DNA of 46,718 nt from the NCBI RefSeq assembly GCF_004571075.1, contig NZ_SPQP01000031.1, positions 1 to 46,718 on the forward strand, written 5' to 3'. This DNA is from Blastococcus sp. TF02A-35 (GTDB lineage Bacteria > Actinomycetota > Actinomycetes > Mycobacteriales > Geodermatophilaceae). How positions within the stretch are numbered: the first letter of the stretch is position 1; each line of letters opens with the position of its first letter. The position numbers and the translations under genes were made by a program. Below, one piece after another: positions 1 to 46,718 of this stretch. Under the pieces are notes generated by a model. The model was given only the letters and a program-made list of their open reading frames with translations, was not told the origin of the DNA and made no database searches.

Positions 1-128
1 TGGTGGCCGCGGCCCGGGTGCTGGCGGCCACCAGCCGCGGCAGCAGGCCGGCGGGGTCCTCGCCGGTGCTGCGCGCGACGTGCTCGGCCACCACGCGGTC
101 GATCTCGGCGTACCGCAGCTGGGAGTGA
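1..128 (-). other. TetR-like C-terminal fragment, probably chimeric contig end
   Basis: On the minus strand this stretch is open and uses GC-ending codons throughout. It reads like the C-terminal helices of a TetR-family regulator (segments such as LRYAEIDRVVAEH and GLLPRLVAAS). On the plus strand an in-frame TGA at 126-128 separates it from the RNase E/G reading frame that begins right after it. A TetR gene running into the middle of rne is not biologically sensible, so I infer an assembly join at about 128. Family assignment is from pattern only. Confidence 0.4.
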
Positions 129-2768
129 TCCCGCCGCAGCCGCTCCCGCGGCCGCCGCCCGGCCGAGGAGCAGCCCGAGGCCGAGGCGGCCGACGTCGAG
201 GACGAGCAGGGCGACGACACCGAGGACCGCGACTCCGCCGAGGACCGCGAGGAGGGCGGCTCGTCGGGCAGCCGCCGCCGTCGCCGGGGCCGTCGCGGCC
301 GTGGCCGCGGCCGCAGCGGCGAGGACACCGCGGACTCCGACGACGAGACCGACGAGCGCCCCGTCGACACCGACCAGGACGAGGACGAGGACACCGACCC
401 CGCCGACGAGCCGGGTGACTCCGACGACGACGCCGAGGGCGACGAGTCCGCGAGCGGTTCGAGCACCCGCCGCCGGCGCCGCCGTCGCCGTCGCAGCGGC
501 AGCTCGGGCGGGGACGACGCCTCCGACGACACCGACGACGACGACCGCCCGGAGCGCGCCGGCCGCAACGGCCGCAGCACCAGCGACGACGACGTCCGCG
601 GCATCACCGGCTCCACCCGGCTCGAGGCCAAGCGCCAGCGCCGCCGCGACGGCCGGGACACCGGGCGCCGTCGCCAGCCGATCCTGACCGAGGCCGAGTT
701 CCTGGCCCGTCGCGAGGCCGTGGACCGCAAGATGGTCATCCGGCAGCGGGGCGAGCGGACGCAGATCGCCGTCCTCGAGGACGACATCCTCGTCGAGCAC
801 TACGTGACCCAGGCGTCGGCGACGTCCTTCGCCGGCAACGTCTACCTCGGCCGGGTGCAGAACGTGCTGCCCAGCATGGAGGCGGCGTTCGTCGACATCG
901 GCAAGGGCCGCAACGCCGTCCTGTACGCCGGCGAGGTCAACTGGGACGCCGCGGGCCTCTCGGGCAAGCAGCGCTCGATCGAGACCGCGTTCAAGTCCGG
1001 CGACAAGATCCTGGTGCAGGTCACCAAGGACCCGATCGGCCACAAGGGCGCCCGGCTGACCCAGCAGATCAACCTGCCCGGCCGCTTCCTGGTCTACGTG
1101 CCGGGCGGCTCGATGACGGGGATCAGCCGCAAGCTGCCCGACACCGAGCGCCAGCGGCTCAAGGACATCCTCAAGCGGATCGTCCCCGAGGACGCCGGCG
1201 TGATCATCCGGACCGCCGCGGAGGGCGCCTCGGAGGAGGAGCTGACCCGCGACGTCAACCGGCTGACCGCCCAGTGGGAGGTCATCAAGCAGAAGTCGGA
1301 GTCGACGTCGAACGCGCCGACCCTGCTCTACGGCGAGCCGGACCTGGCGATCCGCGTCATCCGCGACGTCTTCAACGAGGACTTCAAGGAGCTCGTGGTC
1401 CAGGGCGACGACGCCTGGGACACCGTCGAGGCCTACGTGGCGCACGTCAGCCCCGAGCTGACCGAGCGGCTCACCCGCTACACCGGGGAGGGCGACGCCT
1501 TCCGCGACCTGCGCATCGACGAGCAGCTGGCCAAGGCGCTGGACCGCAAGGTGTGGCTGCCCTCGGGCGGCTCGCTGGTGATCGACCGGACCGAGGCGAT
1601 GACCGTCGTCGACGTCAACACCGGCAAGTTCACCGGCTCCGGCGGCAACCTGGAGCAGACCGTCACGCGCAACAACATGGAGGCCGCGGAGGAGATCGTC
1701 CGCCAGCTCCGGCTGCGCGACATCGGCGGCATCATCGTCATCGACTTCATCGACATGGTGCTGGAGAGCAACCGCGACCTCGTGCTGCGCCGGCTCACCG
1801 AGTGCCTGGGCCGCGACCGCACCAAGCACCAGGTCGCCGAGGTCACCTCGCTGGGCCTGGTCCAGATGACCCGCAAGCGCGTGGGCCAGGGCCTGCTGGA
1901 GGTCTTCTCCGAGTCCTGCGAGCACTGCCGCGGGCGCGGGATCATCGTCAGCACCGACCCGGTGGACGAGAAGCGCCGGGGCAACGGTGGCGGCAACGGC
2001 GGCGGGAAGGACTCCGGCGGGGGCGCCAAGGACTCCGGTGGCGGCCGCAACCGCGGCGGCGGCGGCGGCAAGGACCAGGGCCGGGACCAGAACAGGGACC
2101 AGGGCCGGGACCAGAACAGGGACCAGGGCCGGGACGCCGCCAAGGACCCGGCCAAGGACACGGCCGGGGACGACGCCGAGGTGACCGCCGAGGCCGCGCC
2201 GGAGCCGACCACCGAGGCCGAGCCGTCCGAGGGCACGCCGCGCAGCGGCGGGCGTCGCAACCGGGGCCGGCGCAACCGCGGCCAGTCCGGCGAGGACCGC
2301 GCCGCCGAGGACGCCGCCGTGCTCGCCGGCGCCCGGGGGGACGAGGGCGCGCCGGCCGAGCCGGCCGCCGACGGCTCCGCCGAGACGGTGGAGGACGTCG
2401 CACCGCCGGCCGAGCAGCCGGTGGAGCCGGTCGCGGAGCCCGAGGCGGAGACCCAGCCCGGGACCCAGCCCGGGACCCAGCCCGAGGCCCAGCCCGAGGC
2501 AGCGGCCCCGGTCGAGGCCGACGACGTGCTGCCGGCCGGCGAGGTCGCGGCGGTGGAGGCCCCGGAGCAGGACGCGGTGCCGATCACCCCCGCCACGACG
2601 GCGGCGGACGTGACCCCGGACGGGGTCGCGCACAGCACCGACGCCGGTGCCGAGGCAGGCGCCGGTACGCCGGTGGTGCCCGCTGCCGAGGACGTCGCGG
2701 CACCCGCCGCCGCGTCCCGGCCGCGTCGCCGCCGGGCAGCCAGCCGACCCGCAGGCCCGCCCGCGTAG
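129..2768 (+). CDS. rne: ribonuclease E/G (5' end missing)
   Basis: Endoribonuclease for mRNA decay and rRNA/tRNA maturation, cytoplasmic. The reading frame is open from 129, with no start codon before a GTG at 720; that GTG lies inside the conserved part, so the true start is lost at the contig end. 129-700 encodes alternating acidic and Arg-rich low-complexity sequence typical of actinobacterial RNase E N-terminal extensions. The core follows: S1 region ([17 protein letters not shown]), catalytic aspartates in [11 protein letters not shown] (about 1603-1635) and IVIDFIDM (1731-1757), and zinc-link CEHCRGRG (1917-1940). The C-terminus (1975-2765) is Gly/Asp/Pro/Glu-rich disordered sequence with internal repeats and ends in Arg-rich residues. 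The stop is TAG, one of only two in the window. Next to rplU-rpmA, as in other actinobacteria. Confidence 0.93.
2073..2135 (+). repeat. 24-base tandem repeat inside rne
   Basis: A 24-base unit encoding DQGRDQNR occurs at 2073-2096 and 2097-2120, with a partial third copy to 2135. A second repeat of 12 bases (encoding TQPG/AQPE) runs about 2451-2498. Both lie in the disordered tail of RNase E/G and keep the reading frame, so copy-number change would alter only linker length. Confidence 0.8.
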
Positions 2769-2831
2769 GGCGGCGACCCGGGTCAGCAGGACCACAACCA
2801 GGGCGTGTCGACCGGCCGCGGGCCGCTCGGG

Positions 2832-2837
2832 TACGCT
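2832..2837 (+). promoter_or_regulatory. possible -10 element for rplU-rpmA
   Basis: TACGCT at 2832-2837 in the 209-base gap between rne and rplU fits an actinobacterial -10 hexamer and would give a leader of about 135 bases. No convincing -35 is visible. The rest of the gap (2769-2977) shows no gene. Confidence 0.35.
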
Positions 2838-2977
2838 GGTCGGGTTGCTGCGCCCCCGCGCAGGCGCCTCCGGGTGCCGCCGGGACGGCGTGCGCAGCCC
2901 GTCCAAGCACCCGGCACCTGCTCCGGTCGTGCGCGCCGGACACAGAGCTTGACGTAGAAGCGAACGAGGAGTCAGTG

Positions 2978-3289
2978 GTGTACGCAGTGGTGAAGGCCGG
3001 CGGCAGCCAGCACAAGGTGGCCGTGGGCGACACGTTCACGATCAACCGCCTGGCCGGTGCGGCGGGCGACAAGGTCGCTCTCCCGGCCATCCTGCTGGTG
3101 GACGGCGACACCGTCACCAGCGACGCCGCGGCCCTGGCCAAGGTGACCGTGACCGGTGAGATCCTCGAGCACGGCAAGGGCCCGAAGATCCACATCCACA
3201 AGTTCAAGAACAAGACCGGCTACCACAAGCGGCAGGGGCACCGTCAGCCCCTGACCAGCGTCGTGGTCCGCGACATCTCGAAGGGCTGA
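2978..3289 (+). CDS. rplU: 50S ribosomal protein bL21
   Basis: Large-subunit ribosomal protein that binds 23S rRNA. 103 residues, the normal length; begins [18 protein letters not shown] and ends with the L21 signature region ([17 protein letters not shown]). GTG 2978 is chosen because GAGGAG at 2966-2971 is six bases upstream; a GTG one codon earlier is too close to it. Followed after seven bases by rpmA, the usual pair. Confidence 0.97.
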
Positions 3290-3296
3290 CGCTGAC

Positions 3297-3554
3297 ATGG
3301 CACACAAGAAGGGCGCCTCGTCCTCCCGCAACGGCCGCGACTCGAACGCTCAGCGCCTCGGCGTCAAGCGCTTCGGTGGCCAGGTCGTGAAGGCCGGCGA
3401 GATCATCGTCCGCCAGCGCGGCACCCACTTCCACCCGGGCCTGGGCGTCGGCCGCGGCAGCGACGACACGCTGTTCGCGCTCGCTGCCGGCGCCGTGACC
3501 TTCGGCACGCGGCGGGGACGCAAGACCGTCTCCATCTCCGCGGTCGAGGCCTGA
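3297..3554 (+). CDS. rpmA: 50S ribosomal protein bL27
   Basis: Large-subunit protein whose N-terminal tail reaches the peptidyl transferase centre. 85 residues, starting [20 protein letters not shown], with the conserved [13 protein letters not shown] block. The N-terminus starts directly with AHKKG, so there is no Firmicutes-type cleavable extension. Cotranscribed with rplU; a strong hairpin follows. Confidence 0.97.
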
Positions 3555-3573
3555 GCACTCGAACGATCCGCTT

Positions 3574-3608
3574 CACGAGCGCACGGGCCTTGTGCCCGTG
3601 CGCTCGTG
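3574..3608 (+). terminator. strong hairpin terminator after rpmA
   Basis: Perfect 15-base-pair stem: arm 3574-3588, loop CTTGT 3589-3593, arm 3594-3608. No real T-tract follows (GGCGTTTCGCG), as is common for actinobacterial terminators. It separates the rplU-rpmA unit from obgE. Confidence 0.8.
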
Positions 3609-3630
3609 GCGTTTCGCGAGTAGCTGACTG

Positions 3631-5196
3631 ATGGCCGCCTTCGTCGACCGCGTCACCATCCACGTCGCCGCCGGGAACGGCGGGCACGGCGTGGCCTCGG
3701 TGCACCGCGAGAAGTACAAGCCGCTCGGTGGGCCCGACGGGGGCAACGGCGGGGACGGCGGCGACGTCGTCCTCGAGGTCGACCCCAACGTGCACACCCT
3801 GCTGGACTTCCACCACCGGCCGCACCAGAAGGCCGCGAACGGCCGCCCCGGCGCCGGCAGCAACCGGCACGGCGCCCGCGGCGAGGACCGCGTCCTGCGC
3901 GTCCCCGAGGGCACCGTCGTGAGCACGTCCGACGGCCGGGTCATCGCCGACCTCATGGGCGCGGGCACCCGCGTCGTCCTCGCGCACGGCGGCAAGGGCG
4001 GGCTCGGCAACGCCGCGCTGGCCAACGCCCGTCGCAAGGCCCCCGGCTTCGCGCTGCTCGGCGAGCCGGGCGAGGCGTTCGACGCCGTCATCGAGCTGAA
4101 GAGCATCGCCGACGTCGGCCTGGTCGGCTTCCCCTCCGCCGGCAAGTCCTCCCTGGTCGCGGCCATGTCGGCGGCGCGGCCGAAGATCGCCGACTACCCG
4201 TTCACCACGCTGGTGCCCAACCTCGGCGTGGTCCGCTCGGGCGACACGGTCTACACGATGGCCGACGTCCCCGGCCTCATCCCCGGGGCGTCGGCGGGCA
4301 AGGGCCTGGGCGTGCAGTTCCTGCGGCACGTCGAGCGCTGCGCCGTCCTGGTGCACGTGGTCGACATGGCCACGATGGAGCCCGGCCGCGACCCCGAGAC
4401 CGACATCGACGCGCTCGAGCACGAGCTGGCCGAGTACGGCGGCGACGAGCTGGACCTCGTGGGCCGGCTGCGCATCGCCGTCCTCAACAAGATCGACGTG
4501 CCCGACGGCCGGGAGCTGGTGGACCTCGTCCGCGGCGCCCTCGAGGCCCGTGGCCTCGAGGTGTACCCGATCAGCGCCGTCACGGGGGAGGGGCTCAGCG
4601 CCTTCGGCTACGCCCTGGCCCGCGCCGTCGAGGAGCACCGCGCCTCGCTGCCGGCGCCCGAGCCGGTGCGCATCACGCTCACCCCGCGCGCGGTCGACGA
4701 CACGGGCTTCACCGTCGAGCGCGACCCCGAGGACCCGGAGGGCTTCGTGGTCCGCGGCGTCAAGCCGGAGCGCTGGGTGCGCCAGACCGACTTCACCAAC
4801 GACGAGGCCGTGGGCTTCCTCGCCGACCGGCTCAACCGGCTGGGCGTCGAGGAGGAGCTGGCCAAGGCCGGGGCCCGCGAGGGCGACGCCGTCACCATCG
4901 GCGGGGTCACCTTCGACTGGTCCCCGACGCTGCCGGCCGGCACCCTCACCGCCGAGGAGTCGGCGGGCCTGGGTGGTCGTGGCACCGACAACCGCCTCGA
5001 GGACAACCGCCGCATCGGCGCCGCCGAGCGGCTGGCGGCCAAGCAGGCCCGCCGGATGCCGTTCGAGGCCGGCGAGCAGGGCTGGACCGACGAGGACCTG
5101 GAGGGCGTCGACGTCCTCGACCACGCGGACGACGACGTCGAGGACGAGACGGACGGGGACATGGCCGACGACGTGCTGGTGGACGGCGAGCGGTGA
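3631..5196 (+). CDS. obgE: Obg-family GTPase (ObgE/CgtA)
   Basis: Essential ribosome-assembly GTPase of the 50S subunit, also linked to stress control. 521 residues. Glycine-rich Obg fold at about 1-158, then the G domain with G1 GFPSAGKSS near residue 166, DVPGL near 212 and NKID near 287, then the OCT domain at about 345-425 and a final acidic tail. Slightly longer than the usual 430-480 residues because of this tail, as in other actinobacteria. The stop overlaps the proB GTG by four bases (GTGA), so the two are translationally coupled. Confidence 0.97.
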
Positions 5197-6332
5197 CCGC
5201 GCAGGCCCCCACCGCTGTCCCCGCGCGCCCGGAGATCGCCGGTGCGGGCCGCGTCGTGGTCAAGGTTGGCTCCTCGTCGCTGACCACGCTGCCCGGCGGG
5301 CTGGACGCCGACCGGCTCACCGCGCTGGTCGACGTCCTCGCCGCCGTCCGGGCGTCGGGCCGCCAGGTGGTGCTGGTCTCCTCCGGCGCCATCGCGGCCG
5401 GGCTCGCGCCGCTGGGGATCGACGGCCGCCCGCGCGACCTGGCCACGGCCCAGGCGGCGGCCAGCGTGGGGCAGCTGCGGCTGGTCCAGACCTACGCCGA
5501 CGCGTTCGGCCGGCACGGGATCACCGTGGGCCAGGTGCTGCTCACCGCCGACGACCTCACCCGCCGCAGCCACTACCGCAACGCCCGCCAGACCGTGGAC
5601 CGGCTGCTGGACCTCGGGGTGCTCCCGGTGGTCAACGAGAACGACACCGTGGCCACCGAGGAGATCCGGTTCGGCGACAACGACCGGCTCGCCGCCCTCG
5701 TCGCGCACGTCGCGAGGGCGGAGGCGCTGGTGCTGCTGTCCGACGTCGACGGCGTCTACGACGGCGACCCCCGCACGGGCCCGGCCGAGCTGGTCGACAC
5801 CGTCCGCGGCCGCAGCGACCTGGCCTCGGTCACGCTCGGCTCGGCCAGCCGCAACGGCGTGGGCACCGGCGGCATGGCGACCAAGGTGGAGGCGGCGTTC
5901 ATCGCCGCGCACGCCGGGGTCCCCGTCGTCGTCACCTCCACGCCCCAGGCGGCGGGCGCGCTCGCCGGCGACCGGGTGGGCACGCTGTTCGCCCCGATGG
6001 GGAAGCGGCCCAGCGCGCGGCAGTTCTGGCTGCGCTACGCCAGCCGCCCCCGGGGCCGGCTGATCCTGGACGCCGGTGCGGTGACCGCGGTGCGGGAGCG
6101 GCACGCCTCGCTGCTGGCCGCGGGCATCACCGGTGTCGCGGGGGAGTTCCTCGCCGACGACCCGGTCGAGCTGGTCGGCCCCGACGGTGTGGTGGTTGCC
6201 CGCGGGCTGGTGGCCTACGACGCCCGGGAGATGCCGGCGCTGCTGGGCCGCAAGACCGGGGACCTGCCTCCGGAGCACCGGCGCGAGGTCGTGCACCGCG
6301 ACGAGATGGTGCTGGTCGGACGTCTGCGCTGA
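5193..6332 (+). CDS. proB: glutamate 5-kinase
   Basis: First step of proline synthesis: ATP phosphorylates glutamate to glutamyl 5-phosphate. 379 residues: amino-acid-kinase domain with [11 protein letters not shown] near the N-terminus, [27 protein letters not shown] and [12 protein letters not shown], then a C-terminal PUA domain (about 285-365). GTG 5193 overlaps the obgE stop. In most actinobacteria proA follows closely; here proA is about 6.9 kb away, beyond the zinc island. Confidence 0.97.
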
Positions 6333-6362
6333 CCCGTGACGGGCGGCTGAGAGACTGACCCG

Positions 6363-6845
6363 GTGACGATCCGCCCCATCCGCGAAGTCGGTGACCCCGT
6401 GCTGCGCACCCCGACCGACGAGGTGCGCTCGTTCGACCGAGAGCTGGCCGCGCTGGTCCGCGACCTGCTCGAGACGGTGGACCACCCCGGGCGGGCAGGC
6501 CTGGCGGCGAACCAAATCGGCGTCGGCAAGCGCGCGTTCTCGTACAACGTCGACGGCGTGATCGGGCACGTGGTGAACCCGCGGATCGTGGAGCTGTCGG
6601 AGGAGACGCAGGACGGCGACGAGGGCTGCCTCTCCGTCCCCGGCATCTGGGCGCCCACGGTCCGCGCCATGCACGCGGTCGTCGAGGGCGTGGACCTGAA
6701 CGGCGAGCCGGTGCGCGTGGAGGGCAGCGGGCTGCTGGCCCGGTGCCTGCAGCACGAGGTGGACCACCTCGACGGCAAGCTCTTCCTCGACCGGCTCACC
6801 GGCGAGGCGCGGAAGTCCGCCCTGCGCGCGCTGCGGAACCGCTGA
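6363..6845 (+). CDS. def: peptide deformylase
   Basis: Removes the formyl group from nascent N-terminal Met. 160 residues with all three motifs: [16 protein letters not shown] and QHEVDHLDG, giving the Cys and two His metal ligands. GTG start at 6363, 30 bases after proB. The enzyme needs a metal (Fe or Zn), and it borders the zinc-starvation island, but it lies on the opposite strand from its neighbour and has no Zur box of its own, so membership in the zinc response is only a possibility. Confidence 0.95.
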
Positions 6846-6885
6846 GCCGTCCGGGGCGGCGCTCCGGAGGCCCAGCGGCCGGTCG

Positions 6886-7104
6886 TCAGCGCCCCCTCGT
6901 GGGGTAGGGGAGCAGGGCCATCTCCCGGGCGTTCTTGATCGCCGTCGTGACCTGCCGGTGCTGCTGGGGGTCGAGGCCGGTCACCCGGCGGCTACGGATC
7001 TTGCCCCGGTCGGACAGGAACGCCCGGAGGGTCGCGACGTCGTGCCAGCTCACCGGCCCGTCGAGTCGCGCCCTCCGCCGGGCCGGCGGCCGCTGCGCGG
7101 TCAC
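6886..7104 (-). CDS. rpsR2: 30S ribosomal protein bS18, zinc-free paralogue
   Basis: 72 residues with S18 core features ([31 protein letters not shown]). It contains no cysteine, so it belongs to the zinc-independent class that replaces zinc-binding S18 under zinc starvation. Last gene of the rpmB-rpmG-rpsN2-rpsR2 operon; its GTG start overlaps the rpsN2 stop (GTGA). Expected to be Zur-repressed from 7893-7907. Converges with def over a 40-base gap with no clear terminator. Confidence 0.9.
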
Positions 7105-7403
7105 CAGCTGCTCCTCCGGATACCGGGCAGCTCACCGGCGTGCGCCATCTGGCGGAAGCGGACCCGCGAGAGGCCGAACTTCCGCAGGTGCCCGCGCGGG
7201 CGGCCGTCGGCGACGTCGCGGTTGCGCAGCCGGGTAGGGCTCGCGTCGCGGGGGAGGCGTTGCAGGGACCGCAGCGCATCGGCGCGCTCCGCGGTCGTGG
7301 CGGCGGTGCGCAGGACCTCCTTGAGCTCGGCACGGCGCTCGGCGTAGCGGGCGACCACCTCGCGGCGCTGCCGGTCGCGGACGACCTTCGACGTCTTGGC
7401 CAT
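7101..7403 (-). CDS. rpsN2: 30S ribosomal protein uS14, zinc-free paralogue
   Basis: 100 residues, the long cysteine-free S14 type. Starts [20 protein letters not shown] and carries [20 protein letters not shown] where zinc-binding S14 has a CxxC zinc finger. Replaces the zinc form in ribosomes assembled without zinc. One base separates it from rpmG and it overlaps rpsR2. Confidence 0.94.
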
Positions 7404-7404
7404 C

Positions 7405-7572
7405 TCAGCGCTCCTCCCTGAACTCGACGTGGCGGCGGACCACCGGGTCGTACTTGCGGAGCACGAGCCGGTCGGGGTCGTTGCGCCGGTTCTTCCGGGT
7501 CACGTACGTGTATCCGGTCCCGGCGGTCGACGTGAGCCTGATGACCGGGCGGATGTCGGTCGACCGGGCCAT
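7405..7572 (-). CDS. rpmG: 50S ribosomal protein bL33, zinc-free paralogue
   Basis: 55 residues, [20 protein letters not shown] through a conserved [22 protein letters not shown] block. No cysteine, so the zinc-free class. ATG 7572 shares its first base with the last base of the rpmB stop (TGATG), which fixes the start; longer in-frame starts upstream would lie inside rpmB. Confidence 0.95.
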
Positions 7573-7838
7573 CAGGCGGTCCGTCCGGGGCCGAGCCGGC
7601 GCCGCACGTCGGGGTCGGTGGTGCGCAGCCGGGCGACCACGGCCTCGATGCCCTGGGCGTCGATCGTCCTGATCCCCTTGGCCGAGACGGTCAGCCGGAT
7701 CCACCGGTCCTCGCTGGGCAGGAAGAAGCGCCTCCGCTGCAGGTTGGGGTCGAACCGGCGGGTGGTCCGCCGGTGGGAGTGGCTGACCGTCTTGCCGAAG
7801 CTCGGTCGCCGGCCGGCCACCTCGCAGTAGGTGGCCAT
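7572..7838 (-). CDS. rpmB: 50S ribosomal protein bL28, zinc-free paralogue
   Basis: 88 residues starting [20 protein letters not shown]. Zinc-type L28 has CEVCG here; this copy keeps only the first Cys (CEVAG) and lacks the downstream pair, so it cannot form the four-Cys site. First gene of the zinc-free ribosomal operon. ATG 7838 is preceded by GGAGGTG. The Zur operator lies 55-69 bases upstream. Confidence 0.94.
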
Positions 7839-7884
7839 GGCACCTCCATGGGTCGGGCCCCGGTCCGTCCCAGGGCGTGCAGGG

Positions 7885-7921
7885 ACCCTAGATGAGAATA
7901 ATTCCCACTTCACGTTAGGGT
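7885..7921. promoter_or_regulatory. divergent promoters with Zur operator (7893-7907)
   Basis: Zur box TGAGAATAATTCCCA at 7893-7907: seven-base arms around a central A, one mismatch between arms, matching the actinobacterial Zur consensus. It is flanked by two identical -10 hexamers TAGGGT, one on the minus strand (7885-7890) for rpmB and one on the plus strand (7916-7921) six bases before the cobW ATG. One bound repressor could block both promoters. The same motif recurs at the znuA start. Confidence 0.87.
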
Positions 7922-7927
7922 GGTGGC

Positions 7928-9199
7928 ATGGAGAACCGCCGCACCCCTCTGGTCGTCGTCACCGGCCTGGACGCCGCGCACTGCGGCCGGGTGAGCAGGG
8001 ACCTGCTCGACCGGCCCGGCACGGTCGTCGTCCACCACGACGTGGGCCAGCTCGGTCAGGGCGTCGTGGTCAGGACCGTCGCGCGCCGCTCCGCAGGGCT
8101 GGTCGTCGAGGACCGCACCGCCGTGGAGCTCGCCCACGGGTGCCTGTCCTGCACGCTCCGCCTCGACCTGCTGCCGCTGCTCCGCGAGCTGGGCCGACGC
8201 GCGTCGGTCCAGCGCATCGTGCTGCGGCTGGACCCCGCGCTGGAGCCGGAGCACCTCTGCTGGGCCATCGGGAACCTGCTGCTCGACGACGAGGGCGGCG
8301 CCACGTCCACCGCCGGGGACCACGTCGAGGTCGCCGGCGTCCTGGCCGTCGTCGACGGCCGCACCTGGCTGGACGACGTGACCTCGGGGGACGACCTCGT
8401 CGACCGCGGGCTCGCTGCCATGCCGGACGACGAGCGGAGCCTCGCCCAGGTCGCCCTCGGCCAGGTGGCCTTCGCCGACGGCCTCCTGGTGGCCGGCCGG
8501 CACGTCGACGCGTGGACCCGTGCCCGGCTGGACGCGGTCCTCGACCGCCTCGTCTCCGGGACGCCCCGGTGCGACGTGAGCGTGGGGCCGGAGCGGCTGC
8601 TCGCGGCCCTCGGCCCGGGTGCCCGGCGTGGCCGGCCGACCTCCGTCGACGACCCGCTGCTGCCGGGCATGCCGCCGGTCGGGGAGGACGTCGGCGTGAG
8701 CATCGTCCGGTTCGGCTCCACCCGGCCCTTCCACCCGGAGCGGTTCCACGAGGCCCTGGACGTGCTCCTGGAGGGCGTGGTGTGCAGCCGGGGGCGGCTC
8801 TGGCTGGCCACCCGGCACGACCGCGCCCTCTGGCTGGAGTCCGCCGGCCAGGGGCTCCGCATCGGTGACGCCGGACCCTGGCTGGCCACCCTGCCCGACG
8901 ACGGCCCCGCCTGGGACCAGGTCGCCCCGGAACGCCGGGTCGCGGCCGCGCTCCGCTGGGACCCGCTGCACGGGGACCGGCACACCGAGCTGGTGGTGCT
9001 CTCCCACCGGCAGCCAGGCGTGGCGGTCATCGAGGCCCTCGACGCGGCGCTGCTCACCGACGACGAGCTGGCCGCCGGGCCCGAGGTGTGGCGGGAGCTC
9101 GGCGACCCCTTCGGTGCCTGGCACGAGGACCCCTGCGAGGGGACACCGCCGGCCGACGACCGGACCGCATCCACCACCGACCGAGAGGACCGTTCCTGA
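7928..9199 (+). CDS. CobW/Mrf-like protein with degenerate P-loop
   Basis: 423 residues. CobW/COG0523 proteins are GTP-driven zinc chaperones; a mycobacterial relative in an equivalent zinc-free ribosomal protein operon (Mrf) recruits the hibernation factor to ribosomes. The N-terminus starts with the family strand ([15 protein letters not shown]), but the Walker A lysine motif (GxxGxGKT) is replaced, and the metal motif CxCC is reduced to HGCLSCTLR (about residue 72-80). The C-terminal CobW_C region is recognisable ([21 protein letters not shown]). It probably does not hydrolyse GTP; a structural or ribosome-binding role is inferred. Heads the operon with rpmE2, the mini-L32 and a ferredoxin-like gene; the stop overlaps rpmE2 (TGATG). 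Start fits a leaderless mRNA under Zur control. Confidence 0.85.
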
Positions 9200-9450
9200 T
9201 GCGCCGAGGCATCCACCCCGAGTACCGCACCGTCGTCTTCCGCGACGCCGGCACCGGAGCCACGTACCGGACCAGGTCCACGGTGCCGGCCGACCAGACC
9301 GTCGAGCTGGACGGTCAGACCTACCCGCTCGTCGTCGTCGACGTCAGCGCCTCGTCGCACCCGCTGTGGTCGGGCACCCAGCGCGTGCTCGACACGGCCG
9401 GTCGCGTGGAGCGGTTCCACCGCCGCTACGGCACGCGGGCGGAGGGCTGA
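9199..9450 (+). CDS. rpmE2: 50S ribosomal protein bL31 type B (zinc-free)
   Basis: 83 residues, [20 protein letters not shown] with the L31 C-terminal signature [20 protein letters not shown]. No cysteine; type B L31 replaces the zinc-binding type and frees zinc. ATG 9199 overlaps the cobW stop by one base, so longer in-frame starts inside cobW are rejected. Confidence 0.96.
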
Positions 9451-9453
9451 GCG

Positions 9454-9531
9454 GTGGCCGTACCGAAGCGACGCACCTCCCGGTCCCGCACCCGTTCGTG
9501 CCGGGCGTACGAGCGGGGGCTCCTCCGGTGA
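9454..9531 (+). CDS. miniature L32-like ribosomal protein (25 residues)
   Basis: A 25-codon frame that starts at GTG 9454, three bases after rpmE2, and overlaps the next gene by GTGA. The product begins MAVPKRRTSRSRTRS, a direct match to the start of bL32 (MAVPKRR.SRSNTR). It then ends after CRAYERGLLR instead of continuing to the usual 55-60 residues, so the whole C-terminal half (zinc ribbon in the zinc form) is absent. Position in a Zur-controlled operon with other zinc-free paralogues supports a function in the same response. It could be a remnant, but both flanking junctions are the tight type used by real genes here. Confidence 0.7.
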   Translation: MAVPKRRTSRSRTRSCRAYERGLLR

Positions 9532-9911
9532 GCCCGCCGGCCGGTGGGCCCGTGGTCGCCCTGTGCCTCGGCACTGCCTGCGCGGTCGCCCGCGCGCGGA
9601 CGGTCGGCGCCGTGGGGGAGGCGGTGCGCAGCACGCGGGGGGCGGTCCTGGTCACCGCCGGCTGCCTCGGGCCCTGCGGGCTCGCCGCGGTGGCGGCGGT
9701 GGCCCACCGGCGAGGCGAGGACGGGTGCTCGGGGCCGACCGTGTGGCTGTCCGGGGTCCAGGACGCCGAGCGGGCCGCAGCGCTCGCCGCCTGGGTGCGG
9801 GAGGGCGGGCCGGGCCCCTCGGGCGAGCCCGACGCCGGGCTGCCGGCCACGCTCGTGCCCGCTGAGGCGACCATCGGGCCGCCGATGCGGATCGGCCCCG
9901 CCGGCGGCTGA
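9528..9911 (+). CDS. 2Fe-2S ferredoxin-like (thioredoxin fold) protein
   Basis: 127 residues. Contains CLGTAC near residue 13 and CLGPCGLAAVAAV near residue 48, the four-Cys pattern of the thioredoxin-like 2Fe-2S ferredoxin family. A further Cys lies in the EDGCSG loop. Last gene of the cobW operon; GTG start overlaps the mini-L32 stop. Function unknown; it may bind iron-sulfur or zinc. Converges with zur with only two bases between stop codons. Confidence 0.7.
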   Translation: MSPPAGGPVVALCLGTACAVARARTVGAVGEAVRSTRGAVLVTAGCLGPCGLAAVAAVAHRRGEDGCSGPTVWLSGVQDAERAAALAAWVREGGPGPSGEPDAGLPATLVPAEATIGPPMRIGPAGG

Positions 9912-9913
9912 GC

Positions 9914-10333
9914 TCAGCCGCGCCGGGCCGCGCAGCCGCGGCAGGTGCCGAACACCTCGAGGTCGTGCCGCACGTCGGCGAAGCCGTGCTCCGCCGCGAC
10001 CCGCGCCGTCCAGCGCTCGACCGGAGGGGCCGCGACCTCGACGGTCAGCCCGCAGGAGCGGCAGACGAGGTGGTGGTGGTGGCTCGGCGAGCACCGCCGG
10101 TACCCGGCCTCGCCGTCCGGCCCGCGCAGCACGTCGAGCAGCCCGTCGTCGACCAGGGCCTGCAGGGCGCGGTACACCGTCGCCAGCCCCACGGTGTCGC
10201 CCCGCTCGCGGAGCAGGGTGTGCAGGTCCTGGGCGCTGCGGAAGCCGTCGAGCTCCTCCAGCAGGCCCAGGACGGCGTCACGCTGCCGGCTGGGCCGCCG
10301 GGCCGCACCCTCCGCCTGCCCGGGGGCGCTCAC
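9914..10333 (-). CDS. zur: Fur-family regulator, zinc uptake regulator Zur
   Basis: 139 residues. Winged-helix N-terminus (LEELDGFRSAQDLHTLLRE, GLATVYRALQALVDDGL) and a C-terminal metal/dimer domain with SPSHHHHLVCRSCG and a second FGTCRGC pair, the two CxxC of the structural zinc site. Assigned to Zur rather than Fur because it is the fourth gene of znuA-znuC-znuB-zur and because two Zur boxes occur in the locus. GTG start overlaps the znuB stop. Since a Zur box covers the znuA start, Zur likely represses its own operon. Confidence 0.92.
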   Translation of the reverse strand: MSAPGQAEGAARRPSRQRDAVLGLLEELDGFRSAQDLHTLLRERGDTVGLATVYRALQALVDDGLLDVLRGPDGEAGYRRCSPSHHHHLVCRSCGLTVEVAAPPVERWTARVAAEHGFADVRHDLEVFGTCRGCAARRG

Positions 10334-11346
10334 CGCTGCCCTGCGCCGGGGGCCGGGACCTCGACGCCGTGCTCGTCGTAGTGGACGCCGGCAGCGGTCA
10401 GGTGCGGGGCGTGCAGGTGCCCGTCGTGGTCGTAGTCGACGTGGTCCCCGTGCGGGACCGGGCGGTGGCCGCAGCCCTCGCCGTGCTCGTGCGGGTGGGC
10501 TGCGTGCACCTCGCCGCGCCGCCGGTGCCGCCGGCGGGCGGTGGCCTCGCGCAGCGCCACCGCGGCGGCGACCACGAGGAAGAGGGCGATCGCCAGCAGC
10601 ACGATGGTGCCGCCCGACGGGGTGCCGGTGTAGTACGACGCCGTCGTGCCCGAGACGCTGACGACCAGCCCGATGCCGCAGGCGAGGAACAGGGCCTGCC
10701 GGAAGCTGCGGGCGAGCAGCTGCGCCACCGCGCTCGGCACGATCATCAGCGCGCTGATGAGCAGCAGGCCGACCACCCGCATGGAGAGCACGACGGTCGA
10801 CGCGACGAGGGCGGCCAGCACGATGTTGAGGGCCAGCACCGGCAGCCCCACGGCGCGGGCGTACTCCTCGTCGTCGCTCACCGCGTAGAGCCGCTGGCCC
10901 AGCAGGCCGACGACGGCGAGCACGAGCAGGGCGATGACGGAGAAGACGACGAGGTCGTCGCCGCTGGTCGTGGTGATGGCGCCGAAGAGGTAGGACTCCA
11001 GGTTGGTCGCCTGGCCGCGCGGGGCGAGGCTGAGCAGCACCACGCCGCCGGCGATGCCGCCGTAGAAGAGCACCGCGAGCGCGACGTCACCGCTGGTGCG
11101 GCCACGGGCCCGGACGAGCTCGATCAGGACCGCACCGAGGACGGCGGCGACCAGGGCCGCCCCCACCGGCGCGGTCGAGGTCAGGACCCCGATCGCCACG
11201 CCGGTCAGGGCGATGTGCCCCAGCCCGTCGCCGAGCAGCGACAGCCGGCGCTGGACCAGGAAGATGCCCACCGCGGGGGCGACCAGCCCGACCAGCAGGG
11301 ACGCCAGCAGCGCACGCTGCATGAAGCCGTACTCGAGGACCTCCAC
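10330..11346 (-). CDS. znuB: zinc ABC transporter permease
   Basis: 338 residues, ABC-3 family membrane protein with about eight helices (e.g. ALLASLLVGLVAPAVGIFLV, LLLISALMIVPSAVAQLLA). After the last helix comes an unusual cytoplasmic-side tail rich in His and Asp (EHGEGCGHRPVPHGDHVDYD and further His residues), roughly 60 residues, absent from most ZnuB proteins. GTG start one base after the znuC stop; stop overlaps zur. Confidence 0.94.
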   Translation of the reverse strand: MEVLEYGFMQRALLASLLVGLVAPAVGIFLVQRRLSLLGDGLGHIALTGVAIGVLTSTAPVGAALVAAVLGAVLIELVRARGRTSGDVALAVLFYGGIAGGVVLLSLAPRGQATNLESYLFGAITTTSGDDLVVFSVIALLVLAVVGLLGQRLYAVSDDEEYARAVGLPVLALNIVLAALVASTVVLSMRVVGLLLISALMIVPSAVAQLLARSFRQALFLACGIGLVVSVSGTTASYYTGTPSGGTIVLLAIALFLVVAAAVALREATARRRHRRRGEVHAAHPHEHGEGCGHRPVPHGDHVDYDHDGHLHAPHLTAAGVHYDEHGVEVPAPGAGQR

Positions 11347-11347
11347 G

Positions 11348-12169
11348 TCAGCGCCCTCCGCCCAGGCGCACGGGGCGCGTCGACACGGTGGGCTGGTCCA
11401 GGCGGTAGCCCGCCCGGACGGGCTCCTCGCCCGGGCCGCAGTGGTGGTCGCCGTGGCCGGTGGCCGGCTCGGCGCCGGTGAGCGGGCCGTCGTACCGGAT
11501 GTGCCCCTGGTCCACGACGACGGCGCGGGTGAGGACGCCGCTCAGCGGGCCGGTCTCGTGGGTGACCACCAGCAGGGTCGTGCCGGCGGCCGAGACGCGG
11601 GCGAGCACCTCGGCCAGCGCCTGCTGGCTCGCCGCGTCCACGCCCGCAGTCGGCTCGTCCATGACCAACAGCTCCGGCTGGGCGGCCAGGGCGCGTGCGA
11701 CCAGGACCCGCCGCTGCTGCCCGCCGGAGAGCGAGGCCACCGGCTCCTCCATGCGGTCGGCGAGCCCGACGGCGGCGACCGCCTCGCCGACGGCCACGCG
11801 GTCGGCGGCGCCGAGCCGGCGGAACAGGCCCCGCCGGGCGAGGCGGCCCACAGAGACCACCTCGCGGACGGTCGCGGGCACCGCGCCGCTCACGGTGTGC
11901 CGCTGGGGCACGTAGCCGACCCGGCCGCGCTCGCGCAGCCGGCCGACCGGGGCGCCGAGGAGCTCCACCTCGCCGCCCAGCACGGTCGCCAGGCCCAGCA
12001 TCCCGCGGGCGAGGGTCGTCTTGCCGGACCCGTTGGACCCGAGGACCGCGACCGCCTCACCCCGCTGCACGGTCAGGTCGACGCGGGTGACGATCGGGAC
12101 GTCGTCGTAGCCGATGCTGGCGTCCCGCAGCCGGACGGCGGGGCCGTCGGCGGGAGAGCGGTCGGTCAT
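11348..12169 (-). CDS. znuC: zinc ABC transporter ATP-binding protein
   Basis: 273 residues. Walker A GSNGSGKTT near residue 45, Q-loop in YVPQRH, signature LSGGQQRRV, Walker B LLVMDEPTAGVD and H-loop VVTHE. The C-terminal extension contains GHGDHHCGPGEE, a small His/Cys cluster. ATG 12169 overlaps the znuA stop (ATGA), so coupled translation. Confidence 0.95.
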   Translation of the reverse strand: MTDRSPADGPAVRLRDASIGYDDVPIVTRVDLTVQRGEAVAVLGSNGSGKTTLARGMLGLATVLGGEVELLGAPVGRLRERGRVGYVPQRHTVSGAVPATVREVVSVGRLARRGLFRRLGAADRVAVGEAVAAVGLADRMEEPVASLSGGQQRRVLVARALAAQPELLVMDEPTAGVDAASQQALAEVLARVSAAGTTLLVVTHETGPLSGVLTRAVVVDQGHIRYDGPLTGAEPATGHGDHHCGPGEEPVRAGYRLDQPTVSTRPVRLGGGR

Positions 12170-13137
12170 GAACAGGACTGGCCTTCCTGGAGCGTGGCGA
12201 GGTTGGCGCGCATCACCTGCAGATAGTCCTCGCCGGCGGACTCGTCCGTCAGCCCCTCGATCGGGTCGAGGACGGCGACCCGCGCCCCGGCCTCCTCCGC
12301 CACCGTCTCGGCGACGGCGGGGTCGACCAGGGTCTCGCTGTAGACGGTCGTGATGCCGCGGTCCCGGACGAGGTCGGCGATCTCCGCCTGCTGGGCGGGG
12401 CTCGGCTCCTGCGACGGGCTCAGGCCGCTGATGCCGACCACCTCGAGACCGTAGCGCTCGGCGAGGTAGCCGAAGGCCTCGTGGCTGGTCACCAGGGTGT
12501 CGACCGCGCAGGTCGCCAGCCCGGCCTCCATCTCGGCGTCGAGCTCCTCGAGGTCGGCCCGCAGCGCGGCCGCGTTCTCCTCGTAGGCGGCGGCGCCGTC
12601 CGGGTCGAGCTCGGTGAACCGCTCGGCCAGGGCGTCGCCGACGGCGGCCAGCCGCGTGGGGTCCAGCCAGAAGTGCGGGTCGACGGCCTCGTCGCCGTGG
12701 TCGTGCCCGTGCTCGTCCTCGGCGTGCTCCTCCTCGGCGTGCTTCTCCTCGGCGTGGCCGTGGTGGTCTCCCTCGACCAGGTCGGCCGCGTCGCCCGCGT
12801 TCCACGCGGCGTCACCGGCCTCCGACCCGGCGGCCTCGTCCAGCGCCGGCTGGAAGCCCTCCAGGTAGACGAGGAGGTCGGCCTCGCCGATGGCGGCGAC
12901 GTCGCGCGGGGCGAGCTCCAGGTCGTGGGCCTCGGCGCCCGCGGGGGTCAGGGACGACACGGAGGCCCGGTCGCCGCCGACGCGCTCGGCGGCCCACTCC
13001 AGCGGGTAGAAGCCGGCGACCACGGTGAGGCCGTCGGTCGCGGCGTCGTCCCCGCTGCCGCCGCCGCACCCTGCTGTCAGCACCGCGGCGGCGGCGACGG
13101 CGGTCAGTGCGGTCCAGCGGCGGGGAGCGGTGCGCAT
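12166..13137 (-). CDS. znuA: zinc ABC transporter substrate-binding lipoprotein
   Basis: 323 residues from ATG 13137. Signal peptide with lipobox LTAGC at about residue 19-23. Cluster A-I fold; the mobile His/Glu/Asp-rich loop ([20 protein letters not shown], then [18 protein letters not shown]) is typical of zinc-specific binding proteins. Later zinc ligands include the [15 protein letters not shown] segment. A second ATG three codons upstream (13146) is possible. The start codon itself lies in the Zur operator. First gene of znuA-znuC-znuB-zur. Confidence 0.95.
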
Positions 13138-13151
13138 GAGAATCATTCTCG
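13137..13151. promoter_or_regulatory. Zur operator over the znuA start
   Basis: TGAGAATCATTCTCG: seven-base arms around C, with a mismatch only in the outermost position. It matches the Zur consensus better than the box at 7893-7907. It covers the znuA initiation codon and lies about 75 bases from proA, so it should act on znuA only. Confidence 0.87.
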
Positions 13152-13211
13152 CATATGCCACGATGGGTGGTCCCACGCCCCTGACCGGCGGAACGGGGGC
13201 GCCCGCCCGCG

Positions 13212-13217
13212 TAGGCT
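13212..13217 (+). promoter_or_regulatory. leaderless-type -10 element for proA
   Basis: TAGGCT at 13212-13217 is followed by exactly seven bases and then the proA GTG, the spacing expected when transcription begins at the start codon. No ribosome-binding site is visible before proA, which supports a leaderless mRNA. Confidence 0.6.
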
Positions 13218-13224
13218 CGCGGGC

Positions 13225-14478
13225 GTGTCCGACGCTGCTGAGCTGCCGCTGATCGGTGCCGCCGCGCTCCGCGCGAAGGCGGCCGCCCGGGTGCTGCGCA
13301 CCCTGCCGAGCGACGCCAAGGACGCCGCCCTCACCGCGATGGCGGAGGCCCTGGTCGAGCGCACCGACGAGATCCTGAGCGCGAACGCCGCCGACGTCGA
13401 CGCCGCGGCTGCCGCCGGCACCCCGGCCTCGGTGCTCGACCGGCTCCGGCTGGACCCGGCACGCATCGCCGGGGTGGCCGACGCGCTGCGCCAGCTGGTC
13501 GCACTGCCCGACCCGGTGGGCGACGTCGTCCGCGGCTCGCGGCTGCCCAACGGGCTGGAGCTCACGCAGGTCCGCGTGCCCCTGGGCGTCGTGGGCATCG
13601 TCTACGAGGCGCGGCCCAACGTGACCGTCGACGCCGCGGGGCTCTGCCTCAAGAGCGGCAACGCGGCCCTGCTGCGCGGCTCGGCGTCGGCGTTCGGCAC
13701 CAACACCGCGCTGGTCGCCGTCCTCACCGAGGCGGGGGAGAAGGCGGGCCTGCCGGCCGGCTTCGTCGAGCTGCTGCCGGCCGACCGGGCGTCGGTCGGC
13801 GAGCTGCTGGACGCCCGCGGCCTCGTCGACGTCGTGATCCCGCGGGGTGGCGCCTCGCTGATCCAGCGGGTCGTCCGCGAGTCGCGGGTGCCCGTCATCG
13901 AGACCGGGGAGGGCAACGTCCACGTCTACGTCGACGCCTCCGCCGACCCCGAGATCGCCGAGTCGGTGGTGCTCAACTCCAAGACCTCCCGGGTCAGCGT
14001 CTGCAACAGCGCCGAGACGCTGCTGGTCCACCGCGGCTACCCGCACCTGCCCCGCCTCCTCGCGGCCCTGTCCGGCTCGGGCGTCGACCTGCACGGCGAC
14101 GACGCCGCGCGGGCGGCGCACGACGCCGTCGTCCCGGCGACCGACGAGGACTGGGCCACCGAGTACCTGTCGATGGACATGGCCGTGCGCGTCGTCGACG
14201 ACCTCCCGCAGGCCCTGGAGCACATCGCGCGGTGGAGCACCGGGCACACCGAGGCGATCGTCGCCGACTCCGCCGCCGCCATCGCGGCGTTCACCGCGGG
14301 CGTCGACTCGGCCGCGGTGATGGTGAACGCCTCCACCCGCTTCACCGACGGCGGCGAGTTCGGGTTCGGCGCCGAGATCGGGATCTCGACCCAGAAGCTG
14401 CACGCCCGCGGCCCGCTCGGGCTGCCGGAGCTGACCTCCACCACCTACGTCGTGACGGGCAGCGGCCACACCCGCTGA
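13225..14478 (+). CDS. proA: glutamate-5-semialdehyde dehydrogenase
   Basis: Second step of proline synthesis: NADPH reduction of glutamyl 5-phosphate to the semialdehyde. 417 residues, the usual length. Aldehyde-dehydrogenase fold with [40 protein letters not shown], the catalytic Cys in the [14 protein letters not shown] segment, and [20 protein letters not shown] near the end. GTG start chosen from the -10 seven bases upstream; the longer upstream open frame is antisense to znuA. Confidence 0.97.
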
Positions 14479-14508
14479 CCCCTGCACCCCCACCGAGCAG
14501 GAGCGCCG

Positions 14509-15390
14509 ATGTCCCGCCAGCAGTCCCCGAACTTCGCCTCGGTGGCGGACGTCAGCAAGCGGCTGTCCGCGGCCGGCTACCTGCCCGACGCGCAGATCGC
14601 GACGACGGTCTTCCTCGCCGACCGGCTCGGCAAGCCGCTGCTGGTCGAGGGGCCGGCAGGCACCGGCAAGACCGAGCTGGCCAAGGCGCTGGCGGCCGCG
14701 ACCGGCTCGGAGCTGATCCGGCTGCAGTGCTACGAGGGCCTCGACGAGGCGCGGGCGCTCTACGAGTGGAACTACAAGAAGCAGCTGCTGCGCATCCAGG
14801 CCGCGCAGGGTGCCGGCGGCGCCGACTGGGACACCGTCCACGACGACATCTTCGGCGAGGAGTTCCTGCTCTCCCGGCCGCTGCTGACCGCCATCCGGCG
14901 CAGCGAGCCGACGGTCCTGCTCATCGACGAGACCGACAAGGCCGACGTCGAGGTGGAGGGGCTGCTGCTGGAGGTGCTCTCGGACTTCCAGGTGACCATC
15001 CCCGAGCTCGGCACGGTCACCGCGACCCGCCGGCCCACGGTCGTCCTCACCTCGAACGCCACCCGCGAGCTCTCCGAGGCGCTCAAGCGGCGCTGCCTGT
15101 ACCTCTCGCTGGACTATCCGACGGCCGAGCGCGAGCGGGAGATCGTGCTCTCGCGGGTGCCCGACCTCGCGCCGGGGCTGGCCGACCAGCTCGTGCGCAC
15201 CGTCCGCGCGCTCCGCGGCCTGGAGCTGAAGAAGTCGCCGTCGATCTCCGAGACCCTCGACTGGGCGCAGACCCTGCTCGAGCTCGGGCTGGACACCCTC
15301 GACGAGCCGGCCATGAGCTCGACCCTCGGCGTGGTGCTCAAGCACGCCAGCGACCAGACCCGCGCCGCCGCCGAGCTCCGGCTCAACTGA
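14509..15390 (+). CDS. MoxR-family AAA+ ATPase
   Basis: 293 residues. Walker A VEGPAGTGKTELAK near residue 45-58, Walker B TVLLIDETDKAD near 140, sensor TSNATRELSEALKRRCL. MoxR proteins act as chaperone ATPases paired with VWA-domain partners, here the next gene, whose ATG overlaps this stop (TGATG). Closest in style to CoxD-type MoxR used in maturation of molybdenum hydroxylases or in envelope stress; the target is not encoded here. ATG preceded by AGGAG. Confidence 0.93.
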   Translation: MSRQQSPNFASVADVSKRLSAAGYLPDAQIATTVFLADRLGKPLLVEGPAGTGKTELAKALAAATGSELIRLQCYEGLDEARALYEWNYKKQLLRIQAAQGAGGADWDTVHDDIFGEEFLLSRPLLTAIRRSEPTVLLIDETDKADVEVEGLLLEVLSDFQVTIPELGTVTATRRPTVVLTSNATRELSEALKRRCLYLSLDYPTAEREREIVLSRVPDLAPGLADQLVRTVRALRGLELKKSPSISETLDWAQTLLELGLDTLDEPAMSSTLGVVLKHASDQTRAAAELRLN

Positions 15391-16802
15391 TGTCGGCGGC
15401 GGTCGCCGGGCACGGCGGGCTGGCGGGCCACCTGGACGGGTTCGTCCGGGCCGTCCGCGAGGCCGGGATCCCGGTCGGCATCAGCCAGGCGGTCGACGCC
15501 GCCGAGATCCTGACCGTGGTCGACCTGCTCGACCGCGAGCAGCTGCGCCACGGGCTGGCCGCCGTCCTGCTGCAGCGGGCCGCGCAGCGGTCGACCTACG
15601 ACGTCCTGTTCGACCTGTGGTGGCCGCTCGGCGACCGGCCGGTGGCCGCGGGCGACGAGGAGGGCGCCGGCGAGGGCGGGGAGTCGACGCTCGACGTGCC
15701 GGACGACGCGGCCTTCACCGAGCTGATGCGCGCCGAGCTGCTCCGCCTGCTGACCGACGGCGACCCGGAGGAGCTCCGCCGGTTCGCCCGCGACGCCGTG
15801 GACCAGCTGGGCCAGGGGCAGCCGAGCCCGTCGGGGCAGTCCTACTTCAGCTACCGCGTGATGCGGGCGCTCTCGCCCGACACCCTGGTGGCGCAGCTGC
15901 TCGCCGGGCTGCTCGGGGACGCCGAGCGGGGCGGGCTGGCCGAGCAGGTGGCGCGGCAGACCGTCCGTGACCGGCTGGCCGCCTTCAAGTCCGCGGTCGA
16001 GGCCGAGGTGCGCCGGCGGACGGCCGCGGAGAAGGGCCGGGACCGGGTCGCGAAGAACGCCGTGCGCCCGCTGGCCGACCAGGTGGACTTCCTGCGCGCC
16101 CAGGCCGCGGACCTCGCCGAGCTGCGCCGCGCCGTGACGCCGCTGGCGCGGCGGCTGGCGGTCCGGCTGTCGGCCCGGCGCCGGATGGGCCGCGAGGGGC
16201 GGCTGGACTTCCGCAAGACGGTCCGCGCCTCCCTGGGGACCGGGGGCGTCCCCGTCGTGACCCACCACCGGCCGCGGAAGGTGCACAAGCCCGAGCTCGT
16301 CGTCCTCTGTGACGTGAGCGGGTCGGTGGCCGGGTTCAGTCACTTCACCCTGATGCTCACCCAGGCGCTGCGCGAGCACTTCACCGGCGTGCGCGCCTTC
16401 GCCTTCGTCGACTCCACCGACGAGGTGACCCGGTTCTTCCGCCCCGGGGTCGACGTGGCCGACGCCATCGCGCGCATCGGCCGGGAGGCGCAGGTCGTGG
16501 CCTACGACGGCCACAGCGACTACGGCACCGCCTTCGAGGTGTTCGCCGACCGCTGGGCGTCGGCGGTCGGGCCGAAGACGTCGCTGCTCGTGCTCGGCGA
16601 CGGCCGCACGAACTACCGCCAGCCCGGGGTGCCGGTGCTCGCCGACCTCGTGCGGCGGGCGCGCTCGGCGCACTGGCTCAACCCCGAGCCGCGCCGGCTG
16701 TGGGGGAGCGGTGACTCGGCGGCCGACCGCTACGGCGAGGTCATCGACATGGTCGAGTGCCGCAACGCCGCGCAGCTGACCGAGTTCGTCACCACCCTCT
16801 GA
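15390..16802 (+). CDS. VWA domain protein, CoxE type
   Basis: 470 residues. An N-terminal helical region with acidic insert (about 85-105) is followed by a C-terminal von Willebrand factor A domain starting at [18 protein letters not shown], which holds the MIDAS DxSxS motif. Later conserved parts: [12 protein letters not shown] and [12 protein letters not shown]. Partner of the upstream MoxR ATPase (one-base overlap). The CoxE similarity suggests metal-centre or complex maturation; exact substrate unknown. Confidence 0.88.
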
Positions 16803-16820
16803 GCACCGGTCGACACGGCC

Positions 16821-16863
16821 GCAGGTCGGCCTGTCGCCGCGTCGGCAGGTCGACATGTCGCCG
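16821..16863. repeat. 19-base direct repeat pair with palindromic core
   Basis: GCAGGTCGGCCTGTCGCCG (16821-16839) and GCAGGTCGACATGTCGCCG (16845-16863) match at 17 of 19 positions, with a 24-base period. The second copy holds the perfect palindrome CGACATGTCG (16851-16860). A looser relative, GTCGACAAGTCGGC, starts near 16940. Could be an operator or a decayed repeat. Confidence 0.5.
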
Positions 16864-16920
16864 GCAGTGGCGCGCCCCACATCGCCGCCCCGAGACGAAT
16901 CCGTAACCGAACACGGGCTG

Positions 16921-16938
16921 CCGCGTTTTTCAACGCGG
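16921..16938 (+). terminator. hairpin in VWA-nadD gap, possible terminator
   Basis: CCGCGTT (16921-16927), loop TTTC, AACGCGG (16932-16938): perfect seven-base-pair stem. It lies 119 bases after the VWA gene. No T-tract follows, so termination is uncertain. Confidence 0.45.
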
Positions 16939-17115
16939 TGTCGACAAGTCGGCACCGGCCGACCGCAACGTCGCGGTCGACCGCGACCGGCTGCACGGGG
17001 GAGCCGGTCGCAGCGGGTCCGTCCGTCCCGGTCCGAGGGCCGGGACGAACGGGCCGGCGGGGTCGGGGCCGGTCCTCGGGGGCCGGCCCCGGCGCCCCCC
17101 GGATACCCTCGTCCG

Positions 17116-17856
17116 GTGGCGGGTCGACGAGTCGGTGTGATGGGTGGGACGTTCGATCCCATCCACCACGGTCACCTGGTGGCCGCCAGCGAGGTCGCCG
17201 GGCTGTTCGGGCTCGACGAGGTGGTCTTCGTGCCGACCGGCGAGCCGTGGCAGAAGAGCGACCGGTCGGTCAGCCCCGCCGAGGACCGGTACCTGATGAC
17301 CGTCATCGCGACGGCGTCCAACCCGCGCTTCTCGGTGAGCCGGGTGGACATCGACCGAGGCGGCCCGACGTACACCTTCGACACGCTCACCGACCTGCAC
17401 GCGCAGCGTCCCGACGACGAGCTGTTCTTCATCACCGGCGCCGACGCGCTGGCCCAGATCATGACCTGGCGCGACGGTGCCCGGTGCTTCGAGCTGGCGC
17501 ACTTCATCGGCGTGACCCGCCCCGGGTACACGCTGGCGGGCTCGCACCTCCCCGAGGGGGGCGTGAGCCTGGTCGAGATCCCGGCGCTGGCCATCAGCTC
17601 CAGCGACTGCCGCGCGCGGGTCGACCGGGGGATGCCGGTCTGGTACCTCGTCCCCGACGGCGTCGTCCAGTACATCGAGAAGCGCGGCCTGTACCGCCGG
17701 CCGGTCGGCCGGACGGCGCAGGCGAGCGCCGACGGGCGGCTCGCGAACGACCGCCCCACGTACGACCGCCCACCGCCGAACGCGTCCGGGAACACCTCCA
17801 CCGGCGCGGGCGCTGACCCATCACCTACTCCACACCTCCAGGAGGTACCCCGATGA
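17116..17856 (+). CDS. nadD: nicotinate-nucleotide adenylyltransferase
   Basis: Makes nicotinate adenine dinucleotide from NaMN and ATP in NAD synthesis. 246 residues: nucleotidyltransferase start [20 protein letters not shown], middle [10 protein letters not shown], and the C-terminal [10 protein letters not shown] signature (ISSTxIR in relatives). About 45 extra residues after [11 protein letters not shown] are low-complexity and end in an ATGA overlap with rsfS. GTG 17116 has a -10 TACCCT six bases upstream. Confidence 0.95.
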
Positions 17857-18254
17857 CCGCCTCGGCCGAGGCCCGGGAGACCGCGCTCGTCGCCGCCCAG
17901 GCGGCTGCGGACAAGCTGGCCACCGACGTCACCATCGTCGACGTCAGCGAGCGGCTCGCCATCACCGATGCGTTCGTCCTCGCATCGGCTCCCAACGAGC
18001 GGCAGGTGCAGGCCATCGTCGACGAGGTGGAGGAGCGGCTCCGGGAGCACGGGGTGAAGCCGGTGCGCCGCGAGGGCGTCGCCGAGGCCCGCTGGGTGCT
18101 CCTCGACTTCGTCGACGTCGTCGTGCACGTCCAGCACGCCGAGGAGCGGGCCTACTACGCCCTCGAGCGGCTCTGGAAGGACTGCCCGGCCATCCCGTTC
18201 GTGGACGCCGCGCAGCCGGCGGAGACCGCGACCCCGGAGACGGCCGGCCAGTGA
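17853..18254 (+). CDS. rsfS: ribosomal silencing factor RsfS
   Basis: 133 residues, DUF143/Iojap family: binds L14 and blocks subunit joining in starvation. Conserved [40 protein letters not shown] and the [20 protein letters not shown] end. GGAGG lies seven bases before ATG 17853. Sits between nadD and a histidine phosphatase as in mycobacteria (Rv2421c-Rv2420c-Rv2419c order). Confidence 0.95.
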
Positions 18255-18997
18255 CCGCTGCGGCCCTGCCCGAGCTGCCGGTGGCCCGTCTGGTCGTCTG
18301 GCGGCACGGCCGGACCGAGTGGAACGCGGCCGGTCGCTTCCAGGGCCAGCTGGACCCGCCCCTGGACGACGTCGGCCGCGCGCAGGCGCAGCACGCCGCG
18401 CCGCACCTGCTCGCCGGCCTCGGCGGGCAGGACGCGGTCGTGGTCTCCAGCGACCTCGTCCGTGCAGCCGAGACGGCGCAGGCGCTCACCGCGCTCATGG
18501 GTGTGGAGCTGCGGCTGGACGAGCGCCTCCGCGAGCACGGGATGGGCGCCTGGGAGGGCCTGACCCGCGACGAGATCGCCGACCGGTTCCCCGACCAGTA
18601 CGCCGACTGGCTGGCCGGCCGCCCGGTGGTCGGCCGCGGCGGCGAGGAGACGGCGGCGGTGGCCCAGCGGGTGCTGGCCGCCCTGCAGGACCTCCCGCCG
18701 GTCGAGGTCGCGGTCGTGGTGACCCACGGGGGCACGAGCGGCCGGCTGATCGAGCGGCTGCTGGGGCTCGGCCCCGACCACCGCCGCGTGTTCGGCCCGC
18801 TGGGCAACTGCGCGTGGAGCGAGCTGGCCCGGCAGAGCGGCCGCTGGCGGCTGCTCCGGCACAACCACTCGGCGGGCCCGCTGCCCGAGGGTGCGGGCAC
18901 CCGCCGCGCGAGCCAGGACACGGGGACCGCGGTCCTGCCCGGCACCGGCCGCCAGCCGGGGCCGGACCCCGCGCAGGACGCCGACGCCGTCGGCTGA
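18251..18997 (+). CDS. gpgP: histidine phosphatase, GpgP-like
   Basis: 248 residues. Phosphoglycerate-mutase fold with catalytic LVVWRHGRTEWNAAGRFQGQ near the N-terminus and the second His in VVVTHGGTSGRL. The mycobacterial gene in this position is glucosyl-3-phosphoglycerate phosphatase (methylglucose lipopolysaccharide pathway), so that role is inferred from synteny plus family. The C-terminal ~35 residues are low-complexity. GTG overlaps the rsfS stop (GTGA). Confidence 0.8.
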   Translation: MTAAALPELPVARLVVWRHGRTEWNAAGRFQGQLDPPLDDVGRAQAQHAAPHLLAGLGGQDAVVVSSDLVRAAETAQALTALMGVELRLDERLREHGMGAWEGLTRDEIADRFPDQYADWLAGRPVVGRGGEETAAVAQRVLAALQDLPPVEVAVVVTHGGTSGRLIERLLGLGPDHRRVFGPLGNCAWSELARQSGRWRLLRHNHSAGPLPEGAGTRRASQDTGTAVLPGTGRQPGPDPAQDADAVG

Positions 18998-19065
18998 TCG
19001 GCGGCTCCTCCCACTGGGCGGCACCGGAGGCCGCCGACCGGGCGGGTGCCGGTTAGCCTCGCCGC

Positions 19066-19935
19066 GTGCCTGTCGCCGTGCTCACCGACTCGGCGGCCTA
19101 TCTGCCCCGTGACCTCGTCGAGGCCTACGGCATCCACGTCGTCCCGCTGTACGTGGTCCTCTCCGGCCGGTCCGGCCGCGAGGGCGAGGACATCAGCTCC
19201 GACGACGTGGCGAAGGCGCTCTCGACGCGGGGGCAGCGGGTCTCCACGTCGCGGCCGACCCCGGGCGACTTCGTGGCGGCCTACCGTGCCGCGCTGGACG
19301 CCGGCGCCGACCGCCTGGTCTCCATCCACCTCTCCTCGGAGCTGTCCGGGACCTGGGACGCCGCGCGGGTCGCCGCCTCCCAGGTGGGGGAGCACATCGT
19401 CTCGGTCGTCGACTCCCGCTCCACGGCCATGGCCACCGGCTTCGCCGTGCTCGAGGCCGCCCGGGCCGCGGCCGACGGCGCGGACCGCGACACGGTCGAC
19501 CGGATCGCCCGCGAGGCGGTCGACCGCACGCGGACCTTCTTCGTGGTCGACACCCTCGAGCACCTGCGCCGGGGCGGACGGATCGGCTCGGCTGCCGCGA
19601 TCCTCGGGTCCGCGCTGGCCGTGAAGCCGGTGCTGCACGTCGTCGACGGGCACGTCGTCCCCCTGGAGAAGGTGCGCACCTCCGCGCGGGCGCTGGCCCG
19701 GCTCGTGCAGCACGCCGTGGACTACGCCGGGGACCGGGACGTGTCGCTCGCGGTGCACCACCTCGCGGCCGCGGAGCGGGCGGAGCGGCTGGTCGCCGAG
19801 CTGCGCGCGCGGGTGCCGAACGTCCGCGAGCTGCACGTGAGCGAGCTCGGCGCGGCGATCGGGGCGCACGTGGGCCCCGGTGCGGTCGGCGTGGTCGTCT
19901 CGCTGCCCGCCGGGGACGCGCCCGCGGCGGGCTGA
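19066..19935 (+). CDS. DegV family fatty-acid-binding protein
   Basis: 289 residues. N-terminal VAVLTDSAAYLPRDL and the central SIHLSSELSGTWDAAR region are DegV signatures; DegV proteins bind a fatty acid (FakB-like) for phosphorylation by FakA. No fakA is in the window. GTG 19066 follows the -10 TAGCCT (19054-19059) by six bases, so probably leaderless. Confidence 0.9.
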   Translation: MPVAVLTDSAAYLPRDLVEAYGIHVVPLYVVLSGRSGREGEDISSDDVAKALSTRGQRVSTSRPTPGDFVAAYRAALDAGADRLVSIHLSSELSGTWDAARVAASQVGEHIVSVVDSRSTAMATGFAVLEAARAAADGADRDTVDRIAREAVDRTRTFFVVDTLEHLRRGGRIGSAAAILGSALAVKPVLHVVDGHVVPLEKVRTSARALARLVQHAVDYAGDRDVSLAVHHLAAAERAERLVAELRARVPNVRELHVSELGAAIGAHVGPGAVGVVVSLPAGDAPAAG

Positions 19936-20075
19936 GGCTCTGGGGCTGTCGGGCACGCGCACAGGGTGGCCCGACGCCGGCGGGGAGGGCCTCCGGTCGT
20001 CCACACCCCGGGGGTGCGTCCACAGCCGGCTTCGGACGGGCCGGCGGGTGACCCGGTCCTCCTAGCGTCGCCGGG

Positions 20076-20897
20076 GTGCGCCTCCCTCTCCGCAGGACCG
20101 ACGACGCGGACCTGATCCGGGCCCGGCTCCGGGCGCTGCTGGCGCAGGAGCCGGGGCCGCCGGGCGGGTGGGTGCCCGAGGAGGACGACGGCGAGGCGCG
20201 CACGGTGCCGGTCGAGGTGCCGGCCGAGGCCCTGGGCGGGATGCCGGCGGGGATCGGCCGGCACCGTGCGCCGGGGACGGCGGCGCGCGTCGACACCGGC
20301 CGGCCGGGTGCCCGCGCCCTGCTGCTCGCGGCCGTCCTGGCGGTGGCGCTGCTCCTGGGCTGGACCTGGCTGGACCGGCCCGCCGTGGAGCCGGCCGGCC
20401 CCGCGGACCGGCCGTCGGCCGCGCCCGTTCCCCCGTCCACCCCGGTCGGGGAGATGGCCGAGAGCTCGGCCACGGTGGTGGTCTCGGTGGTGGGGCAGGT
20501 CGCGCGGCCCGGCCTGGTCACCCTGCCGACCGGTGCGCGGGTGGCCGACGCGCTCGCCGCGGCCGGAGGTCCGCTGCCGGGTGCGGACGCCGCGTCGGTG
20601 AACCTGGCCGCACCGGTGGCCGACGGCGAGCAGATCGCCGTGGGGCTGCCCGGCGGTGCCGGCCCGGCGGCAGCACAGCAGGGGCCCGCGCCGCCGAGGG
20701 CTGGCGGCCTGCTGGACCTGAACACCGCCGGGGCCGCCGAGCTCGACGGCCTGCCCGGCATCGGCCCGGTGCTGGCCCAGCGGATCGTGGACCACCGCAC
20801 GCGCAACGGCCCCTTCGGCAGCGTGGAGGAGCTCGACGACGTCCCGGGGATCGGCCCGTCGACCGCTGCGGAGATCGCCGGGCTGGTGACCGTGTGA
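20076..20897 (+). CDS. comEA: competence DNA receptor ComEA
   Basis: 273 residues. Cytoplasmic start, one membrane helix (about 82-98, LLLAAVLAVALLLGWTWL), Pro-rich linker, SLBB domain (about 125-190, VSVVGQVARPGLVTLP) and a C-terminal helix-hairpin-helix DNA-binding domain (LDLNTAGAAELDGLPGIGPV, then VEELDDVPGIGPSTAAEIAG). Binds incoming DNA outside the membrane. GTG 20076 has TAGCGT (20063-20068) seven bases upstream. The stop overlaps the comEC GTG. Confidence 0.94.
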   Translation: MRLPLRRTDDADLIRARLRALLAQEPGPPGGWVPEEDDGEARTVPVEVPAEALGGMPAGIGRHRAPGTAARVDTGRPGARALLLAAVLAVALLLGWTWLDRPAVEPAGPADRPSAAPVPPSTPVGEMAESSATVVVSVVGQVARPGLVTLPTGARVADALAAAGGPLPGADAASVNLAAPVADGEQIAVGLPGGAGPAAAQQGPAPPRAGGLLDLNTAGAAELDGLPGIGPVLAQRIVDHRTRNGPFGSVEELDDVPGIGPSTAAEIAGLVTV

Positions 20898-23683
20898 GGC
20901 CCGTCGGCCCCGACGAGCTGCCCGACCGGCGGTGGAGCTGGCTGGACCTGCGGCTGTGGCCGGTCGCCGCCACGGTCTGGGCGGTCGCGCTGGCCGGACC
21001 GCACCTCACCGCGCAGACGCTGACGTCGGTGGCCGCCGGCGCGGCCGTGCTCGCCCTCGTCGTCGGGCGCCGCCGCGGGCCCGGCGTACCGGTGGCCGTG
21101 GCGGTGCTCGCCGGCGTGCTGGCCGCGGCGGGGACCGGGGCGGTCCGCGCCGCGGAACGCGAGGCCGCCCCGCTCTCCGGCGTCGCCGCGGAGAGGGGGA
21201 CGGCGGAGGTCCGGGTGGCCGTCACCGGTGCCCCGCGCCTGGTCCGGGGGGCGGGGGAGCCGAGGGTCGTCCTCGACGCCGACGTCGTCTCCGCCCAGCA
21301 CGGCCCAGGAGCGCCGGTCCTGGTGTTCGCGCCGGCCGAGGGCTGGGCGGACCTGCTGCCGGGCCAGGAGGTCCGGGCCCGCTTCGGCACCGGGCCCCCG
21401 GAAACCGGCGCGGGGGTGGTCGCGGTGCTGTCGGCGCGCGGCCCGCCCGACGAGGTGGGGGCGCCCGGGCCGGAGCAGCGGGTGGCGGCCTCGGTCCGGG
21501 CCGCGCTGTCCGCTGCGTCGGCGCGCGTCCTCGACGACCGGTCCGGAGGGCTGCTGCCCGGCCTGGTGGTCGGTGACACGGGCGCCATGGACCCTGTCCT
21601 GGACGAGGAGTTCCGGCGCGCCGGGCTGTCCCACCTCACCGCCGTCTCCGGCGCGAACGTGGCGATCGTCGTCGCCGGCGCCCTCTGGCCGCTGCGGCGA
21701 CGGGCGGTGGACCGGCGGGCCCAGGCGGCCGTCGGCCTCCTCGCGCTGGCCGCCTTCGTCGTGCTGGCAGGCCCGAGCGCCAGCGTGCTGCGCGCGGCCG
21801 CGATGGGTGCGGTGACCCTGCTGGCCCTCGCCTCGGGCCGGGCGCGGGCCGCGCTGCCGGCGCTCGCCGGGGCGGCCACGGTCCTGCTGCTGGTCGACCC
21901 CGGGCTGGCCCGCGACCCGGGCTTCGCGCTGTCGGTCGCGGCGACCGCCGCCATCGTGCTGCTGGCGCCGGGGTGGTCGCGCAGGCTCCGACGCCGCGGC
22001 TGGCCGGTCTGGCCCGCCGACGCCGTGGCGGTGAGCGCCGCCGCCGGGCTGGTGACGGCGCCCCTCGTCGCGGGGCTCTCCGGGACCGTCAGCCTGGTGT
22101 CGCTGCCGGCCAACCTGCTGGCGGCGCCGGCGGTCGCGCCGGCCACCGTCCTCGGTCTGCTGGCCGCTGTCGCGGCGGTGGCCGTCCCCGCGCTGGGCGA
22201 CGTCCTGGTGTGGCTCGCCGGGTGGCCCGTGCGGTGGGTCGTGCTGGTCGCCGAGCGGGCCTCGGCGCTGCCCGACGCGGTGGCGGGCTGGCCCCGCGGC
22301 GTCCTCGGAGCGGTCGTGCTGGCGCTGGTCCTGGGCGCGCTGGGCTGGGCGCTGTGGCGGTTCTCCCGCCTCCGACCGCTCGCCCTGGCGGCCCTGGTCG
22401 GGCTGGTCCTGGTCGGCTGGCCCCTGCGCCAGCCGCTGGTCGGCTGGCCACCGCAGGAGGCCGTCCTCGTCGCCTGCGACGTGGGCCAGGGCGACGGCCT
22501 GGTCCTGCCCCTGGGCGACGGCGCCGGTGTGCTGGTCGACGCCGGCCCGGAGGTCGGTCCGGTGGACGCCTGCCTGGACCGGCTCGGCATCGACGAGCTG
22601 CCGCTGGTCCTGCTCTCGCACCTCGACGCCGACCACGTCGGGGGACTGGCCGGCGCCTTCTCCGGCCGCGACGTCGGGGTGGTCGCCACCGGCACCCTGT
22701 CCCCGGCGGACGACCGCGCGGGACCGGTCGCGGAGCTGGTGCGGCGGGCCGGCGGCACGCCCGAGGTCCTCGTGCCCGGTGACCGGCGCACGGTCGGGGG
22801 AGCGGTGCTGGAGGTCCTCGCGCCGGCCCCGCGCCGGGCCACGGCGGCCGCCGAGCCCAACGACCTCTCGCTGGTGGTGCGGGTGACCGCCGGCGGGCTG
22901 CGCGTCCTGCTCACCGGCGACCTCGGCGCCGAGGCGCAGGCACGGCTGGCCCGGGAGGTGCCCGACCTGACCGCCGACGTCCTCAAGGTTCCGCACCACG
23001 GCAGCGGCGACGCCGACCCGGGGTTCCTGGCCGCGACCGGTGCGTCGGTCGCCGTGGTGTCGGTGAGCGCCGACAACACCTACGGACACCCGGCCCCGCG
23101 GCTGCTCGGCTGGCTCGAGGAGGCGGGGATGCGGGTGCACCGCACCGACCGCGAGGGCGACCTCGCCGTCGTGGGGGAGGCCGGCGACTGGGGCGTCGCC
23201 GTGCGGGGCCCGGTGGTCGGCCGAGAAGGTCGGCGCCGCGTGACACCATGCAGGTGTGCCTGCCTCACCGGTCGAGCCCACCTCTCGGCTGCGCGTCGTG
23301 ATCGGCGAGGAGGAGCTGCTCCGGGCCCGCGCCGTGAGCGCCGTCCGCACCGCCGTCCTCGCGCGCCACCCGGACGCCGAGGTGCACGAGCTGGCCGCCG
23401 TGGGGCTGCCGGTCGGGCAGCTGGCCGACGTCCTGGCACCCTCGCTGTTCGGCGGGCACCGGATGGTCGTCGTCACCGGTGTGCAGGAGGCCGCGGGCGC
23501 GCTGGTGGACTCGCTGACCTCCTACACGAAGGACCCGGACCCCGAGCTCACGCTGGTGGTCGTCCACGCCGGGGGGAAGCGCAACGAGGCCCTGGTGAAG
23601 GCGTTCCGGTCGGCCGGCGCCGCGGTCGACGAGTGCCCCAAGGTCAGCTCCGTCGGCGACCGGATCGCCTTCGTGCGCAATGA
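20894..23683 (+). CDS. comEC: competence DNA channel ComEC, with read-on tail
   Basis: Membrane channel that passes single-stranded DNA. Competence domain with many helices and the SHLTAVSGANVAIVVAG motif, then a metallo-beta-lactamase-like domain with LLSHLDADHVGG, LTGDLGAEAQ and LKVPHHGSGD. Recognisable sequence ends near 23220 (about residue 775). The frame then has no stop until 23681-23683, adding about 150 residues that are an out-of-frame reading of holA. A TGA in the +1 frame at 23241-23243 sits where a normal stop would be, so either a one-base indel or natural stop loss. GTG start overlaps comEA. Confidence 0.88.
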   Translation: MRPVGPDELPDRRWSWLDLRLWPVAATVWAVALAGPHLTAQTLTSVAAGAAVLALVVGRRRGPGVPVAVAVLAGVLAAAGTGAVRAAEREAAPLSGVAAERGTAEVRVAVTGAPRLVRGAGEPRVVLDADVVSAQHGPGAPVLVFAPAEGWADLLPGQEVRARFGTGPPETGAGVVAVLSARGPPDEVGAPGPEQRVAASVRAALSAASARVLDDRSGGLLPGLVVGDTGAMDPVLDEEFRRAGLSHLTAVSGANVAIVVAGALWPLRRRAVDRRAQAAVGLLALAAFVVLAGPSASVLRAAAMGAVTLLALASGRARAALPALAGAATVLLLVDPGLARDPGFALSVAATAAIVLLAPGWSRRLRRRGWPVWPADAVAVSAAAGLVTAPLVAGLSGTVSLVSLPANLLAAPAVAPATVLGLLAAVAAVAVPALGDVLVWLAGWPVRWVVLVAERASALPDAVAGWPRGVLGAVVLALVLGALGWALWRFSRLRPLALAALVGLVLVGWPLRQPLVGWPPQEAVLVACDVGQGDGLVLPLGDGAGVLVDAGPEVGPVDACLDRLGIDELPLVLLSHLDADHVGGLAGAFSGRDVGVVATGTLSPADDRAGPVAELVRRAGGTPEVLVPGDRRTVGGAVLEVLAPAPRRATAAAEPNDLSLVVRVTAGGLRVLLTGDLGAEAQARLAREVPDLTADVLKVPHHGSGDADPGFLAATGASVAVVSVSADNTYGHPAPRLLGWLEEAGMRVHRTDREGDLAVVGEAGDWGVAVRGPVVGREGRRRVTPCRCACLTGRAHLSAARRDRRGGAAPGPRRERRPHRRPRAPPGRRGARAGRRGAAGRAAGRRPGTLAVRRAPDGRRHRCAGGRGRAGGLADLLHEGPGPRAHAGGRPRRGEAQRGPGEGVPVGRRRGRRVPQGQLRRRPDRLRAQ

Positions 23684-24257
23684 GGTCCGCACCTTCGGGG
23701 GCCGGATCACCCCCGACGCCGTCACCGCGCTCGTCGACGCCATCGGTGCCGACCTGCGCGGGCTGTCCGCGGCGGCCAGCCAGCTGGTGAGCGACTTCGG
23801 CGGCAACATCGACGCCGACGACGTCGCCCGGTTCCACCGCGGGCAGGCCGAGGTCACCGGCTTCACCGTCGCCGAGCGGGTGCTCACCGGGGACCGCGCG
23901 GGCTCCATCGAGATGCTCCGCTGGGCGCTGGAGCGGGGGGTGGCCCACGTGCTGATCGCCGACGCCATCGCCGACGGCGTGCGCACGGCGGCCCGGGTGG
24001 CCTCACTGAGCTCCAGCAACCCCGGCGACCTGGCCCGCACGCTGAAGATGCCGCCGTGGAAGGTCAAGAAGGCGCAGGCGCAGGCGCGCGGCTGGAGCAT
24101 CGAGGGGCTGCAGCTGGCGCTCGGGGTGGCCGCGGACCTCAACGCCGACGTGAAGGGTGCCGCCGCCAGCGCGGACTACGCGCTCGAGCGGGCGATCCGG
24201 CGGATCGTCACGATCCGCACCGAGACCGGACGGGGCCGCGCCCGCGCCGGCCGCTGA
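23256..24257 (+). CDS. holA: DNA polymerase III subunit delta
   Basis: 333 residues, clamp-loader delta subunit. Matches the actinobacterial family: LRVVIGEEELLRARAVSAVR, LAPSLFGGHRMVVVTGVQEA, AVTALVDAIGADLRGLSAAA, and the C-terminal helical domain (MPPWKVKKAQAQARGW). Follows comEA-comEC as in most bacteria. GTG 23256 lies inside the comEC read-on tail. Confidence 0.94.
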   Translation: MPASPVEPTSRLRVVIGEEELLRARAVSAVRTAVLARHPDAEVHELAAVGLPVGQLADVLAPSLFGGHRMVVVTGVQEAAGALVDSLTSYTKDPDPELTLVVVHAGGKRNEALVKAFRSAGAAVDECPKVSSVGDRIAFVRNEVRTFGGRITPDAVTALVDAIGADLRGLSAAASQLVSDFGGNIDADDVARFHRGQAEVTGFTVAERVLTGDRAGSIEMLRWALERGVAHVLIADAIADGVRTAARVASLSSSNPGDLARTLKMPPWKVKKAQAQARGWSIEGLQLALGVAADLNADVKGAAASADYALERAIRRIVTIRTETGRGRARAGR

Positions 24258-24284
24258 CCGCGGCGCGGCGGGGCGGGGAAAGCG

Positions 24285-24318
24285 ACGAGCCCCCGTCCCG
24301 GGAGGGACAGGGGCTCGT
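24285..24318 (-). terminator. terminator between holA and rpsT
   Basis: Arms 24285-24299 and 24304-24318 form a 15-base-pair stem with a four-base loop. One position is a C-A mismatch on the plus strand but a G-U pair on the minus-strand transcript, and TTTCCCC follows in that direction, so it serves mainly rpsT and perhaps holA. Confidence 0.8.
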
Positions 24319-24345
24319 TCGGTCCGCGCGGGGCGCGGGGCCGGA

Positions 24346-24606
24346 TCAGAGACCGGCGGTGAGCTTCGCCAGACCCGACTTGCGGTTGGCGGCCTGGTTC
24401 TTGTGGATGACGCCCTTGCTGGCGGCCTTGTCGAGCGCCTTGTTGGCGTTCGTCAGGGCAGCGGTCGCGGCAGCGGCGTCACCGGACTCGGCGGCGGTGC
24501 GGACGCGCCGCACGGCCGTCTTCAGGGCGGACTTGACGGCAACGTTGCGCTGGCGCGCCTTCTCGTTGGTCTTGATCCGCTTCATCTGGGACTTGATGTT
24601 CGCCAC
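24346..24606 (-). CDS. rpsT: 30S ribosomal protein bS20
   Basis: 86 residues from GTG 24606: [20 protein letters not shown] and a helical remainder ending [20 protein letters not shown]. Binds 16S rRNA early in assembly. Longer upstream in-frame starts are rejected because the protein starts exactly as the family does here. Single-gene unit with its own promoter and terminator. Confidence 0.97.
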
Positions 24607-24691
24607 GCGTGAGCCTCGAAAAGTCTGGAGGGGATGCTTCTGACAGTGCGTCCGGGCGCAGCGAACAACCGCGCGACAGGACCGGTCTGCC

Positions 24692-24721
24692 AAGATACCA
24701 GCGCCCCCGGTCGGTTCCCAA
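24692..24721 (-). promoter_or_regulatory. rpsT promoter
   Basis: On the minus strand TTGGGA (24716-24721), an 18-base spacer and TATCTT (24692-24697) form a plausible sigma-70-type promoter, with a leader of about 80 bases before rpsT. Confidence 0.5.
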
Positions 24722-24738
24722 CCCGGCCGGTACCGGCG

Positions 24739-26454
24739 TCAGTCACACCGCCCCGCGGGCTGCCAGGAGCTGCTCAGCACGAACCGGCCGGGCCGGTCCG
24801 CCCTCAGCGTCGTCCAGCCGTCCCGGCCCCCGGGTCCGACGCAGCCCTGCGGGCCCTCGACCGACGACCACTGCGACCAGCGGAGCGCGACCTCCACCTC
24901 GCCGGCCGCCGGCACGTCGACCACGACCCGGGAGCGGTCGCTCGACACGAGCGTCGCCTCGCCCCGCAGCATCCCGCCGCCGGCGACCTCGAACAGCCGC
25001 CACGACCGGTCCGACCACACCTCCGTCAGGCCGGGGACGCCCTGGCGCAGCAGGCGTGCCTCGCCGCCGGAGGGCCAGTCCAGCGGTGCGCGGGGGAGGA
25101 CCACGTGGGAGACGCCGGCGTCGCGGAGCCAGGCCAGGTAGGTGCCGGCGTCGAGCGAGCCGTCGTAGAAGAGGCCCGCGTGCACGGTGTCGAGCTGCCG
25201 CAGCCAGCCGCGCGCCAGGGGGACGCCCTGCGCCACCGACATGCTCTCCTCGTGGCTGTTCAGCGGCACCACCTCGATGCGGCCGACCGGGCCGCGGTCC
25301 CGCAGCTCGGCCAGCAGCGTCTCGGCCTGCGGCGCCGGCGGGACCGCGTCGCGCGGCATGAGGTCCTTCACGACGAGGGGCGGCAGCAGCCACACCACGC
25401 CGGCCGCGGCGAGGAAGGCGACCGCCGGCCGCGCGCGCGGTGAGGCGACCAGCACCGGGACGGCGAAGAGCAGGACCAGGCGGGTGGACGTCGACCCGAC
25501 GGGGCTGCTGACCAGCCACGTCGCCAGCAGGAGCAGCGCGGTGAGCACCGCGCCCAGGCGCAGCACCCGGTGGCCCGCGGGCAGCAGCGAAGCGGTCAGC
25601 ACCGCCGCCCCTACCGCGGCCAGCATCTGGTGGGCGCTCGTCGGCTGCGGGCCGCTCACCGCCCCGAGCAGCTTGGCGACCACCACCGACAGCAGTGCCC
25701 CGCCGGCGACCAGCCACGGCTCCACCGGGCCCGGGCGCCAGGAGGAGACGCGCACCGACGGCTGGCGGCCGCACCACCACGCCGCGGCGGCCAGCACCAA
25801 GAAGGCCGCAGCCACCGGGCTCGTCGCCCCGGCGAGCGCGGCCAGGACCGCCCCGGCGACGCGTGCCGAGGGGCGCGGACGCCCGCTCACCACCACGAGC
25901 GCGAGGCACCCCAGCGCGGCACCCAGGCCGAAGGTGGTGCGGCCGCTCCACTCGTTCGCGGCCCACATGGCCGCCCCGCAGACCCCGGCGACGGTCCACC
26001 GCACCCGGGTGGGGTCGAGCCGGCCGAGCAGGGCGGTGGTGGCGGCGGTGCCCAGCACCGTGCCTAGGACCCCGACGACCGGCAGGCCCAGGAGCGCCCC
26101 CGCCCACGGGCTCAGCAGGCTGTAGGAGGCGACGGTCACCCCGCCGTACCAGCCCAGGTCGACCGGGGCCCGGCTGGACGACGCCCACGACGCCCACCAC
26201 TCCTGCGCGACCAGGTCGCCGCCCACCACCGGCGCCGCCTCGACCAGGAGCGCCATCACCAGCGCCGCCACCGCCGAGACCGCGACGGGGTGGCGCAGCA
26301 GGGCCCGCGCGGGCCGTTCCCGGGAGGGTGCCGACGGGGTGGCTGGGGGGACCGCCGAGGGGGCCGCCGTCCCGGGCGTCGGGGTCGCAGTCCGGAGCAC
26401 GCGCTCCCTCTGCCCGGACCGGCGCATCCGGAACCGCGGGCCCGGGCCGGTCAC
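24739..26454 (-). CDS. polytopic membrane protein with extracytoplasmic C-terminal domain
   Basis: 571 residues, family not recognised with certainty. After a Pro-rich cytoplasmic start, about ten hydrophobic segments span residues 55-365 (e.g. [52 protein letters not shown]). A soluble C-terminal part (about 370-571) has [20 protein letters not shown] and a beta-rich end. The layout resembles GT-C-type glycosyltransferases or related envelope proteins, but no catalytic motif is assigned. GTG 26454; an ATG nine codons on is an alternative. Divergent from lepA (53 bases). Confidence 0.75.
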
Positions 26455-26507
26455 TCGGCCGGGTCGCGCCCGCCTGCGCGCCGAAGCCGTGGGACGATGG
26501 CGGCACT

Positions 26508-28337
26508 GTGACGACTCCCGCTGCCACCGATCCGGCCCTCATCCGGAACTTCTGCATCATCGCCCACATCGACCACGGCAAGTCGACGCTGGCCGACCGG
26601 ATGCTCGAGGTCACCGGAATCATCGAGGCACGGCAGATGCGCGCCCAGTACCTCGACCGCATGGACATCGAGCGCGAGCGCGGCATCACCATCAAGGCCC
26701 AGAACGTGCGGCTGCCGTGGACGGTCGGGGACACCGAGTACGTCCTCGACATGATCGACACCCCGGGCCACGTCGACTTCACCTACGAGGTGTCCCGCTC
26801 GCTGGCCGCCTGCGAGGGCGCCGTCCTGCTGGTCGACGCCGCGCAGGGCATCGAGGCGCAGACCCTGGCCAACCTGTACCTGGCCATGGAGAACGACCTC
26901 ACGATCATCCCGGTCCTCAACAAGATCGACCTCCCGGCCGCGCAGCCGGAGAAGTACGCCGCGGAGATCGCGCACATCATCGGCTGCGACCCCGACGACG
27001 TCCTCCGCGTCAGCGGCAAGACCGGTGAGGGCGTGCCCGCGCTGCTCGACGCGATCGTCGCGCAGATCCCCGCGCCGGAGGGCGAGGCCGAGGCCCCCGC
27101 CCGCGCGATGATCTTCGACTCCGTCTACGACATCTACCGCGGCGTCATCACCTACGTCCGCGTCGTCGACGGGCGGATCTCCGCCCGCGAGCGGATCAAG
27201 ATGATGTCGACCGGCGCCACGCACGAGCTGCTCGAGATCGGCGTCATCTCGCCCGAGCCCAAGCCGGTGCAGTCCCTGGGCGTCGGCGAGGTCGGCTACT
27301 TCATCACTGGGGTGAAGGACGTCCGCCAGTCCCGCGTCGGCGACACCGTGACGCTGCAGCACAAGCCGGCCGCCGAGGCGATCGGCGGCTACAGCGACCC
27401 GAAGCCGATGGTCTACTCCGGCCTCTACCCGATCGACGGCAGCGACTACCCGCTGCTGCGCGAGGCCCTGGACAAGCTGCTGCTCAACGACGCGGCGCTC
27501 ACCTACGAGCCGGAGACGTCGGCGGCGCTGGGCTTCGGCTTCCGCGTCGGCTTCCTGGGCCTGCTGCACCTGGAGATCGTGCGCGAGCGGCTGGAGCGCG
27601 AGGCCGGCATCAGCCTCATCTCCACCGCGCCGAACGTCGTCTACCGGGTGGTCATGGAGGACCGTTCCGAGATCACGGTGACCAATCCCAGCGACTGGCC
27701 CGAGGGCAAGATCGACCGGGTCTACGAGCCGATCGTCAAGGCCACGATCATCGCCCCCAGCGACTACACCGGCGCGATCATGGAGCTCTGCCAGAGCCGT
27801 CGCGGCCAGCTGGGCGGCATGGACTACCTGAGCGAGTCCCGCGTGGAGCTGCGCTACACGCTGCCGCTCGGCGAGATCATCTTCGACTTCTTCGACGCGC
27901 TGAAGTCGCGCACCCGCGGCTACGCCTCGCTGGACTACCAGGAGTCCGGCGAGCAGGAGTCCGCGCTGGTGAAGGTGGACATCCTGCTGCAGGGCGAGGC
28001 CGTCGACGCGTTCAGCGCGATCGTGCACAAGGACAAGGCCTACAGCTACGGCGTGATGATGGCCGGCAAGCTGCGCGAGCTGATCCCGCGGCAGCAGTTC
28101 GAGGTGCCCATCCAGGCCGCCGTCGGCTCCCGGGTCATCGCCCGCGAGACCGTCCGCGCGATCCGCAAGGACGTCCTGGCCAAGTGCTACGGCGGTGACA
28201 TCACCCGCAAGCGGAAGCTGCTGGAGAAGCAGAAGGAGGGCAAGAAGCGGATGAAGATGGTCGGCCGCGTCGAGGTCCCCCAGGAGGCCTTCGTGGCCGC
28301 GCTCTCCACCAACGAGTCGACCGCCTCCAAGAAGTGA
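26508..28337 (+). CDS. lepA: elongation factor 4 (LepA)
   Basis: 609 residues. Ribosomal GTPase acting in initiation/back-translocation. G1 [33 protein letters not shown], then LepA-specific C-terminal domain ending [19 protein letters not shown] and [17 protein letters not shown] 26508 chosen because the protein starts a few residues before the G1 motif, as in relatives. The stop overlaps the next gene (GTGA). Confidence 0.97.
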
Positions 28338-28990
28338 CCGGCCGGGTCGAAGCGGTCTGCGTCTCCGGCACGGACCTCCCCGCGGTGGCCGGCCGCAAGC
28401 CCGTCCGCACCGGCATCGACAAGCGGCTGGTCGAGGGGCGGGTCGCCGTCGGCGAGCACGGCCTGGACGGCGACGTCCAGGTCAACCGGAAGTACCACGG
28501 CGGCGACGGCCAGCAGGTCTACGCCTACGCCCAGGAGGACGCCGACTGGTGGGCCGCGGAGCTCGGCCGCGAGCTGCCGCCCGGCCGGTTCGGCGAGAAC
28601 CTGCGGACGACGGGCGTGGACCTGACGCACGCCGTCCTCGGCGAGCGCTGGCGGGTCGGGACGGCGCTGCTGGAGGTCACCGCCCCGCGGATCCCGTGCG
28701 CCAACTTCGCCCGCTTCTGGGACGTGCCGCAGCTGGTGAAGCGGTTCACCGCCCACGGCGCTCCCGGCGCCTACCTGCGCGTGCTGGAGACCGGCGAGCT
28801 CGGTGCCGGCGACCTGGTCGAGCTGGTCCACCGGCCCGACCACGGCGTGACGGTCGACCTCGTCTTCCGGGCGTGGACGACGCAGAAGTACCGGGCCGCC
28901 GAGCTGGCGCCCGCGCTGGACGTGCTCCCCGAGCGCAACCGGGCCAAGGCCGCCGAGCGGATCGCCGCGCGCACCGTTCCTGCGGGCTGA
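28334..28990 (+). CDS. MOSC domain protein (YiiM-like)
   Basis: 218 residues. The MOSC beta-barrel carries [29 protein letters not shown] with the conserved Cys for the sulfur/molybdenum cofactor, and the C-terminal helical part of YiiM proteins. YiiM-type MOSC proteins reduce N-hydroxylated compounds with molybdenum cofactor. GTG overlaps the lepA stop; the pairing may be for transcription only. Confidence 0.9.
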
Positions 28991-29057
28991 GGTCCGGTCG
29001 CGCTACTGTCCGCCGCGGTACGCCGCGGGCCCGTCCCCGGCTGACGGGGAGGTCTCC

Positions 29058-29762
29058 ATGTCGCTGCGCCGCCGGGCTGTCCCGCTGCTCGCCCTCGCGC
29101 TGCTCGCCGGGCCGGCGCTGGCCGGCTGCGGCAGCGACGAGCCCGAGGAGTCGGCCACCGAGCTGCTCTCCCGGGCCAAGGAGCACCTCGACGGCGCCGA
29201 GAGCGCGCACTTCGTCCTCACCAGCGAGGGGGCGCCGAGCACCGGGACGGCGCTGGTCGGCGGCGAGGGCGACATCGCCCGCCCCGCGTCGTTCGAGGGG
29301 ACGCTCAAGGTGGTGGCCCTCGGCTCGACGGTCGACCTGGACGTGGTCTCCGTCGACGGCACCGTCTACGCGCAGCTGCCCTTCGCCCCCACCTTCAGCG
29401 TCATCGACCCGGCCCAGTTCGGCATCGGCGACCCGGGCGCGCTGATCGACCCCGGGACCGGCATCTCCCAGCTGTTCACCGAGGCGCGGTCCGCGGAGCT
29501 GGGGGAGGAGCGCCGGGTCGGCGGGGAGGTGGTCCGCGAGGTCACCGCGGTGCTGCCGGGCGACCTCGTGGAGCAGCTGCTCACCAGCCAGGACCCGTCG
29601 CAGGAGGTGCAGGCCACCTTCTCCATCGCCACCGGGAGCGGTGAGCTGCGCCGGGCGGCGCTGACCGGCCCGTTCTTCGCCGCCGACGAGGACGGCACCT
29701 ACACGCTCGAGCTCAGCGACTTCGGGGCCGATGTCGAGATCACCGCACCGACCACCGGCTGA
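29058..29762 (+). CDS. lprG: LppX/LprG-family lipoprotein
   Basis: 234 residues. Signal peptide MSLRRRAVPLLALALLAGPA followed by lipobox LAGC. The mature part has the LppX_LprAFG pattern (ESATELLSRAKEHLDGAESA, VDGTVYAQLPFAPTFSVIDP). LprG carries triacylglycerides and glycolipids to the outer envelope in mycobacteria. Its partner there is the MFS exporter P55 (Rv1410c), and an MFS gene overlaps this one by 32 bases, so LprG is the best match. AGG-rich site before ATG 29058. Confidence 0.88.
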   Translation: MSLRRRAVPLLALALLAGPALAGCGSDEPEESATELLSRAKEHLDGAESAHFVLTSEGAPSTGTALVGGEGDIARPASFEGTLKVVALGSTVDLDVVSVDGTVYAQLPFAPTFSVIDPAQFGIGDPGALIDPGTGISQLFTEARSAELGEERRVGGEVVREVTAVLPGDLVEQLLTSQDPSQEVQATFSIATGSGELRRAALTGPFFAADEDGTYTLELSDFGADVEITAPTTG

Positions 29763-31488
29763 CACGCCGGTCGCGGGAGGCGCCCGCGTCCCGGGCCTGC
29801 CGGCGGTCGTCCTCGCCACCCTCGCGGTCCTGGTCACCGCGGCCGACACCTACGTCGTCGTCCTGGCGCTGCCCGACATCCTCACCGGCGTCGGCGTCGG
29901 CCTGGACGACCTGCAGCGGGCGACCCCCATCGTCGGCGGCTTCCTGCTCGGCTACACCGCGACCCTGCCGCTGCTGGGGCGGCTGGCCGACCTGCGCGGC
30001 CGCACCCCGGTGCTGGTCGGCTGCCTGCTGCTGTTCGCCCTCGGCTCGCTGCTGACCGCCTCCGCGGACTCCCTCGGGCCCGCCGTGGCCGGCCGGGCGC
30101 TGCAGGGGATCGGTGCGGGCGGGCTGGTGCCGGCGACCCTGGCGCTCGTGGCCGACCGGTGGCCACCGGAGCGGCGATCGGTCCCGCTCGGCGTGGTCGG
30201 CGCCGTGCAGGAGGCCGGGGCCGTGCTCGGGCCGCTCGCGGGCGCCGCCGTCCTCGCCGTCGCGGACTGGCGGGCGATCTTCTGGCTGAACCTGCTCCTG
30301 GGCCTCGGGCTGGCGGCGGGGGTGGCGGTGGCCGGCCGGCTGCGGCGCCCGGACGTCGTGGGGTTGCTGCTCGCCGGCCTCGCGTTCCTCGCGCTCGGCC
30401 TGCAGCTGGCGGCGCCGCCTTCGCTGGTCGAGGACGTCGAGCTGGGCCTGCTCTACGTGCCGTTGGCCGGGGCGTCCGCGTGGAGCACGCCGCTGGCGCT
30501 GGCCGCGCTGGTGGCCGCCGTCGGGCTGGCCGCGCGCAGCCTGCTGCACCCGGCCGGGGCGGTGCTGCCGCTGCGGGGTCTGGCCGCGCTGGCCCGTGAG
30601 GTCGACGTCCTCGGGTCGGCGCTCGCCGTCGTGGCGCTGGGCGCCCTGGTGTGGGCGTTCGCGGCCGCCGATCCCGAGCGGCAGGTGGTCGCGCACGGCT
30701 GGGTGCTGCTGCCGCTGTCCGCGGTGGCCGCGCTGCTGTTCGTCCTGCACGAGCGCCGGGCGGCTGCCCCGGTCCTGCCGCTGGACGCGCTGCGCCCGGT
30801 GGGTGCATGGGGGGCGCTGGTGGTGAACCTCCTCGTGGGGGTCGCCCTGGTGGCGGCACTGGTCGACGTCCCGCTCTTCGCCCGTGCCACGACGACGCCC
30901 GGCGACCAGCTGGGTGCCGCGCTGGTGCTGCTGCGGCTGCTGGTCGCCGTCCCGGCCGGCGCCGTCGCCGGCGGCTGGCTGTGCCGGGTGGTCGCCCCGC
31001 GGCTGGTCGCGGCGGGCGGCATGGCGCTGGCCGCCGTCGCCTTCCTCGCGATGACGCGGTGGGACGAGTCGGCCCTGGACGGCGCCGGCTCATGGGTGGT
31101 CCTGCTGGCTGCCGGCCTGGGCTTCGGGCTGGCGATCGCCCCGGTGAACGCCGTGCTGCTCGCCGTCACCCGACCCGAGGTGCACGGCAGCGCCGGAGCC
31201 CTCGCCGTGGTCGCCCGCACCATCGGCATGCTGGTCGGGCTCTCGCTGCTCACGGCCGTCGCGCTGCGCCGCTTCACCGCCGAGGTGGCGGCCATCGGCA
31301 CCCCGTTCGAGCTCTGCCCGTCGACGCCCGCGGACTGCGCCGCCTACGACGCCGCGACCGGGGCGGCGCTGCTGACCCAGCTGCACACGGTCTTCGCCGG
31401 TGCGGGCATCGCGGCAGCGCTGGCCGGCGTCGCCGCGCTGGTGCTGCTCAGGAGTTCAGGACCAGCCCGAGGTCCTGCCGCAGGTTGA
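29731..31488 (+). CDS. MFS exporter, P55-like partner of LprG
   Basis: 585 residues, 14-helix drug:H+ antiporter 2 type. Motif A LLGRLADLRGRTPVL, motif C region VGAVQEAGAVLGPLAGAAVL. Predicted lipid (triacylglyceride) exporter with LprG; alternative is general drug efflux. ATG 29731 lies inside lprG; no better later start precedes the first helix. The C-terminal 14 codons run antisense to the end of the Clp-N gene (41-base convergent overlap). Confidence 0.87.
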   Translation: MSRSPHRPPADTPVAGGARVPGLPAVVLATLAVLVTAADTYVVVLALPDILTGVGVGLDDLQRATPIVGGFLLGYTATLPLLGRLADLRGRTPVLVGCLLLFALGSLLTASADSLGPAVAGRALQGIGAGGLVPATLALVADRWPPERRSVPLGVVGAVQEAGAVLGPLAGAAVLAVADWRAIFWLNLLLGLGLAAGVAVAGRLRRPDVVGLLLAGLAFLALGLQLAAPPSLVEDVELGLLYVPLAGASAWSTPLALAALVAAVGLAARSLLHPAGAVLPLRGLAALAREVDVLGSALAVVALGALVWAFAAADPERQVVAHGWVLLPLSAVAALLFVLHERRAAAPVLPLDALRPVGAWGALVVNLLVGVALVAALVDVPLFARATTTPGDQLGAALVLLRLLVAVPAGAVAGGWLCRVVAPRLVAAGGMALAAVAFLAMTRWDESALDGAGSWVVLLAAGLGFGLAIAPVNAVLLAVTRPEVHGSAGALAVVARTIGMLVGLSLLTAVALRRFTAEVAAIGTPFELCPSTPADCAAYDAATGAALLTQLHTVFAGAGIAAALAGVAALVLLRSSGPARGPAAG

Positions 31489-31984
31489 CCGGGTCGACGC
31501 CGCGGTCGTGCAGCACCTTCATCGCCAGCCCCTCGCCCTCGCGGAGGAGGCCGAGCGCGATGTGGCCGTCGGTGATGCTCCGCGACCTCATCGCGATCGC
31601 CTCGCGCAACGACAGCTCCAGGACCTTCTTCGCCCGCGGGGTGAGGGGGAGGTGCCCGTTGCGCGCCGCCTTCTGCTTCGGGTCGTCGAGCGCGCCCGGC
31701 CCGAAGGCGGCCTCCACGGTGCTGCGGACGGCGTCCAGGTCGATGCCCACGCTGGTCAGGGCGTCGGCGTCCAGGTCGGCGCTGCCGGTGAACCGGACGA
31801 CGTCAGCCGCGACCTCCTCGGGCGTGAGGCCGTGACGGATGAGCACCGCGGCTGACGGCGTCTGCTGCCGGAGCAGCGCGAGGAGCAGGTGCTCGGTGCC
31901 GATCGTGGGGGAGTGCAGGACCCGCGCCTCGTGCTGAGCACCGACGACGACCTCGCGGGCCTCGCGGGTGAAGCGTTCGAACAT
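31448..31984 (-). CDS. Clp N-terminal domain protein
   Basis: 178 residues, two Clp_N repeats: MFERFTREAREVVVGAQHEA with GTEHLLLALLRQ, and LTPRAKKVLELSLREA with ITDGHIALGLLREGEG. Equivalent to the substrate/adaptor-binding N-domain of ClpC without any AAA+ part. Probably binds adaptors or arginine-tagged proteins, perhaps competing with ClpC. Follows a small HTH gene by one base; AAGGA lies upstream. Confidence 0.9.
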   Translation of the reverse strand: MFERFTREAREVVVGAQHEARVLHSPTIGTEHLLLALLRQQTPSAAVLIRHGLTPEEVAADVVRFTGSADLDADALTSVGIDLDAVRSTVEAAFGPGALDDPKQKAARNGHLPLTPRAKKVLELSLREAIAMRSRSITDGHIALGLLREGEGLAMKVLHDRGVDPVNLRQDLGLVLNS

Positions 31985-31985
31985 G

Positions 31986-32219
31986 TCAGTCCTTCCGTCG
32001 GAGCGGACCTCGTCCGCCGGCGTACTTCTTGTGCACCGCCTGCCGGGTGACGCCGAGGAGCTGCGCGATCTGCTCCCACGTCCAGCCCTGGTCGCGGGCG
32101 TTCTGCACCTGGAGGACCTCCAGGCGCTCGACGAGGACCCGCAGCGACCGGACCGCCCTGAGGCCCACGGACGGGTCCTTGCTGCCGGCGGCGGTGGCCA
32201 CCTCTGCTGTGTCGGCCAT
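31986..32219 (-). CDS. small helix-turn-helix protein
   Basis: 77 residues with a C-terminal HTH (GWTWEQIAQLLGVTRQAVHK). It usually accompanies standalone Clp-N proteins in actinobacteria and probably autoregulates the pair. ATG 32219 chosen because TAGGTT (32227-32232) is seven bases upstream; a TTG three codons earlier is the alternative. Confidence 0.85.
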   Translation of the reverse strand: MADTAEVATAAGSKDPSVGLRAVRSLRVLVERLEVLQVQNARDQGWTWEQIAQLLGVTRQAVHKKYAGGRGPLRRKD

Positions 32220-32225
32220 GGCTGT

Positions 32226-32268
32226 CAACCTAGGTTGCGTCGCCCGACGTTGTCAACTGGCTTTGACA
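32226..32268. promoter_or_regulatory. HTH-gene promoter with two palindromes
   Basis: Minus-strand promoter TTGACA (32251-32256), 18-base spacer, TAGGTT (32227-32232). The -10 lies in the perfect 12-base palindrome CAACCTAGGTTG (32226-32237). The -35 is one arm of TGTCAA-N6-TTGACA (32251-32268). Both are good operator candidates for the HTH protein; the second could also affect the riboswitch transcript on the plus strand. Confidence 0.6.
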
Positions 32269-32291
32269 GAGCGGTCCGGGCTACGGTCGGG

Positions 32292-32354
32292 GGGAGCCGC
32301 CACCACGGCTCCCGGACGAGCGGTGCCGTACCCGGTGTGCGACAAGACGGCGCC
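32292..32354 (+). ncRNA. guanidine-III riboswitch (ykkC-III) for the SMR gene
   Basis: Aptamer at 32312-32354: CCGGACGAG, GGTGCCGT, CCCGG, GACAAGACGGCGCC in the order and spacing of the guanidine-III class. P1: CCGG 32312-32315 with CCGG 32332-32335. Pseudoknot: GGTGCCGT 32322-32329 with ACGGCGCC 32347-32354 (eight pairs, one G-U). The ACAAGACGG strand that binds guanidinium is intact. A hairpin just before it (arms 32292-32299 and 32306-32313, perfect eight pairs) shares two bases with P1 and may compete. The Shine-Dalgarno AGAGGGG (32355-32361) touches the pseudoknot, so control is probably at translation. Confidence 0.93.
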
Positions 32355-32367
32355 AGAGGGGTTCGTC

Positions 32368-32682
32368 ATGTCGTGGCTGGTGCTGGTGGTCTCGGGTGTC
32401 CTGGAGGCGGTCTGGGCCACGGCCCTGGACCGCTCCGAGGGCTTCAGCCGGCTGTGGCCGTCGGTGGTCTTCGCGGTCGCCCTCGTCGGGAGCATGGGCG
32501 GGCTGGCCTACGCGATGCGCGAGCTGCCGCTGGGCACCTCGTACGCCGTCTGGGTGGGCATCGGCGCGGTGCTCACCGTCGTCTACGCCATGCTCACCGG
32601 CGCCGAGTCGGTGTCGGTGGTGAAGCTGCTGCTGCTCGCGGGGATCGTCGGCTGCGTCGTCGGCCTGAAGGTCCTGCACTGA
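32368..32682 (+). CDS. gdx: SMR transporter, guanidinium exporter type (Gdx/SugE)
   Basis: 104 residues, four helices. The essential Glu is in VVSGVLEAVWATAL (residue about 12), and LGTSYAVWVGIGAVLTVVYA matches the Gdx/SugE subtype rather than EmrE. Acts as a dual-topology dimer exchanging guanidinium for protons. The guanidine-III riboswitch directly upstream gives strong support for this substrate. No guanidine carboxylase is nearby, so export alone would handle the toxin. Confidence 0.93.
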   Translation: MSWLVLVVSGVLEAVWATALDRSEGFSRLWPSVVFAVALVGSMGGLAYAMRELPLGTSYAVWVGIGAVLTVVYAMLTGAESVSVVKLLLLAGIVGCVVGLKVLH

Positions 32683-32700
32683 CGCAGCTGCGCGGCGGCC

Positions 32701-33666
32701 TCAGAGGGTGAAGACGATCTTCCCGTTGGTGCGGCCCTCGAGCATGCGGGCGAAGCCCTCGCGGGCCTGGGCCAGCGGCAGCTCGACGTCGATCGTCGGG
32801 CGGATCCCGGTGACGGCGCACATCTGGATGAGCGCCTCCAGCTCGGCCTTGGTGCCCATCGTGGAGCCGACCACCGAGAGCTGGGTGAAGAAGACCCGGT
32901 TGAGCTCGGCGCCGGGGTTGAAGCCGGTGGTGGCGCCGGAGGTGACGAGCACGCCGCCGGGCTTGAGCGACTTGATGCTGTGGCTCCAGGTCGCCTCGCC
33001 CACGGTCTCCATGACGCCGTCGACCCGCTCCGGCAGCCGGGCACCGGACTCGAAGGCCTGCTCGGCACCGAGCGCGAGCGCGGCGGCGCGCTTCTCCTCG
33101 CTGCGGCCGGTGACCCAGATCCGGTAGCCGGCCGCGCGGCCCAGCACGATCAGCGCGGTGGCGACGCCGCCGCTGGCACCCTGCACGAGCACCGTCTGCC
33201 CGGGGCGCAGGCCGGACTTCACGAAGAGCATCCGGTAGGCGGTGAGCCAGGCGGTCGGCAGGCAGGCGGCCTCGGCGAACGACAGCTCCGAGGGCTTGGG
33301 GAGCAGGTTGCGGCGCGGCACGGCGACCTTCTCCGCCATCGAGCCCTGGTGCACCTCCGAGAGCAGCGACCGCTTCGGGTCCAGCGTCTCGTCACCCATC
33401 CAGTCGGGGGTGGAGATGACGCCGTGGACGACGACCTCGTTGCCGTCCTCGTCGATGCCGGCGGCGTCGGTGCCGAGGATCATCGGCATCCGCTCGGCCG
33501 GCAGGCCGATGCCCTGCAGGCTGAACAGGTCGTGGTGGTTGAGCGAGACCGCCTTCACCTGGATCGTCGTCCAGCCCTCGGGCGCCTCCGGTTCGGGGCG
33601 CTCGCCGACCTCCAGCACGGAGAGCGGGTCCTTCGGGGCGGGGGTGGAGACGAAGGCAGCCAGCAT
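32701..33666 (-). CDS. MDR-family zinc-less alcohol dehydrogenase/quinone reductase
   Basis: 321 residues. GroES-like start (LAAFVSTPAPKDPLSVLEVG), GTDAAGIDEDGNEV, then a Rossmann domain with VLVQGASGGVATALIVLGRA. The catalytic and structural zinc Cys are absent, so a quinone-oxidoreductase-like or enoyl-reductase role is likelier than a zinc dehydrogenase. ATG 33666 has TAGGTT (33674-33679) seven bases upstream. Follows the TetR gene by ten bases. Confidence 0.88.
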   Translation of the reverse strand: MLAAFVSTPAPKDPLSVLEVGERPEPEAPEGWTTIQVKAVSLNHHDLFSLQGIGLPAERMPMILGTDAAGIDEDGNEVVVHGVISTPDWMGDETLDPKRSLLSEVHQGSMAEKVAVPRRNLLPKPSELSFAEAACLPTAWLTAYRMLFVKSGLRPGQTVLVQGASGGVATALIVLGRAAGYRIWVTGRSEEKRAAALALGAEQAFESGARLPERVDGVMETVGEATWSHSIKSLKPGGVLVTSGATTGFNPGAELNRVFFTQLSVVGSTMGTKAELEALIQMCAVTGIRPTIDVELPLAQAREGFARMLEGRTNGKIVFTL

Positions 33667-33676
33667 GATCGCGAAC

Positions 33677-34234
33677 CTAACCGACGAGGCTCGCGGCTGC
33701 CTCACGTGCCGTCCGCAGCGCCCCCGGGTCGCTCCCGACGGTGGACGCCACGAGCGCGCCCTCGTAGAGCAGGTGGACCGTCGCGCCCACCTCGCGCGGC
33801 CGCTCGGCGCCGGCCTCGGTGGCCAGCTCGGTGAAGCGCCTGCGCATCCAGTCCCTCTCGGCGCGGATGACGGCCAGGGCCGGGTGCGAGGTGCCACCGA
33901 CCTCCGCGTAGGCGTTCACGAACGCGCAGCCCCTGGTCTGGCCGTCCTGCCACCGGTGGAGGGCGTCGAAGACGGCCAGCAGCCGGTCGCGGCCGGCCTC
34001 GTGGCGGGCGACCTCCTCCTCGAGGAACTCCTGCCAGCGCCTCGCCCGGCGCTCGAGGTAGAGGGTGACCAGGGCGTCCTTGGAGCCGAACCGGTCGTAG
34101 AGGGTCTTCTTCGTCGTGCCCGCGGCCTCGGCGATCGCGTCCACGCCGACCGCCCGGATGCCGTGCGCGTAGAACAGCGCCGACGCCGCGGCGAGCAGGC
34201 GCTCGGCCGCGGGGGTGAGGGTCTGCTCGGTCAC
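33677..34234 (-). CDS. TetR-family repressor
   Basis: 185 residues. N-terminal HTH (ALFYAHGIRAVGVDAIAEAA, TTKKTLYDRFGSKDALV) and a C-terminal ligand domain of the TetR_C_16/LmrA-like type. GTG 34234 has GAGGAGG just upstream. Stop is TAG, shared with the -10 of the next gene. Divergent from an EamA exporter and probably controls it. Confidence 0.92.
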   Translation of the reverse strand: MTEQTLTPAAERLLAAASALFYAHGIRAVGVDAIAEAAGTTKKTLYDRFGSKDALVTLYLERRARRWQEFLEEEVARHEAGRDRLLAVFDALHRWQDGQTRGCAFVNAYAEVGGTSHPALAVIRAERDWMRRRFTELATEAGAERPREVGATVHLLYEGALVASTVGSDPGALRTAREAAASLVG

Positions 34235-34258
34235 GGTCCTCCTCGGGTGCACTGCGAG

Positions 34259-34281
34259 TATACCGACCGGTGTGGTTACCT
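34259..34281. promoter_or_regulatory. TetR operator candidate and eamA -10
   Basis: The intergenic sequence contains TATACCGACCGGTGTGGTTA with the ACCGACCGGT half-site common in TetR operators; its symmetry is imperfect. TTACCT (34276-34281) is seven bases before the EamA ATG and may be its -10. Confidence 0.4.
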
Positions 34282-34288
34282 CCGGTGG

Positions 34289-35197
34289 ATGACCGAGCGC
34301 AGGACCGATGCCGTGGCCGCAGCCGTCCTGGTCGTGTGCTGGTCCTCCGGCTTCGTGGGGGCCGAGCTGGCCACGGAGGACGCGCCGGTCAGCACCGTGC
34401 TGGCCTGGCGGACCGCGCTCGCCGCGGTGCTCCTCGGGGGCTGGGCGCTGGCCCGCGGCGAGCGCGTGGCGCGCCGGTCGCTCGTGCGGCAGGCCTGCCT
34501 CGGGCTCCTCGTCCAGGCCGTCTACCTCGGCGGGGTCTTCGCGGCTGCCGGCGCGGGCGTGTCCGCGGGGACCTCCGCCCTCGTCGCGGCGCTCCAGCCG
34601 CTGCTCGTGGCCTCGCTCGCCGGCCCGCTGCTGGGCGAGCGGACCGACCGGCGGCAGCGGGCCGGGCTGGCTCTCGGCGCGGCAGGGGTGGCCCTCGTGG
34701 TCGCCGGCGACCTCGGCGCGGGCGGCGCGGCGGCCGTGGCCTTCCTGCTCCCGGTCGTGGCCCTGCTCGGCCTGTCCGCCGGCACGGTGCTGGAGCGGAG
34801 GTGGGCGCCGTCGGAGTCGCTCGTGGTCTCGCTGGCGCTGCAGTCCGGCGTGGCCGCGCTGGTCTTCGGCGCGGTGGCGGGCACCCGGGGCGAGCTGGCC
34901 CCTCCGCCCGACACCACCTTCTGGACGGCGATGGTGTGGCTCGTGCTGCTGTCCACCGTCGGCGGCTACGGCAGCTACCTCGTCGTCGTCCGGCGGTCCG
35001 GTGCCACCACCGCCAGCACGCTGCTGTACCTGACGCCGCCCGCGACGGCGCTGTGGGCGTGGGCGATGTTCGGGCAGCTGCCCGGCCCGACCGCGCTGCC
35101 GGGCGTGCTCGTCTGCGCGGTCGGCATGGCCCTGGCGCTGCGCCGCGGGGCCGGGGCGCGAGCCGGACGTGCGCGGGTCACCGGGCACGCCCGGTGA
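34289..35197 (+). CDS. EamA/DMT-family exporter
   Basis: 302 residues, ten helices in two EamA repeats: first with VLVVCWSSGFVGAELA, second ending TLLYLTPPATALWAWAMFGQ. Metabolite or drug exporter, substrate unknown. Divergent from the TetR gene. Converges with the ABC ATPase gene (15-base gap). Confidence 0.9.
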   Translation: MTERRTDAVAAAVLVVCWSSGFVGAELATEDAPVSTVLAWRTALAAVLLGGWALARGERVARRSLVRQACLGLLVQAVYLGGVFAAAGAGVSAGTSALVAALQPLLVASLAGPLLGERTDRRQRAGLALGAAGVALVVAGDLGAGGAAAVAFLLPVVALLGLSAGTVLERRWAPSESLVVSLALQSGVAALVFGAVAGTRGELAPPPDTTFWTAMVWLVLLSTVGGYGSYLVVVRRSGATTASTLLYLTPPATALWAWAMFGQLPGPTALPGVLVCAVGMALALRRGAGARAGRARVTGHAR

Positions 35198-35212
35198 CCC
35201 GCGCCGCCGGTG

Positions 35213-36310
35213 TCAGCGCAAGGCGTCCCCGTCGCCGTCGAACAGCAGCGCCTCGTCGACGTGGACGCGCAGCGACAGCTCCGCGCCCTCCTCGACGGCG
35301 AGGCGCTTGTCCAGCCGGACGACCAGGTGGTCGCCGCGGTACTTGACCCCGTCCGACAGGCCGACCGGCTGCACCAGGGCGAAGATCTCCGCCCCGGTCC
35401 GCTCGACGCGGAGCACCCGCGCCACGAGCCTGCCGTCACCGGTGGGGCCGTCGCCGACGTCCACACCCTCCGGCCGGAGGCCCACGGTCACCGAGCCCAG
35501 CCCGGCCCCGGAGGGCGGCACCGGCACCTGCAGGGAGCCGGCCACCACCGCCCGCCCCTCGCGGACGGGCACCCCGTCGACCAGGTTGATCGAGGGCGAC
35601 CCGATGAACCCGGCGACGAAGGTGTTGACCGGCCGCTCGTACAGCTCGGTCGGCGTGCCGATCTGCTGCACCCGGCCGTCCCGCAGCACGACGACGCGGT
35701 CTCCCATCGTCATGGCCTCGGTCTGGTCGTGGGTGACGTAGACGGTGGTCGTGCCCAGCCGCTTCTGCAGGGCCGCGATCTCCGCCCGGGTGGACACCCG
35801 CAGCTTGGCGTCGAGGTTGGACAGCGGCTCGTCCATGCAGAAGACCTTGGGGTCGCGCACGATCGCCCGCCCCATCGCCACCCGCTGCCGCTGGCCGCCG
35901 GACATCCTGGCCGGCTTGCGGTCCAGGAGGTCCTCCAGCTGCAGGATGCGGGCCGCCTCGGCCACCCGCGCCCTGATCTCCGCCGCGCCGACCCCCAGGT
36001 TCCTCAGCGCGAAGGCCATGTTCTCGCCGGCCGTCATGCTGGGGTACAGCGCGTAGCTCTGGAACACCATCGCCACGTCCCGGTCCCGCGCGCGGCGCCC
36101 GGTGACGTCGACGCCGTCGATGAGCACCCGGCCGGAGCTCACCGGCTCCAGCCCGGCGAGCATCCGCAGGCTGGTGGACTTCCCGCAGCCGGAGGGCCCG
36201 ACGACGACCACGAACTCGCCGTCGCCGATCTCCAGGTCCAGGGAGTCCACCGCCGGGCGGTCGCTCTGCGGGAAGCTGCGGGTCGCCGCCTCGAAGGTCA
36301 CCGCCGCCAC
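35213..36310 (-). CDS. ugpC: ABC importer ATPase, UgpC/MsmK type
   Basis: 365 residues. Walker A VVGPSGCGKSTSLRMLAGLE, signature ARMSGGQRQRVAMGRAI, Walker B FCMDEPLSNLD, H-loop YVTHDQTEAMT, then the C-terminal TOBE/OB regulatory domain. CUT1-family ATPase. Last gene of permease-permease-binding protein-ATPase, 31 bases after the binding protein. Confidence 0.9.
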   Translation of the reverse strand: MAAVTFEAATRSFPQSDRPAVDSLDLEIGDGEFVVVVGPSGCGKSTSLRMLAGLEPVSSGRVLIDGVDVTGRRARDRDVAMVFQSYALYPSMTAGENMAFALRNLGVGAAEIRARVAEAARILQLEDLLDRKPARMSGGQRQRVAMGRAIVRDPKVFCMDEPLSNLDAKLRVSTRAEIAALQKRLGTTTVYVTHDQTEAMTMGDRVVVLRDGRVQQIGTPTELYERPVNTFVAGFIGSPSINLVDGVPVREGRAVVAGSLQVPVPPSGAGLGSVTVGLRPEGVDVGDGPTGDGRLVARVLRVERTGAEIFALVQPVGLSDGVKYRGDHLVVRLDKRLAVEEGAELSLRVHVDEALLFDGDGDALR

Positions 36311-36341
36311 GGTCGGGGGCCCTCCTCCCTCGGCGCCGGCG

Positions 36342-37649
36342 TCACAGCTTCGGCTCGATGTCGCGCTCGTAGACCTGCGTGCTCTCCTCGTCGAGCTGGC
36401 CGAAGACCGTCTTCACGTCCTCGCCGCCGATCGTGATCCGGTCCAGGCCGGCGCCGATGCGGGCGCCGCCACCCGGCAGGAGCACCCGGGCGTAGTCCTG
36501 CGACGAGGTGACCTCGAGCTGCTCCAGCGCGGTGCGGAAGTTCGGGTTCTGCTCGAGGAAGGGCTTCATGTCCGGGTGGTCCACCGCGTCCTTCTGCACC
36601 GGCATGTAGCCCGTGGCCTGGCTGAACTTCACGGTGTTCTCGGTGTTGGTCAGGAAGGAGATGAGCTCCATGGCCGCCTCCTTGCGCTCGTCGGAGATGC
36701 GCTCCGGGATCGCCAGGCCGGCGCCACCGGTGGGGCAGCCGGGGGTCGGGCCGGGGAGGAAGGCGGTGCCGATCTCGAAGTCGGCCGCGCCGGTCAGGCC
36801 CTTGAGCGACCCGGTCGACTGCAGCAGCGCGGCGGCCTGCCCGGCGCCGAACTGGTTGTTGGCGTCATTGGAGACGGCGATGTGCTGCTGGCGGTACTGG
36901 TCCTGCAGGAACGTCCCGGCCTCGATCGTCTCGTCCGAGGTGAAGGTCATGTCCCACTCGTCGGAGTACGAGCCCCCGAAGGTCCAGACCATGCCCTGGA
37001 AGTACCAGTCGAGGTAGTTGCTCCCGTCGGGCAGCACCATGGGCGCCACGCCGCCGTTGGTGGCGGCGAGCTTCGGCGCCCACTCGGCCCACTCCTCCCA
37101 CGTCTCCGGGCCGCGGTCGGGAAGGCCGGCGGCGGCCCACATGGCCTTGTTGTAGTAGAAGAGCGGCGTCGAGCGGGCGTAGGGCAGGGCGAAGTGCTCG
37201 CCCTCGAACTCGTAGTCCTCGCGCAGCGAGTCCACGTAGCCCTCGCTGTCGACGTCCGTGGCCGACCACAGGTCGTCCATGGGGGTGATGGCGTCGTTCA
37301 GCGCGAAGTTGAACCAGGTGACGTCGGAGGCCACCACCACGTCGGGCAGCTCCCCGCCGGAGAGCGCGGCGTTGAACTTCTGCGCCACCTCCTCGTAGTT
37401 CTTGCCGGCGGTGACCAGGTTGACCTCGATGCCGCTCTCGGCCTCGAAGGCCTCCAGCAGCTCGGTCTCCACCGGCTTGGACTCACCCGGGTGGTTGGAC
37501 CAGAAGGTCAACGTCTCGACGGGGCCGCTGCCACCGGCGTCCGAGTCCTCGGACGAGCCGGTCCCGGCACAGCCGGAGAGGGCGAGAGCGGCGATCGTCG
37601 CCGCCGCGCCGGTGAGGCGGAGCAGGGGACGACGTCCCGATGCGGTCAT
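36342..37649 (-). CDS. ugpB: UgpB-like substrate-binding lipoprotein
   Basis: 435 residues. Signal peptide with lipobox ALSGC (about residue 28). Family-1 binding protein; features shared with UgpB: LTFWSNHPGE, LPYARSTPLFYYNKAMWAAA, LLQSTGSLKGL, a Gly-rich TGGAGLAIPE, FSQATGYMPVQK and a Gly/Arg segment near the end. Glycerol 3-phosphate or a glycerophosphodiester is the likely ligand; a sugar cannot be excluded. Confidence 0.8.
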   Translation of the reverse strand: MTASGRRPLLRLTGAAATIAALALSGCAGTGSSEDSDAGGSGPVETLTFWSNHPGESKPVETELLEAFEAESGIEVNLVTAGKNYEEVAQKFNAALSGGELPDVVVASDVTWFNFALNDAITPMDDLWSATDVDSEGYVDSLREDYEFEGEHFALPYARSTPLFYYNKAMWAAAGLPDRGPETWEEWAEWAPKLAATNGGVAPMVLPDGSNYLDWYFQGMVWTFGGSYSDEWDMTFTSDETIEAGTFLQDQYRQQHIAVSNDANNQFGAGQAAALLQSTGSLKGLTGAADFEIGTAFLPGPTPGCPTGGAGLAIPERISDERKEAAMELISFLTNTENTVKFSQATGYMPVQKDAVDHPDMKPFLEQNPNFRTALEQLEVTSSQDYARVLLPGGGARIGAGLDRITIGGEDVKTVFGQLDEESTQVYERDIEPKL

Positions 37650-37709
37650 GGGTCAGGCTCCTTCGTGGGTGGCGCGTGGGTGTCACCGGGCTGGCGCCCG
37701 GGAGTTCGG

Positions 37710-38558
37710 TCAGCCCTTGACGGCGCCGGCCGTCAAGCCCTTGATCATGTGGCGCTGGAGCGCCAGGAAGATCACGAGGATCGGCAGCATGGTCAGCACG
37801 GTCCCGGCGAGCACCGGGCCCCAGTTCGTCAGGCCCTGGGTGTCCTGGAGCTGGGCCAGGCCGACCGGCAACGGCGCGACGGAGGCGTCGTCGGCGATGA
37901 GGAGTGGCCAGAGGTACTGGTTCCACTCGTTGACGATCGTGATGAGCGTGAAGGCGATGAGCGTGGGCCACGACATCGGCAGCACGACCCGCCAGAGCAT
38001 CCGCAGCGGCCCGGCGGCGTCCATCTCCGCGGCCTCGATGATCTCGCGGGGCAGCGAGAGGAAGTGGTTGCGCATCAGGAAGGTCCCGAAGGCGACACCG
38101 GCCAGCGGCACGATGATGCCGGCGAAGGTGTTGCGCCAGCCCAGCTGCGCGACCAGCGCGTAGTTGCTGATGACGGTGATCTGGTTCGGGACCATCAGGC
38201 TGCCGATGACGAACAGCAGCACCGCGGTGCGGCCGGGGAAGCGGAGGAACGCCAGGGCGAAGGCGGAGAGCACGCCGAGGGCCACCTGGACCACCGTCAG
38301 CGTCGCGGTGATGACCACCGAGTTGCGCAGGTAGTCGGTGAACGCGACGCCGGTGCCCACGGTGGAGTAGTTCGCGCCGGTGACCGGGTCCGGGAACCAG
38401 CTGACCGGGACGGTGTAGATGTCCGGCCGCTCCTTGAGCGAGGAGATCAGGATCCAGTACAGCGGGATGGCGACGAGCAGGACGACCAGCAGGAGGCCGG
38501 CGTAGCCGCCCACACGTCCGCGCAGGCCGGTGCCACCGGCCGGGGTGGGGGCGCTCAT
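37710..38558 (-). CDS. ugpE: ABC permease, UgpE/MalG type
   Basis: 282 residues, six helices. EAA motif IIEAAEMDAAGPLRMLWRVV followed by LPMSWPTLIAFT. ATG 38558 overlaps the stop of the first permease (ATGA), which fixes the start. Ends LQRHMIKGLTAGAVKG, typical of the subfamily. Confidence 0.9.
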   Translation of the reverse strand: MSAPTPAGGTGLRGRVGGYAGLLLVVLLVAIPLYWILISSLKERPDIYTVPVSWFPDPVTGANYSTVGTGVAFTDYLRNSVVITATLTVVQVALGVLSAFALAFLRFPGRTAVLLFVIGSLMVPNQITVISNYALVAQLGWRNTFAGIIVPLAGVAFGTFLMRNHFLSLPREIIEAAEMDAAGPLRMLWRVVLPMSWPTLIAFTLITIVNEWNQYLWPLLIADDASVAPLPVGLAQLQDTQGLTNWGPVLAGTVLTMLPILVIFLALQRHMIKGLTAGAVKG

Positions 38559-39568
38559 CGCTCCTGCCCCCGCTCCATCACGCGGACCTGGAGCAGCGTG
38601 ACGACCAGCAGGATCAGGAACATGACCGTGGCCACGGTGGCGCCGAAGCCGGCGCGCTGGTTGACGAAGGTCTCCTGGTAGACCTGGTAGACCATCGTCG
38701 TCGTGCCGTTCCCCAGGGGGCCGCCCCGGGTCATCGTGTCGATGATGTCGAACACCTGGAAGCTGTTGAGCAGCACCGTGATCAGCAGGAAGAACGTCGC
38801 CGGCCGCAGCTGGGGCCAGGTGACCCTGCGGAACTTCGTCCACGCCGAGGCGGCGTCGATCTCGGCCGCCTCGTCCAGCTCGGCCCGGCGGCCCTGCAGG
38901 GCCGCGAGGTAGATGACGAAGGTGTAGCCGAGGTTCTTCCAGACGTAGGTGGCGGTGACCATGAACAGGGCCCACTCGGGGTCCTGGTAGAAGGCCGGAG
39001 CGGCCACCCCGACCCGGGCCAGCAGGTCCTGGACCAGGCCGAACGTCGGGTCGAAGACGAACTGGAACGCGACGCCGACGGCGGCCCCGGCCACGACGAA
39101 CGGCGCGAACACCAGCGAGCGCACGGCGTTGCGGCCGAACAGCGGGCGGTCCAGCAGCAGCGCCAGCGCCAGCCCGAGCGCCATGGAGCCGATGACCGCG
39201 GCGGCGGTGAAGACGGCGGTGTTCCACAGCACGGCGTGGCTGGCGGAGCTGGTGAACCACTCGACGTAGTTGGCGAAGCCGATGTAGGTCGCCGTCGGCG
39301 AGGAGATGTTCCAGTCGGTGAACGACAGCCGGATGTTGTCCAGCAGCGGCCGGTAGGTGAAGACACCGAGCAGGACGAGGTTCGGCAGCAGGAAGGCGAC
39401 GGCGAGCAGCGTGCCGCGCCGGCGCGGCGCCGGACGACGCACGGATGGCCGGGGAGGAACGGCCGGGGCGCTCCCCGCGGGCGCCCCGGCAACCAGGTCA
39501 GTGGCCACGGGGGCACGCTGTCGTGCGTGCGTGAACGGGTGCTGGTGCTCAGGCGACCGGTCGGTCAC
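38555..39568 (-). CDS. ugpA: ABC permease, UgpA/MalF type
   Basis: 337 residues. Long Pro/Arg-rich N-terminus (about 55 residues), then six helices; EAA motif LDEAAEIDAASAWTKFRRVT and WPQLRPATFFLLI. First gene of the importer operon. GTG 39568; a GTG about 20 codons later is an alternative start, since the N-terminal extension is not conserved. Confidence 0.88.
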   Translation of the reverse strand: MTDRSPEHQHPFTHARQRAPVATDLVAGAPAGSAPAVPPRPSVRRPAPRRRGTLLAVAFLLPNLVLLGVFTYRPLLDNIRLSFTDWNISSPTATYIGFANYVEWFTSSASHAVLWNTAVFTAAAVIGSMALGLALALLLDRPLFGRNAVRSLVFAPFVVAGAAVGVAFQFVFDPTFGLVQDLLARVGVAAPAFYQDPEWALFMVTATYVWKNLGYTFVIYLAALQGRRAELDEAAEIDAASAWTKFRRVTWPQLRPATFFLLITVLLNSFQVFDIIDTMTRGGPLGNGTTTMVYQVYQETFVNQRAGFGATVATVMFLILLVVTLLQVRVMERGQER

Positions 39569-39644
39569 CAGACCGTGAACGTCTGAGCGCCCCTGTTTCC
39601 GGCGGGCCGCCGGCGCTCACAGCACCCCTTCGGGGCCGAGCGGC
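39569..39644. other. short hairpins between selD and the importer operon
   Basis: CCGGCGG/CCGCCGG around 39599-39613 and CCCC-TTC-GGGG at 39625-39635 could end the selD transcript on the minus strand. The importer promoter must also lie here, but no clear -10/-35 is seen. Confidence 0.35.
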
Positions 39645-40652
39645 TCAGCGCACGACGAGGACGTGCTCCCGGCGCGGTACGAACTCGCCGATCACGGGGG
39701 CGCCGGGCACCTCGCCGCCCAGCAGCAGGCCGCCGGAGGTCTGGGCGTCGGCCAGCAGCAGCGCCTCGTCCTCGGAGACGGCGGACAGGTCGGCGTGCGG
39801 CCGCACCCAGTCGAGGTTGCGGCGGGTCCCGCCGGAGACGAAGCCGTCGGCCAGCGCCTCCCGGGCACCTGCCAGGTACGGGACGGCGGCGGCGTCGACC
39901 ACGGCGGTGACCCCGCTGGCGCGCGCCATCTTGTAGAGGTGGCCGAGGAGGCCGAAGCCGGTGACGTCGGTGCCGGCGCGGATCCCGGCGGCGACCGCGG
40001 CCCGGCCGGCGTCGCGGTTGAGCGCGGTCATGGAGGCGACCGCCTCCTCCGACACCTCCCCGGTGGCCTTCATGCGGCTGTTGAGCACGCCGACGCCGAG
40101 CGGCTTGGTCAGGCTGAGCGGCGTGCCGGCCACGGCGCCGGAGTTGGTGATGAGCCGGTCGACGTCGACCACCCCGGTGACCGCCATCCCGTACTTGGGC
40201 TCGGGGTCGTCGATGGAGTGCCCGCCGCCGACGTGGCAGCCGGCCTCCTGCGCGACCTCGAGGCCGCCGCGCAGCACCTCCGCGGCGAGCTCGGCGGGCA
40301 GCACGTCGCGCGGCCAGCCCAGCAGGTTGACCGCGACGACCGGGGTGCCGCCCATGGCGTAGACGTCGGACAGCGCGTTGGCCGCCGCGATCCGGCCGAA
40401 GGTGTGGGCGTCGTCCACGACCGGGGTGAAGAAGTCGGTCGTGAGCACCAGGCCCTGGCCACCGGCGATGCGCACGACCGCTGCGTCGTCGCCGTCGTCG
40501 AGCCCGACCACGAGCTCGGCGGCCGGGTCGACCGGCCCCTGGGCGGTGAGACCGGCGACGACGGCCTCCAGCTCCCCGGGCGGGATCTTGCAGGCGCAGC
40601 CGCCGCCGTGGGCGTACTGGGTGAGCCGGATGCGGGCGGGTGCGGTGGTCAC
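39645..40652 (-). CDS. selD: selenide, water dikinase
   Basis: 335 residues. Makes selenophosphate from selenide and ATP, the selenium donor for Sec-tRNA. Starts TAPARIRLTQYAHGGGCACK: the active-site Cys19 (not Sec) and Lys22 are present. Later GLDDGDDAAVVRI, GGHSIDDPEPKYGMAVTGVV and VTGFGLLGHLYKMA. GTG 40652 follows TAGATT (40660-40665) by seven bases. Downstream of a WYL gene by 21 bases. Confidence 0.97.
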   Translation of the reverse strand: MTTAPARIRLTQYAHGGGCACKIPPGELEAVVAGLTAQGPVDPAAELVVGLDDGDDAAVVRIAGGQGLVLTTDFFTPVVDDAHTFGRIAAANALSDVYAMGGTPVVAVNLLGWPRDVLPAELAAEVLRGGLEVAQEAGCHVGGGHSIDDPEPKYGMAVTGVVDVDRLITNSGAVAGTPLSLTKPLGVGVLNSRMKATGEVSEEAVASMTALNRDAGRAAVAAGIRAGTDVTGFGLLGHLYKMARASGVTAVVDAAAVPYLAGAREALADGFVSGGTRRNLDWVRPHADLSAVSEDEALLLADAQTSGGLLLGGEVPGAPVIGEFVPRREHVLVVR

Positions 40653-40673
40653 GGCACCGAATCTAGGCCGCGC

Positions 40674-41258
40674 TCAGGCCAGGCCGCCGGGGAGCAGTCG
40701 GAGCCGGGGGGCCGCCGGTGCCGCCGGCGGGGTGCGGGGGAGGCGCCGCCCGGCCGGGTGGTTCGACGACGGCGGCGTGCCGAGCCCGGGCAGCTCGCGC
40801 CGGGGAGCGGCCTCGTCGGTGAGCCGCACCTCGCTGATCCGGTCGGCCCGGAACCAGCGCAGCGCATCGCGCTCGCGGCACCAGGCCACCAGGAACTCGG
40901 CGGCGCCGTCGCGGACCAGCAGCTGCGGCTCGACGGCGCGCTGGGACCAGCGGTTCTGCCCGTCGCAGTAGTCGACCACCAGGACCCGCCGCTCGGCGAG
41001 CCCGCGGTCGACCTGGCGCCGGACCTCGGCGGCCCGCGCCGCGTCGGCGGCCACCCAGCGGCTGCTCGCCAGCATCTGCGCCCGCCGGCCCGCGTCGGGC
41101 TCCAGGGCGGTGAGCACCTTCTCCAGCGCGGACTGCCCGGCCTCGGCGAACGGGCCGTCGGGCCGGGCCGCCAGCGCGCCGACGACCGCGGCCGCCTCCT
41201 CCGGGGTGAGGTCGACCGGGGGCAGCGGCGCGGGGGTGCGGTGCTCGGTGCGGGTCAC
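40674..41258 (-). CDS. WYL-domain protein without HTH
   Basis: 194 residues from GTG 41258. Starts in the helical linker that normally follows the HTH in WYL regulators (LTPEEAAAVVGALAARPDGP), then the WYL domain (RRVLVVDYCDGQNRWSQRAV, LVAWCRERDALRWFRADRIS), then a Pro/Arg-rich tail. The DNA-binding HTH is missing; upstream sequence is occupied by tRNA-Sec on the other strand. Alternative starts: ATG 41288, GTG 41297. May be a ligand-sensing remnant or act with another protein; linked to selD. Confidence 0.8.
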   Translation of the reverse strand: MTRTEHRTPAPLPPVDLTPEEAAAVVGALAARPDGPFAEAGQSALEKVLTALEPDAGRRAQMLASSRWVAADAARAAEVRRQVDRGLAERRVLVVDYCDGQNRWSQRAVEPQLLVRDGAAEFLVAWCRERDALRWFRADRISEVRLTDEAAPRRELPGLGTPPSSNHPAGRRLPRTPPAAPAAPRLRLLPGGLA

Positions 41259-41298
41259 GGGGGAGAGGCTGGCAGGGCCCTCTGACATTTCCGGCACG

Positions 41299-41304
41299 TA
41301 CGCT
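41299..41304 (+). promoter_or_regulatory. -10 element for tRNA-Sec
   Basis: TACGCT at 41299-41304, seven bases before the tRNA 5' end. Transcription would start at or within a base of the mature 5' end. No consensus -35 at the right distance. Confidence 0.5.
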
Positions 41305-41311
41305 GCCCGGT

Positions 41312-41407
41312 GGAGGCGTCAGGGTGTCTGGTGGCCCCCGCGGCCTCTAAAGCCGACGTGGTCGAGCATCTCGGCCAGGCGGGTTCGATTCCCGTCCGCC
41401 TCCGCCA
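41312..41407 (+). tRNA. selC: selenocysteine tRNA with CUA anticodon (UAG-decoding)
   Basis: 96 bases with encoded CCA (41405-41407). Acceptor 41312-41319/41396-41403: seven pairs plus a U-C mismatch at pair 8. D arm 41322-41328/41333-41339 with the four-base TGGT loop and a long stem (six pairs, one T-C mismatch), the tRNA-Sec hallmark. Anticodon stem CGGC/GCCG, loop CTCTAAA (41345-41351): U33 kept, anticodon CTA at 41347-41349. Long variable arm 41359-41377, eight pairs and a CAT loop. T arm GCGGG-TTCGATT-CCCGT (41379-41395). Discriminator G. With selA, selB and selD nearby this is tRNA-Sec, reading UAG not UGA. Confidence 0.95.
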
Positions 41408-41424
41408 CCTTCCCCCGCCCGGGC

Positions 41425-42618
41425 TCAGCCCCGGCCGAGGGCCTGCGCCAGGAACGCCGTCACCGTCGCGGCGTACCCGTCCGGGTCGGTGTTCCAGCCG
41501 CGCACGTGCCCGACACCGGGCAGGACCTCCACCCGCACCAGGTCCGGGTCGGCGAGGGCCGCGACCCGCCGGCTGACCGACGCCGGCACCTGGTCGTCGT
41601 CGGCGCCGTGGAGCACCAGCGTCGGGTGGGACCAGGCGGCCGCCCGCTCGGCGTGCTCGGCGGCACCGGCGTCGAGGTCCCCGCGCAGCCCGGCCCACAC
41701 GAGCGCGGCGTCGACGGACGTCGAGCGCAGCAGCGCGGTCGGGATGCCGCGGTTGGCCGCCTGCTGCTCCAGCGTCCGCTCGAGGCTCAGCAGCGGGGAG
41801 TCGTAGACGACGGCGCGCACCGCGTCGGCGTGCTCGCCGCGCTCCAGCACCCCGGCGGCGAGCGCCGCCCCCTGCGAGGTGCCCCAGAGGACGACGTCCT
41901 CCGCCCCCCGGTCGAGCGCGGCCCCGACGGCGGCGTCGAGGTCGGGCCACTCGCGGGTGCCGAAGCCCCCGACGCCGTCGGCCGGGTCGGGCGCGATGCC
42001 GTCGCCGCGGTGGCTGGTCACCAGCACCGGGTGCCCGGCGGAGGTGAGCAGGTCGACGAAGCGTAGCGACTCGGCGAGGGCGGCCGACCGGCCGTGGGCG
42101 TAGACCACCCAGGTGCCGCTCGCCGGTCCGCGTGCGGGGAAGGACCAGGCGGGCAGGTCCGCCCCGACGGTCGTCGCCGTGCCGCCGAGGACCGCGGGGT
42201 CGTCCGGCCACGCGGCCGCGTCCAGCCGGGCGGGTCCCGCCGCGGGGGATACCCGGTCGGTGAGCGGAGCGGCCTGCCGCCGCACGCACGTGCCCGAGCC
42301 GTCGGGGCAGTCCACCTCGCGCACGGCCCCGGCCAGCTGCCAGTAGCCGTCGCCGGTCTGCAGGCCGACGACCGCCAGCCGGGCGTCCGGCTCGTCGGGG
42401 AGGACGACCGCGCCGTCGCCGGCCGCGAGCACCGTCCCCTCCAGCGGCCGCTCGGCCTGCCCCTCCGGGGCCAGCACGACCCCGGCGAACACCCAGCCGA
42501 GGACCAGCGGCGCGGCGGCCAGGAGGACCACCAGGGCGATGCCCACCCGCAGGGGCCACCGCCGGCGGCGGGCCGGGCCCGCGGTCGCGGGCCGCTCGGC
42601 CGCCGCCACCGGCGTCAC
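41425..42618 (-). CDS. membrane-anchored alpha/beta hydrolase
   Basis: 397 residues from GTG 42618. One membrane helix near the N-terminus (VGIALVVLLAAAPLVLGWVF), then an extracytoplasmic alpha/beta hydrolase: nucleophile elbow GTSQGAALAAG, acid in LHGADDDQVPASV, catalytic His in LPGVGHVRGW. Serine esterase/lipase-like, substrate unknown. Start overlaps the hydroxylase stop (GTGA); third gene of the TetR operon. Confidence 0.87.
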   Translation of the reverse strand: MTPVAAAERPATAGPARRRRWPLRVGIALVVLLAAAPLVLGWVFAGVVLAPEGQAERPLEGTVLAAGDGAVVLPDEPDARLAVVGLQTGDGYWQLAGAVREVDCPDGSGTCVRRQAAPLTDRVSPAAGPARLDAAAWPDDPAVLGGTATTVGADLPAWSFPARGPASGTWVVYAHGRSAALAESLRFVDLLTSAGHPVLVTSHRGDGIAPDPADGVGGFGTREWPDLDAAVGAALDRGAEDVVLWGTSQGAALAAGVLERGEHADAVRAVVYDSPLLSLERTLEQQAANRGIPTALLRSTSVDAALVWAGLRGDLDAGAAEHAERAAAWSHPTLVLHGADDDQVPASVSRRVAALADPDLVRVEVLPGVGHVRGWNTDPDGYAATVTAFLAQALGRG

Positions 42619-43532
42619 GGGGCGGTGGCCGACGCCTCGGCAGGCGCGGGCGACCAGCCCGGACCGCGCCACAGCCGGGCGAGCCGGTGGGCCCACCGCC
42701 GGTCGGACCGCATGTCACGGACGATCGCGACGTACTCGTGGGCGAAGACCCAAAACGGGTTGTAGCTCTCCAGCGGCTTGGTGATGCCGTAGCGGACCTT
42801 CTCGACCTCGGGCTCGAAGGTGCCGAACCACCGGTCGAAGACGATGAGGATGCCGCCGTAGTTCTTGTCCAGGTACTGCGGGTTCATCCCGTGGTGCACG
42901 CGGTGGTGGCTCGGGGTGTTGAACACGTACTCGAACGGCCGCCACAGCTTGCCGATCGACTCGGTGTGGATCCAGAACTGGTAGAGCAGGTTGATCGAGC
43001 TGGCCATCACGAACAGCGCCGGGTTCACGCCGACCAGGATGAGCACCGCGCCGAAGGGCCAGGCGGTCAGCGGGGTCCACGCCTGGCGCAGCGCCGTCGA
43101 CAGGTTGTAGTGCTCGCTGGAGTGGTGCACGACGTGCGCCGCCCACAGGAACCGCATCTCGTGCGATGCGCGGTGGAACCAGTAGTAGACGAAGTCCTTG
43201 CCGAGGATGGCCACCGTCCACGCCACCCAGCCCGAGCCCAGGTCGAACGGGGTGATGTTCCAGAGGAACAGGTAGCCGCCCAGGCCGAGCAGCGTCGTGA
43301 CGGCGAGGACGACCTGGCTGCCCAGGCCCATGGTCAGGCTGGTCATCGTGTCCTTGAGGGCGTAGCCCTTCCTGGCCGCCTCCTCCCCGGCGCGGTCGAT
43401 GGCGTCCTCCTTGGCCTCCCGCGTGAGGACGATGCCCTCCAGGAGCATCAGCAGGAAGAAGACCGGGATCGCCCACAGGATCAGGTCGACCTCGGCCATG
43501 TCGGCCAGCGAGCCGCGCAGGAACTGCTCCAC
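42615..43532 (-). CDS. sterol desaturase/fatty acid hydroxylase family protein
   Basis: 305 residues, integral membrane di-iron enzyme. Histidine boxes: KDFVYYWFHRASHEMRFLWA, AAHVVHHSSEHYN, and FNTPSHHRVHHGMNPQYLDK. Inserts oxygen in a lipid or sterol-like substrate. GTG 43532 with AAGGAG nine bases upstream; that site overlaps the TetR stop codon, so translation is coupled. Confidence 0.93.
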   Translation of the reverse strand: MEQFLRGSLADMAEVDLILWAIPVFFLLMLLEGIVLTREAKEDAIDRAGEEAARKGYALKDTMTSLTMGLGSQVVLAVTTLLGLGGYLFLWNITPFDLGSGWVAWTVAILGKDFVYYWFHRASHEMRFLWAAHVVHHSSEHYNLSTALRQAWTPLTAWPFGAVLILVGVNPALFVMASSINLLYQFWIHTESIGKLWRPFEYVFNTPSHHRVHHGMNPQYLDKNYGGILIVFDRWFGTFEPEVEKVRYGITKPLESYNPFWVFAHEYVAIVRDMRSDRRWAHRLARLWRGPGWSPAPAEASATAP

Positions 43533-43546
43533 GGTGCGGTGCTCCT

Positions 43547-44143
43547 TCAGGGGGTGGGGGAGGGGGGGCCGAGCTGGGCCCGGACGACGGTCACGAGGGT
43601 CTCGACGCGGCTCTTGCGGTCGGCCTCCCCGGCGACGCCGAGGGCGACACCGAAGACGGCGCTGGCGGCGAGGTCGAACACCGCTTCCAGGGCGGGGTGG
43701 TCGGCGTACTGCGGCAGCAGCTGCCGGGCGACGGCGAGGACGCGCACGGTGTGCGGGGCGTTGACGACCGCGAGGTGCGCGGCCAGCTCCCGGTCGGTCC
43801 GCGCCGACACGAACAGCTCCAGGACGGCGGCCAGGCGGGGCTCGTCGTGGATCTGCCAGAACACGCGGACGGCGTCGCCCAGCGGGTCGCCGCTCACCGC
43901 CGAGACGGCGGTGAAGCGCGCGACGTACTCGGCGACGGCGACGTCGAAGGTCTGCTCGGCGACGGCGCCGAGCAGGGCCGCCTTGCTGGGGAAATGGTTG
44001 AACAGCGCCCCGGAGGAGAGGCCCGCGCGGGCGGTGATCGCGGCCGTGGTGGTGCCGGCGACGCCCCGGTCGACGAGGCACCCCAGCGCGGCCTCGACGA
44101 GCGCGGCACGGGTGGCCGTGCGTCGCTGGTCCTGGGTCGCCAT
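43547..44143 (-). CDS. TetR-family repressor of the lipid operon
   Basis: 198 residues. HTH: VDRGVAGTTTAAITARAGLS, SGALFNHFPSKAALLGAV. C-terminal domain of the acyl-ligand type. GGAGG lies just before ATG 44143. Autoregulates through the operator in 44170-44199 and presumably the hydroxylase and hydrolase downstream. Confidence 0.93.
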   Translation of the reverse strand: MATQDQRRTATRAALVEAALGCLVDRGVAGTTTAAITARAGLSSGALFNHFPSKAALLGAVAEQTFDVAVAEYVARFTAVSAVSGDPLGDAVRVFWQIHDEPRLAAVLELFVSARTDRELAAHLAVVNAPHTVRVLAVARQLLPQYADHPALEAVFDLAASAVFGVALGVAGEADRKSRVETLVTVVRAQLGPPSPTP

Positions 44144-44169
44144 GTTGCCTCCGTCACATCGGTGCGGCG

Positions 44170-44199
44170 AACTTAGAGAGCGAGCACTCGGTATGTCAA
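44170..44199 (-). promoter_or_regulatory. tetR-operon promoter with embedded operator
   Basis: Minus strand: TTGACA (44194-44199), 18-base spacer, TAAGTT (44170-44175), a near-consensus promoter. The spacer contains CGAG-CA-CTCG (44181-44190), the core of a TetR operator, so bound repressor would block RNA polymerase. Confidence 0.7.
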
Positions 44200-44243
44200 C
44201 CGCGTCCGGTGCGGGTGGCCGCAGGGGCCTACGCTCCCGGGCG

Positions 44244-45560
44244 ATGAGCGCCGACCCGCGCCGGCAGGTGCCGCGCACCGACACGCTGCTGGCCGACCCG
44301 CGCCTGGCCGGCGCCGGGGAGCGGCTCGGCCGTGGCCTGGTGAAGAGCGCCGTGCAGCGGGTGCAGCAGCGGGTGCGCGCCGGTGAGGTGAGCGCCGAGG
44401 GCGCCGTCGACGCCGTCCTCGCCGAGCTCCCGGCCACCGCCTCCAGCCTGCGGCCGGTGCTCAACGCCACCGGCGTCGTCGTGCACACCAACCTCGGCCG
44501 GGCGCCGCTGTCGGCCGCCGCGGCCGAGGCGGTCGCGGCCGCCACCGGGACCACCGACGTGGAGCTGGACCTCCGCACCGGACGGCGCGGGCCGCGCGGG
44601 GAGGCGGCGGTCGCGGCGCTCCTGGACGCGGTGCCCGCCGCCGAGGCCGCGATCGTGGTCAACAACTGCGCCGCCGCCCTCGCCCTGGTGGCCACCGCCT
44701 TCGGCCAGGGGCGGGAGCTGGTGCTGGCCCGCGGCGAGCTGGTGGAGATCGGCGACGGCTTCCGCATCCCCGAGCTGCTGGAGAGCACCGGCGCCCGGCT
44801 GCGCGAGGTCGGGACCACCAACCGGGTGACCCTCGCCGACTACCGCGGCGCGCTCGGGCCGCAGACCGGCGCCGTGCTCAAGGTGCACCCGTCGAACTTC
44901 GTCGTCCGCGGGTTCACCCGGGCCGTCGACGTGGGCGAGCTGGCCGCGGCCCTGGAGGGGACGGGCGTCCCGCTCGTGGCCGACGTCGGCTCCGGTCTGC
45001 TGCGGCCCCACCCGGTGCTGCCCGACGAGCCGGACCTGCAGACCACGCTCGCCGCCGGCGCGGACCTGGTGCTGGCCAGCGGGGACAAGCTCCTCGGCGG
45101 GCCGCAGGCCGGCCTGGTCCTCGGCCGCGCCGAGCTCGTGCAGCGGCTGCGCCGGCACCCGCTGTACCGGGCGCTGCGCGTGGACAAGACGACGCTGGCC
45201 GCGCTCGAGGCCACGCTGCGCGGCCCGCTGCCGCCGGTGCAGGAGATGCTCGCCGCCTCCGCCGAGGGGCTGCGCGCCCGCGCCGGCGCGCTGGCCGCCC
45301 GGCTGGCCGGCGCCGGTGTGGACGCCGTCGCGGTCGACGCCGACTCCCGGGTCGGCGGGGGCGGGGCGCCCGAGCACCCGCTCCCCGGTGCGGCGGTCTC
45401 GCTGCCCCCGGCCTTCGCCGAGCCGCTGCGGCTGGGCGCCCGGCCCGTCGTGGGCTACCTCGAGGACGGCCGCACCCTGCTCAACCTGCGCAGCGTGCCG
45501 CCGGCCGCCGACGACGCCCTCGCCGACGCCGTGCTGGAGGTGGCCCGCGCGTGGACGTGA
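44244..45560 (+). CDS. selA: L-seryl-tRNA(Sec) selenium transferase
   Basis: 438 residues. PLP enzyme converting Ser-tRNA(Sec) to Sec-tRNA(Sec). N-terminal helical domain (DPRRQVPRTDTLLADPRLAG), ATGVVVHTNLGRAPL, LEVGTTN-like REVGTTNRVTLADYRGAL, KVHPSNFVVRGFT, and PLP lysine in LASGDKLLGGPQAG near residue 282. ATG 44244 has TACGCT (44230-44235) eight bases upstream. Stop overlaps selB. Confidence 0.97.
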   Translation: MSADPRRQVPRTDTLLADPRLAGAGERLGRGLVKSAVQRVQQRVRAGEVSAEGAVDAVLAELPATASSLRPVLNATGVVVHTNLGRAPLSAAAAEAVAAATGTTDVELDLRTGRRGPRGEAAVAALLDAVPAAEAAIVVNNCAAALALVATAFGQGRELVLARGELVEIGDGFRIPELLESTGARLREVGTTNRVTLADYRGALGPQTGAVLKVHPSNFVVRGFTRAVDVGELAAALEGTGVPLVADVGSGLLRPHPVLPDEPDLQTTLAAGADLVLASGDKLLGGPQAGLVLGRAELVQRLRRHPLYRALRVDKTTLAALEATLRGPLPPVQEMLAASAEGLRARAGALAARLAGAGVDAVAVDADSRVGGGGAPEHPLPGAAVSLPPAFAEPLRLGARPVVGYLEDGRTLLNLRSVPPAADDALADAVLEVARAWT

Positions 45561-46598
45561 TCGCCACGGCGGGGCACGTCGACCACGGCAAGTCCGCGCT
45601 GGTCCGCGCGCTCACCGGCATGGAGCCCGACCGCTGGGCCGAGGAGCGCCGCCGCGGGCTGACCATCGACCTCGGCTTCGCCTGGACCACGCTCCCCTCG
45701 GGCCGCCGGCTCGCCGTGGTCGACGTCCCGGGGCACGAGCGGTTCGTCGGCAACATGCTCGCGGGCGTCGGCTCGGTGCCCGCGGCACTGGTCGTGGTGG
45801 CGGCGGACGACGGCTGGTCGGCCCAGACCGCCGAGCACGTCGCCGTCCTCGACGCCCTCGGGGTGCGGCACGCGCTGCTCGCCGTCACCAAGTCCGACCT
45901 GGCCGACGCCGCACCCGTGCTCGCCGACGTGCGCGAGCGCCTCGCCGCCACCTCGATGGGCGACGTCCACGGCATCGCGGTGAGCTCGGTGACCGGCGCG
46001 GGATTGCCGCAGCTGACCACTGCCCTGGAGGCCCTCCTGGCCGGGCTGCCCGCGCCGGACGCCGCCGCGCCGGTCCGGCTGTGGATCGACCGCGCCTTCA
46101 CGATCACCGGCGCCGGCACCGTCGTCACCGGCACCCTCGCCGCCGGCTCGGTCACCGCCGGGGACCGGTTCCTGCTCGGGGACCGGGAGGTCGCCGTCCG
46201 GGGCGTCCACTCCCTGGGCGAGCCGGTCGAGCGCGCCGCGGCGACCGCCCGGGTGGCGCTGAACCTGCGGGGCGTCTCGGTCGACGACATCTCCCGCGGC
46301 GACGCGCTGCTCACCCCGGGCGCCTTCCGGGCCACCGACGTCGTCGACCTGACCCTCGACGCCGAGCCGGACGGCCAGCTGCCCGCCGAGCCGGTGGTGC
46401 ACGTCGGGTCGGCCACCGTGGGCGCCCGCCTCCGCCCGCTCGACGGTGCCGCCGTGCGGCTGCGCCTCACCCGGCCGCTGCCGCTCCGGGTCGGCGACCG
46501 GCTGCTGCTGCGCGACCCCGGCGCGCGCCGCGTGCTCGGTGCCGACGTCCGCGACGTCGACCCGCCGGAGCTGCGCCGCCGTGGCGCCGCCCGGCAGC
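45551..46598 (+). CDS. selB: selenocysteine elongation factor SelB (3' end missing)
   Basis: GTPase that brings Sec-tRNA to the ribosome at SECIS-marked codons. G1 ATAGHVDHGKSALVRALTG, RGLTIDLGFAW, DVPGHERFVGNML, TKSD; domain II/III with FTITGAGTVVTGTLAAG. About 350 residues, cut just after DVRDVDPPELRRRGAARQ. The C-terminal winged-helix SECIS-binding domains are absent because the contig ends. GTG 45551 overlaps selA by ten bases; GTG 45557 (GTGA junction) is the alternative start. In this system SelB must act at UAG. Confidence 0.93.
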
Positions 46599-46718
46599 GG
46601 GTGCGGGGCGCCGAAGAAGGCCTGCAGGCAGATGAACAGGCCGCACGCGATGAGGAACGGCGGGGCGATGCGCGCCCAGCGGAGGCGCAGGAAGCGCCGG
46701 GCCGCCACGGAGCCGGAC
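46599..46718 (-). other. membrane protein fragment, probably chimeric contig end
   Basis: On the plus strand the selB frame stays open, but codons turn AT-ending (GAA, GAT, GCA), unlike the rest. On the minus strand the same bases encode, with GC-ending codons, a basic start and one helix (RWARIAPPFLIACGLFICLQ), then FFGAPHPLP. So the coding strand flips near 46598, in the middle of selB; an assembly join is inferred. Family unknown. Confidence 0.45.

Follow-up and report, generated by a model that had tools for sequence, protein, structure and literature searches.

Bacterial selenocysteine (Sec) insertion is represented by the selABCD system of Escherichia coli, in which the codon is UGA and the anticodon of the dedicated tRNA-Sec is UCA. 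The Blastococcus-like bacterium analysed here shares with that system the tRNA-Sec fold, SelA, SelB and SelD, and a SECIS hairpin right after the codon, but its anticodon is CUA and its Sec codon appears to be UAG. Pyrrolysine decoding likewise reads the amber stop with a CUA tRNA, although the tRNA considered here is of a different family and has sel genes adjacent to it. The closest precedent comes from the family Geodermatophilaceae itself: Mukai et al. (2016, Angew Chem) reportedly used 75Se labelling or mass spectrometry to confirm that Geodermatophilus and Blastococcus insert Sec at UAG. The present bacterium shares with that precedent the family, the CUA anticodon, a formate dehydrogenase (FDH) gene with a Sec-TAG codon and a bacterial SECIS, and differs from it in having no UGSC match.

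In the portion of PMC5330540 available to us, three Geodermatophilaceae genomes with a CUA tRNA-Sec are reported and an earlier report is credited, the latter being described as dealing with CUA tRNA-Sec in Geodermatophilaceae and with FDH and UGSC selenoproteins; the same portion adds, for B. saxobsidens DD2, an AhpC with Sec encoded by TAG, and describes in general terms genomes that hold several tRNA-Sec genes. The accessible text of PMC8124441 and PMC10778597 mentions UAG among other Sec codons, that of PMC7609411 mentions tRNA-Sec with sense anticodons, and a 2026 review (PMC13188914), in its accessible text, brings up UAG solely as a stop or in connection with engineered systems; PMC5756416 merely cites Mukai 2016. 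UAG-encoded Sec in Geodermatophilaceae is already published, and our host is a further genome. A preliminary description of this DNA, which had pointed to Mukai 2016 for such recoding in Geodermatophilus and Blastococcus, was right in substance, as far as the available portion of PMC5330540 goes.

Results

A tRNA-Sec gene with a CUA anticodon

The window, by which we mean the whole stretch of DNA analysed (46,718 nucleotides), is contig C26 of a Blastococcus-like draft genome (G000, the host) of 3.93 Mb in 87 contigs, rated 99.99% complete. Features with their coordinates are collected in Table 1.

Table 1. Positions of the features discussed; coordinates without a prefix refer to the window, the others to the genome (G), contig (C) or locus (L) named.
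Feature	Position	Strand	Basis and remarks
selD, selenophosphate synthetase, complete, no in-frame stop (Cys form)	39645..40652	-	NCBIfam TIGR00476, 386.5 bits, cut-off 125
WYL-domain gene, not known as needed for Sec insertion	40674..41297	-	Pfam WYL
selC, tRNA-Sec with CUA anticodon, genomic CCA end	41312..41407	+	Rfam RF01852 and ARAGORN
Anticodon CTA (CUA), pairs with UAG	41347..41349	+	Sequence and ARAGORN anticodon position 36
Alpha/beta hydrolase gene, between selC and selA	41425..42696	-	Pfam Hydrolase_4, spacing comparison
selA, Sec synthase, complete	44244..45560	+	Pfam SelA PF03841, E 4.6e-99; Se-cys_synth_N
selB, 5' part only	45551..46601	+	Pfam GTP_EFTU, Beta-barrel_SelB; likeness to relatives stops at 46601
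selB, 3' part	G000:C3:93744-94379		End of contig C3 (94,414 bases)
fdhA Sec codon TAG	G000:C13 55554-55552	-	Read-through translation
UCA-only genomes G070, G066, G069, G072, G074, G068, G073	Loci L019-L024, L027		
UCA tRNA-Sec and AhpD-like gene	L078:1169-2157 (G058:C17)		
CUA tRNA-Sec and grdB/grdA with TAG	L248:4895-15693 (G112:C6, JAUNNF010000009.1)		

Rfam assigns the tRNA of the window to tRNA-Sec (RF01852; 65.8 bits, E 2.5e-11), above the gathering score of 47, and the covariance-model match spans all 91 positions; 7 of the 8 acceptor-stem pairs form, followed by GCCA. The UCA anticodon usual for RF01852 is absent and CUA stands in its place. Both the tRNA-Sec fold and the CTA rather than TCA anticodon, as claimed in the preliminary description, are borne out, the former by the RF01852 score and the latter by the sequence and ARAGORN. 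UCA is usual for tRNA-Sec and does not define it, and variants have been published (PMC5330540, in its available portion). Because a tRNA-Sec match (E <= 1e-9) occurs in 108 of 112 Geodermatophilaceae genomes, a chance match is not credible.

ARAGORN, which finds this single tRNA in the window with anticodon cta, labels it tRNA-Pyl. Taken at face value, the label and the CUA anticodon would make it a pyrrolysine tRNA and UAG a pyrrolysine codon. We rejected that assignment on the strength of the tRNA-Sec covariance model and the adjoining selA, selB and selD, and regard it as exceedingly unlikely, the more so as the TAG of fdhA sits at a one-residue gap (see below). For annotation it matters that ARAGORN gives CUA tRNA-Sec genes this label.

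A tRNA-Sec with UCA elsewhere in the genome would speak against UAG as the Sec codon, as the preliminary description had pointed out; no such gene was found in the host draft genome by an RF01852 search of all contigs together with ARAGORN. ARAGORN identifies the seven further RF01852 matches in the host as tRNAs for Ser (three), Met (two), Tyr and Leu (one each); one of them scored above the cut-off (49.7 bits) and was discarded as a second tRNA-Sec, since ARAGORN reads it as a tRNA-Ser with anticodon tga.

The sel genes around the tRNA

selA, selB and selD had been described as adjacent to the tRNA; this holds for selA and selD, both complete, but selB is incomplete in the window. Its last 117 bases (46602-46718) have no match to selB of relatives, and contig C3, which carries the 3' part, ends in a 65-base tail that is also unlike selB of relatives, leaving ~87 bases of selB unaccounted for between the contigs. 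selB is whole in two near relatives of the host. An assembly break is the simplest explanation for the split gene, an insertion inactivating selB in the host strain being a possible second one. The Cys of the window selD stands at what we take to be the usual Sec/Cys site of its family.

The gap between selC and selA measures 2838 bases. Among 120 CUA locus entries, selA lies within 200 bases of the tRNA in 101 and more than 2000 bases away only in the window, L185 and L109, in a count that includes overlapping loci repeatedly and short loci that cannot show long gaps. The layout, which had been suggested as possibly new, amounts to a local variation. Elsewhere in the window, a Guanidine-III riboswitch occurs at 32291-32356 (+; 63.7 bits), and further Guanidine-III riboswitches lie near tRNA-Sec loci L185 and L189.

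A formate dehydrogenase gene with an in-frame TAG

An fdhA-type search of the host genome gave 12 matches, one of which, on contig C13, has an in-frame stop; this stop is TAG, in the context IENQARI-TAG-HSATVPGLGASFGRGG. The reading frame is open on both sides, and translation through the TAG yields ...IENQARI-TAG-HSATVPGLGASFGRGGATNF... up to a final TGA stop. The halves of the protein match NCBIfam NF041513 (formate_DH_Act, actinobacterial formate dehydrogenase) at positions 2-185 and 187-1067; since position 186 alone is skipped, the TAG corresponds to exactly one residue. The preliminary description had looked to an fdhA with an in-frame TAG and a SECIS hairpin for support and to an fdhA with TGA at the Sec codon for contradiction. 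The gene is present with a hairpin loop GGUCU, and the codon is TAG. The central claim, that UAG encodes Sec, is thus supported by a TAG at the NF041513 gap, a predicted SECIS hairpin and a genome search that found no UCA tRNA-Sec.

fdhA was the only selenoprotein gene found in the host genome. UGSC gave no host match, either in a first search that was also silent in control genomes or in a repeat search that did match 54 of the 112 family genomes, and no stop interrupts the host's four AhpC-family matches. Across 23 genomes of the genus, the PF00578 matches listed likewise contain no in-frame stop for a Sec-AhpC, a weak negative in that the published DD2 case was not reproduced.

A SECIS hairpin shared by TAG and TGA sites

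The hairpin GGTGCCC-GGTCT-GGGTGCC begins 11 bases past the host fdhA TAG, and its loop, GGUCU, is presumably the same as that of the E. coli fdhF SECIS. At the TAG sites compared (22 distinct), pairing holds in 153 of 154 stem cells, 21 sites are fully paired, and the loop is GGTCT in every one. The TGA sites (18 distinct, taken from other families) reach 116 of 126 cells, with 8 sites fully paired, and have loops GGTCT, AGTTT or AGTCT. Cys (TGC) homologues (n = 4) pair in 15 of 28 stem cells and none is fully paired. Sliding the register lowers pairing at TAG and TGA sites in all six displacements, whereas for the four Cys homologues one slid register pairs better than the true one (21 against 15 of 28). 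One stem pair varies among TAG sites, occurring as GT, CG, TA or GC. Two overlapping 56-base stretches of fdhA fold with energies that do not stand out against shuffles (z 0.12 and -1.30); conservation and covariation carry the case for the hairpin. Judged by these alignments, with a Cys comparison as small as n = 4, the putative hairpin goes with Sec irrespective of the stop codon.

Distribution in the family and the order

ARAGORN was run on 110 loci covering all 108 genomes with a tRNA-Sec match: 100 are CUA-only, 7 are UCA-only and 1 has both. The UCA-only genomes carry the group codes g5, g6 and g7 and are 76-98% complete with 2-5% contamination; the fdhA segment has no match in any of the seven. 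It matches 100 of the 112 family genomes (E <= 1e-25), and among the matches listed, 98 genomes have one that spans the Sec site with one TAG, the exact codon position having been checked in the subset of fetched loci. G033 and G079 have partial fdhA matches only; in G079 (L091, G079:C12:812500-817500), ~94 bases are gone at the Sec/SECIS region, through either a deletion or an assembly error. For the wider order, 397 genomes were drawn, and the matches listed from outside the family (66 rows, counted by eye) comprise 62 with TGA, 4 without a stop and none with TAG.

These distributions bear on two alternatives. The first blames the CUA anticodon on faulty sequencing or assembly, as a draft in 87 contigs might allow; yet a CUA tRNA-Sec occurs in 100 other family genomes, and the matching TAG of the host lies in fdhA on a separate contig (C13), leaving this explanation a practically negligible chance. 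The second is that the tRNA is retired from Sec insertion in the host strain and fdhA is becoming a pseudogene, to which the selB broken at a contig junction of the host assembly lends some substance. Against it stand CUA in 101 of the 108 family genomes with tRNA-Sec, TAG in 98 of the 98 genomes whose listed fdhA match spans the site, the host fdhA frame that is open either side of the TAG with both halves matching NF041513, and SECIS pairs kept by changes on both sides of the stem. We judge retirement highly unlikely and very probably the window carries the selC of a Geodermatophilaceae bacterium whose Sec codon is UAG.

In a quick fdhA tree of 67 rows (45 TAG, 18 TGA and 4 TGC), one branch (SH-aLRT 93) has the TAG rows all to one side, and a single TGA-to-TAG change is needed; many inner branches are weak. 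In the selA tree, CUA is not one clade (two changes) and the CUA rows are unresolved around a very long outgroup; SelA from the UCA-only genomes (4 usable) forms a single group (96/100). A single switch from UGA to UAG is probable for the family, with the anticodon and the codon changed and the SECIS kept.

A pattern scan of named genomes returned 95 stretches, nearly all labelled Geodermatophilaceae; ARAGORN was run on 21 and Rfam on 22 of them, and the others were classed by label and pattern. L109 (SPQJ01000003.1) bears the name Bacillus sp. AZ43 (unverified organism) but belongs to Geodermatophilaceae, since over 3,092 bases it does not differ from the family genome G029, and L146 is treated as the same genome as G060 because their fdhA matches coincide. 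L115, L135, L142 and L171 were dropped for want of a tRNA-Sec match in Rfam, L190 (an archaeal MAG) as an ordinary tRNA by Rfam, and L178 because its only tRNA is cut by the contig edge. The CUA tRNA in the Jatrophihabitans MAG bin.57 (L119) is nearly the same as one of Modestobacter, whereas the two fdhA matches of that genome have TGA; the MAG was not counted as an independent switch, the contig being probably misbinned. In Blastococcus endophyticus (NZ_JABGCI010000003.1; L177, L192), two CUA tRNA-Sec pattern matches lie ~59 kb apart on a single contig, the second scoring 64.2 bits in Rfam, and a second tRNA-Sec copy also appears in G036.

Two Sec tRNAs in Geodermatophilus sp. LHW52908

The genome with both anticodons, G058, is Geodermatophilus sp. 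LHW52908, its 6,001 overlapping bases being identical to NZ_QVQH01000019.1. Its CUA tRNA-Sec is of the native type, the stretch that carries it also gives a full-length selB match, and TAG occurs in both fdhA and a UGSC gene. Contig C17 of this genome carries a second tRNA-Sec with a UCA anticodon (81.8 bits); at a distance of 315 bases lies an AhpD-like gene interrupted in frame by TGA (...LNRCFY-TGA-MESHAEF...), with a hairpin 3' of the TGA. The AhpD-like protein, which falls just under the threshold of the Pfam carboxymuconolactone decarboxylase family (22.1 bits against 23), has matches in 12 of the 397 order genomes (E <= 1e-20). LHW52908 is the only one with a stop; at the aligned position, all 11 others have Cys, the second of a CxxC motif.

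The island on C17 has a third-position GC below that of the remaining contig and is surrounded by transposase-like ORFs (by eye), and the UCA tRNA-Sec was probably acquired. The contig itself looks chromosomal, since it also bears a chlorite dismutase-family gene and many high-GC3 ORFs; neither selA nor selB has a match on C17. Two Sec codons are thus probably in use in one cell, as predicted from a single assembly, and one SelA and SelB would presumably serve both.

An apparent independent switch in a Coriobacteriia MAG

A Coriobacteriia MAG (L182/G112; 35% GC in 8 kb) has a CUA tRNA-Sec of 64.2 bits, and the contig that carries it also holds selA, selB and selD (TIGR00474, TIGR00475 and TIGR00476, all above cut-off) together with grdB and grdA, each interrupted by TAG (STECFV-TAG-TSAGAMDLENQ and VILTST-TAG-GTCTRCG, respectively). 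GrdB aligns in two parts to TIGR01918 (1-345 and 347-431), GrdA likewise to NF040748 (1-40 and 42-151), and one residue is missing in each. The hairpins 3' of both TAGs are weak by folding. Searching this genome and 40 relatives gave tRNA-Sec matches in 31 of 41 genomes; 24 of the 30 loci returned were run in ARAGORN, which recognised 20 as tRNA-Sec, 19 with UCA plus the CUA gene of the MAG. A second RF01852 match in the MAG is sub-threshold, at 46.4 bits.

Long frames on the contig end in TAA 28 times, TAG 13 times and TGA 4 times, counts that include chance frames and the grdB Sec codon. With TGA the rarest of the three, the move to UAG there was not towards the rarest stop. UGA as a Trp codon was considered and set aside: the long frames contain no TGA, and ~3 frames that end in TGA are gene-like (by eye). 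From its gene content, this bacterium apparently switched to UAG independently of Geodermatophilaceae.

Discussion

By analogy with established bacterial Sec biology, SerRS would charge the CUA tRNA-Sec with serine, SelA and selenophosphate from SelD would convert it to Sec-tRNA, and SelB would bind the SECIS 3' of the TAG and deliver Sec there. Since UAG is still an ordinary stop in the host (it ends ORF 720-2768 and selB itself), context must decide recoding: TAG would be recoded only where a SECIS follows, and other TAGs would still end genes. Lower competition with release factor 2 may be hypothesised as a reason to leave UGA. Among the window ORFs with high third-position GC (n = 15, hand-picked), 14 end in TGA and 1 in TAG. 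The simple idea that the rarest stop is always the one taken over by Sec does not accommodate both apparently independent switches: in the high-GC host, genes of the window end mostly in TGA, and on the low-GC Coriobacteriia contig TGA is the rarest stop.

Beyond what we found in print, the analysis adds a survey of the whole family and, provisionally, two cases: the dual-tRNA genome of LHW52908 and the apparent switch in Coriobacteriia. Neither the genera with UCA alone nor the two-tRNA genome is mentioned in the available portion of PMC5330540. No prior report of UAG-Sec in Coriobacteriia or of a two-codon genome was found in a literature search that covered few subscription papers, so that their novelty is provisional. 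Taken jointly, that LHW52908 reads both UAG and UGA as Sec and that a Coriobacteriia bacterium moved to UAG independently is a reading towards which we lean with fair confidence.

Geodermatophilaceae would offer a natural case of one amino acid moved between stop codons with the mRNA signal unmoved, and with unswitched relatives for comparison. LHW52908 makes it testable (i) whether a single SelB works with both Sec tRNAs, and (ii) whether a UGA-Sec gene of foreign origin has to bring its own tRNA in order to persist in a UAG-Sec host. If these readings are true, one Sec codon can be exchanged for another, and a second one can even be added.
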